From: Pseudomonadota bacterium
GTDB lineage: Bacteria; Myxococcota_A; UBA796; GCA-2862545
Assembly (NCBI GenBank): GCA_005776945.1
Contig: SXOB01000013.1
Location: 1 to 36,315 of the forward strand
Reading direction: 5' to 3'
DNA length: 36,315 nt
Made by a program: the position numbers and the translations under genes. Positions 1 to 36,315 of the stretch are shown here, one piece after another; the stretch's first letter is position 1, and each line of letters opens with the position of its first letter. The notes beneath the pieces were generated by a model that saw only the letters and a program-made list of their open reading frames with translations, did not search any database and was not told where the DNA came from.

Positions 1-1046
1 ATGGCGCCGCCGTTGACATTCGTGATCGAACGGTCGAGGCCCAACTCGCGCTCCACGGCCAGGTATTGAGGGGCGAAGGCCTCGTTGACCTCGACGAGCG
101 CCATGTCGGCGAGGCCGAGGCCCGTCTGCTCAAAGGCCCGGCGGGCCGCCGGTGCGGGACCGATGCCCATGATCGTCGGGTCGCAGCCAACGATGCCCCA
201 CCCGGCGATTCGCGCGAGCGGTTGAAGATTGCGGCTGCTCGCCCAGGTCGCGTCGGCCAGGACGAGGCTCGCGGCGCCGTCGCAGATACCGCTCGCGTTG
301 CCGGCGGTGACGAATCCGTCCTTCTTGAAGACGGGCTTGAGCGCTGCGAGGCCCTCGGGGGTCGTCGCGCGGGGGTGTTCGTCGGTGTCGAAGCGAACCG
401 GGCCCTTGCGGCCCTGCAGTTCGAGTGGGACGATCTCCTCCTTGAAGGCGCCTGCGGCCTGGGCCGCCGTCCAGCGCTGCTGCGAAGCGAGGGCCACCGC
501 GTCGACCTCTTCGCGCGTCAGGCCGTACTTGACCGCCAGGTTTTCCGCCGTGATCGCCATCGGCATTCCGGTCATCGTGTCCGTGAGGCATTCCCAGAGC
601 AGGTCGGCCAAGGGGGGGGCTTTGCCGAAACGCGCGCCGTCGCGCAGGCCGTAGACCACGTGAGGGGCGCGGCTCATCGCCTCGGTCCCGCCGACGAGCA
701 CGCAGTTCGCCTGGCCGGTAAGGATCTGCTCGGCGCCGTTGACGACGGCCTGGAAGCCCGAGCCGCAGAGGCGGTTGACGCCAACTGCGGGGACGCGCTG
801 CGGGATGTTGGCGCGCAGGCCGACGTGGCGGGGCAGGTAGATGGCGGCGTTGTCCGTCTGCAGGACGTTGCCGTAGATCACGTGGTCGACGTCGTCGGGT
901 GCGACTCCAGCACGTTGCAGCGCGGCCGTTGCGGTGGGGACGGCAAGATCGGTGGCCGTCATGTCCTTCAGCGCGCCGCCCATCGTTCCAAAGGGGGTGC
1001 GAACGCCAGCGAGCACAACGACGTCGCGGCGGCGGATGTCGAGCAT
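1..1046 (-). CDS. Thiolase family protein (acetyl-CoA acetyltransferase type), 3' end cut by window
   Basis: The visible 348 residues read as a thiolase, which condenses or cleaves acyl-CoA with acetyl-CoA in the cytoplasm (fatty-acid oxidation or acetoacetyl-CoA formation). The N-terminus carries VRTPFG near residue 15. The nucleophilic cysteine sits in NRLCGSGFQAV at Cys94. GGTEAMSRAP, NASGICDGAA and EVNEAFAPQ follow in the usual order. The window ends just after NVNGGA, immediately before the expected GHPxGxSG histidine motif and the second catalytic cysteine, so those cannot be checked. The ATG at 1046 is preceded by a GGAGG about 8 nt away. The neighbouring dehydrogenase lies 61 bp upstream on the same strand and may share a transcript. 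Family assignment is firm; substrate (short-chain biosynthetic versus beta-oxidation type) is not. Confidence 0.93.
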   Translation of the reverse strand, partial: MLDIRRRDVVVLAGVRTPFGTMGGALKDMTATDLAVPTATAALQRAGVAPDDVDHVIYGNVLQTDNAAIYLPRHVGLRANIPQRVPAVGVNRLCGSGFQAVVNGAEQILTGQANCVLVGGTEAMSRAPHVVYGLRDGARFGKAPPLADLLWECLTDTMTGMPMAITAENLAVKYGLTREEVDAVALASQQRWTAAQAAGAFKEEIVPLELQGRKGPVRFDTDEHPRATTPEGLAALKPVFKKDGFVTAGNASGICDGAASLVLADATWASSRNLQPLARIAGWGIVGCDPTIMGIGPAPAARRAFEQTGLGLADMALVEVNEAFAPQYLAVERELGLDRSITNVNGGA

Positions 1047-1107
1047 CAAGGGGCCTCCAGGATCCAGAGCCCTAACGCTGGCCGGCCGGGCCGCGCAGCC
1101 CGGTCGC

Positions 1108-2163
1108 TCAGTGGGCGAGGCGCGCGATCAGGGCGTCGGTGACCTCGACGGTCGTCGCCGTTCCGCCCAACTCGCGGGTGACGATGCGGTCGGCCAGGAC
1201 CTTCGCGACCGCGTTCTCGACTCGGCTCTGGTGCTCTGGCCAGCCGAGGAAACCGAGCAGGATCCCGGCGGTGAGGTGAGTCGCCAACGGGTTGGCGATC
1301 CCCTGGCCGGCGATGTCGGGGGCCGAGCGGTGGACCGGCTCGAAGAGGCCGAAGCGCCCCGGGTGGAGGTTGCCGGAGCCCGCGACGCCGAGGCCGCCCT
1401 GGAGGATGGCACCAAGGTCCGTGACGATGTCGCCGAACAGGTTGTTCGTCACGATCACGCTGAAGCGTTCGGGGGCGCGAACCATCTCCATCGCGAGAAC
1501 GTCCACGTAGAGGTGGAAGGCATGGATCTCGGGGTACTCGGACGCGACCTCGCGGAACACGCGCTGCCAGAGGTCGTGACCGTGGCGCATCGCGTTGGAC
1601 TTGTCCGACATGCACACGGACGGGCGTCCGTTCTGGCGCGCGTAGGCGAAGGCGGCCCGAATGATGCGCTCGACGCCTTTGCGCGTGTTCAGCTCCGCCT
1701 CGATCGCGACCTCGTCTGGGGTGCCGCGCTTGAACTGGCCGCCGACGCCCGTGTACAGACCCTCGGTATTCTCGCGGAACACGACCATGTCGACGTGTTC
1801 GGGACCCTTGTCCTTGAGTGGGCACATGCGGCTGTCGAGCAGCTTGATGGGCCGGAAGTTGATGAACAGATCGAGTTGGAATCGCATGCCGAGCAAGATG
1901 TCCTTGGCGTGGACGTTCGTCGGCACGCGTGGGTCGCCGAGCGCGCCCAACAGGCACGCGTCGAAGTCCTTGTCCATCCGCGCCATGAGCTCGGCCGGCA
2001 TCGTCGTGCCGTCGCGCAGGTAGCGGTCGGCGCCGAGGTCGAAGGACGTGAACACCAGATCCAGACCGTAGCGGGCGTCGAGGTGCTGGAGCAGGCGAAC
2101 GCCCTCAGGAACGACCTCCTTGCCGATGCCGTCGCCGGCGATCACCGCAATGCGCTTGCCCAT
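1108..2163 (-). CDS. Isocitrate/isopropylmalate dehydrogenase family protein
   Basis: A 351-residue NAD(P)-dependent beta-hydroxyacid oxidative decarboxylase. It opens with KRIAVIAGDGIGKEVVPEG, has the substrate-loop region NFRPIKLLDSR, VFRENTEGLYTGVGG, the catalytic Lys/Asn region SDKSNAMRHG, the NNLFGDIVTDLGA metal-binding aspartate region, and the cofactor-site stretch EPVHRSAPDIAGQGIANP. Length matches LeuB, homoisocitrate, tartrate/D-malate and short isocitrate dehydrogenases. The GKEVVPEG opening is common in tartrate/D-malate-type members, but specificity cannot be set from sequence alone, and no leuA/leuC/leuD neighbours are visible. An upstream in-frame extension exists, but the ATG at 2163 places the Rossmann-like start correctly and has GGGAG 7 nt ahead. 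A TAGCCG hexamer, possibly a -10, lies 20 nt upstream of the start. Confidence 0.9.
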   Translation of the reverse strand: MGKRIAVIAGDGIGKEVVPEGVRLLQHLDARYGLDLVFTSFDLGADRYLRDGTTMPAELMARMDKDFDACLLGALGDPRVPTNVHAKDILLGMRFQLDLFINFRPIKLLDSRMCPLKDKGPEHVDMVVFRENTEGLYTGVGGQFKRGTPDEVAIEAELNTRKGVERIIRAAFAYARQNGRPSVCMSDKSNAMRHGHDLWQRVFREVASEYPEIHAFHLYVDVLAMEMVRAPERFSVIVTNNLFGDIVTDLGAILQGGLGVAGSGNLHPGRFGLFEPVHRSAPDIAGQGIANPLATHLTAGILLGFLGWPEHQSRVENAVAKVLADRIVTRELGGTATTVEVTDALIARLAH

Positions 2164-2260
2164 GGACGCTCCCGAGGGCGGCGCGGCTATTGTGTGGCAG
2201 GCGGACCGGCCGGTCGGGCGGTGCGATCGCATCGCATTAGGCCGCCGTCACGGAAACGCC

Positions 2261-4798
2261 ATGCTTGCCTTCCTCTGGTTGGGTTGTCGCGAACCCGAGA
2301 CGTCCCCCGCGACGGTCTTGGATCTGACGTCGCCGTTGGACGCCGACGAAGTGCGCCTCGGGATCGTCATGGACCCCACGGCGCTCAACGGTGGGCTCGC
2401 CGCCGAGGCGACGATCGGCGACTACAAGATCTACAACGATCGCGCGTCGTTCGTGATCCAGGGCCTGCGCGACGGCAGTTTCTACTTGCCCCAGGGCGGC
2501 AACGTCATCGACGCCGACCGGGCGCGTGCCCTTGGTGAGGCCGGTCGCGACGTCGTCGACGAGTGGGCGACCCTGCTCGGGCTCAGCTCGGTCGTCCAGC
2601 CGACTGCGATCGACATCGTTTCCGATGGCAGCGACGGCCTGGCGGTGCTGAGGGTCACCGGGCACGACGCGCCGCTCGGGCTGATCGAGGGCGTGTTGGA
2701 GGCGCCTGGCTTCGCGCCGGTGCACGGCTGGACCGTCGTCACCGAGTACCGGCTTGCGCCGGGCTCCCCCCTCATGGAGGTCGTCACCGAGGTGACCGTC
2801 GGGGACGAAGACGCGGAGGTCGAACTGGCGGACCTCCTCATGGTGGGTCCGGAGGCCATGGACACGTGGGCCGATGGCCAAGGCTACGGCGGATTTGGGG
2901 GCGAACCCCGGCGCTTCCTTGGCTACGTCGGCAAGGACGAGCCGTTGGCGCTCGGGATGGTCGCCGACGCCGGGGCCACGGTTTCGGGCGCCGGCTACGA
3001 GCTGATCAGCACGTTGGCGGACATGGCGGTGGCGGCCGAGCCGTCGCGCATCGTGGCCGCGGGAAGCACCACGACCTTTCGGCGTTGGTGGGGTGTGGCC
3101 GATGCGATGGCCACGTTGAGCGACGCCGGATTTGCCGCACGCGGGGATGTCACCACGCCGATGACCGGCGTCGTCACGGCCGCGGACGGGCCTGTGCGGG
3201 GTGCGTCCGTCGTCGTGTCCGTCGACGGCGCCCCGGTCACCCAGGCGTTGACCGACGAACGTGGAGCGTACACGGTCCTCGTTCCCGGTGCATCGCCGGC
3301 GGCGGAGTTCCTCGCCGTTGGGCGCGGGTCCGGGCGGTCCATCGGCACCGCCGAAACCTACGCGCACTTTGGACCGTACTCGGTGGGCCGAGCGCAGGAC
3401 CTGGCGCTGGCGTCGTGGTCGACCCCGATGGTGGCGCCCCTTGCGCGAGGCCGGGGGGTCGGAACGGCGGAGTCGCCCCTCACACTGCTCGAACCCGCTC
3501 GGGTGCGCGTGCTCGGTGGCGTGAATCCCTTCGTGGCGCGACTGGACTTCGTGGAGGCCGACGTCGGCGTGGACTCGGCCCGCGTTCCGGGTCGGCCCGA
3601 CGGCGCCGCCGCCGTGGGCTGGGCCATCGACGGGTCGGTCGACCTGTGGGTGGAGCCTGGCACCTATGAACTCGTGGCCCATCGCGGGCCCCGGTATGAG
3701 GCGTGGGTGTCCACGGTCACGGTTGGTCCGGGCGAAATGGCCGAAGTGTGGGCGACCTTTGCTGAGGCCTTCACCGTGGACGGTTGGGTGCTCGGCGACC
3801 CGCACAGCCATGCGAGCCCGTCGCCCGACGGAAAGTGCACGATGGAGGAACGGCTCGCATCGTCGGCGGCTGCGGGCATCGAACTTCATTTCGGGACGGA
3901 CCATGATCACATCGCGGACTACGGGCCCCTCGTCGAGGCGATGGGGCTGAGCCGGACGCTGCGCAGCGTCGTCGCCGACGAGGTGAGCCCGCCGGTACGT
4001 GGGCACATGAACATCTGGCCCGTCGCGGTGCGCGCGGGCGAACCGAATCACGGCTCGTGGCGCTGGTGGGTGCACATTCCCGAGACGACGGATTGGATCG
4101 TGGACCACCTGCGGTCGTTGCATGGCCCTGATTTTGTCCTGCAACTCAACCATCCCATGTCTGGCGGCGTCGCATCGTCTGCGGGATGGAGCACCGGGCG
4201 GATTGACGACGGCGACTTTTGGACCGAGGGCTTCGGCGCCGTCGAGGTCCTCAACGGGGGGGAGACGTCGGACTTCTTTGATTTCTGGCTCGACGTGTCG
4301 ATGCGGGGCCATCCGGCGATTCCCGTCGGCGTCAGCGACAGCCACGGGCCCTTCGACGGTGGGCTTGGATTTTCGGCGACATGGTTTGGGACGGGACAGG
4401 CGTTGGCGCTTTCGACGGACGAGCGATTGTTGGAGGCCGTCTCTGCGGGCCGCGTCATCGCCTCGCGGGGCGTCTTCCTCGACATGTCGATCGACCCTGG
4501 CGCCGTCGTTGCGGCCGGCACTCCGGTCGAGGTGACCGCCCGTTCCGCGAGCTACGCGAAGGTCGATCGACTGATCCTTCTGCGCGACGCGGTGGAAGTC
4601 GCCCGAATCGAGGGCGCGGCTGGCACATTTACGCTCGACACGGACGTCGACGCGACCTTCGTCATCGTGGCGGAGGGCGACGCACCGATGGCGCCCGTCA
4701 GCCCATTGACACCCTGGGCCGCGGCGCACGCCATACGTGCGGACTCAGAGGGGGACGGCTGGGCCGCCGTCGTGGCCCCCCTGGAGGTGTCGCGATGA
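2261..4798 (+). CDS. CehA/McbA-family (PHP-type) metallohydrolase lipoprotein
   Basis: A 845-residue predicted lipoprotein. The signal is extremely short: MLAFLWLGC, with the lipid cysteine at residue 9. About residues 300-335 form a carboxypeptidase-regulatory-like beta domain (TGVVTAADGPVRGASVVVSV ... DERGAYTVLVPG). The PHP-type phosphoesterase core starts near residue 510: DPHSHASPSPDG (513-524), FGTDHDHIADY, the metal-ligand-like VVADEVSPPVRGHMN, NHPMSGG and VSDSHGP. These match the order of metal ligands in CehA/McbA-like PHP hydrolases, so phosphoester or related hydrolysis in the periplasm or on the cell surface is likely; the substrate is unknown. Longer in-frame starts exist upstream, but 2261 gives the lipobox. 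Its TGA overlaps the ATG of the next lipoprotein gene (ATGA), implying translational coupling. Confidence 0.85.
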   Translation: MLAFLWLGCREPETSPATVLDLTSPLDADEVRLGIVMDPTALNGGLAAEATIGDYKIYNDRASFVIQGLRDGSFYLPQGGNVIDADRARALGEAGRDVVDEWATLLGLSSVVQPTAIDIVSDGSDGLAVLRVTGHDAPLGLIEGVLEAPGFAPVHGWTVVTEYRLAPGSPLMEVVTEVTVGDEDAEVELADLLMVGPEAMDTWADGQGYGGFGGEPRRFLGYVGKDEPLALGMVADAGATVSGAGYELISTLADMAVAAEPSRIVAAGSTTTFRRWWGVADAMATLSDAGFAARGDVTTPMTGVVTAADGPVRGASVVVSVDGAPVTQALTDERGAYTVLVPGASPAAEFLAVGRGSGRSIGTAETYAHFGPYSVGRAQDLALASWSTPMVAPLARGRGVGTAESPLTLLEPARVRVLGGVNPFVARLDFVEADVGVDSARVPGRPDGAAAVGWAIDGSVDLWVEPGTYELVAHRGPRYEAWVSTVTVGPGEMAEVWATFAEAFTVDGWVLGDPHSHASPSPDGKCTMEERLASSAAAGIELHFGTDHDHIADYGPLVEAMGLSRTLRSVVADEVSPPVRGHMNIWPVAVRAGEPNHGSWRWWVHIPETTDWIVDHLRSLHGPDFVLQLNHPMSGGVASSAGWSTGRIDDGDFWTEGFGAVEVLNGGETSDFFDFWLDVSMRGHPAIPVGVSDSHGPFDGGLGFSATWFGTGQALALSTDERLLEAVSAGRVIASRGVFLDMSIDPGAVVAAGTPVEVTARSASYAKVDRLILLRDAVEVARIEGAAGTFTLDTDVDATFVIVAEGDAPMAPVSPLTPWAAAHAIRADSEGDGWAAVVAPLEVSR

Positions 4799-6069
4799 CC
4801 TTCCTTTCTTGGTTGGCGTGTGCGGGTACCGTGCGCACCGACGTCGTCACCGACACGACGTCCGACGCCTCGGACGCTGAGACGGACACGGTGACGGCGC
4901 CCCCGACGGACCCGCCAACAGATTCCCCACCTACGGACCAGCCTCCCACGGACCTGCCGCCGCCGCTCGATCGGTTGCCGACGGCGATGGCCGTCGTCAC
5001 CCCGTCCACGGGGTTGGCACCGTTGACCGTGCACCTCGATGCGACGGGGACCGATTGGGGGGATGGGCCCTCCGTGGCCCAATGGACCGTTGGCGCGACA
5101 GTGGTGGAGGGCGTCGAGGTGGACGTCGTCGTCCTTGAGACGACCACGGTGACGCTGACGGTGACCGACGCCGACGGAGACATCTCCGTCGCGGAGACGG
5201 TCGATGTCACCATCGAACCTCCTGTCTGCGCGTCCTACGAATCCCTGCCGACCTTGCTCGGCCCGCTTGCCAATCTCGAACTCGACGAAGCGAGCGGCCT
5301 GCGGGCGAGCCGCGTCAACCCCGGGGTGTTGTGGTCGCACAACGACCGCAACGACCTGCCCTACGACGGTGCACGCGTGTTTGCACTTGGGATGGACGCT
5401 CAGTCGCTTGGCGAGTTTTGGCTCGCTGGGATCGAGGCCTATGATTTCGAGGACATGGAACTTGGACCGGGCCCCGACGGTGAAGACTGGTTGTGGGTTG
5501 GCGACGTCGGTGACAACCATTTTGAGCGGGAGACGATCGAGGTCCACCGCTTTCGCGAGCCCGACGTGGATGCCGGAGGCGGCGACGGCGGAATCGGATT
5601 CATCGACTCGGGGGTCGAGACCCTGACGATGACATGGCCCGGCGAGGTCCTCAACAGTGAGGCCATCCTGCTGGACCCTCAAACGGGCGAGCTGTTCGTC
5701 ATCTCGAAGAACATCGATGGGCTATCGGAGGTATTCCGCTACCCGATGCCCTTCCGCCCGGACGAAACGGTGGTTCTCGAATCCGTCGGTCCATTGACGG
5801 TCGTGGACACCGACAGCAAGAACATCACCGGTGCGGCCATATCGTCGGACGGCTCACGCGTGGCCGTTCGCACGTACACGCACCTGCTGCTGTGGGAGCG
5901 CCCCGTCGGAAGCGCCTTGGGCGACGTGTTTTCGAGCGAACCGTGTGTGTCGCGCCTTCCACCACAAAGCGGCGGCGAGTCGATCGCGTGGGCGCTCGAC
6001 GACATCGACCTGCTCACGGTTGCCGAAGGTGAGGGGGCCGCGCTCTTACAGGTTCCGCCCCAGCCCTGA
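4795..6069 (+). CDS. PKD-domain and beta-propeller-like lipoprotein
   Basis: A 424-residue predicted lipoprotein. The signal MTFLSWLAC gives a lipid cysteine at residue 9. A Thr/Pro/Asp-rich linker (repeats of PPTD) follows to about residue 60. Next comes a PKD-like Ig domain (about 62-140: VTPSTGLAPLTVHLDATGT ... VTLTVTDADGD). The remainder looks like a beta-propeller or esterase-like repeat protein (SGLRASRVNPGVLWSHNDRN, WVGDVGDNHFER, EAILLDPQTGELFVISK, GGESIAW). It starts inside the stop codon of the upstream metallohydrolase lipoprotein, so the two are probably made together and may act on the same extracellular substrate. No catalytic residues are recognised; a binding or scaffold role is possible. 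It converges with the DUF4105 gene, 4 bp separating the two stop codons. Confidence 0.8.
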   Translation: MTFLSWLACAGTVRTDVVTDTTSDASDAETDTVTAPPTDPPTDSPPTDQPPTDLPPPLDRLPTAMAVVTPSTGLAPLTVHLDATGTDWGDGPSVAQWTVGATVVEGVEVDVVVLETTTVTLTVTDADGDISVAETVDVTIEPPVCASYESLPTLLGPLANLELDEASGLRASRVNPGVLWSHNDRNDLPYDGARVFALGMDAQSLGEFWLAGIEAYDFEDMELGPGPDGEDWLWVGDVGDNHFERETIEVHRFREPDVDAGGGDGGIGFIDSGVETLTMTWPGEVLNSEAILLDPQTGELFVISKNIDGLSEVFRYPMPFRPDETVVLESVGPLTVVDTDSKNITGAAISSDGSRVAVRTYTHLLLWERPVGSALGDVFSSEPCVSRLPPQSGGESIAWALDDIDLLTVAEGEGAALLQVPPQP

Positions 6070-6073
6070 CCGG

Positions 6074-7963
6074 TCAGAACCAGACGGCGACGCCGGCCTC
6101 CGCTTCGCGGAACAGGGTTCCGGCGCGACCCGCGAGGCGAAATTCGGCGTCGGGGTGAAATGTGTAGGACGCGCCGACGCTGATTTCATGGCGCCAGGCA
6201 GCGCTGAGATCGATGCCAGCGATGGACAAGACGGGCCATTGCGTCGACAACTCCGCCGTCGTCCGCAAGGGGCCGGCGCCGGTACTCAGCCCGATGAGGC
6301 CGCCCGGGGATAGGTCCGACGATCCTGCGCCCGTGGCCACGGTCCCGGTCACGAGCGCCCACGCGACGGCGTCGGCGCGGTCGGGGGTGGCCGCCGCAAG
6401 GCCGATGCCTCCCATGGCCGCCCAACGCCAGCAGCCGGCCGTCGCGCAGCCGCCGGTCCGGTCCCAGCCGCCGCCAATTCGCATCCGCCACGAGGGTACG
6501 CGCCGCCACGGGTCCCACGGCGAGAGCGATGTGGCAGAGAAGATGCCGAGGCGCTCGATTGCGGGCTCGGGATCGAAGCGGGCCGTCACGCCCATCATCT
6601 CGAGCTCGGATCCGGCGATGTAGCCGTCCGTCCGGGCCAGGAAATCGTGGAGGGCGGGCCGTAGGACGAGCCGCGCGTAGGGCCCCGACTCCGACGCGCC
6701 GCCGGCCATCGAAAGCAAGGCCGGGCCGTGCCCGCGCTCCGGCGCGACGGTGGGCTCGACGTCCACTTCGGGAGATGGAATGGCGAGCGCGCCACGTGCC
6801 GCCAGCAAGGTCCGCTGCCGTTCGCGGTCCTCGGGGGTGGGGGCGTCGTCGCCAAGTCGCCACGACGCGAGCAGGCTGGCGGCGTCGAGAATGGCCGCAG
6901 CGCGATCGGGTGCCAGCGCGACGTCGCCGGGGCCTTGGCGGCCAAGTGCGAGGTCGCGCACGGTGCGGACCTCGTCCCGGTCCAAGGTCCGTCGGGCGGC
7001 GACGAGGCGCGTCCAGGCGCTTGGTCGCCAGACGCCGGGACCCGAAAGGTCCGGGGATTCGCGGATGGCGCGGACGGTGGACGTCGGGAACGCGACGATC
7101 GGGAAACGGTCCTGCAATTCGAGCGACGGTCGGACGGCTTCGAACAGGCCGAGCAGGTGGTACGAGCAATTTTCCTTGAGGTAATAATAGTCGAAGTGGA
7201 CGCCCCCCATCTCCCACATGACCTCGAGGAGATTCGTACGCTCCGCGTCGGTCAGTGTGAGCTCGTATTCCCAAAGGTCCCGATTTTCGGCGTCGCCGTA
7301 CTGGCGCACCTTCATATAGTAGGGAAGCGTAGAATAGCGGCCAGGAAACCCGCCAGCCAGGCCGAGGATCGGGTAGAGAAGGGGATTCGTGGTCCAGGGC
7401 GTCGCCGAAAACTCTGCGGCATTGGCCACGAGTGCTGAGCCAGGCTTTTCGGTATCGCGATCGAGCCGCAAAAAGGTGTGCCCGAACATGCTGGCCGGGT
7501 TGCCGAGGTAGGCGTCGGCGTAAATGAGCGTGACGCGGTCGACGTCGAGTCGCTCCACCCAGTCGTCGAACCGGTCACAAGGCACCGGCGGCAGGGTGGC
7601 GTCGTCGATGTCCAATCGGTCGCGCAACCAGGCGGTTCGAGCGCGCCAACGACACTGGGGATGTTGTGCCGAGGGGTCGGCGGGGTCGCCGAGGACGTAG
7701 GTCGCGGGCTGGAACAGGGCCTCAAGGGTGGCCCGCAGCTCCGCCTCCGGCCGGATCTTGCCGTGGGGATGCGCGAAGAAGGACCGGGCGTCCGCCTGGC
7801 TGCGACGGCCCCACAGCTTCTGACGGTAGTGGACGAGTTTGCGCCAAGCCGGTTCGCGGTGAATCGCTTCCGCGTCGGCGCGCACCAACAGGGCGTCCAG
7901 CGAAGCGCGGTCGCCTTCGTTGGCAAGGGCGAAGGCGACCGCGAGGGCCGCGAGCGAAGTCAC
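6074..7963 (-). CDS. DUF4105 (Lnb-type N-terminal) exported protein with barrel-like C-terminus
   Basis: A 629-residue protein. The DUF4105/Lnb N-terminal periplasmic domain is marked by VTLIYADAYLGNPASMFGHT followed by FLRLD, a central Gly/Tyr-rich stretch with FPGRYSTLPYYMKVRQY, and LKENCSYHLLGLFE, whose Asn-Cys-Ser and His are conserved in the family. The C-terminal 200 residues alternate polar and hydrophobic residues and end in AGVAVWF, a terminal aromatic consistent with an outer-membrane barrel. I place the start at a GTG 13 nt after the upstream stop; this gives a 14-residue signal-like segment ending AFALA. Longer in-frame starts would overlap the DUF3015 gene without a plausible signal. 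DUF4105 and DUF3015 genes commonly sit together, and here two DUF3015 genes precede it in one operon. The biochemical role is not established. Confidence 0.85.
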   Translation of the reverse strand: MTSLAALAVAFALANEGDRASLDALLVRADAEAIHREPAWRKLVHYRQKLWGRRSQADARSFFAHPHGKIRPEAELRATLEALFQPATYVLGDPADPSAQHPQCRWRARTAWLRDRLDIDDATLPPVPCDRFDDWVERLDVDRVTLIYADAYLGNPASMFGHTFLRLDRDTEKPGSALVANAAEFSATPWTTNPLLYPILGLAGGFPGRYSTLPYYMKVRQYGDAENRDLWEYELTLTDAERTNLLEVMWEMGGVHFDYYYLKENCSYHLLGLFEAVRPSLELQDRFPIVAFPTSTVRAIRESPDLSGPGVWRPSAWTRLVAARRTLDRDEVRTVRDLALGRQGPGDVALAPDRAAAILDAASLLASWRLGDDAPTPEDRERQRTLLAARGALAIPSPEVDVEPTVAPERGHGPALLSMAGGASESGPYARLVLRPALHDFLARTDGYIAGSELEMMGVTARFDPEPAIERLGIFSATSLSPWDPWRRVPSWRMRIGGGWDRTGGCATAGCWRWAAMGGIGLAAATPDRADAVAWALVTGTVATGAGSSDLSPGGLIGLSTGAGPLRTTAELSTQWPVLSIAGIDLSAAWRHEISVGASYTFHPDAEFRLAGRAGTLFREAEAGVAVWF

Positions 7964-7976
7964 GGCCGAGTCCGAC

Positions 7977-8465
7977 TCAGATGCGGCTGCAGGAAGCCTT
8001 GACTTCGTGGACGTTCGAGAGCTGGAGCTTGAGCAGGTAGAGCGCCTGGAGGGCATTCGTGTCTGCCGTTGGGAACGCCACGGGCAGCGCGGCCTGGGCG
8101 CTGCCGTAGAGGTCGGCGCGGATGTCGTCGCTGCAGCCGAGAAGCGTGCCGAAGGCCGCGAGGTGCTCGCCGCCACCGGCCGCGATGTCGCGCTGAAGCG
8201 CGTCGAAGTTCGCCTCGACGAAGGCTTCCTGCTCCTTGTCCGTCTGGACCACGCCGTCTTGGACGCAGTTCGAGGTTCCCGACGTGATGCCGAAGGTCAG
8301 CGTCTCGACGGACGTGCCGTTGGTCGTCGCAGCGAAGATCTGGACGAAGCCATCGTTTTGGATGATGATGCTGCCGAGGCCGCAACCAGCCATGCCGTAG
8401 TCGGCGTAGGCGGGAGCACCGATGAGGGCCGTCGAAGCGATGGCCAGTCGGAGTGCGTTCTTCAT
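7977..8465 (-). CDS. DUF3015 family exported protein (copy 1)
   Basis: A 162-residue secreted or periplasmic protein. MKNALRLAIASTALIGAPAYA is a clear signal peptide with cleavage predicted after AYA. The mature part opens with DYGMAGCGLGS, the DUF3015 hallmark, and keeps QIFAATTN, FGITSGTSNC, the central block DKEQEAFVEANFDALQRDI, GGGEHLAAF and LLGC. Paired cysteines (GCGLG, SNC, LGC, final SC) suggest disulfides. AAGGAG lies 8 nt ahead of the ATG. It is the middle gene of a three-gene minus-strand operon with a paralogue upstream and a DUF4105 gene downstream. Function is unknown; the conserved association with DUF4105 suggests an envelope role. Confidence 0.9.
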   Translation of the reverse strand: MKNALRLAIASTALIGAPAYADYGMAGCGLGSIIIQNDGFVQIFAATTNGTSVETLTFGITSGTSNCVQDGVVQTDKEQEAFVEANFDALQRDIAAGGGEHLAAFGTLLGCSDDIRADLYGSAQAALPVAFPTADTNALQALYLLKLQLSNVHEVKASCSRI

Positions 8466-8520
8466 GTCTCGTGTCTCCTTGGGGCAAAGCCCCGGTTGAG
8501 CGGCGCGGATCGCCGTGGAA

Positions 8521-9033
8521 TCAAATTCGGGTGCAGGCACCGATGAGCGGCGGTTCGTGGGTGAGTTGGATGGTGCGACTGGTCAGCGCCTGGGCGGGCT
8601 GGGTGGACGCCGAAGGGAATGTGCTCGGGTAGGCGCGCTGAGCCGCTGCGTACACTTCGGGGCGAACGGCGTCGTCGCACCCGAGCAGCGTCGTGAATGC
8701 GGCCAGGTGTTCACCGCCACCCGCCGCGATGTCGCGCTGCCACGCGTCGAAGTTCGCCTCGACGAAGGCCTCCTGCTCCTTGTCGGTGAGGACCAGGCCC
8801 TCCGTGGTGCAGTTGGACACGCCGAAGGTGATCGCGAACGTCTGGTTCCAGAAGATGTTGTTCGTGGTCGCGGCGAAGATCTGGAGGATGCCGTTGGTGT
8901 CGCCGAAGGCGCCGTCCGTGGCGTCGGCCGTGACGGCCAGCGAGCCGAGCCCGCAGCCCGCCATTCCGTAGCTCGCGTGGGCGACGCCGGGGGTGGCGAG
9001 TGCCGCCAAGGCGTAGAACATGTTCCTGGTCAA
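8521..9033 (-). CDS. DUF3015 family exported protein (copy 2), probable TTG start
   Basis: A paralogue of the following gene: both share YGMAGCGLGS, QIFAATTN, the run DKEQEAFVEANFDA, RDIAAGGGEHLAAF, TLLGC and a final Cys-x-Arg-Ile. It carries an insertion of about ten residues after the GCGLGS block. The nearest ATG (9021) lacks a well-placed ribosome site, whereas the TTG at 9033 has GGAG about 9 nt upstream and gives the better signal peptide MTRNMFYALAALATPGVAHA, cleaved before SYG. It heads the DUF3015-DUF3015-DUF4105 operon, divergent from cphA across 107 bp. The tandem copies look like an old duplication, since flanking parts have diverged while the central block is nearly identical. 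Confidence 0.86.
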   Translation of the reverse strand: MTRNMFYALAALATPGVAHASYGMAGCGLGSLAVTADATDGAFGDTNGILQIFAATTNNIFWNQTFAITFGVSNCTTEGLVLTDKEQEAFVEANFDAWQRDIAAGGGEHLAAFTTLLGCDDAVRPEVYAAAQRAYPSTFPSASTQPAQALTSRTIQLTHEPPLIGACTRI

Positions 9034-9140
9034 GGGGCGCTCTCCTGCGAGATCGTGGCCACGTACCCGAAGGTGCGCCACGCGCAAGGGGCGGGCAGGT
9101 CGCGGGCGGTGGGGTAGGGTGCGGCCCGGTCGGAGGCCCG
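9034..9140. promoter_or_regulatory. Divergent intergenic region between DUF3015 operon and cphA
   Basis: These 107 bp separate two divergent operons and must carry both promoters and ribosome sites. On the plus strand, TAGGGT (9115-9120) lies 20 nt before the cphA ATG and could be a -10 hexamer, and GGAGG (9132-9136) is the cphA ribosome site. I see no convincing -35 or operator. Assignment as a promoter is positional inference. Confidence 0.35.
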
Positions 9141-11918
9141 ATGCGCATCCTCGAGCAGCGCACCTACGTTGGACCCAACTTGTACGCACGCTTCCCGGTG
9201 ATCCGGATGACGCTGGACCTTGGTCCGCTCGAGGAGTGGCCGTCCGCCCGGATCCCAGGCTTCGTGGACGCGTTGCTTGGCCATCTGCCGTCGCTCGCCG
9301 AACATGGCTGTAGCTACGGCGACGCTGGCGGCTTCGTCCGACGGATGCGGGAGGATGGCGGCACGTGGCTCGGGCATGTGCTGGAGCACGTCGCCATCGA
9401 AATCCAGAACCGTGCTGGCAACCAGGTGACCTTCGGGAAAACGCGCGGGACCGGTGTGCCCGGGCAGTACCATGTCGTGTACGAGTACGAAGATCCGTGG
9501 GTCGGCGAGGCCGCGGGCCCCTTGGCCTTGCGCCTGCTCCATGGCCTCGTTCCGGCTGAACTCCGTCCCGACGCGGCCGACGACGGTCCCTTCGACGTCG
9601 AAGCGGAGATGGAAACCTTCATCCGCCAGGCCGAGCGCCGCGCGTTCGGCCCGAGCACGTTGAGCCTCGTCCGTGCCGCGCGCGACCGCGACATTCCCTG
9701 GATCCGACTCAACGACCACAGCCTCGTCCAGTTTGGCCACGGCCGCTTGCAGCGCCGCATCCAAGCCACGGTGACGAGCGAGACGCGACACATCGCCGTG
9801 GACATCGCGTCGGACAAGGAGCTGACGAATCGGATTCTTGGAGACGTCGGTCTTCCCGTTCCCAAACAGGTCGCGGTGTGGCAGGAGGACGCGGCGGCGC
9901 GGGCGGCTCGTCGGATGGGCTACCCCGTCGTCGTCAAGCCGCTTGACGCCAACCACGGCCGCGGCGTGTCCATCGGCCTTGCCGACGAGGCGGCGGTACG
10001 CCATGCGTTCGGGTTGGCGCGGGAACACGCGCGCACCGTGCTCGTCGAGCAGATGATCCAAGGCCTCGACCACCGGTTGCTGGTCGTGAACGGCGAATTG
10101 GTGGCGGCCAGCAAGCGCGTGCCGGGCCATGTCGTGGGCGACGGCATCACCACGGTGTCCGGCCTCGTCGAGCGCGTCAATCAGGACCCCCGGCGAGGCA
10201 TCGGGCACGAAAAGGTGCTCACCCGACTCGAACTCGATCACCAGGCCCTGCGGCTGCTGGCGGAAGCGGGCCATACGCCCGAGAGCGTCCTGCCCGACGG
10301 CCAGTTGTTTTACCTTCGGTCCACGGGCAACTTGTCGACCGGCGGTACAGCGATCGACGTCACGGACATCATCCACCCCGACAACCGGGACATGGCCGTT
10401 CGTGCGGCGGGCACGATTGGGTTGGACGTCTGCGGCGTCGATTTTCTCACGCCCGATATTTCGCGCTCCTACAAAGAAGTGGGCGGCGGGATTTGTGAGG
10501 TCAATGCGGCCCCGGGCTTCCGCATGCACGTCAGCCCAAGCGAAGGCACGCCTCGCGACGTCGCCGGCGCCGTCCTCGACATGTTGTTTCCCGGGGGGTC
10601 GCCAAGCCGCATTCCGATCGCCGCGATCACGGGGACCAACGGCAAGACGACGACCACGCGCATGTTGGCGCACATTCACAAGCTCGTGGGTCGAACGGTC
10701 GGCATGACCACGACCGACGGCGTCACCATCGACGGGCATCGGACCGTGGACGGCGACATGACGGGCCCCATCGCCAGCCAGATGGTCCTGCGCGATCCGA
10801 CCGTCGACTGCGCCATCTTGGAGGTTGCGCGCGGCGGGCTCTTGCGGGCGGGCTTGGGATTCCGGCACCCCGATGTGGCGTGCTGTCTGAATGTGGCCGC
10901 CGACCACCTCGGATTGCGGGGCGTCGACACGCTCGACCAGCTGGCGGAGGTGAAGCGGATTCCCATCGAGGTGGCGCGCGACACGGTCGTGCTGAACGCC
11001 GACGATCCGCGCTGTCTCGAAATGGCAGACCATTCCGTGGCCAAGCACATCGGCTACGTGACGATGAATCCGGTGCATCCGCTGGTCCGCGCCCACATTC
11101 GGGCTGGCGGCCGCGCCGCGACGCTGGAGGCGGGCGTCAACGGCCAGATGATCACGCTCTACGACAAGGGCGCCCATATGCCCTTGTTGTGGACCCACCT
11201 CATTCCGGCGACGCTGGAGGGGCGCGCTCATCACAATGTGCAGAACGCGATGTTTGCCGCCTTGATGGCCCACGCCATGGGCGTGCGGCTCGACGACATT
11301 CGTCACGGCCTGCGGACCTTCGACACGAGCTTTTTCCAGGCGCCGGGCCGGATGAACGTGTTTGACGGCCACGGTTTCAAGACGATTCTCGACTACGGCC
11401 ACAACCCGGCCGCAGTGACCGCCATGTGCGAGCTCGTCGACCGCCTTTCGGAAGGGCTCAAGGGCGCGCGAATTGTCGTGCTGGCGGCGCCGGGGGACCG
11501 GCGAGATGAGGACATCGACGCGATCGCGACGCGCGCCGCGTCGAGCTTCGACCGATTCGTGGTCCGAGAGGACGACGACCGACGCGGTCGGGCCGTCGGT
11601 TCGATCGCTGCCCGGCTTCGCGACGGTCTGCTCGCGGCCGGCGTCTCCGATGACCGGATCGACGTGGTGTTCGACGAGACCCAGGCGGTCGAGCACGGCC
11701 TCACCGTCGCCCGGCCCGGCGACCTGCTGCTCATCTTTGGCGACCGGGTGACACGCTGCTGGAAGCAGATCATCTACCACGGTGGGGCGAGCCCGCAGCC
11801 GGCTCCGGCGCCGGTGATTTCCGCACCGGTCGAGGAATCCACGGAGGTGGATTCTGGTTTGGGCCAACGTCTGATTCGCGACGCCCGGGGCGTTCGTGTT
11901 TCGGCGGTGGAGGACTGA
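9141..11918 (+). CDS. cphA: Cyanophycin synthetase
   Basis: A 925-residue enzyme that polymerises aspartate and arginine into cyanophycin, a cytoplasmic nitrogen, carbon and energy store. Domain order is canonical. The N domain (1-160) includes GTWLGHVLEHVAIEIQ and YHVVYEYEDP. The ATP-grasp domain (about 215-490) has HIAVDIASDKELTNRIL, YPVVVKPLDANHGRGVS, HRLLVVNGELVAASKR and GGGICEVNAAPGFRMH. The Mur-ligase-like domain (about 495-880) has the P-loop GTNGKTTTTR near 498, EVARGGLLRAGLGF, NVAADHLGL, SFFQAPGRMNVF and DYGHNPAA. All catalytic landmarks appear intact. GGAGG lies 5 nt before the ATG. The stop overlaps the start of the next gene by one base (TGATG), so a CphA-like partner is co-translated. 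No cyanophycinase is visible in the window. Confidence 0.97.
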   Translation: MRILEQRTYVGPNLYARFPVIRMTLDLGPLEEWPSARIPGFVDALLGHLPSLAEHGCSYGDAGGFVRRMREDGGTWLGHVLEHVAIEIQNRAGNQVTFGKTRGTGVPGQYHVVYEYEDPWVGEAAGPLALRLLHGLVPAELRPDAADDGPFDVEAEMETFIRQAERRAFGPSTLSLVRAARDRDIPWIRLNDHSLVQFGHGRLQRRIQATVTSETRHIAVDIASDKELTNRILGDVGLPVPKQVAVWQEDAAARAARRMGYPVVVKPLDANHGRGVSIGLADEAAVRHAFGLAREHARTVLVEQMIQGLDHRLLVVNGELVAASKRVPGHVVGDGITTVSGLVERVNQDPRRGIGHEKVLTRLELDHQALRLLAEAGHTPESVLPDGQLFYLRSTGNLSTGGTAIDVTDIIHPDNRDMAVRAAGTIGLDVCGVDFLTPDISRSYKEVGGGICEVNAAPGFRMHVSPSEGTPRDVAGAVLDMLFPGGSPSRIPIAAITGTNGKTTTTRMLAHIHKLVGRTVGMTTTDGVTIDGHRTVDGDMTGPIASQMVLRDPTVDCAILEVARGGLLRAGLGFRHPDVACCLNVAADHLGLRGVDTLDQLAEVKRIPIEVARDTVVLNADDPRCLEMADHSVAKHIGYVTMNPVHPLVRAHIRAGGRAATLEAGVNGQMITLYDKGAHMPLLWTHLIPATLEGRAHHNVQNAMFAALMAHAMGVRLDDIRHGLRTFDTSFFQAPGRMNVFDGHGFKTILDYGHNPAAVTAMCELVDRLSEGLKGARIVVLAAPGDRRDEDIDAIATRAASSFDRFVVREDDDRRGRAVGSIAARLRDGLLAAGVSDDRIDVVFDETQAVEHGLTVARPGDLLLIFGDRVTRCWKQIIYHGGASPQPAPAPVISAPVEESTEVDSGLGQRLIRDARGVRVSAVED

Positions 11919-13549
11919 TGAGGCTGCTGGAGTGCCGGCGCATTCACGGGCCACACTGGTTGCTGCCCGGCCCGGGAGCGGCGGCGGAATGGCACGCCGA
12001 GGAGGGGGACGACGTCGATGGCGCCGTCGCGCAATGGTCGGCGCGCGCAACCGAGCGGATGCGCTCGTTGGGGTGGATTGGCGACGTCGTCGTGCGGCGG
12101 CATCGGCTTGGCGCCTCGCTGGCGTTGCCAGCGCCCGTGGACCTGACGATGGCGGCCACGATCGTGTTGGAGGAGGCGGCCAGCGAGGACGTTTCGCACA
12201 CGGCCGTGGACGACGAAATCCGGCTGCGGTCGCGACCCGCCCTGCGGCAGGCCGTGGCCTGGGCCATGCAGTCGAGCGTCCCCTGGCAACTCGACGACGA
12301 GGTCTTCACGATCGGGCAGGGTCGCAATGCGCGTTCGTGGCAGGCCGATCAGGTGCCGCCGGTGGCCGAGTTGACGCCCGCAAGCGCCATTCGAACCATC
12401 CTCGTGACGGGTACCAATGGGAAGACGACGACCACGCGCCTGTTGGCCCACCTTTTCCGACGATTGGGCGACCGTGTCGGGATGACGTCGTCGGACGGCA
12501 TCCAGATCGACGGACAATGGGTGGTCCGCGGGGATTGGTCCGGCCCAGGTGCGGCCCGCCGTGTGCTGCGCGACCCCCTCATCGAGACGGCGATTTTGGA
12601 AACGGCGCGCGGCGGGTATTTGCGGCGGGGTCTGGCCGTTTCGGACGCCGACGTCCTCGTGATCACGAATGTCGCTCCCGACCACCTCGGCGAATGGGGG
12701 ATCGACGACGTCGAGGCGATGGTGGACTGCAAGTTGTCGATGATTCGCGGCTTGCGCCGGGGTGCCGTCGTCGTCGTCAACGAAGGCTGTGCTCGGCTCT
12801 TCGAGCGCGTCCTGACCCTCCGCCGCGAGCGCGCGGATCTGCGCTTCACGACCTTCCAAGACGGCCCAACGGGCGACCTCGTCTGCCGAAATGGTGCCAT
12901 CATTTCGGAGGCGCGCCACGTTGGCGATGCGGTGGACCTGCCGATCACGCTTGGCGGCCGCCTGCCGTTCAACACACAGAATGCGCTTGCGGCCATGTTG
13001 GCGGCGCGCGCCCTTGGGATCGATCCGTCGGTGTCGTTCCCGATTCTTTGCGAATTTGAGCCGTCGGCCGATTCGAGCCGCGGGAGGGCGAACCTCTACG
13101 ATTTGCACGGGGCGATCGTCCTCGTGGATTTCGCCCACACACCCGACGCGGTCGCGGAATTGCGTCGCGTCGCGCGAGCGGGTCGCGGCCGGTCGACGAT
13201 GTTGTTGGGCCAGGCAGGCGACCGCACGGATGCGCTGATCGACGAGCTCGGACGGGCGGCGGCGGGACTTGGGCTCGACCGCTATGTGCTCAAGGGGATG
13301 CCGAGGCAGCTCAGAGGCCGCGCTCCGGGCGAGGTGGAAGGGCGCTTACGCCGCGCCTTGATCGGCGCCGGAATTCCCGATGACCACGTCGTCGAAGCGT
13401 CCGACGAACGCATGGCGGCGGCGATGGCGCTCAAGGGGGCGCGCAGCGGGGACCGCATCCTGCTCTTGGTCCACGACGCGTGGGAACACGTCGTAGGCGA
13501 TCTCATGGCGATGGGGGCCCGGCCGTTGACGCGGTGGCCGGAGGGGTGA
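11918..13549 (+). CDS. CphA-like Mur ligase protein lacking the ATP-grasp domain
   Basis: A 543-residue paralogue of the C-terminal and N-terminal parts of CphA. Residues 1-130 resemble a reduced CphA N domain. The linker VPWQLDDEVFTIGQGRNARS aligns with CphA's IPWIRLNDHSLVQFGHGRLQ. In CphA that linker is followed by the ATP-grasp domain, but here the Mur domain follows almost at once (P-loop GTNGKTTTTR at about 165). LETARGGYLRRGLAV, NVAPDHLGEWG, NTQNALAAMLAARALGI and DFAHTPDAVAELRR show an intact Mur-type ligase core. It could still ligate an amino acid to a side chain, the job of the Mur domain in CphA, but not extend the aspartate backbone. Coupled to cphA through TGATG. A role as accessory or alternative side-chain ligase is inference. 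Confidence 0.88.
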   Translation: MRLLECRRIHGPHWLLPGPGAAAEWHAEEGDDVDGAVAQWSARATERMRSLGWIGDVVVRRHRLGASLALPAPVDLTMAATIVLEEAASEDVSHTAVDDEIRLRSRPALRQAVAWAMQSSVPWQLDDEVFTIGQGRNARSWQADQVPPVAELTPASAIRTILVTGTNGKTTTTRLLAHLFRRLGDRVGMTSSDGIQIDGQWVVRGDWSGPGAARRVLRDPLIETAILETARGGYLRRGLAVSDADVLVITNVAPDHLGEWGIDDVEAMVDCKLSMIRGLRRGAVVVVNEGCARLFERVLTLRRERADLRFTTFQDGPTGDLVCRNGAIISEARHVGDAVDLPITLGGRLPFNTQNALAAMLAARALGIDPSVSFPILCEFEPSADSSRGRANLYDLHGAIVLVDFAHTPDAVAELRRVARAGRGRSTMLLGQAGDRTDALIDELGRAAAGLGLDRYVLKGMPRQLRGRAPGEVEGRLRRALIGAGIPDDHVVEASDERMAAAMALKGARSGDRILLLVHDAWEHVVGDLMAMGARPLTRWPEG

Positions 13550-13637
13550 GGCGCGCGCGCTCGGCGACGCCCTGGACGGGGTTGAACGCGCAAAGGGGAC
13601 GGTGAAAGGAGCCGGAGGTCCCGAACGCTCACCCACG

Positions 13638-15860
13638 TCAGAATCTCTGGTCCCACCTCAGCCAGAACTGCGGGGTTCCAGGATCCGTTCCGAGGGATTC
13701 CTCGACCCAGAACGGGACGCCGACCGTGAGGCCGAGTGCCGCCGGCGTCACCCCCGCCAGGTCCGCGACGCCCGTGACGCCCGCGGCCACGCCGGCCGCC
13801 ATGGCCGTGCCCGCATCGCCGACCACCGCCCCCAATTCGGGGCCAAGCGAAAATTGCAATCCGCTGCCCCACGCCAGCCACCCCGGCACGCTGACGTCGC
13901 GCAAGGCCGCCCAACGCCATTCCGCCGCTGCCGTTGCGCGCTGAAGGCCGACGACGGCGCAAGCGTCGTCGACCGTCGGGCAGGCCGGCAATGCCGGCAA
14001 CGAGGCGAGCTGCCCCAATCCCGCGAGGGAGAGCTGACGGTGAGGGAAATCCGCGACGGCGACCGCGGCCCCCAGCCGAAAAGCGACCGCATGGCGTAGG
14101 TGGGGGCTTCCGACCAGTGTTCCCGTCGCCGACGCATTCGCGTAGCGATCCGGGGAGCCGGGGACGACGCCCGCCGCCGCGGAAATCCCGAGGCGTGAAC
14201 CTCCAAGCGGGAAATCAGGCCAGGTCCGATCGTCGACGACCCAGCCGACCCCCAACTCCGTCGCCCAGCCGTGCCCAAGGGTCGGCGCAAACCCTGGTTC
14301 CAACCACGCGACGGTCGCGGCCAGGCTGAAGCGGTGGGGCCGCGAAAGGCCGTCGATCAGCGGCCCTTCTTTTCGCACGACGCCGAGCCGAAGGGCCAGG
14401 CGATTCGCCTCATTTGTTTGAATGGCGAGGTTGCCCAAGGTGTGGGTGTCGTGGGCCTTCCGCAACGTCGCCAGGGCGCCCGCGTTGACGTCGAAATCCG
14501 TGAGATCGATGGAGTCGAAACCTGCGTTCGCCGTCCAATCCCACGGCGCCGGCAGCCGGTCGCCGAGGCGGCTGGTTTGCGGCAATTCCGCCCGCGGATC
14601 GAGGATCACGCGCTCGGGGGCCATCGGAAGAATGATGGTGGCAGACCTCGTCTCCTGGACCGTGGCGTCTACGCCGTCTACGCGAAGGGTCACGACGACT
14701 TCCGGGGCGTCGGGCGCGCCGACCCTGGTCACGGTGACGTCGCGCCCGTCGACACGCAGCGTCCAGTCTTCTGCGCCAAGAGGCACGCGGAAACGGTCGA
14801 GGTCGGCATCGAGTCCCATCGCTCGGGCGGCTGCGGCCGCGTCGCCGCCGAGCCGCAGGGACGAAGCCAGCGCCGTGAGGGCGGCGTCGTCGGATAGCGC
14901 CCCAAGTTGGGCAGCCACGACGGTGGCCGGCCAAGACGGCGCGTAGCGTTCGGCCACGTCGTCGCGAATCGGGTCTGCGGGGACCGTCCGTTCCAACAAG
15001 TCGGCGTGGAACGGCATGTTGCCGGAAAACAGGAGGTGGTTGAGCGACGGCACGAAACTCAGGCGATCGAGCCACCCCTCCGCCGTCGCGCTCCGCAATT
15101 CGGCCGCAAAGTTGCGCGCTTCGATGGCGCCAACGAGGCCGCGCGCAAGCGGGTCCGGATTCGCGACGGAGGCTTCAGCCACGCTGCGGAACACCGCCAC
15201 GCGGTGGAAACGGTCAAGTGGCCGCGTCACGCGGAATGCGCGGTCGGACACGGCTGCGATTCCCGGGGCGGCGCGCGCGAGGCGACGCCGGAGTGGGGCC
15301 TCTACGAGGGACGGTGCGTCGGCCGGCACGTCGCGTTCCAAGCCTCGGACCAGCGCCTTGCGCGGAGTTCCGCGGGTGACGAGCGCGGCCCCGGCGACAT
15401 CCGTGATCTCACCGCGGCGTGCGACGAAGAGGCCGACGCGCTCACCGTCGCCCTCCCAGTGCAGGGCCTCGCGTCCGGTGGCCTCCCCAAGCGCGCCGGC
15501 GGCTCCGTCGGGCAGTGTGACGTCGACGACCCAGCGTGCAGCGGGCAGGCGGCCGTCCACGAGCGGGGTCGGGTACCAGCCGCCGAGCGCCGTCAGCCGC
15601 CCTCGGGCGCAGCCGAGTCCCTCGTAGCGGTGGGGCAGCTCCGTGCGAAAGGTCACGACGTCGCCGTCGACCGTCCACGTGATCCGCCCCGTGTCGACGT
15701 CGCCCGGAAAGACGCGCGCGAGCGTGCGGTCGTCGGCGGGGATCGGCAACGTGGCGACGGGGTCGACGAAGGTCCGGAAGGCCGTGCGGAGCGTGCCCGT
15801 GATGGTGCAGGCGTCGAGGTCGACGGCGGCCTCGATCTGGACGGTCGGGAGGCCGCTCAA
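13638..15860 (-). CDS. Peptidase-M1-like N-terminal region fused to an outer-membrane beta-barrel
   Basis: A 740-residue protein. The first 400 residues resemble an M1 aminopeptidase-like protein (beta-rich start with VDLDACTITGTLRTAFRTF, then LTALGGWYPTPL, and an all-alpha-like stretch), but no HExxH zinc motif is present. From about 470 the sequence becomes alternating amphipathic strands and ends FWLRWDQRF, a typical BAM-recognised terminal strand. It should therefore be in the outer membrane. The only available start is TTG at 15860, ten bases after the upstream stop; it gives no recognisable signal peptide, and no other start exists in the open frame upstream. That is odd for a barrel protein. 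It follows another envelope protein gene in a likely operon. Function unknown; the M1 similarity is remote. Confidence 0.72.
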   Translation of the reverse strand: MSGLPTVQIEAAVDLDACTITGTLRTAFRTFVDPVATLPIPADDRTLARVFPGDVDTGRITWTVDGDVVTFRTELPHRYEGLGCARGRLTALGGWYPTPLVDGRLPAARWVVDVTLPDGAAGALGEATGREALHWEGDGERVGLFVARRGEITDVAGAALVTRGTPRKALVRGLERDVPADAPSLVEAPLRRRLARAAPGIAAVSDRAFRVTRPLDRFHRVAVFRSVAEASVANPDPLARGLVGAIEARNFAAELRSATAEGWLDRLSFVPSLNHLLFSGNMPFHADLLERTVPADPIRDDVAERYAPSWPATVVAAQLGALSDDAALTALASSLRLGGDAAAAARAMGLDADLDRFRVPLGAEDWTLRVDGRDVTVTRVGAPDAPEVVVTLRVDGVDATVQETRSATIILPMAPERVILDPRAELPQTSRLGDRLPAPWDWTANAGFDSIDLTDFDVNAGALATLRKAHDTHTLGNLAIQTNEANRLALRLGVVRKEGPLIDGLSRPHRFSLAATVAWLEPGFAPTLGHGWATELGVGWVVDDRTWPDFPLGGSRLGISAAAGVVPGSPDRYANASATGTLVGSPHLRHAVAFRLGAAVAVADFPHRQLSLAGLGQLASLPALPACPTVDDACAVVGLQRATAAAEWRWAALRDVSVPGWLAWGSGLQFSLGPELGAVVGDAGTAMAAGVAAGVTGVADLAGVTPAALGLTVGVPFWVEESLGTDPGTPQFWLRWDQRF

Positions 15861-15870
15861 TGCGGCGTGC

Positions 15871-16701
15871 TCAGAGGGTGAATCCGACGCCGGTCGTCAG
15901 CGACGGGATCGCCTCGGGGACCCAGGCGAGCCCCACGCGCAGATGGACGTCGCGCACCGTGGCCTGAATGCCTGCCCCGAACTGGGCCAGGACGAGGGCG
16001 GGGGCGTGATCTGCGGTCTTGGAGCCGCCGTAGGGGATGGCGCCGATGTCGTCGGCCAAGGCCTCGTCGAGGATGGGGGCCGCCGACACGCGAAGGCTGG
16101 AGACGTCGAACCAAGGGGAGAAGGCACCGGCTCGGTGGCCTTCGGCGTTCGAGCTGCGCAGGGTCGTCCCAAGGGTGAGGCCGAAGTCGAGGACGCCGAC
16201 CTCCAGCCCGTCGTTGCCAAGGTAGCCAGAGTAGCCGACATGGCCGGTGATTTCGGGCAGCGGCCGGAATCCTTCGAGGATGCCGACGCGACCCCAGACG
16301 CCAGCGATGCCGTTGTCCGTCCCGCCGATCCAACCGATCTGGCCGCCGACCTCGGTAGACAGCGGCAGGCCCTTGCGGACGGCGAGAACCGGGACCGCGG
16401 CGAAGGGTTCGCTGTCCTCGTCGGCGCTTGCGCGCGCCCAAGGCGAGATGTCCGTGCGGTTGCGCGCGTCGGTGAGCACCCACCAGGTCGAGACATTCAT
16501 CTCGAAGCCGGCGAGGCCTGTTGTGCGCGCTGGCGTGAACGGCTTGTTCGACACCATCGCGCCGACTTCGCGGATCAGCTGGTCGTAGGCGTCGGCCAGC
16601 AGATCCGTATCGAAGACCGGCTCGCCATCCTGATCGACCATGCTCGTCAGGTCGACGTCGGGGCCCGCAAGCGCGGTGGCGAAGGCCAGAGTTGCGATCA
16701 A
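15871..16701 (-). CDS. Predicted outer-membrane beta-barrel protein
   Basis: A 276-residue protein whose start I place at TTG 16701, giving a very short signal-like segment MIATLAFATALA before GPDVDL. The body is a series of alternating strands with Gly/aromatic patterns (EITGHVGYSGYLGNDG, LEVGVLDFGLTLGTT, FDVSSLRVSAAP, VHLRVGLAWVP) ending LTTGVGFTL. This fits a small barrel, though the last residue is Leu rather than Phe. Much longer in-frame extensions exist upstream but run antisense through mrp and lack exported-protein character. It precedes the M1-like/barrel gene by 10 bp, so the two probably form one envelope operon. No family name is recognised. Confidence 0.68.
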   Translation of the reverse strand: MIATLAFATALAGPDVDLTSMVDQDGEPVFDTDLLADAYDQLIREVGAMVSNKPFTPARTTGLAGFEMNVSTWWVLTDARNRTDISPWARASADEDSEPFAAVPVLAVRKGLPLSTEVGGQIGWIGGTDNGIAGVWGRVGILEGFRPLPEITGHVGYSGYLGNDGLEVGVLDFGLTLGTTLRSSNAEGHRAGAFSPWFDVSSLRVSAAPILDEALADDIGAIPYGGSKTADHAPALVLAQFGAGIQATVRDVHLRVGLAWVPEAIPSLTTGVGFTL

Positions 16702-16803
16702 AGGACGCTCGCGGGCGGGTCGTGAACAGCGGGCTGCTAGCGCCCTGGTCCGCGTCGAGCAACGGCGCGTGCGGCCGCGATAGGGGCGGCCCCCGGAGGT
16801 CTC
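16702..16803. promoter_or_regulatory. Divergent intergenic region upstream of mrp and the barrel operon
   Basis: These 102 bp separate divergent genes. On the plus strand TAGGGG (16781-16786) is 17 nt before the mrp GTG and could be a -10 hexamer, and GGAGG (16795-16799) is the mrp ribosome site. A second TAG-containing stretch (CTAGCG near 16736) might serve either direction. No clear -35 is seen, so this is mostly positional inference. Confidence 0.3.
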
Positions 16804-17910
16804 GTGGGCGACGTCGACCCGACCCTTTTGCTCCAGGCCGCGGCCGGACGGGTGCGCGACCCCGTCAGCGGCCGCAGCGTCTGGATGGCGGAGATGGTGC
16901 GTTCGCCCCGAAGCAAAGGCGACGACCTGCACGTCGAACTCGTCTTCCAAGCTGCGCATAGCCCCGAGGCCAGAGAGACCATCCGCAAGGAGTTGGCGAG
17001 CCACTTGACCGCGCTTGGGATGAAGGGACGCCTCATGGCGCTCGACACCGGCGCCACGCCCGGTCTGGCGCACGCGCATGAGCGCCCCAAAGATCCCGTA
17101 CCGGGCATGACCGGCGCCGGCGTGGCACCGCACGGCGGTCCGATTGCCAAGAAGCGGGTCGAGGGCGTCCGGCACGTGATCCTCGTCGCGTCCGGCAAGG
17201 GTGGCGTCGGCAAGTCGACCGTGTCTGCGAACCTCGCCGTCGGGCTGGCGCAGCTCGGCTACGGCGCGGGCCTGCTCGACGCCGACGTCCATGGTCCCAG
17301 CGCCCCGATCCTGCTCGGCGACCCTTCGCGCCCGGCGGCCGACCCCGTCCGCAAGAAGATCTTGCCGGTCGTCGCCCACGGCGTGCGGATGTTGTCGATG
17401 GGCCAGCTCGTCTCGGCCGACGAAGCGATGATTTGGCGCGGTCCGATGGTGATGGGCGCCGTGCGTCAATTTGTACAGGACGCTGACTGGGAGGGCCTCG
17501 ACTACCTGATCATCGACCTGCCGCCTGGCACCGGTGACGCCCAACTCACGTTGCTCCAGGCCGTGGACGGCATCTCTGGAGCCGTGATCGTCACGACCCC
17601 GCAGGAGGTTGCCCTCGCCGATGCGCGCCGCGGCGTCACGATGTTCCGCAAGCTGGACCTTCCGCTGCTCGGCCTCGTCGAGAACATGGCCTGGTACGAG
17701 CTCCCCGATGGGACCCGCGACCCCGTCTTCGGGGATCAGGGCGGCCTGCGGCTCGCTGCCGAGGTCGGCACTCAGGTGTTGGCCCAGATTCCGCTCCAGA
17801 CGGCCATCCGACTCTCCTGCGACGTCGGTGTGCCGGTCGTCCTCTCCAACACCCCGACGGGCCGCGCGTTCATGGACCTGGCCCGCCAGGTGGCGGCGCT
17901 ACTTCCTTGA
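16804..17910 (+). CDS. Mrp/NBP35-family P-loop ATPase (Fe-S carrier type) without CXXC
   Basis: A 368-residue cytoplasmic protein. Residues 1-80 are a MIP18/DUF59-like domain. The ParA/Mrp ATPase domain begins around 125 with the deviant Walker A SGKGGVGKST (130-139), DADVHGPSAP, LIIDLPPGTGDAQLT and the switch-like TTPQEVALADARRG. Family knowledge: ApbC/Mrp proteins carry Fe-S clusters and hold them at a CXXC shortly after GLVENM. Here that position reads ENMAWYELPDGTRDPVFG, with no cysteine. GTG at 16804 has GGAGG 4-5 nt ahead. The gene overlaps moaA by 4 nt; MoaA needs two 4Fe-4S clusters, so a role in its maturation is attractive, but the missing cysteines argue for a different mode of action. 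Confidence 0.93.
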   Translation: MGDVDPTLLLQAAAGRVRDPVSGRSVWMAEMVRSPRSKGDDLHVELVFQAAHSPEARETIRKELASHLTALGMKGRLMALDTGATPGLAHAHERPKDPVPGMTGAGVAPHGGPIAKKRVEGVRHVILVASGKGGVGKSTVSANLAVGLAQLGYGAGLLDADVHGPSAPILLGDPSRPAADPVRKKILPVVAHGVRMLSMGQLVSADEAMIWRGPMVMGAVRQFVQDADWEGLDYLIIDLPPGTGDAQLTLLQAVDGISGAVIVTTPQEVALADARRGVTMFRKLDLPLLGLVENMAWYELPDGTRDPVFGDQGGLRLAAEVGTQVLAQIPLQTAIRLSCDVGVPVVLSNTPTGRAFMDLARQVAALLP

Positions 17911-18941
17911 GCTTGCCCCTGCCCGTCGTGGGGGCCGTTCAGCCCGTCGACGGCGCGCTCGTCGACCGCTTCGGGCGGCGGCACACCTACCTGCGCGTCT
18001 CCGTGACGGACCGGTGCAACTACCGGTGCGTCTACTGCATGCCGAAGGAGGGCCTGGATTGGCTGCCGCGCGCCGACTTGCTCAGTTTCGAGGAGATCGA
18101 GCGCATCGCAGCGGTGTTCGTTCGCAACGGCGTGACCCGCATCCGGCTGACGGGTGGGGAGCCGACCGTGCGCCGCGGCCTCCCGGACCTCGTGAAGCGC
18201 CTCGGCGCGTTGCCTGGCCTCACGGACCTCGCGATGACCACGAACGGCCACGCCTTCGCGCCGATGGCAACCCGCCTTGCCGACGCCGGCCTGCGGCGAA
18301 TCAACGTGTCGATCGATGCGCTGGACCCGAGCCTGTTTTCGGAGCTCACCCGCGGCGGGAACGTCGCCAAGGTACTCGACGCCATCGCGGCGGCGCGCGC
18401 CGCCGGCATCGTCCCGATCAAGCTCAACTGCGTCGTGCTTCGCGGTCGCAACGAGTCCGAGGTCGCGTCGTTGGTCGAGGCCTTCGCGCCCCACGCGGCG
18501 GACACCGTCGTCCGCTTCATCGAGTACATGCCGTTCGACGGCAACGACGCCCGGCGCCACCACGTCCCAGTCGCCGAGATCCGGGAGCGGTTGGCCCAGC
18601 GCTTCGGCCTCGTCCCAAGCGACGCGCCGCGCCACGGGGGACCGGCGAAGCTCTACACGGTGCCGTCGACGGGCCAGCTCGTCGGCTTCATCTCTCCGAT
18701 CACCGAGCACTTCTGTGAGGCGTGCAACCGGCTCCGGCTTTCGGCCGACGGCCACCTCAGGACGTGCTTGTCGCGCGACAAGATGCCGAGCCTCCGGGAG
18801 GGACTTCGCGCCGGATGGACGGACGCGGAGCTCGAGACGGCGCTGCGCGGCGCCGTTTGGAACAAGGTCGCCGGCCACGAGGCCCACCTCGTCGAGGGGG
18901 CGAGGGCCTTCGAAGGCGTGATGACGCGTGTGGGCGGGTGA
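17907..18941 (+). CDS. moaA: GTP 3',8-cyclase, molybdenum cofactor biosynthesis protein A
   Basis: A 344-residue radical SAM enzyme catalysing the first step of molybdopterin synthesis from GTP together with MoaC. The SAM-cluster motif is C37-x3-C41-x2-C44 within DRCNYRCVYC. LTGGEPTVRRG, MTTNGH, INVSIDALDP and the C-terminal cluster region FCEACNRLRLSADGHLRTCL match the family. The conserved C-terminal GG is present (MTRVGG). The TTG start overlaps the mrp stop (TTGA), so translation is coupled; downstream alternatives would cut into the conserved N-terminus. No other moa, moe or mod genes are in the window, so the rest of the pathway must be elsewhere. Confidence 0.95.
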   Translation: MSLPLPVVGAVQPVDGALVDRFGRRHTYLRVSVTDRCNYRCVYCMPKEGLDWLPRADLLSFEEIERIAAVFVRNGVTRIRLTGGEPTVRRGLPDLVKRLGALPGLTDLAMTTNGHAFAPMATRLADAGLRRINVSIDALDPSLFSELTRGGNVAKVLDAIAAARAAGIVPIKLNCVVLRGRNESEVASLVEAFAPHAADTVVRFIEYMPFDGNDARRHHVPVAEIRERLAQRFGLVPSDAPRHGGPAKLYTVPSTGQLVGFISPITEHFCEACNRLRLSADGHLRTCLSRDKMPSLREGLRAGWTDAELETALRGAVWNKVAGHEAHLVEGARAFEGVMTRVGG

Positions 18942-19843
18942 ACGGCCCGACGGCGCCGCAGTGCACCTTCGACCAGCTCGTGGTGCTGTGCGCCATCCGA
19001 GACACGGGCTCGTTCGCGGCGGCGGCGGTAGCCACGCATCGCGTGCCATCGGCGGTGTCTTGGGCGATGCGAAACCTGGAGGAGAGCTGGGGGCTCACGC
19101 TCTTTGATCGGAGCCGCCGCTCGGTCGTTCTGACGCCAGATGGGCGCGTCCTCGCGGACCGTGCGGCGGCGCTGCTGGAGGAAGCGCGCCAGCTTGACGG
19201 GGCCGCGGCGCGATTGGCCGGGGGGTGGGAGGCCCAACTCACCATCGTCGTCGACGGCGCGTTGCCATTGGGCCCCATCCTCGATGCCATCGCCGTATTG
19301 TCGGCCCCCGACGTACCGACACGGGTGCGGCTGGACGTCGAGTACCAGGAGGGTGTGACGGACCGCCTGACGGGCGGAACGATCGCGTTGCACCTTGGCT
19401 TCGGTCCCCACGACGACACGGCGCCCTTCGACGTGACGCCGCTGCCCGACCTGCCGTTCGTGCTCGTGGCCGCGTCGTCCCACCCGTTGGCGGCCGGTCC
19501 CGTGACGGCTGACGACCTCGCGGCGGGGACCGACATCGTCGTGCGCGATTCCTCGCCTCGCTACGCAGCGAATCCCAAGGGCTCCTACGCAGGCGCTGCC
19601 AACGTCGTCTACGTGGGGGACTTCCATACCAAGCGCGTCGTTCTGCTCGCAGGGGGCGGCTTCGGCTGGATGCCCCTGCACCTCGTGGACGATGACTTGG
19701 GGTCCGGCCGGTTGTCCCGTTTGCAGGCCCAACCCCACGCGTTCACCTACCATCCGCGCCTCGTCGTTCGGCGCGACGCCATCCTCGGGCGCGCGGGGCG
19801 GTCCTTCGTCGCCTCCATGGCCGCCCTCGGTGGATCGCCCTGA
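18938..19843 (+). CDS. LysR-family transcriptional regulator
   Basis: A 301-residue regulator. An N-terminal winged helix (FDQLVVLCAIRDTGSFAAAA ... VPSAVSWAMRNLEE ... LFDRSRRSVVLTPDGR) is followed by a periplasmic-binding-like effector domain. GTG at 18938 overlaps the moaA stop (GTGA) and sets the helix-turn-helix at the usual distance from the N-terminus; a longer in-frame extension would lie wholly inside moaA. Third gene of mrp-moaA-lysR. LysR proteins usually bind T-N11-A type dyads, and a strong AT-rich palindrome begins 5 bp after its stop codon, so control of itself or of the downstream lipoprotein gene is possible. Effector unknown. Confidence 0.92.
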   Translation: MNGPTAPQCTFDQLVVLCAIRDTGSFAAAAVATHRVPSAVSWAMRNLEESWGLTLFDRSRRSVVLTPDGRVLADRAAALLEEARQLDGAAARLAGGWEAQLTIVVDGALPLGPILDAIAVLSAPDVPTRVRLDVEYQEGVTDRLTGGTIALHLGFGPHDDTAPFDVTPLPDLPFVLVAASSHPLAAGPVTADDLAAGTDIVVRDSSPRYAANPKGSYAGAANVVYVGDFHTKRVVLLAGGGFGWMPLHLVDDDLGSGRLSRLQAQPHAFTYHPRLVVRRDAILGRAGRSFVASMAALGGSP

Positions 19844-19847
19844 TCCG

Positions 19848-19870
19848 AATCATCAACTTTTTTGATGATT
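19848..19870. promoter_or_regulatory. Perfect 9-bp inverted repeat (operator or terminator)
   Basis: AATCATCAA, a 5-base CTTTT spacer, and TTGATGATT form a perfect dyad just after the lysR stop and 64 bp before the next gene. It is strikingly AT-rich for this genome. It contains an ATC-N-GAT dyad of the sort LysR proteins bind. As RNA it would make a hairpin, but with no T-run after it, so an operator seems at least as likely as a terminator. Confidence 0.5.
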
Positions 19871-19934
19871 GGCGTGCAATCGTTGCGTGTCCGGGCTCCC
19901 GGTCGGTTGGCTAGCTTTGAGGCGTGAGGCGAAG

Positions 19935-20858
19935 ATGACTCGGTTCTCGCTGGTTGCGCTCGCAGGTGCCTTCGGTTGTTCGGAGTATGGATACGACGCG
20001 GCTGCCGAACCTCCGGTGTTGACGGAGCCGACCAGCGAGGCGCCGACGGAGCCCCAGGATGCGCCGCCGGACGCGCCAGCGGATGAACCTGCCCCTGAGG
20101 ATCCGGACCTCGACCCGCCGACGGAAGCGCTGCCGCCGGAGGACGACTGCGAGGACACGAGCGACGTGATCTACGTGATCGACCGCGCCGAGGAGGCGCT
20201 CTACCTCTTCGACCCGGCGATGATGACGTTCACCCTCTTGGGCGGCCTGAACTGCCCGTGGGGCTCGTCCACGCCGGCGTCGATGGCCGTTTCGCGCGAA
20301 GGCATCGCCTTCGTTCGGGCCAGCGACAACAAGCTCTACGAGGTGGACCTCGTCGACCTGTCTTGCGAAAAGACCGACTACGGCAACGGCTCGTTCGGCG
20401 ACTTCGGCATGGGCTTTTCGACGGACGTCGCCGGAGGCTGGATCGACACGCTCTTCCTGGCCAACGAAGATCGGGTTGTGTCGCTCGACCTCGCGAGTTT
20501 CCAGACGTCGACGATCAACGACTTGCCGAGCCAGAGCGAATTGACTGGCGATGCGAATGGCGAGCTGTGGGCCTTCCTGCCGCTGAGCACGCCCGCCCAA
20601 CTCGTTCAGGTCGACAAGGACGGCGGTGCGCCGATCACGACGCTGCCCTTGCCCGGCTTTCCAGACGCTGGCGACATCGACACCTTTGCCTTCGCGACCT
20701 GGGGCGGCGACTTCTGGCTCTTCGTGCGCGAGTACGGGATGGGTCGGACCACGGACGTGTACCGGGTCACGCCCGACGGCGACATGACGCTCGTCTGGGA
20801 GGACTCTGGCCGCGACGTGGTCGGCGCGGGCGTCTCGACGTGTGCGCCGGCCGAGTAG
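19935..20858 (+). CDS. Lipoprotein with acidic linker and propeller-like repeats
   Basis: A 307-residue predicted lipoprotein: MTRFSLVALAGAFGC puts the lipid cysteine at residue 15. A Pro/Glu/Asp-rich linker runs to about residue 70. The remainder has repeated strand motifs reminiscent of a beta-propeller (DVIYVIDRAEEALYLFDPAM, GIAFVRASDNKLYEVDL, DTLFLANEDRVVSLDLASF, GELWAFLPLSTPAQLVQVDK, TTDVYRVTPDGDMTLVWED). No catalytic motif is seen. TAGCTT at 19912-19917, 17 nt before the ATG, may be a -10. It follows the lysR gene and its palindrome and may be regulated by it. It converges on dksA, 15 bp apart. Confidence 0.8.
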   Translation: MTRFSLVALAGAFGCSEYGYDAAAEPPVLTEPTSEAPTEPQDAPPDAPADEPAPEDPDLDPPTEALPPEDDCEDTSDVIYVIDRAEEALYLFDPAMMTFTLLGGLNCPWGSSTPASMAVSREGIAFVRASDNKLYEVDLVDLSCEKTDYGNGSFGDFGMGFSTDVAGGWIDTLFLANEDRVVSLDLASFQTSTINDLPSQSELTGDANGELWAFLPLSTPAQLVQVDKDGGAPITTLPLPGFPDAGDIDTFAFATWGGDFWLFVREYGMGRTTDVYRVTPDGDMTLVWEDSGRDVVGAGVSTCAPAE

Positions 20859-20873
20859 GGGGCGCTCCCCGGC

Positions 20874-21269
20874 TCAGAACACGCGCTTGCGGCGCTCGAG
20901 CTGTTCGGTCTCCGTCTTGCAGTCGATGCACAACGTGGCGACGGGGCGCGCCATGAGGCGGCCGTAAGAAATTTCGGCGCCGCAGGACTCGCAGGTGCCG
21001 TACTCGCCGTCGTGCATGCGCTCCAGCGCGCGACGGATCTTGCCGACGAGTTGCCGCTCGCGCTCGGCCATCCGCAGCGTGAAGTCGCGATTCGATTCGG
21101 TCACCGCCACGTCCAGCACGTCGGCATCGGGCGGGCGGACGTCGATGAGGTGGTTGACGGCCTCTTTGGACTGGCTGAGCAATGACTCGAGCTGCTCGTC
21201 GAGCAGCGCCTTGAGCGACAGCACCTCTTCGCGGGTGAGGTACTCGTCGTCAGGCAGGTTGTCGGCCAT
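20874..21269 (-). CDS. dksA: DksA/TraR-family RNA polymerase-binding regulator
   Basis: A 131-residue protein. The helical hairpin carries the acidic tip DADVLDVA (48-55), corresponding to the tip aspartates DksA inserts into the RNA polymerase secondary channel. The zinc finger is C93-x2-C96-x17-C114-x2-C117 (CESC ... CIDC), followed by a basic C-terminal helix. Size and spacing match DksA, which modulates rRNA and amino-acid promoters with ppGpp. GGAG lies 8 nt ahead of the ATG. It stands 3' of the NlpC/P60 lipoprotein gene on the same strand only in the sense of lying downstream of its neighbour's promoter side; no operon can be asserted. Confidence 0.92.
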   Translation of the reverse strand: MADNLPDDEYLTREEVLSLKALLDEQLESLLSQSKEAVNHLIDVRPPDADVLDVAVTESNRDFTLRMAERERQLVGKIRRALERMHDGEYGTCESCGAEISYGRLMARPVATLCIDCKTETEQLERRKRVF

Positions 21270-21317
21270 TGGGGGCTCTCCGGGCAGGGGGCGGCGTATC
21301 CGCGGCTGCCCTGGGCC

Positions 21318-21992
21318 TCAACCCGGGTATTCGACGGCGTTCGGTGGGACGGTCGCAAAGCCTCGCCAGAGTCCGCCGCTGAGCGACTTCGTGCCCTTCG
21401 GATCTCGCTTTCGCGAACTGCGCAGAACGTCGTTCCAGCGCTCGCCCGCAGGGCCGATCGCGACGTCGGGATGATGGAGGTTCATCCACAGGACGTCGCG
21501 TCCGACGCTCGTGCCGTCGTGCGCGAGTTGGATCGTCCCGTCGGGCCAGACGTCGATCACGATCGCGATGTGGGTGAGCTCATCGTCGGTACGACCGTTG
21601 CGATCGCGGTCGTAGGTGTCGTCGAAGAAGGCGAGGTCGCCGAGCTCGGGTTCTTTGCGTCGGTGGACGGCCCCAGCCGCGTCGGCCACCGCCCACAGGT
21701 CGCGCGTGCTGCCCCGCCAAGGCACGTCCACCGTCTGAAGGGCCGCCTCGACGAAGCCGCTACAATCGGCTCGGTAGCCGGCCTTCATCGGGCCGCTGAG
21801 GTTCCGCTCGGCGGCATTCGCAATGCGGTCGCCAAGCTCCCGATGAGCCCGCCTCTTGGCGGTGGGGGCGGCGGTTGCTGGGGCGGGTGCTGCCGATGCC
21901 GCAGGAACGTCCGATCGTCCGCGCACCGCCGCCAGGGGCCCCGGGACGCGGGGCACCGACGCTTGGCAAGCGAGGAGAAGGGCGAGGAACAC
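21318..21992 (-). CDS. NlpC/P60-like cysteine peptidase lipoprotein
   Basis: A 224-residue predicted lipoprotein. The start is a GTG at 21992 with an excellent GGGAGGAGG 6 nt upstream, giving MFLALLLAC with lipid cysteine at residue 9. An Ala/Pro linker runs to about 45. The NlpC/P60-type papain fold follows: catalytic Cys77 in ADCSGFVEAAL, GDLAFFDD near 118, and histidine 141 in THIAIVIDV. It likely cleaves or amidates peptidoglycan peptides, or acts on another amide, in the periplasm. A tract DRDRNGRTDDE between GDLAFF and the histidine resembles a calcium-binding loop. The gene is divergent from the carbamoyltransferase-like gene across 51 bp. Confidence 0.86.
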   Translation of the reverse strand: MFLALLLACQASVPRVPGPLAAVRGRSDVPAASAAPAPATAAPTAKRRAHRELGDRIANAAERNLSGPMKAGYRADCSGFVEAALQTVDVPWRGSTRDLWAVADAAGAVHRRKEPELGDLAFFDDTYDRDRNGRTDDELTHIAIVIDVWPDGTIQLAHDGTSVGRDVLWMNLHHPDVAIGPAGERWNDVLRSSRKRDPKGTKSLSGGLWRGFATVPPNAVEYPG

Positions 21993-22043
21993 GTGGAACC
22001 TCCTCCCGTTAGACGGGGCACCCTCCGACCGCAAGGGAACCCG
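21993..22043. promoter_or_regulatory. Short divergent promoter region
   Basis: Only 51 bp separate two divergent starts. CGTTAGACGGGG (from 22008) reads TAGACG on the plus strand (22010-22015) and GTCTAACG on the minus strand, so one AT-richer core may serve as the -10 area for both directions. The minus-strand ribosome site GGGAGGAGG lies just inside. No operator is evident. Confidence 0.3.
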
Positions 22044-23054
22044 ATGATCCACCTTGGCGTTGCCGACGGGCGGCTTCCTGCCGCAGCGGTCGCTGTTGAC
22101 GGCCACATCGTCGGGGCGGCGACGGGGCGCGACGCGTCCGGCGTGCCTTGGGATGCCATCGAAGCCGCCATGTTGCGCGCGGGGGTGGGGCCCGGAGACA
22201 TCGACGCGGTCGCTGTCGCGGGCCGATTCACCCACGTTGCGATGCGCCAGGGCCTGGGGGGCTCATGGTCGGACAGCGCAGGCGCGGTGGCGCAGACCCT
22301 GCTGCGGGCCACCGGGCTCGGGGCGGTTCAGGCCGACCAGACGGCCGAGCGCTGGGAGCGGGACCTTGCGGGCCGCGGCGTACGACCGCACCGGGTCACC
22401 TTCTTCGACGGCCTCGGATCGCTTGCCGAGGCCAGCTACCGTACGTGTCCGTTCGATGACGTCGCCATTCTCGTCGTGGAGCCGCTCGTCGACGGGCTCG
22501 TCGCCGGCGTCTTCCATGGCGTCTCGGGACAGGTGGACCGGGTCGCCGCCTACGGGCCACGGTCGACGTTCGCCTCCGTCGACCGGCAGCTGACCGCCGC
22601 CTTCGGCGCGCCCCTCGGGGCCGGGGCGCGCTTGGACGGACCCGCGACCGACGCCGACGACGACCTCGTTCCCGCCCTCGTGCGGAGCTTTTCGCGCGAA
22701 GGTTGGAGCTCCGGCTGGCAGGCCTTGGCCGCTGCGCCAGCGCAGGTGGCCGGACCCAGCGCGCGGGAAGCGCTCGCCGAATGGCTCGTGGAGCACGTGT
22801 CTACGGTCCTACCCGGGCTCTCGCTCGCGGTTGCGGGCCGCTGGTTCGGCGATGCGGGGCTCGTGGACGCCATGGCGTCCCGGCGGCCAGGCCTCCACGT
22901 GGGGCCGGCCGGCGGACCGGCGCGGGCCGCCATCGGCGCTGCCCTGCGCGCCGCCGGAGCGTCCCCCGACGTGCGTTCGGCTGCCGAGTGGGCGGACCTC
23001 GTCTCTGGCCGTGCCGCGGCGGGCGTCCAACCGGGCCCAGGTCCCAACCCATGA
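22044..23054 (+). CDS. Degenerate carbamoyltransferase-fold (NodU/TobZ N-domain-like) protein
   Basis: A 336-residue protein with the layout of the ASKHA-fold N domain of NodU/CmcH/TobZ carbamoyltransferases: it opens MIHLGVADGRLPAAAVAVDG, has AIEAAMLRAGVGPGDIDAVA, and later PFDDVAILVVEPLVDGLVAG, which corresponds to the family's PFDxAAVLxxDG. The family's HD near the N-terminus, the EER-type loop and the HHxxHAAS metal/catalytic histidines are not present; the last reads FDGLGSLAEAS. It is therefore probably not an active carbamoyltransferase of the known type. Start ATG 22044 with AAGGGA 6 nt ahead. Its stop overlaps larE (ATGA), so it is co-translated with a sulfur transferase for nickel-pincer cofactor. 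Function unknown. Confidence 0.7.
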   Translation: MIHLGVADGRLPAAAVAVDGHIVGAATGRDASGVPWDAIEAAMLRAGVGPGDIDAVAVAGRFTHVAMRQGLGGSWSDSAGAVAQTLLRATGLGAVQADQTAERWERDLAGRGVRPHRVTFFDGLGSLAEASYRTCPFDDVAILVVEPLVDGLVAGVFHGVSGQVDRVAAYGPRSTFASVDRQLTAAFGAPLGAGARLDGPATDADDDLVPALVRSFSREGWSSGWQALAAAPAQVAGPSAREALAEWLVEHVSTVLPGLSLAVAGRWFGDAGLVDAMASRRPGLHVGPAGGPARAAIGAALRAAGASPDVRSAAEWADLVSGRAAAGVQPGPGPNP

Positions 23055-23854
23055 ATGGGGATCTGGAGCGCTTGGTGGCCGCGATCGCGCCACACGGCAG
23101 TGCGCTGGTCGCCCTCTCCGGCGGCGTGGACAGCGCGCTGGTGGCTCGGGTTGCGCGACTCCACTTGCGCGGACGTATGGTGGCCATCACGGCGGTCGGG
23201 TCGACGATTCCAGAGGAAGAGGTCGCCATCGCCCGCGGGATGGCGGTGCGTTTCGGGTGGGAGCACCGCCTCGTCGACACGCGAGAGGTCGACCGTCCCG
23301 GCTACCGCGCGAATGCCGGCGATCGCTGCTTTCACTGCAAGAGCGCGCTGTTCGAGACGACGGAGGCGATCCGCGTGGAGGAGGGGCTTGCGGTCGTTTT
23401 GGACGGCACCTTGCCCGACGATCTGACGGGTCATCGCCCCGGGCACGTCGCCGCTCATGCGAACGGCGTGCGCCATCCGCTTGTGGAGGCGGGCCTGTCG
23501 AAGGGGCAGGTGCGCGAGTTGGCGCGCTCGCTCGATCTGCCCGTTTGGGACAAGCCCAGCTTTGCATGCCTTGGCAGTCGGTTCCCGCGAGGCACGGAGG
23601 TCACGGAAGCCAAGCTCCGTCGCGTCGACGTCGCGGAGCGCGCCCTCCGGGCAGAGGGCCTCAAGACGTTCCGCGTGCGTTGGCACGAGTTGGGCGACCG
23701 GGTGCTCGCGCGCGTCGAGGTCGCCGCCGCTGAAATTGCCATCGTCGCCCAGCCCGATGTCCGCAACCGGGTGGCCACCGCGATGCGTGGCGTGGGCGTC
23801 GACTGGGTGACCCTCGATCTGCTCGGCTACGGCCAGACGGCGGACGGATCGTGA
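23051..23854 (+). CDS. larE: LarE-type ATP-dependent sulfur transferase
   Basis: A 267-residue PP-loop protein. The ATP-binding SGGVDS motif is at 23-28. GDRCFHCKSAL gives Cys93 and Cys96, and FACLGSRFPRG gives Cys173 at the position of the sacrificial cysteine of lactobacillar LarE. LarE adenylates and then thiolates the pyridinium dicarboxylate mononucleotide made by LarB; LarC then inserts nickel. Having all three cysteines fits LarE members that bind a 4Fe-4S cluster and may not be consumed (family knowledge, not shown here). No larB or larC is in the window. Overlaps both neighbours by 4 nt. Confidence 0.9.
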   Translation: MNGDLERLVAAIAPHGSALVALSGGVDSALVARVARLHLRGRMVAITAVGSTIPEEEVAIARGMAVRFGWEHRLVDTREVDRPGYRANAGDRCFHCKSALFETTEAIRVEEGLAVVLDGTLPDDLTGHRPGHVAAHANGVRHPLVEAGLSKGQVRELARSLDLPVWDKPSFACLGSRFPRGTEVTEAKLRRVDVAERALRAEGLKTFRVRWHELGDRVLARVEVAAAEIAIVAQPDVRNRVATAMRGVGVDWVTLDLLGYGQTADGS

Positions 23855-24534
23855 GGCGTGCGCTTTGGGCCATTGTGGCCGTGTGGTTGCTGACGCTGCT
23901 CGTCATCCGGCTCGCCGTGACGCTTGTCCAGCAGGCTGGGGCGCCGTCGGTCCTGCTTGTCGTGGTGCCGATCCTGTTCGCCTGGGTGCCGGTGTGGGAC
24001 TGTTGGCGCCGTGGGGTCGACGAAGGCAGCTACCCGCTGACGCTGCCGCCCTTGGCCGTGTGGAAGCGCGGGCTCGTCGTGGCTGGCCTGACGTGCCTCG
24101 CCGTTCTGCCGCCTTGGGCTGTCGGCTACCACTATTGGCAGTCGCTGGCGTTTGGGCTCCATCCGATTCCGGGACGGTGGCCAGAGTGGGTGCTGTTTCT
24201 GGCGTTGTACCATTTCGCCGTGGTCGCGATTCCGGAGGAGATCTTCTACCGGGGGTACTTGCAGGCGCGACTCGACGAGGTCTTTGGCACGCCCTGGCGC
24301 GTCGGCGGCGCCGCCGTGGGGCATGGCTGGTGGGTTGCGTCGCTGCTGTTCGCGTTCGGTCACTCCGTGGTCGTTTGGCAATGGTGGCATTTCGCGATCT
24401 TCTTCCCAGGCCTCGTCTTTGGCTGGATGCGGGCCAAGACGTCCGACATCGCGGCGGGGTCCATCTTTCACGCCGTTTGCAACGTGACCGTGTCGATTCT
24501 CGACGTTCATTACGGCCTGATTCCGCCGAACTAG
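23851..24534 (+). CDS. CPBP-family intramembrane glutamic protease
   Basis: A 227-residue polytopic membrane protein with about 6-7 hydrophobic segments. CPBP/Abi motifs are intact: PEEIFYRGYL (Glu129, Glu130, Arg134), FAFGHS with His171, and HAVCNVT with His207 and Asn211. Members cleave prenylated or sorting-tag substrates within the membrane. In Myxococcota a subset (myxosortases) processes MYXO-CTERM surface proteins; this protein could be one, but no MYXO-CTERM tail is seen among the window's proteins. The GTG start overlaps the larE stop (GTGA). The three-gene overlap with larE and the carbamoyltransferase-like gene suggests co-expression rather than shared biochemistry. Confidence 0.9.
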   Translation: MRRALWAIVAVWLLTLLVIRLAVTLVQQAGAPSVLLVVVPILFAWVPVWDCWRRGVDEGSYPLTLPPLAVWKRGLVVAGLTCLAVLPPWAVGYHYWQSLAFGLHPIPGRWPEWVLFLALYHFAVVAIPEEIFYRGYLQARLDEVFGTPWRVGGAAVGHGWWVASLLFAFGHSVVVWQWWHFAIFFPGLVFGWMRAKTSDIAAGSIFHAVCNVTVSILDVHYGLIPPN

Positions 24535-24628
24535 TTCGCAAGGCGGCAGATCCGGGGCCGATGACGGGTTGCTGACGATGGGCCCCCTGTCCTCAGTGGT
24601 CATCTGCAATAAGGGGGCTCCGGCTGGG

Positions 24629-25519
24629 GTGTTCGTGGCGAGTTGTCCGTTCTGCGCGGCGCTGGTTTCGCAGGACCTTGTCACGTTCGGTGGCTCATGC
24701 CCGCGTTGTTTGGGCGCGATCCCAGGTGAGGAGGCACCCACCGACCCGGGCGAGGTCGTCAAGCGGGCCCATGCGAGCCGCGACGAAGCGACAGCGCGTC
24801 GGCGCCGCATCTTGCCGGTTCTCGTTGCGCTTCCGATCGTCGGCCTCGTCGCCATGGCCGCGATCGGCGTGTTGATGATGCCGAAGCCCGAAGTCGCGGT
24901 CATCGACTTCGACCTTCTCGAAGACTTCCCGATGCCAGAACTCGTTGCCCGTGCGCCCGGGGAGGCCCTGCCCGAAGGGTCCGCTGCGGAGGTCGTTCGC
25001 CCAGGCCCAGCGGTCGGTTCGGCCCCGGCTGCCGTCGGTGCGGGCGCGACGGGCGGCGCGGTGGTCGGTTCGCCGCAACAGACGGCGTCTGTGACCTCCA
25101 GCTCGCCAGACTCTGCCGCGGCGGCTGTGGCGGTCGCCGTGCCGACGCCGAAAGGGACGGCGCGCGGCGGGACCGTCGACCTCGGGCTGTCGCTCAAGGC
25201 CTCGCGCCGCAGCGAGGTCTACACCGACCCCGAGCAGATCACCGCCATGATCGCCACGCTCATGGAGGCCCAAGTGCCAACGGTCCAGGCCTGCTACGAG
25301 CGGCGTCTGCGCGCGGCCGAAGGCCTTGCGGGGCGGTGGCGCATCGCGTTTACGGTCACTCAAGAGGGGCGCGTTCGGGACGCGACCGCCACGGGCGTCG
25401 ACCAGGTGGACGCGGAGTTGGAGTCCTGTATCGTCGAGCGAGTCGGGACCTGGCGCTTCGACCGGATCGTCGCGGATCAGCCGGTTCAACGCAGCCTTCG
25501 GTTCGCCCCAAGGAACTGA
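24629..25519 (+). CDS. Zinc-ribbon, single-TM protein with AgmX/PglI C-terminal (TonB-like) domain
   Basis: About 296 residues. A zinc ribbon at the N-terminus (SCPFC ... SCPRC) should be cytoplasmic. A transmembrane helix follows at about 65-85 (ILPVLVALPIVGLVAMAAIG), then an Ala/Val/Pro-rich periplasmic spacer, then the AgmX/PglI-like domain (VPTVQACYERRL ... WRIAFTVTQEGRVRDATATG ... SCIVERVGTWRF). Its two cysteines (ACYE and SCI) are the conserved pair. Such proteins occur widely in Myxococcota, some tied to gliding motility. The start is uncertain: GTG 24629 puts the ribbon at the N-terminus, but ATG 24578 or TTG 24569 are in frame. Nearby hydrolase follows 34 bp downstream. Confidence 0.8.
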   Translation: MFVASCPFCAALVSQDLVTFGGSCPRCLGAIPGEEAPTDPGEVVKRAHASRDEATARRRRILPVLVALPIVGLVAMAAIGVLMMPKPEVAVIDFDLLEDFPMPELVARAPGEALPEGSAAEVVRPGPAVGSAPAAVGAGATGGAVVGSPQQTASVTSSSPDSAAAAVAVAVPTPKGTARGGTVDLGLSLKASRRSEVYTDPEQITAMIATLMEAQVPTVQACYERRLRAAEGLAGRWRIAFTVTQEGRVRDATATGVDQVDAELESCIVERVGTWRFDRIVADQPVQRSLRFAPRN

Positions 25520-25553
25520 CGCGGGCGGCGCGATAACGCCTCTCGGGCGGTCC

Positions 25554-26693
25554 ATGGGTCTGGCGTTCGGCGTTGCGCGGTTGTTGGTCGCAGTGGGCTT
25601 GTTCCTGCTGTCGGTCCTGACGCTCGTGCCCGTCCCGGTCGCCGCCTTGTGGAAGCCCGCGGTGTTGGCCACGGAGTGGGGGCACGCGTTGGCGGCTTTG
25701 TCCGTGCTGCTGCTCACCACGGTGTGGATCGAGTCGCGGTTGGCTCCGGCGTTGGGCTTCGCTGCCGCGGCTGCGGTGTTGTTCATGACGCCGACCTTTC
25801 GGGCGATGCCGCTGAACGAGACGTTGCCGGCGCGCTGGGACGAGGCCTTTGGGCCCGGGGAAGGGCGGACACGGTCCGTGCCCTTCGAGCCGAGGGACCT
25901 GTTCCTCCCGGTCGAGCAAGGTCGCCCTCCTACGACGCATGTCTTCGCGGATCGCGCCGATGGGCTCAGCCTCGACCTCTACCCGGGAGAAGGCAACGGA
26001 CCCCGGCCCCTTGTCGTCGCGATCCATGGTGGCAGTTGGCAGACCGGCGACCGTACGCAACTCGCCGAGTGGTGGTCGTGGATCGCCACCCAAGGATGGA
26101 CGGTTGCGGCCATCGATCACCGCAAGGCGCCAGGCGACTCGTTTCCGGCCCAGAAGGTGGACGTCAACGCGGCGATCGACTGGCTCAAAGCCCACGCCGT
26201 CGAATTGGAGATCGACTCCAAGCGCATCGTCTTGATCGGCCGGTCCTCGGGCGGGCACCTCGCTCTGACGTCGGCCTACGCGAATGAGGACCCCGCCATC
26301 GTTGGCGTCGTCGCCTGGTACGCACCCACAGACCTGGTGTGGAGTTGGGAAAACCCGGCCAATCCGCTCGTCATTCGTTCGCAGTCGCTGCTCTTCGACC
26401 TCATGGACGCCGCCCCCGACGAAAAGGAGGCCCTTTACCGGCAGGGCAGCCCCATCCAGCAGGCCCGGTCGGGGTCTCCGCCGACTCTGCTGCTGCACGG
26501 CGGTCGGGATGAACTCGTTTGGCCGGAGCAGAGCCGTCGCCTCAGCGAACGCCTGAGGACGGTCGGCGTTCCCCATCTCGTCGTGGACCTTCCCTGGGCG
26601 ACCCACGGCTGCGACGCCAACCTGTCCGGCCCCAGCGGTCAGATCGGCCGATGGGCGATCGAACGCTTTCTTGCCCGGGCGGCCTCGCGATAG
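25554..26693 (+). CDS. Membrane-anchored alpha/beta hydrolase (esterase/lipase type)
   Basis: A 379-residue protein. Residues 1-80 hold three hydrophobic segments, likely anchoring it in the inner membrane. The alpha/beta hydrolase domain starts near 125. The oxyanion HGGSW is at 159-163, the nucleophile elbow GRSSGG has Ser231, acid Asp319 lies in LHGGRDELVWPEQS, and His351 is in WATHGCD. This is the BD-FAE/carboxylesterase-like arrangement. The substrate is unknown, perhaps a short-chain ester or peptide. Start ATG 25554, 34 bp after the AgmX-like gene; a TAACGC just upstream may be part of a promoter. Upstream in-frame extensions overlap the preceding gene and are not needed. Confidence 0.88.
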   Translation: MGLAFGVARLLVAVGLFLLSVLTLVPVPVAALWKPAVLATEWGHALAALSVLLLTTVWIESRLAPALGFAAAAAVLFMTPTFRAMPLNETLPARWDEAFGPGEGRTRSVPFEPRDLFLPVEQGRPPTTHVFADRADGLSLDLYPGEGNGPRPLVVAIHGGSWQTGDRTQLAEWWSWIATQGWTVAAIDHRKAPGDSFPAQKVDVNAAIDWLKAHAVELEIDSKRIVLIGRSSGGHLALTSAYANEDPAIVGVVAWYAPTDLVWSWENPANPLVIRSQSLLFDLMDAAPDEKEALYRQGSPIQQARSGSPPTLLLHGGRDELVWPEQSRRLSERLRTVGVPHLVVDLPWATHGCDANLSGPSGQIGRWAIERFLARAASR

Positions 26694-26712
26694 GCGGGCT
26701 TGGGGAGCCCCC

Positions 26713-28227
26713 ATGCCCGCCATCGTCCTGAGCCTCGCTGTCCTCGGCTGTGCGGAAACCGACACCACGTCGACCGATTCCTTGATCGGGGACCTGCAAG
26801 TCACACCGGTCGCGCTGCAGTTCGGGAGTGCCGAAGTTGGCGCAAGCGTGTTGCGGACGGTGACCCTGCGCAACGTCGGCACCGGCCCCATCGAGGTCAC
26901 TTCGGTGGCTACCGATGACGCGGCCTTCGTGGTGCTCCCAGCCTTCACGGGCGCCACGTTGGGTGCGGACACGGACCTCGCCCTGGAGGTGGGCTTTACG
27001 GCGGATGGCCTCGAGCACGCGGCCTCGTTGACAGTGACGTCCGACGATCCCGACTCGCCTTCCATCGTCGTCGCCCTCGAAGGGGACACCGACCTTGGCA
27101 GCCTTGTCGGGTCGCCTTCGCCCGTCGACGTCAACGCCGATGTGCCCTGCAGAGAAACGGTCGCCGTCGGCGTTCGCAACGATGGCGATGCCACCGTCAC
27201 GGTCGAAGAACTCGTGTTCGTCGGTGATCCGCGGATTGTCCTGGACGACTTGCCTGACCTTCCGCTGGACCTCGGACCGGGCCAGGACGTCAACTTCGAA
27301 CTTGAATTCCGTTCGGATGTGGCGGGCACGGCCGCCGGCGAAATCGTGGCCACGTCCAACGACCCGCTCAACCCCACGCTGCGGATTCCCGTCACGGCGA
27401 CGGCCGGCTACGAGGAGACCGTCACGGACTCGTACTTCGTCCCGCTGGACGCTGCGGTCGACATTCTCTTCGCCGTCGACACGAGTTGTTCGATGGGGGA
27501 AGACAGCGTCCAGTTGAGCGACGAATTCGGCGCCTTCATCGACGCGGTGTCCGAGGTGACCGAGGGGTGGCGCATCGGCGTGGTGAACCAGGAACTCGCG
27601 TGTTTCACGAACGGCATCATCGACGCCGCGACGCCCAACTACCAGGCGGTGTTCTCTGACGCGGTCACGACCGTCATCCAACATGGCTTCCAGGAAAAGC
27701 TGCTCTTCCTTTCCGACAGCGCTCTGGAAAACACGGCCCCCGGGCTCTGCAACGAGGGCTTCCTGCGCAACGGGGCCCTGCTCAACATCATCGTCGTCTC
27801 CGATGAGGCCGACAGCTCTCCAGGCGATTGGAGCGATTGGGTCACCGGCTACGAGTCCTACGTCGCCGACCCGTCCCTGCTCAAAGTGAGCGGCATCCTC
27901 AACGTCTACAATGTCTGCGGTACGGGCAACGGGGCCACCGGCTACCTCGAGGCCGTGGAGGCGACCGGCGGCGTCGTGCTCGACATTTGCGACGAGGGCT
28001 GGGGTTCGGACGTCGACGAACTCGCGATTGAGGCGGTCGAGGCGCTCACGGTCTACCCGCTCTCTCAGACGCCCTACCCTGGCAGCGTCACCGTCTTGTC
28101 CGACGGCCTGAGCCTCCTTTCGGGTTGGGGCTACGACGAGGCGCAGAATGCGGTCATCTTCGAGGACAACCTCGTTGGCGGCGAGACCTTGTCGATCGTC
28201 TACGGGCTGACGGCCGACTGCTACTGA
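26713..28227 (+). CDS. Lipoprotein with choice-of-anchor-D domains and a VWA domain
   Basis: A 504-residue predicted lipoprotein: MPAIVLSLAVLGC gives a lipid cysteine at 13. Two ASH/choice-of-anchor-D-like Ig domains follow (LQFGSAEVGASVLRTVTLRN at about 35 and a second at about 145-235 with ATSNDPLNPTLRIPV). From 250 a von Willebrand A domain carries the MIDAS DTSCSMG (256-262) and later SDEADSSPGDW. Architecture is typical of myxobacterial surface lipoproteins that bind ligands via a metal. GGGGAG lies 5-6 nt before the ATG. Its stop codon overlaps the stop of the convergent glycosyltransferase-like gene (7 bp overlap). Confidence 0.88.
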   Translation: MPAIVLSLAVLGCAETDTTSTDSLIGDLQVTPVALQFGSAEVGASVLRTVTLRNVGTGPIEVTSVATDDAAFVVLPAFTGATLGADTDLALEVGFTADGLEHAASLTVTSDDPDSPSIVVALEGDTDLGSLVGSPSPVDVNADVPCRETVAVGVRNDGDATVTVEELVFVGDPRIVLDDLPDLPLDLGPGQDVNFELEFRSDVAGTAAGEIVATSNDPLNPTLRIPVTATAGYEETVTDSYFVPLDAAVDILFAVDTSCSMGEDSVQLSDEFGAFIDAVSEVTEGWRIGVVNQELACFTNGIIDAATPNYQAVFSDAVTTVIQHGFQEKLLFLSDSALENTAPGLCNEGFLRNGALLNIIVVSDEADSSPGDWSDWVTGYESYVADPSLLKVSGILNVYNVCGTGNGATGYLEAVEATGGVVLDICDEGWGSDVDELAIEAVEALTVYPLSQTPYPGSVTVLSDGLSLLSGWGYDEAQNAVIFEDNLVGGETLSIVYGLTADCY

Positions 28228-29696
28228 GCCCAACTCGACAAGGCGGACTCGGGTGAGCCGGAGCGGACCAAGGCGACGAGCCGGTCCGCGCCAGAGTCGT
28301 CGGGGTCGACCGTTTGTGGCGCGTAGCTGACGTGAAGGTCCGGGTGGTCAGCGGCCCACGAGCGCCACCGGTCGACGATTTCCTTGGCCGCGCGCTCGTC
28401 GTGGACGCGCGCGAACGCAAGCACGGTGGGGCGATCGGCAAGGAAGGGGATGTTGGCGTCGCCTTCGAGGGACGACCATGCGCGGGGCGATGCGTGGCCC
28501 CGCGGGTCGAGTACCCGCCAGCGGCTGTAGTAGCCGAGGGTGCCGGGATCTTCGGAGACGACGGAGCTGGTGCCCGTACCCAATCGACGCAGCAACTCGG
28601 CGCTACGCCGCGCGGCCTTGGTCCGTTCAACCTGCCCCGACCAGGCCACGACGGGGTCTTCGCCCGCCTCTGCGTGAACGGCGACGCGGATGGAGCGGGG
28701 GACCGGGCTGACATCGAAGGACGCGCCAAGGCCGCCGAGGGACAACGCGATGGCGAAAACAGCGAGTGGGCGCGGGACGGCCGCGAGGGCGGGCCCCATG
28801 GCCACGGCGAGGAGCGCGATGGCGGGAAGGAGGTTCCGAGCGGCCAGCGGCTCTGCGCCAGGGCACGTCGCCGCTTCGATGAACGCCACGGTGGCGGCCA
28901 ACGTGAAGGGGCGCAGCTGGGTCGCCCCAAGGGGCCGCAGCAGGAGGGCACAACCGGCGAGGGGCCAGCTCATCAACACCACAGCTGCCGTGCTGCGCAG
29001 CGCGTCGACAGGTTCGGCAAGGGCGAAGCGGAGATGCAAGGCCCACGGCCAGAGCCGGTCCGCCAACAGTTCGCTTTGGAGGAAGGGCAGCGCGAAGGCG
29101 GCGAGGCCGACGATCCGTCGCGTTGGCGTGGACCCCGGCAACGTCCAGGCGACAAGGGCGGCCCACATGCCGCCGTCTTCGCGCGTGGCCGCCATCGCGA
29201 TCGCGCAGACCGAGCCGAAGACCAGGGCCTCAGGGCGTGGGGAACGCGTCCAGGCGCCGATGGTCCACAGCAAGAGCAGGGTGAACAGCGCGTCTTCGGT
29301 GCCCCCTTGGACGCCCCATTGAAAGGGCAGCGAAGCCGCCAGGGCGGCGGTCGCCCACCAAGCGGTCCAAGCCGGGCGGTTGCGATCGATGGCGAGGGCC
29401 CACACGGTGCAGAGCAGCGCGGCCCCGAGCGCGAGGCCGAGGTGGGGGGCGGAGGTCACCGTCTCGGTCCCATGGGGGCTGGCGGCGGCGAGGAGCAGAG
29501 GCCACAACGTTCCGGGCAGCCAACCGCCGCTGCCAGGGTCGGTGGGATGGAGGACGAAGCCGTCGCCGAGCGCAAGTGACCGGGCGACCCGCGCCGCGAG
29601 GAAGCCCTCGTCGGACACGTAGATCCAGGGGGCGGTCCATGCGGCGGCCACGGCGAGGAGGCCGAGCAAGGCGAGGGGGCCCGTCCGCAGGTTCAT
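28221..29696 (-). CDS. Polytopic membrane glycosyltransferase-like protein (GT39/ArnT-like)
   Basis: A 491-residue protein with roughly ten hydrophobic segments and a soluble C-terminal domain from about 340. After the first membrane segment it has WIYVSDEGFLAARVARSL, an acidic loop of the kind used for catalysis by GT-C fold, polyprenyl-phosphate-sugar transferases. GGTEDALFTLLLLW and ATREDGGMW follow. The C-terminal part (GTGTSSVVSEDPGTLGYYSR, VLDPRGHASPRAW) resembles the periplasmic domains of these enzymes. Likely role: moving a sugar or lipid-linked donor to an acceptor on the periplasmic side. ATG 29696 with no strong Shine-Dalgarno. Convergent overlap with the VWA lipoprotein gene. Confidence 0.78.
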   Translation of the reverse strand: MNLRTGPLALLGLLAVAAAWTAPWIYVSDEGFLAARVARSLALGDGFVLHPTDPGSGGWLPGTLWPLLLAAASPHGTETVTSAPHLGLALGAALLCTVWALAIDRNRPAWTAWWATAALAASLPFQWGVQGGTEDALFTLLLLWTIGAWTRSPRPEALVFGSVCAIAMAATREDGGMWAALVAWTLPGSTPTRRIVGLAAFALPFLQSELLADRLWPWALHLRFALAEPVDALRSTAAVVLMSWPLAGCALLLRPLGATQLRPFTLAATVAFIEAATCPGAEPLAARNLLPAIALLAVAMGPALAAVPRPLAVFAIALSLGGLGASFDVSPVPRSIRVAVHAEAGEDPVVAWSGQVERTKAARRSAELLRRLGTGTSSVVSEDPGTLGYYSRWRVLDPRGHASPRAWSSLEGDANIPFLADRPTVLAFARVHDERAAKEIVDRWRSWAADHPDLHVSYAPQTVDPDDSGADRLVALVRSGSPESALSSWAQ

Positions 29697-29726
29697 GCGG
29701 CTCGGCCAGGGCGCCGACGCGCCGGT

Positions 29727-30341
29727 TCAGGACTTGCGTACGAGCTTTGCACCCTCGACCAACCGTGCCCGTTTGGCGAGCTTGAAAGGACCGCGTTCGC
29801 CGGTGGCGCTGCGCTTCGCCTTGCGGACGACGAGGCTGTCCTGCAGCTGCGCGACCGTGAAGTCGCCGCCGCCGGTGGCGCCGGTGCACGTCACCGTGAA
29901 CAGGGGCGCGACGGCCGTGCCTTCGGCGACATTTGGGGCTTCCTTGCAGGTTCCGGGGATCGCTCCGATGTCGACGGATTGGTCGCCGGCCGAACTCGTC
30001 AGCTTCACGCTGGCCTTGGTGCCGGTTTCGATCGTGGCCAGATCGAGGGTCACCATCACGTCGCCCATGGCGCCCAACGGCGTCGGCGCGGTGCCGGCTT
30101 CAGCGCCTCGAACGCGCGCGCTCCCGCCGGCGGCCCGAGCGCTTCCCGAGGCGCGGGCGGCCCCACCTGAAGCGCGGGCGGACTTCTTGCCGCCGCTCTT
30201 CTTCCTGGCCGATGGCGCCGACGCCTTTTCAGCGCGCGCCTCGCTGCCCGAGGCCCGCGGCAATTCCGGAACGGGCGCCTCGCTTGGTGCGGTCCCGCAA
30301 CCCTGGAGCATCGAAATCAGAAACCAGCACAGGACCGTCAT
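29727..30341 (-). CDS. Low-complexity Ala/Ser/Lys/Arg-rich lipoprotein
   Basis: A 204-residue predicted lipoprotein: MTVLCWFLISMLQGC gives a lipid cysteine at 15. Residues about 30-85 are Ala/Ser/Lys/Arg/Gly-rich low complexity (SARASGGAARASGSARAAGG), which could bind polyanions. The C-terminal 115 residues look folded: MGDVMVTLDLATIETGTKAS, GAIPGTCKEAPNVAEG and FTVTCTGATGGGDF, with two cysteines probably in a disulfide. A poly-G ribosome-site-like stretch precedes the ATG. It sits upstream of the glycosyltransferase-like gene, 30 bp apart, so they may be one operon. No known family recognised. Confidence 0.75.
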   Translation of the reverse strand: MTVLCWFLISMLQGCGTAPSEAPVPELPRASGSEARAEKASAPSARKKSGGKKSARASGGAARASGSARAAGGSARVRGAEAGTAPTPLGAMGDVMVTLDLATIETGTKASVKLTSSAGDQSVDIGAIPGTCKEAPNVAEGTAVAPLFTVTCTGATGGGDFTVAQLQDSLVVRKAKRSATGERGPFKLAKRARLVEGAKLVRKS

Positions 30342-30363
30342 CGTTTCCCCCCGGAGGACGACA

Positions 30364-30378
30364 GGAACCTACGGTTCC
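30364..30378. promoter_or_regulatory. Perfect inverted repeat in divergent promoter
   Basis: GGAACC-TAC-GGTTCC is a perfect 6-bp dyad with a 3-bp spacer in the 66 bp between the divergent lipoprotein gene (start 30341) and the plus-strand gene at 30408. The location suits an operator. No cognate regulator is obvious nearby. Confidence 0.4.
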
Positions 30379-30407
30379 CCAGAGGGCTGCTAATCCCGGA
30401 GGCCGCT

Positions 30408-30944
30408 GTGTTCCAAGGCGCGAAGGGGGACCCTACCGGATGGTTGACCTTGCAGGGGGCACCCCCACCCAAGGAGCGCCCGCCGCCGACGTCATGGTTC
30501 TGGGGATTGGTGGCGCTGGCGGCGGGCACGATCGCGTCTGCGAGCGTGGGGGGCGGCATCGCGTTGTGGGCGGTGTCGCGCCCCGCCCGGCCCGTGGAAC
30601 CCGCCGAGCGCTCGGCGGAGACGCCGGCGCCGACCCTCGCCCCGGTCGCTACGAAATCGACGCCATCGAGGCCGACGCTGACCCGAGGGAGCCCCGTTGT
30701 GGAGGTGATGGTCGACGGTGGGCCCTTTCACGGACTGGTTTGGACCTGCGGGGAAGCGAGTGGGCGGGTCGCGCTCGTCGGGGGGCGGGCGACCTTCCCG
30801 CGCGCAACGGAGGCCTGCACGGTGCGCTTGTTGGGTGGCGTGGCCGTCGAGCAGGAGGTGTCAGGTCCCGGCGAACAGCGGTGCCGGTGGCGGGGCGGCG
30901 ACTGGCGGTGTTGGACCGTCTCAGAGCCGCTTGAGTTGCCCTGA
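30408..30944 (+). CDS. Small single-pass membrane protein of unknown function
   Basis: A 178-residue protein starting at GTG 30408 with GGAGG 5 nt upstream. A Pro-rich cytoplasmic start (GAPPPKERPPPTSW) precedes one transmembrane helix (about 31-55, FWGLVALAAGTIASASVGGG). A Pro/Thr/Ala-rich spacer leads to a small periplasmic domain with cysteines (VWTCGEASGRVALVGG, EACTVRLLGG, EQRCRWRGGDWRCW). It resembles proteins with a PEGA-like or kinase-associated tail but no family is recognised. Its last 19 codons run antisense through the first copy of the 73-bp direct repeat, so its C-terminus may have been acquired when that DNA was placed here. Confidence 0.66.
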   Translation: MFQGAKGDPTGWLTLQGAPPPKERPPPTSWFWGLVALAAGTIASASVGGGIALWAVSRPARPVEPAERSAETPAPTLAPVATKSTPSRPTLTRGSPVVEVMVDGGPFHGLVWTCGEASGRVALVGGRATFPRATEACTVRLLGGVAVEQEVSGPGEQRCRWRGGDWRCWTVSEPLELP

Positions 30945-30960
30945 GGCCATGTCGTAGCGG
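30888..30960. repeat. 73-bp direct repeat, copy 1
   Basis: This segment matches 33712-33784 at 68 of 73 positions in the same orientation, 2,824 bp apart. In the second copy it spans the 3' end of the ABC ATPase gene plus 34 bp beyond the stop codon. The 34 bp beyond the stop differ at only one position between copies, so conservation is not limited to coding sequence. Confidence 0.9.
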
Positions 30961-30986
30961 CCGTCCGCCGTCCTCGTGCCGAACCG
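30921..30986 (-). pseudogene. 3'-terminal remnant of an ABC ATPase paralogue
   Basis: Read on the minus strand this gives RFGTRTADGRYDMASGQLKRL and a stop, matching the end of the ABC-type protein at 33745 (READARYEMASGHLKRL). An in-frame TGA lies one codon further upstream, and no ATP-binding part remains. The four base differences inside the shared coding part all fall in third codon positions of this minus-strand frame, two of them silent and two conservative (Asp/Glu, Gln/His). That suggests the ancestor of this copy was once a functional paralogue before its 5' part was lost. Confidence 0.65.
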
Positions 30987-31078
30987 GCGTCACCTGGTGT
31001 ACACCCCCTTTTCCGCCCTGGACGCCGCCTGGGCGGGCCCGCGTCCCCGGTTACGCGCCCGGCCTCGCGGAGCGTGCC

Positions 31079-32518
31079 ATGAACCTGGGCACTTGGTGGA
31101 TCACGGCGACCCTCGCCTGCGGTCCGGTGGCGGACGACGCTGGCCCTGCGGTGGGCACGCCCTCTGGGACGACCCCGCCCACCCAGCCGCCAGTGCCATC
31201 CGAACCGCCGCCAACGCCGGACCCGACGCCGCCGACGGTCACGACGCCGCCGCCGACCACAGTCCCCGTGCTTGGGCAAGACATCGAGACCGTGAACCTC
31301 GAGTTCGACCTGACCCTGCTCTCCGGCACCGCCACGTTGCAGGTTCAGCCCGACACGTTGACCCAGACGGTCGTCCTCGACGTTTCCGGGTTGACGCTGA
31401 GCTCCGTGACGGTCGATGGCGTGGCGGCGCCGCTGGACACGGTCGACGGCATGCTCCAGCTTTCGACGGGCACGGCCGCCAGTACGATTGTCGTCGACTA
31501 CACGTTTCCGACCCGCTCGGCGTGGCAATTCGATGGCTGGATGCCGTCTCTTGGCGTCTCGTTCATCTGGCCGTATTTCTGTGGCAACCTCTACCCGTGC
31601 GACCCTTCGACCACGGACGGCGTGGCTTTTACGATGCAAATCACGGGGGTACCCGACGGCCTCGTGGCCATATTCCCCACGGCGAGTTTCGGAGAAGGAC
31701 CCGCCTACATGCCGGGCATCGCGCTTGGCGACTACGTCCAGCTCGACCTTGGCGAAACACCGGCCGGGACGACGCTGACCGCCTGGTACTTCGACGAGCC
31801 AGACGGCCGCGCCCGCGCCGAGCAAGGCACAGCCTACCTGCTCGACGCCTTTGACTTTTTCGAGGAGAACTACGGTCCGTATTCCTTTGGTCCGACCTAC
31901 GGGACCGTGGAGGTCGACTGGGGTTGGGACTCCTACGGCGGAATGGAACACCACCCGATTTCGCACGTGGGGACATTCGACCTCGATGACGTGGAGGCGC
32001 AGGTCCACGAGGCCGGTCACGGGTGGTTCGGTGACGGCGTCCGCATCGCTTGTTGGGAGGACTTCGTGCTTTCGGAGGGCACGAACACCTACATCACGGC
32101 CCGGGCCGTCCAGGAGGTCGGTGGACCGGACCTTTGGCCCTACTACGTCGACTTCTTCCTTCGCCCGTCGTGCGAGGAGGCGGGTGGGTACGCGAATCCG
32201 GTGGTCATGCCGGCAGGCTGCAGCCTGACCGATTTCATCCACGACGACCTGTGGTCCTTGGCGACCTATATGAAGGGTGCCTGCTATTACGGCGAGGTGG
32301 CCGACCTCGTAGGCGCCGACGTCCTCGACGATATGATCGGCGGCTTCTACAACAGCCACGTGGGGACGGCCGCGGAAATGGAGTGGATGACGGATTGGAT
32401 CGAGGCCTCGGCCGACCCGGCCCACGCCGTGGGCTTGGAGCAGCTCCGCGTCGAGTGGCTGGAGACGGCCGCATGCCCCACCGACTACGCCGATCGCTGT
32501 CGGGTGCGGCTCCCCTGA
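31079..32518 (+). CDS. Peptidase M1-type metallopeptidase lipoprotein
   Basis: A 479-residue predicted lipoprotein: MNLGTWWITATLAC gives a lipid cysteine at 14. A Pro/Thr linker runs to about 62. An M1-like N-terminal beta domain follows (VNLEFDLTLLSGTATLQVQP). The catalytic region has GGMEHHP, a variant of the exopeptidase motif GAMEN, then HEAGH (310-314) and Glu333 in LSEGTNTY, giving HExxH-x18-E for zinc. All zinc ligands are intact, so it should be an active surface or periplasmic metallopeptidase. The altered GAMEN suggests unusual substrate preference. It lies within the interval bounded by the 73-bp repeats. Confidence 0.88.
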   Translation: MNLGTWWITATLACGPVADDAGPAVGTPSGTTPPTQPPVPSEPPPTPDPTPPTVTTPPPTTVPVLGQDIETVNLEFDLTLLSGTATLQVQPDTLTQTVVLDVSGLTLSSVTVDGVAAPLDTVDGMLQLSTGTAASTIVVDYTFPTRSAWQFDGWMPSLGVSFIWPYFCGNLYPCDPSTTDGVAFTMQITGVPDGLVAIFPTASFGEGPAYMPGIALGDYVQLDLGETPAGTTLTAWYFDEPDGRARAEQGTAYLLDAFDFFEENYGPYSFGPTYGTVEVDWGWDSYGGMEHHPISHVGTFDLDDVEAQVHEAGHGWFGDGVRIACWEDFVLSEGTNTYITARAVQEVGGPDLWPYYVDFFLRPSCEEAGGYANPVVMPAGCSLTDFIHDDLWSLATYMKGACYYGEVADLVGADVLDDMIGGFYNSHVGTAAEMEWMTDWIEASADPAHAVGLEQLRVEWLETAACPTDYADRCRVRLP

Positions 32519-32531
32519 CGTCAGTATGCGT

Positions 32532-32549
32532 CGAAGGGGTGACCCTTCG
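32532..32549 (+). terminator. Hairpin after the M1 lipoprotein gene
   Basis: CGAAGGG, a GTGA loop and CCCTTCG form a perfect 7-bp stem 14 bp past the stop codon. There is no T-run, so it is at best a weak intrinsic terminator or an mRNA 3'-end stabiliser. Confidence 0.35.
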
Positions 32550-32700
32550 CACGTCGCGCGAGCCGAATCCGGTGGTGCTCCGCGAGGTGGCTCACGCGTC
32601 GGACGCGCACAGGGTAGGGGGCGCGGCCCGGAGGCTTGCGGTCGGCGCAGCCTGGAGTACGCCACCCGGAGGTTAGGACGCGCCTATGCTCGAGGCCGAG

Positions 32701-33063
32701 ATGAACCCGCGGTACCTGATGCTGATGGCAACATTTGCCTGTGAACCCGAGCGCTCTCCGCCCATGGCGACCGTCTCGGCCGGCCAGACGATTCCGCCTT
32801 GGGAACCGATCGACCCGGCCTTCGAGGGGTGTTCTGGAGGTTGAGGGGAATCCAGCACCGGCAGTTCGCCGGACATCGCCCCTCAGCCTGGAACCGTCGT
32901 CGGCCAAAAGACCCTGTGTCCGGTCAGCGGCGCAGCCTTCACCGTTTCAGAAACGACCCCACGTCGCGAGCTGCGCGGAAAATCCCTGCATTTCTGCTGC
33001 GACGCCTGTGCGACGTACTTCGACGCGCACAGCGGCCACGTCCTGACGGTCCGAGGGCTGTGA
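32701..33063 (+). CDS. Candidate selenoprotein: lipoprotein with in-frame TGA (Sec48) and CPxxG...CCxxC domain
   Basis: One continuous frame of 120 codons with a TGA at codon 48 (32842-32844). Before it: MNPRYLMLMATFAC (lipid cysteine 14), a Pro-rich stretch, then FEGCSGG. After it: GESSTGSSPDIAP, then LCPVSGAAF near 75-81 and FCCDACATYF near 98-107, a TRASH/YHS-like cysteine domain of the kind that binds soft metals. Read with selenocysteine the motif is C44-x3-U48. The 72 codons after the TGA contain no ATG, GTG or TTG, so the second half cannot be a separate gene by ordinary initiation. A hairpin with bacterial SECIS geometry starts 13 nt after the TGA. The alternative is a nonsense mutation in a standard lipoprotein. 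ATG 32686 is also in frame; 32701 gives the better signal. Confidence 0.62.
32845..32882 (+). promoter_or_regulatory. Candidate bacterial SECIS element
   Basis: Directly after the TGA at 32842-32844. The upper stem is CCGGC (32858-32862) with GCCGG (32868-32872), a perfect 5-bp helix closing an AGUUC loop. The loop starts 18 nt after the UGA, with G at its second position. Published bacterial SECIS rules, as I know them, ask for an apical loop 16-37 nt from the UGA with a G among its first two bases; E. coli fdhF has an AGGUCU loop 17 nt away. GGGG right after the TGA can pair with CCCC at 32879-32882 to form a lower stem. Structure is by eye only. Confidence 0.5.
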
Positions 33064-33152
33064 GGGAATACGACGGGATGTGCGCTGCCGCCGTTCGTCC
33101 GCCCGCTTCGTCCTCGCGCCGCGCCATTTCCGCAGCGTCCTTAAGCCTCGCT

Positions 33153-33541
33153 TCAGAGACGGCCGTGGTGGGCCGCAGCGGGCGCAAAGTGCGCGCGGAC
33201 GTAGTTGGCACCTCCCGGACGTCGTCGAGGGGGACTCCGGGCGCCTCGGCGATCTCGTGCCGCAGGAGGTCCGAGAGGGAGGACTGCGTGCCCTCGATCT
33301 GGGACGACAACACCGCCTCCTTCGGCACCCACAGATACACGAACAGGTGCGGGTCAGGCAGCAAGAACCCGAGGCCGTCCAAGCGCCCGAGCGCCGTGCT
33401 GGCCCGGTTCAGGAGGTCGTGGTCGTCGTCGGTGAGCGCGAGCGGTGGAGCAGGCGGAAGCGGCGCCGGGACGAACGCGTCGAAGGGCTCGTCGGCCGTG
33501 CTGACCCGGGTCAGGGTCCCGCTCCTTGGATGCGGCGTCAC
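33153..33541 (-). pseudogene. Fic-family protein, frameshifted N-terminal fragment
   Basis: From GTG 33541 the frame encodes a Fic N-terminal domain: FVPAPLPPAPPL, LLNRASTALGRLDGLGFLLP, KEAVLSSQIEGTQSSLSDLL and PLDDVREV. The last should continue as xNYVRA; that sequence is present but in another frame (NYVRAHFAPA), so a single-base deletion lies near 33207-33212. A stop follows at 33153-33155. The catalytic HPFxxGNGR of the Fic AMP-transferase domain is missing altogether. Fic proteins modify targets with AMP, often as toxins or self-regulators; this copy is dead. It abuts the candidate selenoprotein gene and lies within the direct-repeat interval, which fits a rearranged region. Confidence 0.78.
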
Positions 33542-33711
33542 CGGTCACCTTGCCAAGGTTTCTTTCGTTGCGGACGACGCAAGGAAAGGTCCGGGCAGAA
33601 ATTTTCGTAACGCCCCGCCTCATCCAGGCCACTCCGTGCCCCATCCAGTTCGCGCCGGCGTCGGTCAGCGGACCGCAACCGTCGCGCCCCAGCGTTCGGA
33701 GCCCTCGGAGC
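33542..33711. other. Apparently non-coding spacer between Fic fragment and repeat copy 2
   Basis: About 170 bp with no gene I can support. Open frames on both strands lack recognisable domains or ribosome sites. It may hold the former upstream region of the broken Fic gene. Confidence 0.4.
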
Positions 33712-33784
33712 TGGCGGGGCGACGACTGGCGGTGTTGGACCGTCTCAGAGCCGTTTGAGGTGCCCTGACGCCATTTCGTAGCGG
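33712..33784. repeat. 73-bp direct repeat, copy 2 (3' end of ABC gene)
   Basis: Matches 30888-30960 with 5 mismatches, no gaps. It contains the last 12 codons and stop (33745-33747) of the degenerate ABC gene plus 33 bp downstream. A repeated gene 3' end is the pattern left by site-specific integration or by duplication with loss of one 5' part. Confidence 0.9.
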
Positions 33785-34410
33785 GCGTCGGCCTCGCGGC
33801 CGACGTCGGCAAAGCGGGGGATGAACAGCGCGCCGAGGCCGGTCTCGTCGCGCAAACGGACGAGCAGCTCCCAGCGCATGGCGTCGAGCGAGCGGTCGAT
33901 GGGGGCCTGGTCGACGAGCAGGAGCGCGACGCCTTCCGCCAGGCAACGGGCCCACGTGAGGCGGATGCGTCCCCAGGCGTCGAATTCGTCGGGCAGGGCG
34001 TTCTGGACGCGTGCGAAGTCGACGCGTTCGAGGGCCAGGCGGGCCTTTTCCTCGCGCTCTTCACGGTGGACGCCTTGGAGGGCCAGGCCGGAAGCGACGA
34101 AGGTGAGGGCGCCCCAGCGGGGATGGGGGGTGGACCCCGGGCTGCCAACGCGACGGGCGATGGCGGCGGCGCGGGTCGGGACGTCGTCGCCTTGGACGGG
34201 CTGACCGTCGAGCAGGAGGGCGCCCTCGCCCGGCGGTTCGAAACCGCCAAGAATGCGGAGCAACGTCGAGCGGCCGCTCCCCGGGCTTCCGTGGAGGGCC
34301 GCGATCTTGGCGGCCGGAAGGCCGAGGTTGACGCCGTCGAGGACGCGAATGTCACGGGCCACACGAATCCAGGTGTGGGAGATGCCGACGGCCTCGAGGA
34401 CGGGCGTCAT
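33745..34410 (-). CDS. Degenerate ABC transporter ATPase-like protein
   Basis: A 221-residue protein with the overall layout of an ABC ATP-binding subunit, but each catalytic motif is altered. Walker A reads GSPGSGRST (41-49) with Arg47 for the invariant Lys. No Q-loop glutamine is seen near 90-100. The LSGGQ signature is replaced by LTWARCLAEG. Walker B reads VALLLVDQAP, with Gln168 in place of the catalytic Glu. No H-switch histidine follows (ALFIPRFADVG). The frame is intact and ATG 34410 overlaps the stop of the upstream methyltransferase gene (ATGA), so it is expressed and coupled. It may bind but not hydrolyse nucleotide, or act structurally. No permease gene is adjacent. Its 3' end lies in repeat copy 2. 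Confidence 0.82.
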   Translation of the reverse strand: MTPVLEAVGISHTWIRVARDIRVLDGVNLGLPAAKIAALHGSPGSGRSTLLRILGGFEPPGEGALLLDGQPVQGDDVPTRAAAIARRVGSPGSTPHPRWGALTFVASGLALQGVHREEREEKARLALERVDFARVQNALPDEFDAWGRIRLTWARCLAEGVALLLVDQAPIDRSLDAMRWELLVRLRDETGLGALFIPRFADVGREADARYEMASGHLKRL

Positions 34411-35225
34411 GGCCGACTGGCGAGCAGGAGGTCGCAGAGGGCGACGCGCGGGTCCGTCGCGAGGCCATGGCCCCGGAGCCACAGATGGTGGAGTTGGTAG
34501 GCGGGGACGGTCAGCCAGCGTTCTAATGGCGGCTGTTTGTAGGTCGGCATGTAGGGGTTGTAGGGCAGGACCTCGATGTCGCTGGCGCCGGCTTGGGCGA
34601 GCCAGCGTCGCCAGGCCTCGCGGTCGTAGGCCGTGCGGTGGAAGGTCGTGCGAGGCGCGGGGGTGCGCCGGAACCGTGCCTTGAGGGGCTCTGGGAGGAG
34701 GCGCCAGGGGGTGAAGAGGGCGCGGCTCAGTCGGCGACGGGCGTCGTCCATCTGGGGCACGACGACGAGAAAGAGGAGGCCGCCTGGGCGAAGGAGGCGG
34801 ACGGACTCGCGGAGCACTGGCAAGGGGTCGTCGAAGTGCTCGAGGAGACCGATGTTGACGACGACGTCGGCGATGGCGTCAGGCAGGCCGGTCTCACGGA
34901 CGTCGGCCTCCACCAGCGTCGGAGGGGGGAGGACTTCGTCGCGGAAGGCGGCGGCGGCTCGCTCCAGCGCGGTGGGGGACAGGTCGACGAGGGTGACGGG
35001 GCAGCCCCGCGCGGCCATGTACATCGAGGTGGTGCCGCGTCCGCTGCCGAGCTCCAGCACGTGGGGCGTCGGACCGAGGCCGCGGCGGGTGATCTCGGCC
35101 CAGAGGTCTTGGGCGTACAGGCGGTGCCAGAACTGGCGCAAGGAGGTCGGGCGGTTGCGCGTGTAGAGGCGGTCGGCGTCGCGCCACGTCGCGTCCCACT
35201 TCTCGGGTTCACCGGCGGTGGTCAT
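34407..35225 (-). CDS. Class I SAM-dependent methyltransferase
   Basis: A 272-residue Rossmann-fold methyltransferase. Motif I is HVLELGSGRGTT (about 55-66); the acidic residue of motif II is in VTLVDLSP; ADVRETGLPDAIADVVVNIG and LLEHFDDPLPVLRESVRLLRPGGLLFLVV give motifs III-V. The C-terminal part (FHRTAYDREAWRRWLAQAGA) is typical of methyltransferases acting on small molecules, quinones or sugars. The substrate is unknown. It is the first gene of a two-gene operon with the degenerate ABC protein, overlapped by ATGA, and is divergent from ychF across 118 bp. TAGCCG ends 6 nt before its ATG, which if it is a -10 would imply a near-leaderless message. Confidence 0.88.
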   Translation of the reverse strand: MTTAGEPEKWDATWRDADRLYTRNRPTSLRQFWHRLYAQDLWAEITRRGLGPTPHVLELGSGRGTTSMYMAARGCPVTLVDLSPTALERAAAAFRDEVLPPPTLVEADVRETGLPDAIADVVVNIGLLEHFDDPLPVLRESVRLLRPGGLLFLVVVPQMDDARRRLSRALFTPWRLLPEPLKARFRRTPAPRTTFHRTAYDREAWRRWLAQAGASDIEVLPYNPYMPTYKQPPLERWLTVPAYQLHHLWLRGHGLATDPRVALCDLLLASRP

Positions 35226-35296
35226 GGGCGCGGCTACCGCGCTGGCGGGCGGGCAGCGAGCGCCGCTCAGGTGGGCGCGGGCGCGCGGGCGGCGCT

Positions 35297-35325
35297 TTGG
35301 CCTTTGGGCGGCAGCCTGCTAGACG
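35297..35325 (+). promoter_or_regulatory. Possible sigma70-type promoter for ychF
   Basis: TTGGCC (35297-35302) and TAGACG (35320-35325) are separated by exactly 17 bp and end 18 nt before the ychF ATG. The match to TTGACA/TATAAT is partial, so this is a weak call. Confidence 0.3.
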
Positions 35326-35343
35326 CCGGCCGCCGGAGGGGTC

Positions 35344-36315
35344 ATGGCGCTGCAGGCGGGCATCGTAGGGCTGCCAAATGTCGGAAAGAGCACGCTGTTC
35401 AACGCGCTGACGTCGGCGGGGGCGGCTGCGGCCAACTACCCCTTCTGCACGATCGAGCCGAACACGGGCGTCGTCGAGGTGCCCGACCCGCGGCTGCAGC
35501 GGCTGGCTCGGGTGATTCCGACGGAGAAGATCATCCCGGCCGTCGTCGAGATCGTCGACATCGCGGGTCTGGTTCGCGGGGCGAGCGAAGGGGAGGGGTT
35601 GGGCAACCAATTCCTCGGCCATATTCGCAGCGTCGACGCTGTCCTGCACGTGGTCCGTTGTTTCGATGACGGGGACGTGGTGCACGTGGACGGCACGGTG
35701 GACGCGGTGCGCGACATCGAGACCATCGAGACGGAGCTGTTGCTTGCGGACCTGCAGGCGGCTGAGAAGCGGCTCGACAAGTGGCGGAAGGCGGCGAAGG
35801 GGCAAGACCGCGAGGCGGCGATTCACCGGGACGTCGCCGAGAAGTTGGTCGCGGCGTTGGCGGCTGGCAAGCCTGCGCGTGCGATGGTGTGGGCAACGGA
35901 CGAGGAGCGCGCGAGCGCCCAAAGCGCAGAAATGCTGAGCGGGAAGCCCATTCTCTACGTCTGCAACGTCGACGAGCCCGGCCTTGGCGGCAATCGGGAA
36001 GTCGAGCGTGTCGCCGCGTTGGCGAAAAAGATCGGTGCCGGCTGCGTGGTCATTTCCGCGAAAATCGAATCTGAAATCGCGGAAATGGACCCAGACGACC
36101 GTCCGATGTTCCTGGCGGAACTCGGATTGCCGGAGCCGGGTCTGGCGACGCTGGCGCGCGCGACGTACCAGCTTCTCGGCCTGCAGACCTATTTCACGGC
36201 GGGCCCGAAAGAAATCCGGGCTTGGACGATTCACCGGGGAACGTCCGCGCCGGAGGCCGCCGGGGTGATTCACACGGATTTCGAGCGTGGATTTATCCGG
36301 GCCGAGGTTTATTCG
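35344..36315 (+). CDS. ychF: Redox-regulated ATPase YchF (Obg-related), 3' end cut by window
   Basis: The visible 324 residues match YchF, an Obg-family P-loop NTPase that prefers ATP and binds ribosomes, linked to oxidative-stress control. The P-loop GLPNVGKST is at 9-17. [20 protein letters not shown] contains the G3 region, and the G4 position reads CNVDE rather than NKxD, as expected for ATP preference in YchF. A coiled-coil insert follows around 130-170. The TGS domain begins near residue 282 ([36 protein letters not shown]). About 40 residues should lie beyond the window. ATG 35344 has GGAGGGG 2-6 nt upstream. Confidence 0.95.

What the first reader, a model, noticed from the sequence alone, without database searches (positions are those of the whole stretch)
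32701..33063. Candidate new selenoprotein: short lipoprotein with in-frame UGA and a soft-metal-type cysteine domain
A single frame runs through TGA at codon 48. The upstream half has a lipobox and ends CSGG; the downstream half has CPVSG and CCDAC motifs and no ATG, GTG or TTG in 72 codons, so it cannot be started independently. The cysteine domain lies only in the readthrough part. The C-x3-U spacing next to a second cysteine set suggests a redox or metal/metalloid-binding surface protein. I know of no named selenoprotein family with this layout, but cannot search.
Basis: partly seen in the sequence, partly recalled or inferred. Interest (0 to 1): 0.93.

Follow-up and report, generated by a model that had tools for sequence, protein, structure and literature searches.

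The report
Selenoprotein cousin of mercury-resistance lipoproteins
This bacterial gene likely reads through an in-frame UGA stop codon by inserting selenocysteine, giving a small predicted surface protein; four of the six cysteine relatives whose neighbourhoods were examined sit beside mercury-resistance genes, so it would be a new family of selenium-based metal-binding proteins.

Summary
The frame 32701-33063 is open through TGA (codon 48), and the case for selenocysteine is strong. In 130 aligned family members, column 48 is Cys in 127 and TGA in three: this window and two other genomes (G451, G584). All three TGAs are followed by a hairpin fitting the published bacterial SECIS model; none of six Cys forms has one, and 49 of 649 window TGAs do. 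The genome carries selA, selB and tRNA-Sec; SelA was not found in G346, a Cys-form genome. Of 12 family members scanned, none passes an NCBIfam cut-off except one Tat-signal model, and no motif given in a 119-entry 2026 review table is C-x3-U.

Function is inferred. The downstream half is a weak TRASH/YHS-like cysteine domain. Four of six Cys-form loci lie beside MerB or MerT genes over Pfam (not NCBIfam) cut-offs; a fifth lies beside an HMA gene with a broken MerT-like stretch, the sixth beside a flavoprotein with TGA at its first redox Cys. No mer neighbour was seen at the three Sec-form loci, and the own genome has no MerA over cut-off. I read it as a cell-surface soft-metal (probably Hg) trap with a selenolate ligand; a purely redox role is the main rival.

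The parts
32701..33063 (+). selenoprotein gene, 120 residues with Sec at codon 48; 33061-33063 is the terminal TGA
   Evidence: read-through translation; homology across the TGA
32686..32700 (+). possible upstream extension from an in-frame ATG (5 codons)
   Evidence: sequence; start not settled
32701..32742 (+). putative short lipoprotein signal peptide, Cys14 as the lipid-bearing residue (atypical lipobox TFAC)
   Evidence: sequence; the upstream neighbour (31079) starts with an equally short one, MNLGTWWITATLAC; inference
32830..32844 (+). C-x3-U motif, Cys44 to Sec48
   Evidence: column 44 C in 130 of 130 rows, column 48 C or U in 130 of 130
32842..32844 (+). Sec codon TGA
   Evidence: Cys in 127 and TGA in 3 of 130 rows
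32842..32885 (+). SECIS-like element: lower stem 32842-32848 with 32879-32885, upper stem 32858-32862 with 32868-32872, apical loop AGUUC 32863-32867
   Evidence: fold -21.1 kcal/mol, z -3.09; fits the published bacterial model, loop 18 nt after UGA
32917..33009 (+). TRASH/YHS-like cysteine domain core: C73-P-V-S-G, C99-C100-x2-C103
   Evidence: invariant columns among 22 rows; weak Pfam TRASH/YHS matches below cut-off; pLDDT block means 93-97 over residues 61-120

Best explanation
The gene at 32701-33063 encodes a likely selenoprotein: the in-frame UGA at codon 48 is predicted to be read as selenocysteine, and the product would be a small lipid-anchored protein outside the cytoplasm that catches a soft metal, most probably Hg(II), between the C-x3-U pair and a TRASH/YHS-like cysteine cluster. 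Shown: the frame; the Cys/TGA column in 130 family members, three of them TGA; the SECIS-like hairpin; selA, selB and tRNA-Sec in the genome; mer genes beside four of six Cys relatives examined. Inferred: Sec insertion itself, export and lipidation, and metal binding. In this mechanism the selenolate is the high-affinity first ligand, and the metal is then held or handed on to a membrane carrier of MerT type where one exists. In the three Sec-form loci, where no mer neighbour was seen, the protein would act alone as a scavenger.
For: Column 48 is C in 127 and U in 3 of 130 rows; C44, C73, C99 and C103 are invariant and C100 is C in 129. Two further TGA forms at the same column, G451 (C-x3-U) and G584 (C-x2-U); the six-row group of window, G451, G584, G346, G566 and G567 has support 100/99. 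Own genome: tRNA-Sec(TCA) over cut-off, SelA E 4.4e-116 with 2 of 14 control genomes ringing, SelB over cut-off with two SelB winged-helix domains. SelA was not found in G346, a Cys form, and was found in G000, G001, G019 and G377. Published bacterial SECIS model satisfied by 3 of 3 TGA forms, 0 of 6 Cys forms and 49 of 649 window TGAs. Neighbours of Cys forms over a Pfam cut-off: G346 MerB, G566 MerT and HMA, G567 MerT, G469 MerT and HMA; L055 HMA, with MerT-like pieces below cut-off.
Against: No selenium or metal data exist here. No mer neighbour was seen at the three Sec-form loci, and the own genome (90.5% complete) has no MerA over cut-off and no MerB hit, though the MerB control was silent. 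The MerB and MerT neighbours miss NCBIfam's stricter cut-offs (MerB 192.4 against 193; MerTP fusion 69-75 against 180). The hairpin is not unusually stable for this DNA: 40 of 650 window TGAs fold as well, z falls to -1.61 for 55 nt (11 of 200 shuffles as good), and the G451 and G584 hairpins are not better than shuffles (45 nt: z -1.01 and -0.56). E. coli fdhF, a true SECIS, fails my strict contiguous-stem version. The lipobox (TFAC) is atypical. SelA was not searched in G451 or G584, nor SelD anywhere.
Confidence: 0.6

Rival explanations
1. Selenoprotein, but with a redox job: C44 and U48 form a selenenylsulfide that reduces or senses oxidants or disulfides outside the cytoplasm, and the cysteine domain holds a structural zinc.
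For: The review says the majority of uncharacterised selenoproteins likely serve redox functions. TRASH/YHS-like domains resemble structural zinc-binding modules (recalled); the weak fold matches are hydroxylases and ribosomal chains. No mer neighbour was seen at the Sec loci.
Against: No thioredoxin-like fold appeared among the weak fold matches shown; four of six Cys loci examined are mer-linked; the spacing is x3 (x2 in G584), not mainly the common x2 redox motif.
Confidence: 0.3
2. Decayed gene: a Cys codon mutated to TGA, so that only a 47-residue stump is made.
For: Cys codons TGC/TGT are one base from TGA; no protein data; codon-position composition is weakly gene-like.
Against: Three genomes of separate families carry TGA at this one column, all keep the downstream cysteines, and all have a model-fitting hairpin; Sec machinery is present in the window's genome.
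Confidence: 0.04
3. Sequencing or binning error that creates TGA.
Against: The same column in three separate genomes; the window hairpin starts exactly at the TGA.
Confidence: 0.02

Closest known systems
NF041384, YHS domain-containing (seleno)protein (motif GxU in PMC13188914 Table 1)
   Same: A selenoprotein family with a YHS-type domain.
   Different: No match of the window protein at E up to 1 or 0.1, nor of the 11 relatives scanned. The motif here is C-x3-U before the domain.
Archaeal stand-alone TRASH protein of Sulfolobus mer operons
   Same: Small TRASH-type cysteine protein linked to mer genes (PMC3466566, passages seen).
   Different: That paper reports such proteins in 5 archaeal operons and in no bacterial one; the passages seen describe no selenium and no C-x3-U/C segment.
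MerP / NF041115 UxxU metal-binding (seleno)protein / MerT_CopZ_Se NF045683
   Same: Mercury- or metal-linked proteins, the latter two named as (seleno)proteins.
   Different: HMA- or MerT-type models; the window protein matches none of them. Only relatives P0002 and P0004 carry an extra HMA domain.
NF049942 DF family (seleno)protein (hypothetical protein DF of deep-Sep, PMC12013277)
   Same: Selenoprotein family that turns up beside Cys relatives: fused to MerB in G346 and stand-alone next to MerT in G566, over cut-off in both.
   Different: A different protein; both copies here have GCPH-type Cys and no in-frame TGA in their ORFs.

Membership tests
Bacterial selenoprotein | In-frame TGA aligned with conserved Cys in homologues | tested here: met
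   127 of 130 rows Cys, 3 TGA
Bacterial selenoprotein | More than one Sec-encoding sequence | tested here: met
   window, G451, G584
Bacterial selenoprotein | SECIS element just downstream of the TGA | tested here: met
   published model met by 3 of 3; background 49 of 649
Bacterial selenoprotein | selA, selB and selC in the genome | tested here: met
   for the window's genome only
Bacterial selenoprotein | selD in the genome | not tested
Bacterial selenoprotein | Selenium in the product | not testable with these tools
   needs 75Se or mass spectrometry
NF041384 YHS (seleno)protein | Score over the curated cut-off of 70 bits | tested here: not met
   no hit at E <= 1
Pfam YHS / TRASH domains | Score over gathering cut-off | tested here: not met
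   P0001: 15.4-16.9 bits against 27-30.3
Pfam YHS / TRASH domains | Fold match to a solved YHS/TRASH structure | tested here: inconclusive
mer operon protein | Gene lies with mer genes | tested here: not met
   not met at the window; met at four of six Cys-form loci for MerB/MerT over Pfam cut-offs
Bacterial lipoprotein | Signal peptide with lipobox | tested here: inconclusive
   TFAC read by eye, atypical; G566, G567, G469 and G584 show RR motifs and a lipobox-like Cys by eye; a Tat model passes its cut-off in G469 only

The most novel reading that the evidence does not exclude
A selenium-based mercury trap: a family of exported TRASH-like proteins linked to mer gene clusters has exchanged its metal-gripping Cys for selenocysteine in several Myxococcota, using the selenolate as an exceptionally tight Hg(II) or methylmercury ligand outside the cell. 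In the window's own family a Cys-form relative is paired with a flavoprotein carrying Sec at its first redox position, so selenium would serve both capture and reduction.
Probability: 0.35. Interest if true: 0.87.

Novelty: new variant of a known kind. Interest (0 to 1): 0.74.

Why it matters
It adds a selenoprotein family that is not thioredoxin-like by any match found here, and links selenocysteine to a bacterial TRASH-like protein whose relatives sit beside mer genes; a 2012 survey of 272 mer operons found stand-alone TRASH proteins only in archaea. It makes directly testable whether evolution uses selenocysteine as a mercury ligand. Gene callers that treat UGA as a stop would end the protein at residue 47, so such genes are probably lost from annotation.

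Tried and rejected
Searches with the window protein alone found little: genome contigs, no relative among 46 candidate stretches; protein database, none of 4 candidates; 58 relatives' genomes, two hits besides the own genome. Of these two, G005/L024 I judged chance: its frame holds TAG and TGA stops, and no profile hit appeared in G005. The A2 profile in viral contigs gave no relative among 16 stretches. L057 gave no row in the profile scan and is taken as chance. Plasmids searched with P0002 showed only its HMA part in the 20 rows listed of 4001 records. Most matches of the profile searches (77 of 377 genomes; 84 of 317) that I could read are a broader set of YHS/TRASH-like proteins without the DxxF..C-x3-C/U segment: 6 of the 27 loci L079-L105 have it, and of the class search only G000 and G019 have it, its other matches being CPVMG- or CGM-type domains. 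Matches without a locus were not read, so further TGA forms may be missed. In G584 the tool's own row began after the TGA; I saw it only on reading the frame.

I searched RF00023 (tmRNA) by mistake for tRNA-Sec. Hairpin stability alone was rejected as evidence. Structure search gave no clear match, PDB sequences none at E below 0.13. Paper searches behind the novelty claim: 'TRASH domain' with 'selenoprotein' 0 papers; 8 papers; 2; 24, 10 listed; 51, 10 listed; 1; 4. Of these I saw passages of PMC13188914, PMC9312934, PMC2398784 and, PMC12013277; the rest only as listings. Not tested: SelD, MerT in the own genome, SelA in G451, G584, G566, G567 and G469.

Full report
What is there. The window is contig C4 of a 3.88 Mb draft (92 contigs, 90.5% complete). 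Genome G019 is of the same family, and its contig C182 matches a record titled Myxococcales bacterium MAG in length and in the encoded protein, so the source is most likely an uncultured Myxococcota; its own name is not given. The frame 32701-33060 plus stop reads MNPRYLMLMATFAC...FEGCSGG-U-GESS...LCPVSGAAF...FCCDACATYF...RGL. The start, 32701 or 32686, is open. No start codon ATG, GTG or TTG lies in the 72 codons after the TGA. The open frame by itself is not remarkable: 212 of 648 window TGAs are followed by 72 open codons.

Homology across the TGA. Profile and protein searches found G019 (HMA-fused Cys form, CQAGC) and G346 (FEGCKASCG). The window and G346 share 43 of 86 residues. A protein search with G019 gave 7 hits, one of them its own record; one with a 10-row alignment gave 368 hits among the 7996 best-sharing candidates, of which 120 were listed. 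I aligned 130 rows: 8 loci and 122 database proteins, leaving out P0001 and P0010 (window forms), P0011 (longer start of G346) and P0002 (same gene as P0003). Column 44 is C in 130, column 48 C in 127 and U in 3, columns 73, 99 and 103 C in 130, column 100 C in 129 (U was written as C there, the three U rows being window, G451 and G584). The rows are the best hits of a profile that contains these columns, so conservation is favoured by selection; the 248 unlisted hits were not seen.

More selenocysteine forms. In the class of the window (71 genomes held), 9 genomes match the profile; only G000 and G019 have the C-x3-C/U segment, the others being CPVMG- or CGM-type domains. The class of G346 (317 genomes) holds two more TGA forms: G451, VDSGFSGCEGA-U-GARK, and G584, VDPTFADCGG-U-GSEP, one residue shorter between C and U. 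Cys forms of the same group are G346, G566 and G567; G469 is a more distant Cys form. A tree of 26 rows puts window, G451, G584, G346, G566 and G567 in one group (100/99), Sec and Cys mixed, inner order unresolved; long branches were flagged and the Sec rows are not clustered.

Machinery. Own genome: tRNA-Sec over the gathering score (63.6 against 47; the model passes in 5 of 14 controls) with anticodon TCA; SelA 388 bits, 2 of 14 controls ringing; SelB 256 bits against a cut-off of 242, with wing_2 and wing_3 domains. Of four further genomes, SelA was found in G001, G019 and G377 (the L055 genome) and not in G346. So the Cys forms of G019 and L055 occur in genomes with SelA: Cys forms are not confined to genomes without it. 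SelD was not searched.

SECIS. The 47 nt from the TGA fold to -21.1 kcal/mol, z -3.09, 2 of 200 shuffles as good; 45 nt z -3.31 (0 of 200), 55 nt z -1.61 (11 of 200). But 40 of 650 TGAs on both strands of the window do as well, so stability alone is weak. The rule in PMC13188914 (section 5 passages) asks for a loop of 3-9 nt, a stem of 4-16 bp, a G in the first two loop positions mostly followed by G or U, 16-37 nt from the UGA, and energy at most -7.5. My version (contiguous stem) is met by window (loop AGUUC, 18 nt), G451 (CGGUCG, 18 nt) and G584 (CGGUACG, 17 nt, energy -7.5 as printed), by 0 of 6 Cys forms, not by the G019 flavoprotein, and by 49 of 649 window TGAs; E. coli fdhF fails it, its predicted stem being interrupted. 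In a looser scan the loop GU lies at nt 20 after the UGA in window, G584 and fdhF, and 21 in G451; one of six Cys forms (G567) also has such a hairpin there, with 4 bp, and 104 of 650 window TGAs do. The choice of these tests came after seeing the hairpins.

What kind of protein. Pfam gives TRASH/YHS/Ta0938 below cut-off for the window protein and TRASH or YHS below cut-off for most relatives scanned; NCBIfam gives nothing for the window protein, and of 12 family members none passes a cut-off except the Tat-signal model in G469. The AlphaFold2 model has pLDDT block means of 93-97 over residues 61-120, mean 81.9, but only weak PDB matches to phenol/toluene hydroxylases and ribosomal chains. That the YHS domain occurs in those hydroxylases is recalled. 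By eye, G566, G567, G469 and G584 begin with RR motifs and a lipobox-like Cys, and G346 with a membrane span instead.

Neighbourhood. Cys forms: G346 next to MerB (Pfam 109.9 bits, cut-off 27) fused to a DF-family domain (98.8, cut-off 70); G566 divergent from MerT-HMA followed by a DF-family protein; G567 divergent from MerT with an ArsR-type regulator beyond; G469 overlapping a MerT-HMA gene; L055 followed by an HMA protein with MerT-like pieces below cut-off in two frames; G019 followed by a flavoprotein (MerA model 315 of 454 bits on the part after its TGA, below cut-off as for every other model). So 4 of 6 have MerB or MerT over a Pfam cut-off, 5 of 6 if HMA is counted. NCBIfam's stricter MerB and MerT models are not passed (192.4 of 193 for MerB; MerTP fusion 69-75 of 180). 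Sec forms: none seen in 3 (window 36 kb, 9 ORFs by Pfam, the rest by eye; G451 a 5.2 kb contig by eye; G584 two neighbours by Pfam, the rest to about 9 kb by eye, with only 1.4 kb of contig on one side). Own genome: of five MerA-model hits none passes; the two best read as lipoamide-dehydrogenase-like beside E2-type genes, by eye; MerB none, with a silent control. The mercury reading therefore rests on the Cys relatives.

Literature. PMC13188914 (section 7 parts 1-2 of 3 with the whole table, and passages) counts 119 families or subfamilies; no motif given is C-x3-U, though several entries give none, and its YHS entry is GxU. PMC12013277 (passages) reports nine new families and has no occurrence of 'trash' or 'mercur'. 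PMC3466566 (passages) found stand-alone TRASH proteins in 5 archaeal mer operons and in no bacterial one. PMC8261052, PMC2398784 and PMC9312934 were seen as passages. The library lacks most subscription papers, so a prior mention elsewhere cannot be excluded.

Verdict. Selenoprotein: about 0.93. Soft-metal, probably mercury, trap given that it is one: about 0.6-0.65. Hence 0.6 for the combined statement.

Noticed in passing
L059:819-2189 (-), genome G019: Flavoprotein of the MerA/lipoamide dehydrogenase kind with in-frame TGA exactly at the first redox Cys (GGT-U-VNEGC), just downstream of the HMA-fused Cys relative; no SECIS by the strict model. Possible second selenoprotein, a single sequence only; G019 has SelA.
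   Followed up: partly
L058:8708-9787 (+), genome G346: MerB fused to an N-terminal DF-family (seleno)protein domain (98.8 bits, cut-off 70), Cys form; G566 has the DF protein stand-alone beside MerT (L109:7956-8267). This links the unexplained DF family to mercury.
   Followed up: partly
L058:5987-6325 and many loci: A broad set of myxobacterial lipoprotein-like proteins with one to three YHS/TRASH-like domains (CPVSGEEF...CC..C), function not known to me; G346 has one about 4 kb from its C-x3-C protein.
   Followed up: no
window 30888-30969 and 33712-33793: 82-nt direct repeat, 91% identical, bracketing the M1-peptidase lipoprotein gene and the selenoprotein gene; the right copy overlaps the 3' end of an ABC ATPase gene (33745-34482, -). 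May mark an insertion or duplication.
   Followed up: partly
window 31079-31120 and 32701-32742: Two neighbouring genes begin with equally short putative signal peptides (13 residues before Cys).
   Followed up: no
window 9000-13549: Cyanophycin synthetase-like gene followed at once by a Mur-ligase-type gene.
   Followed up: no
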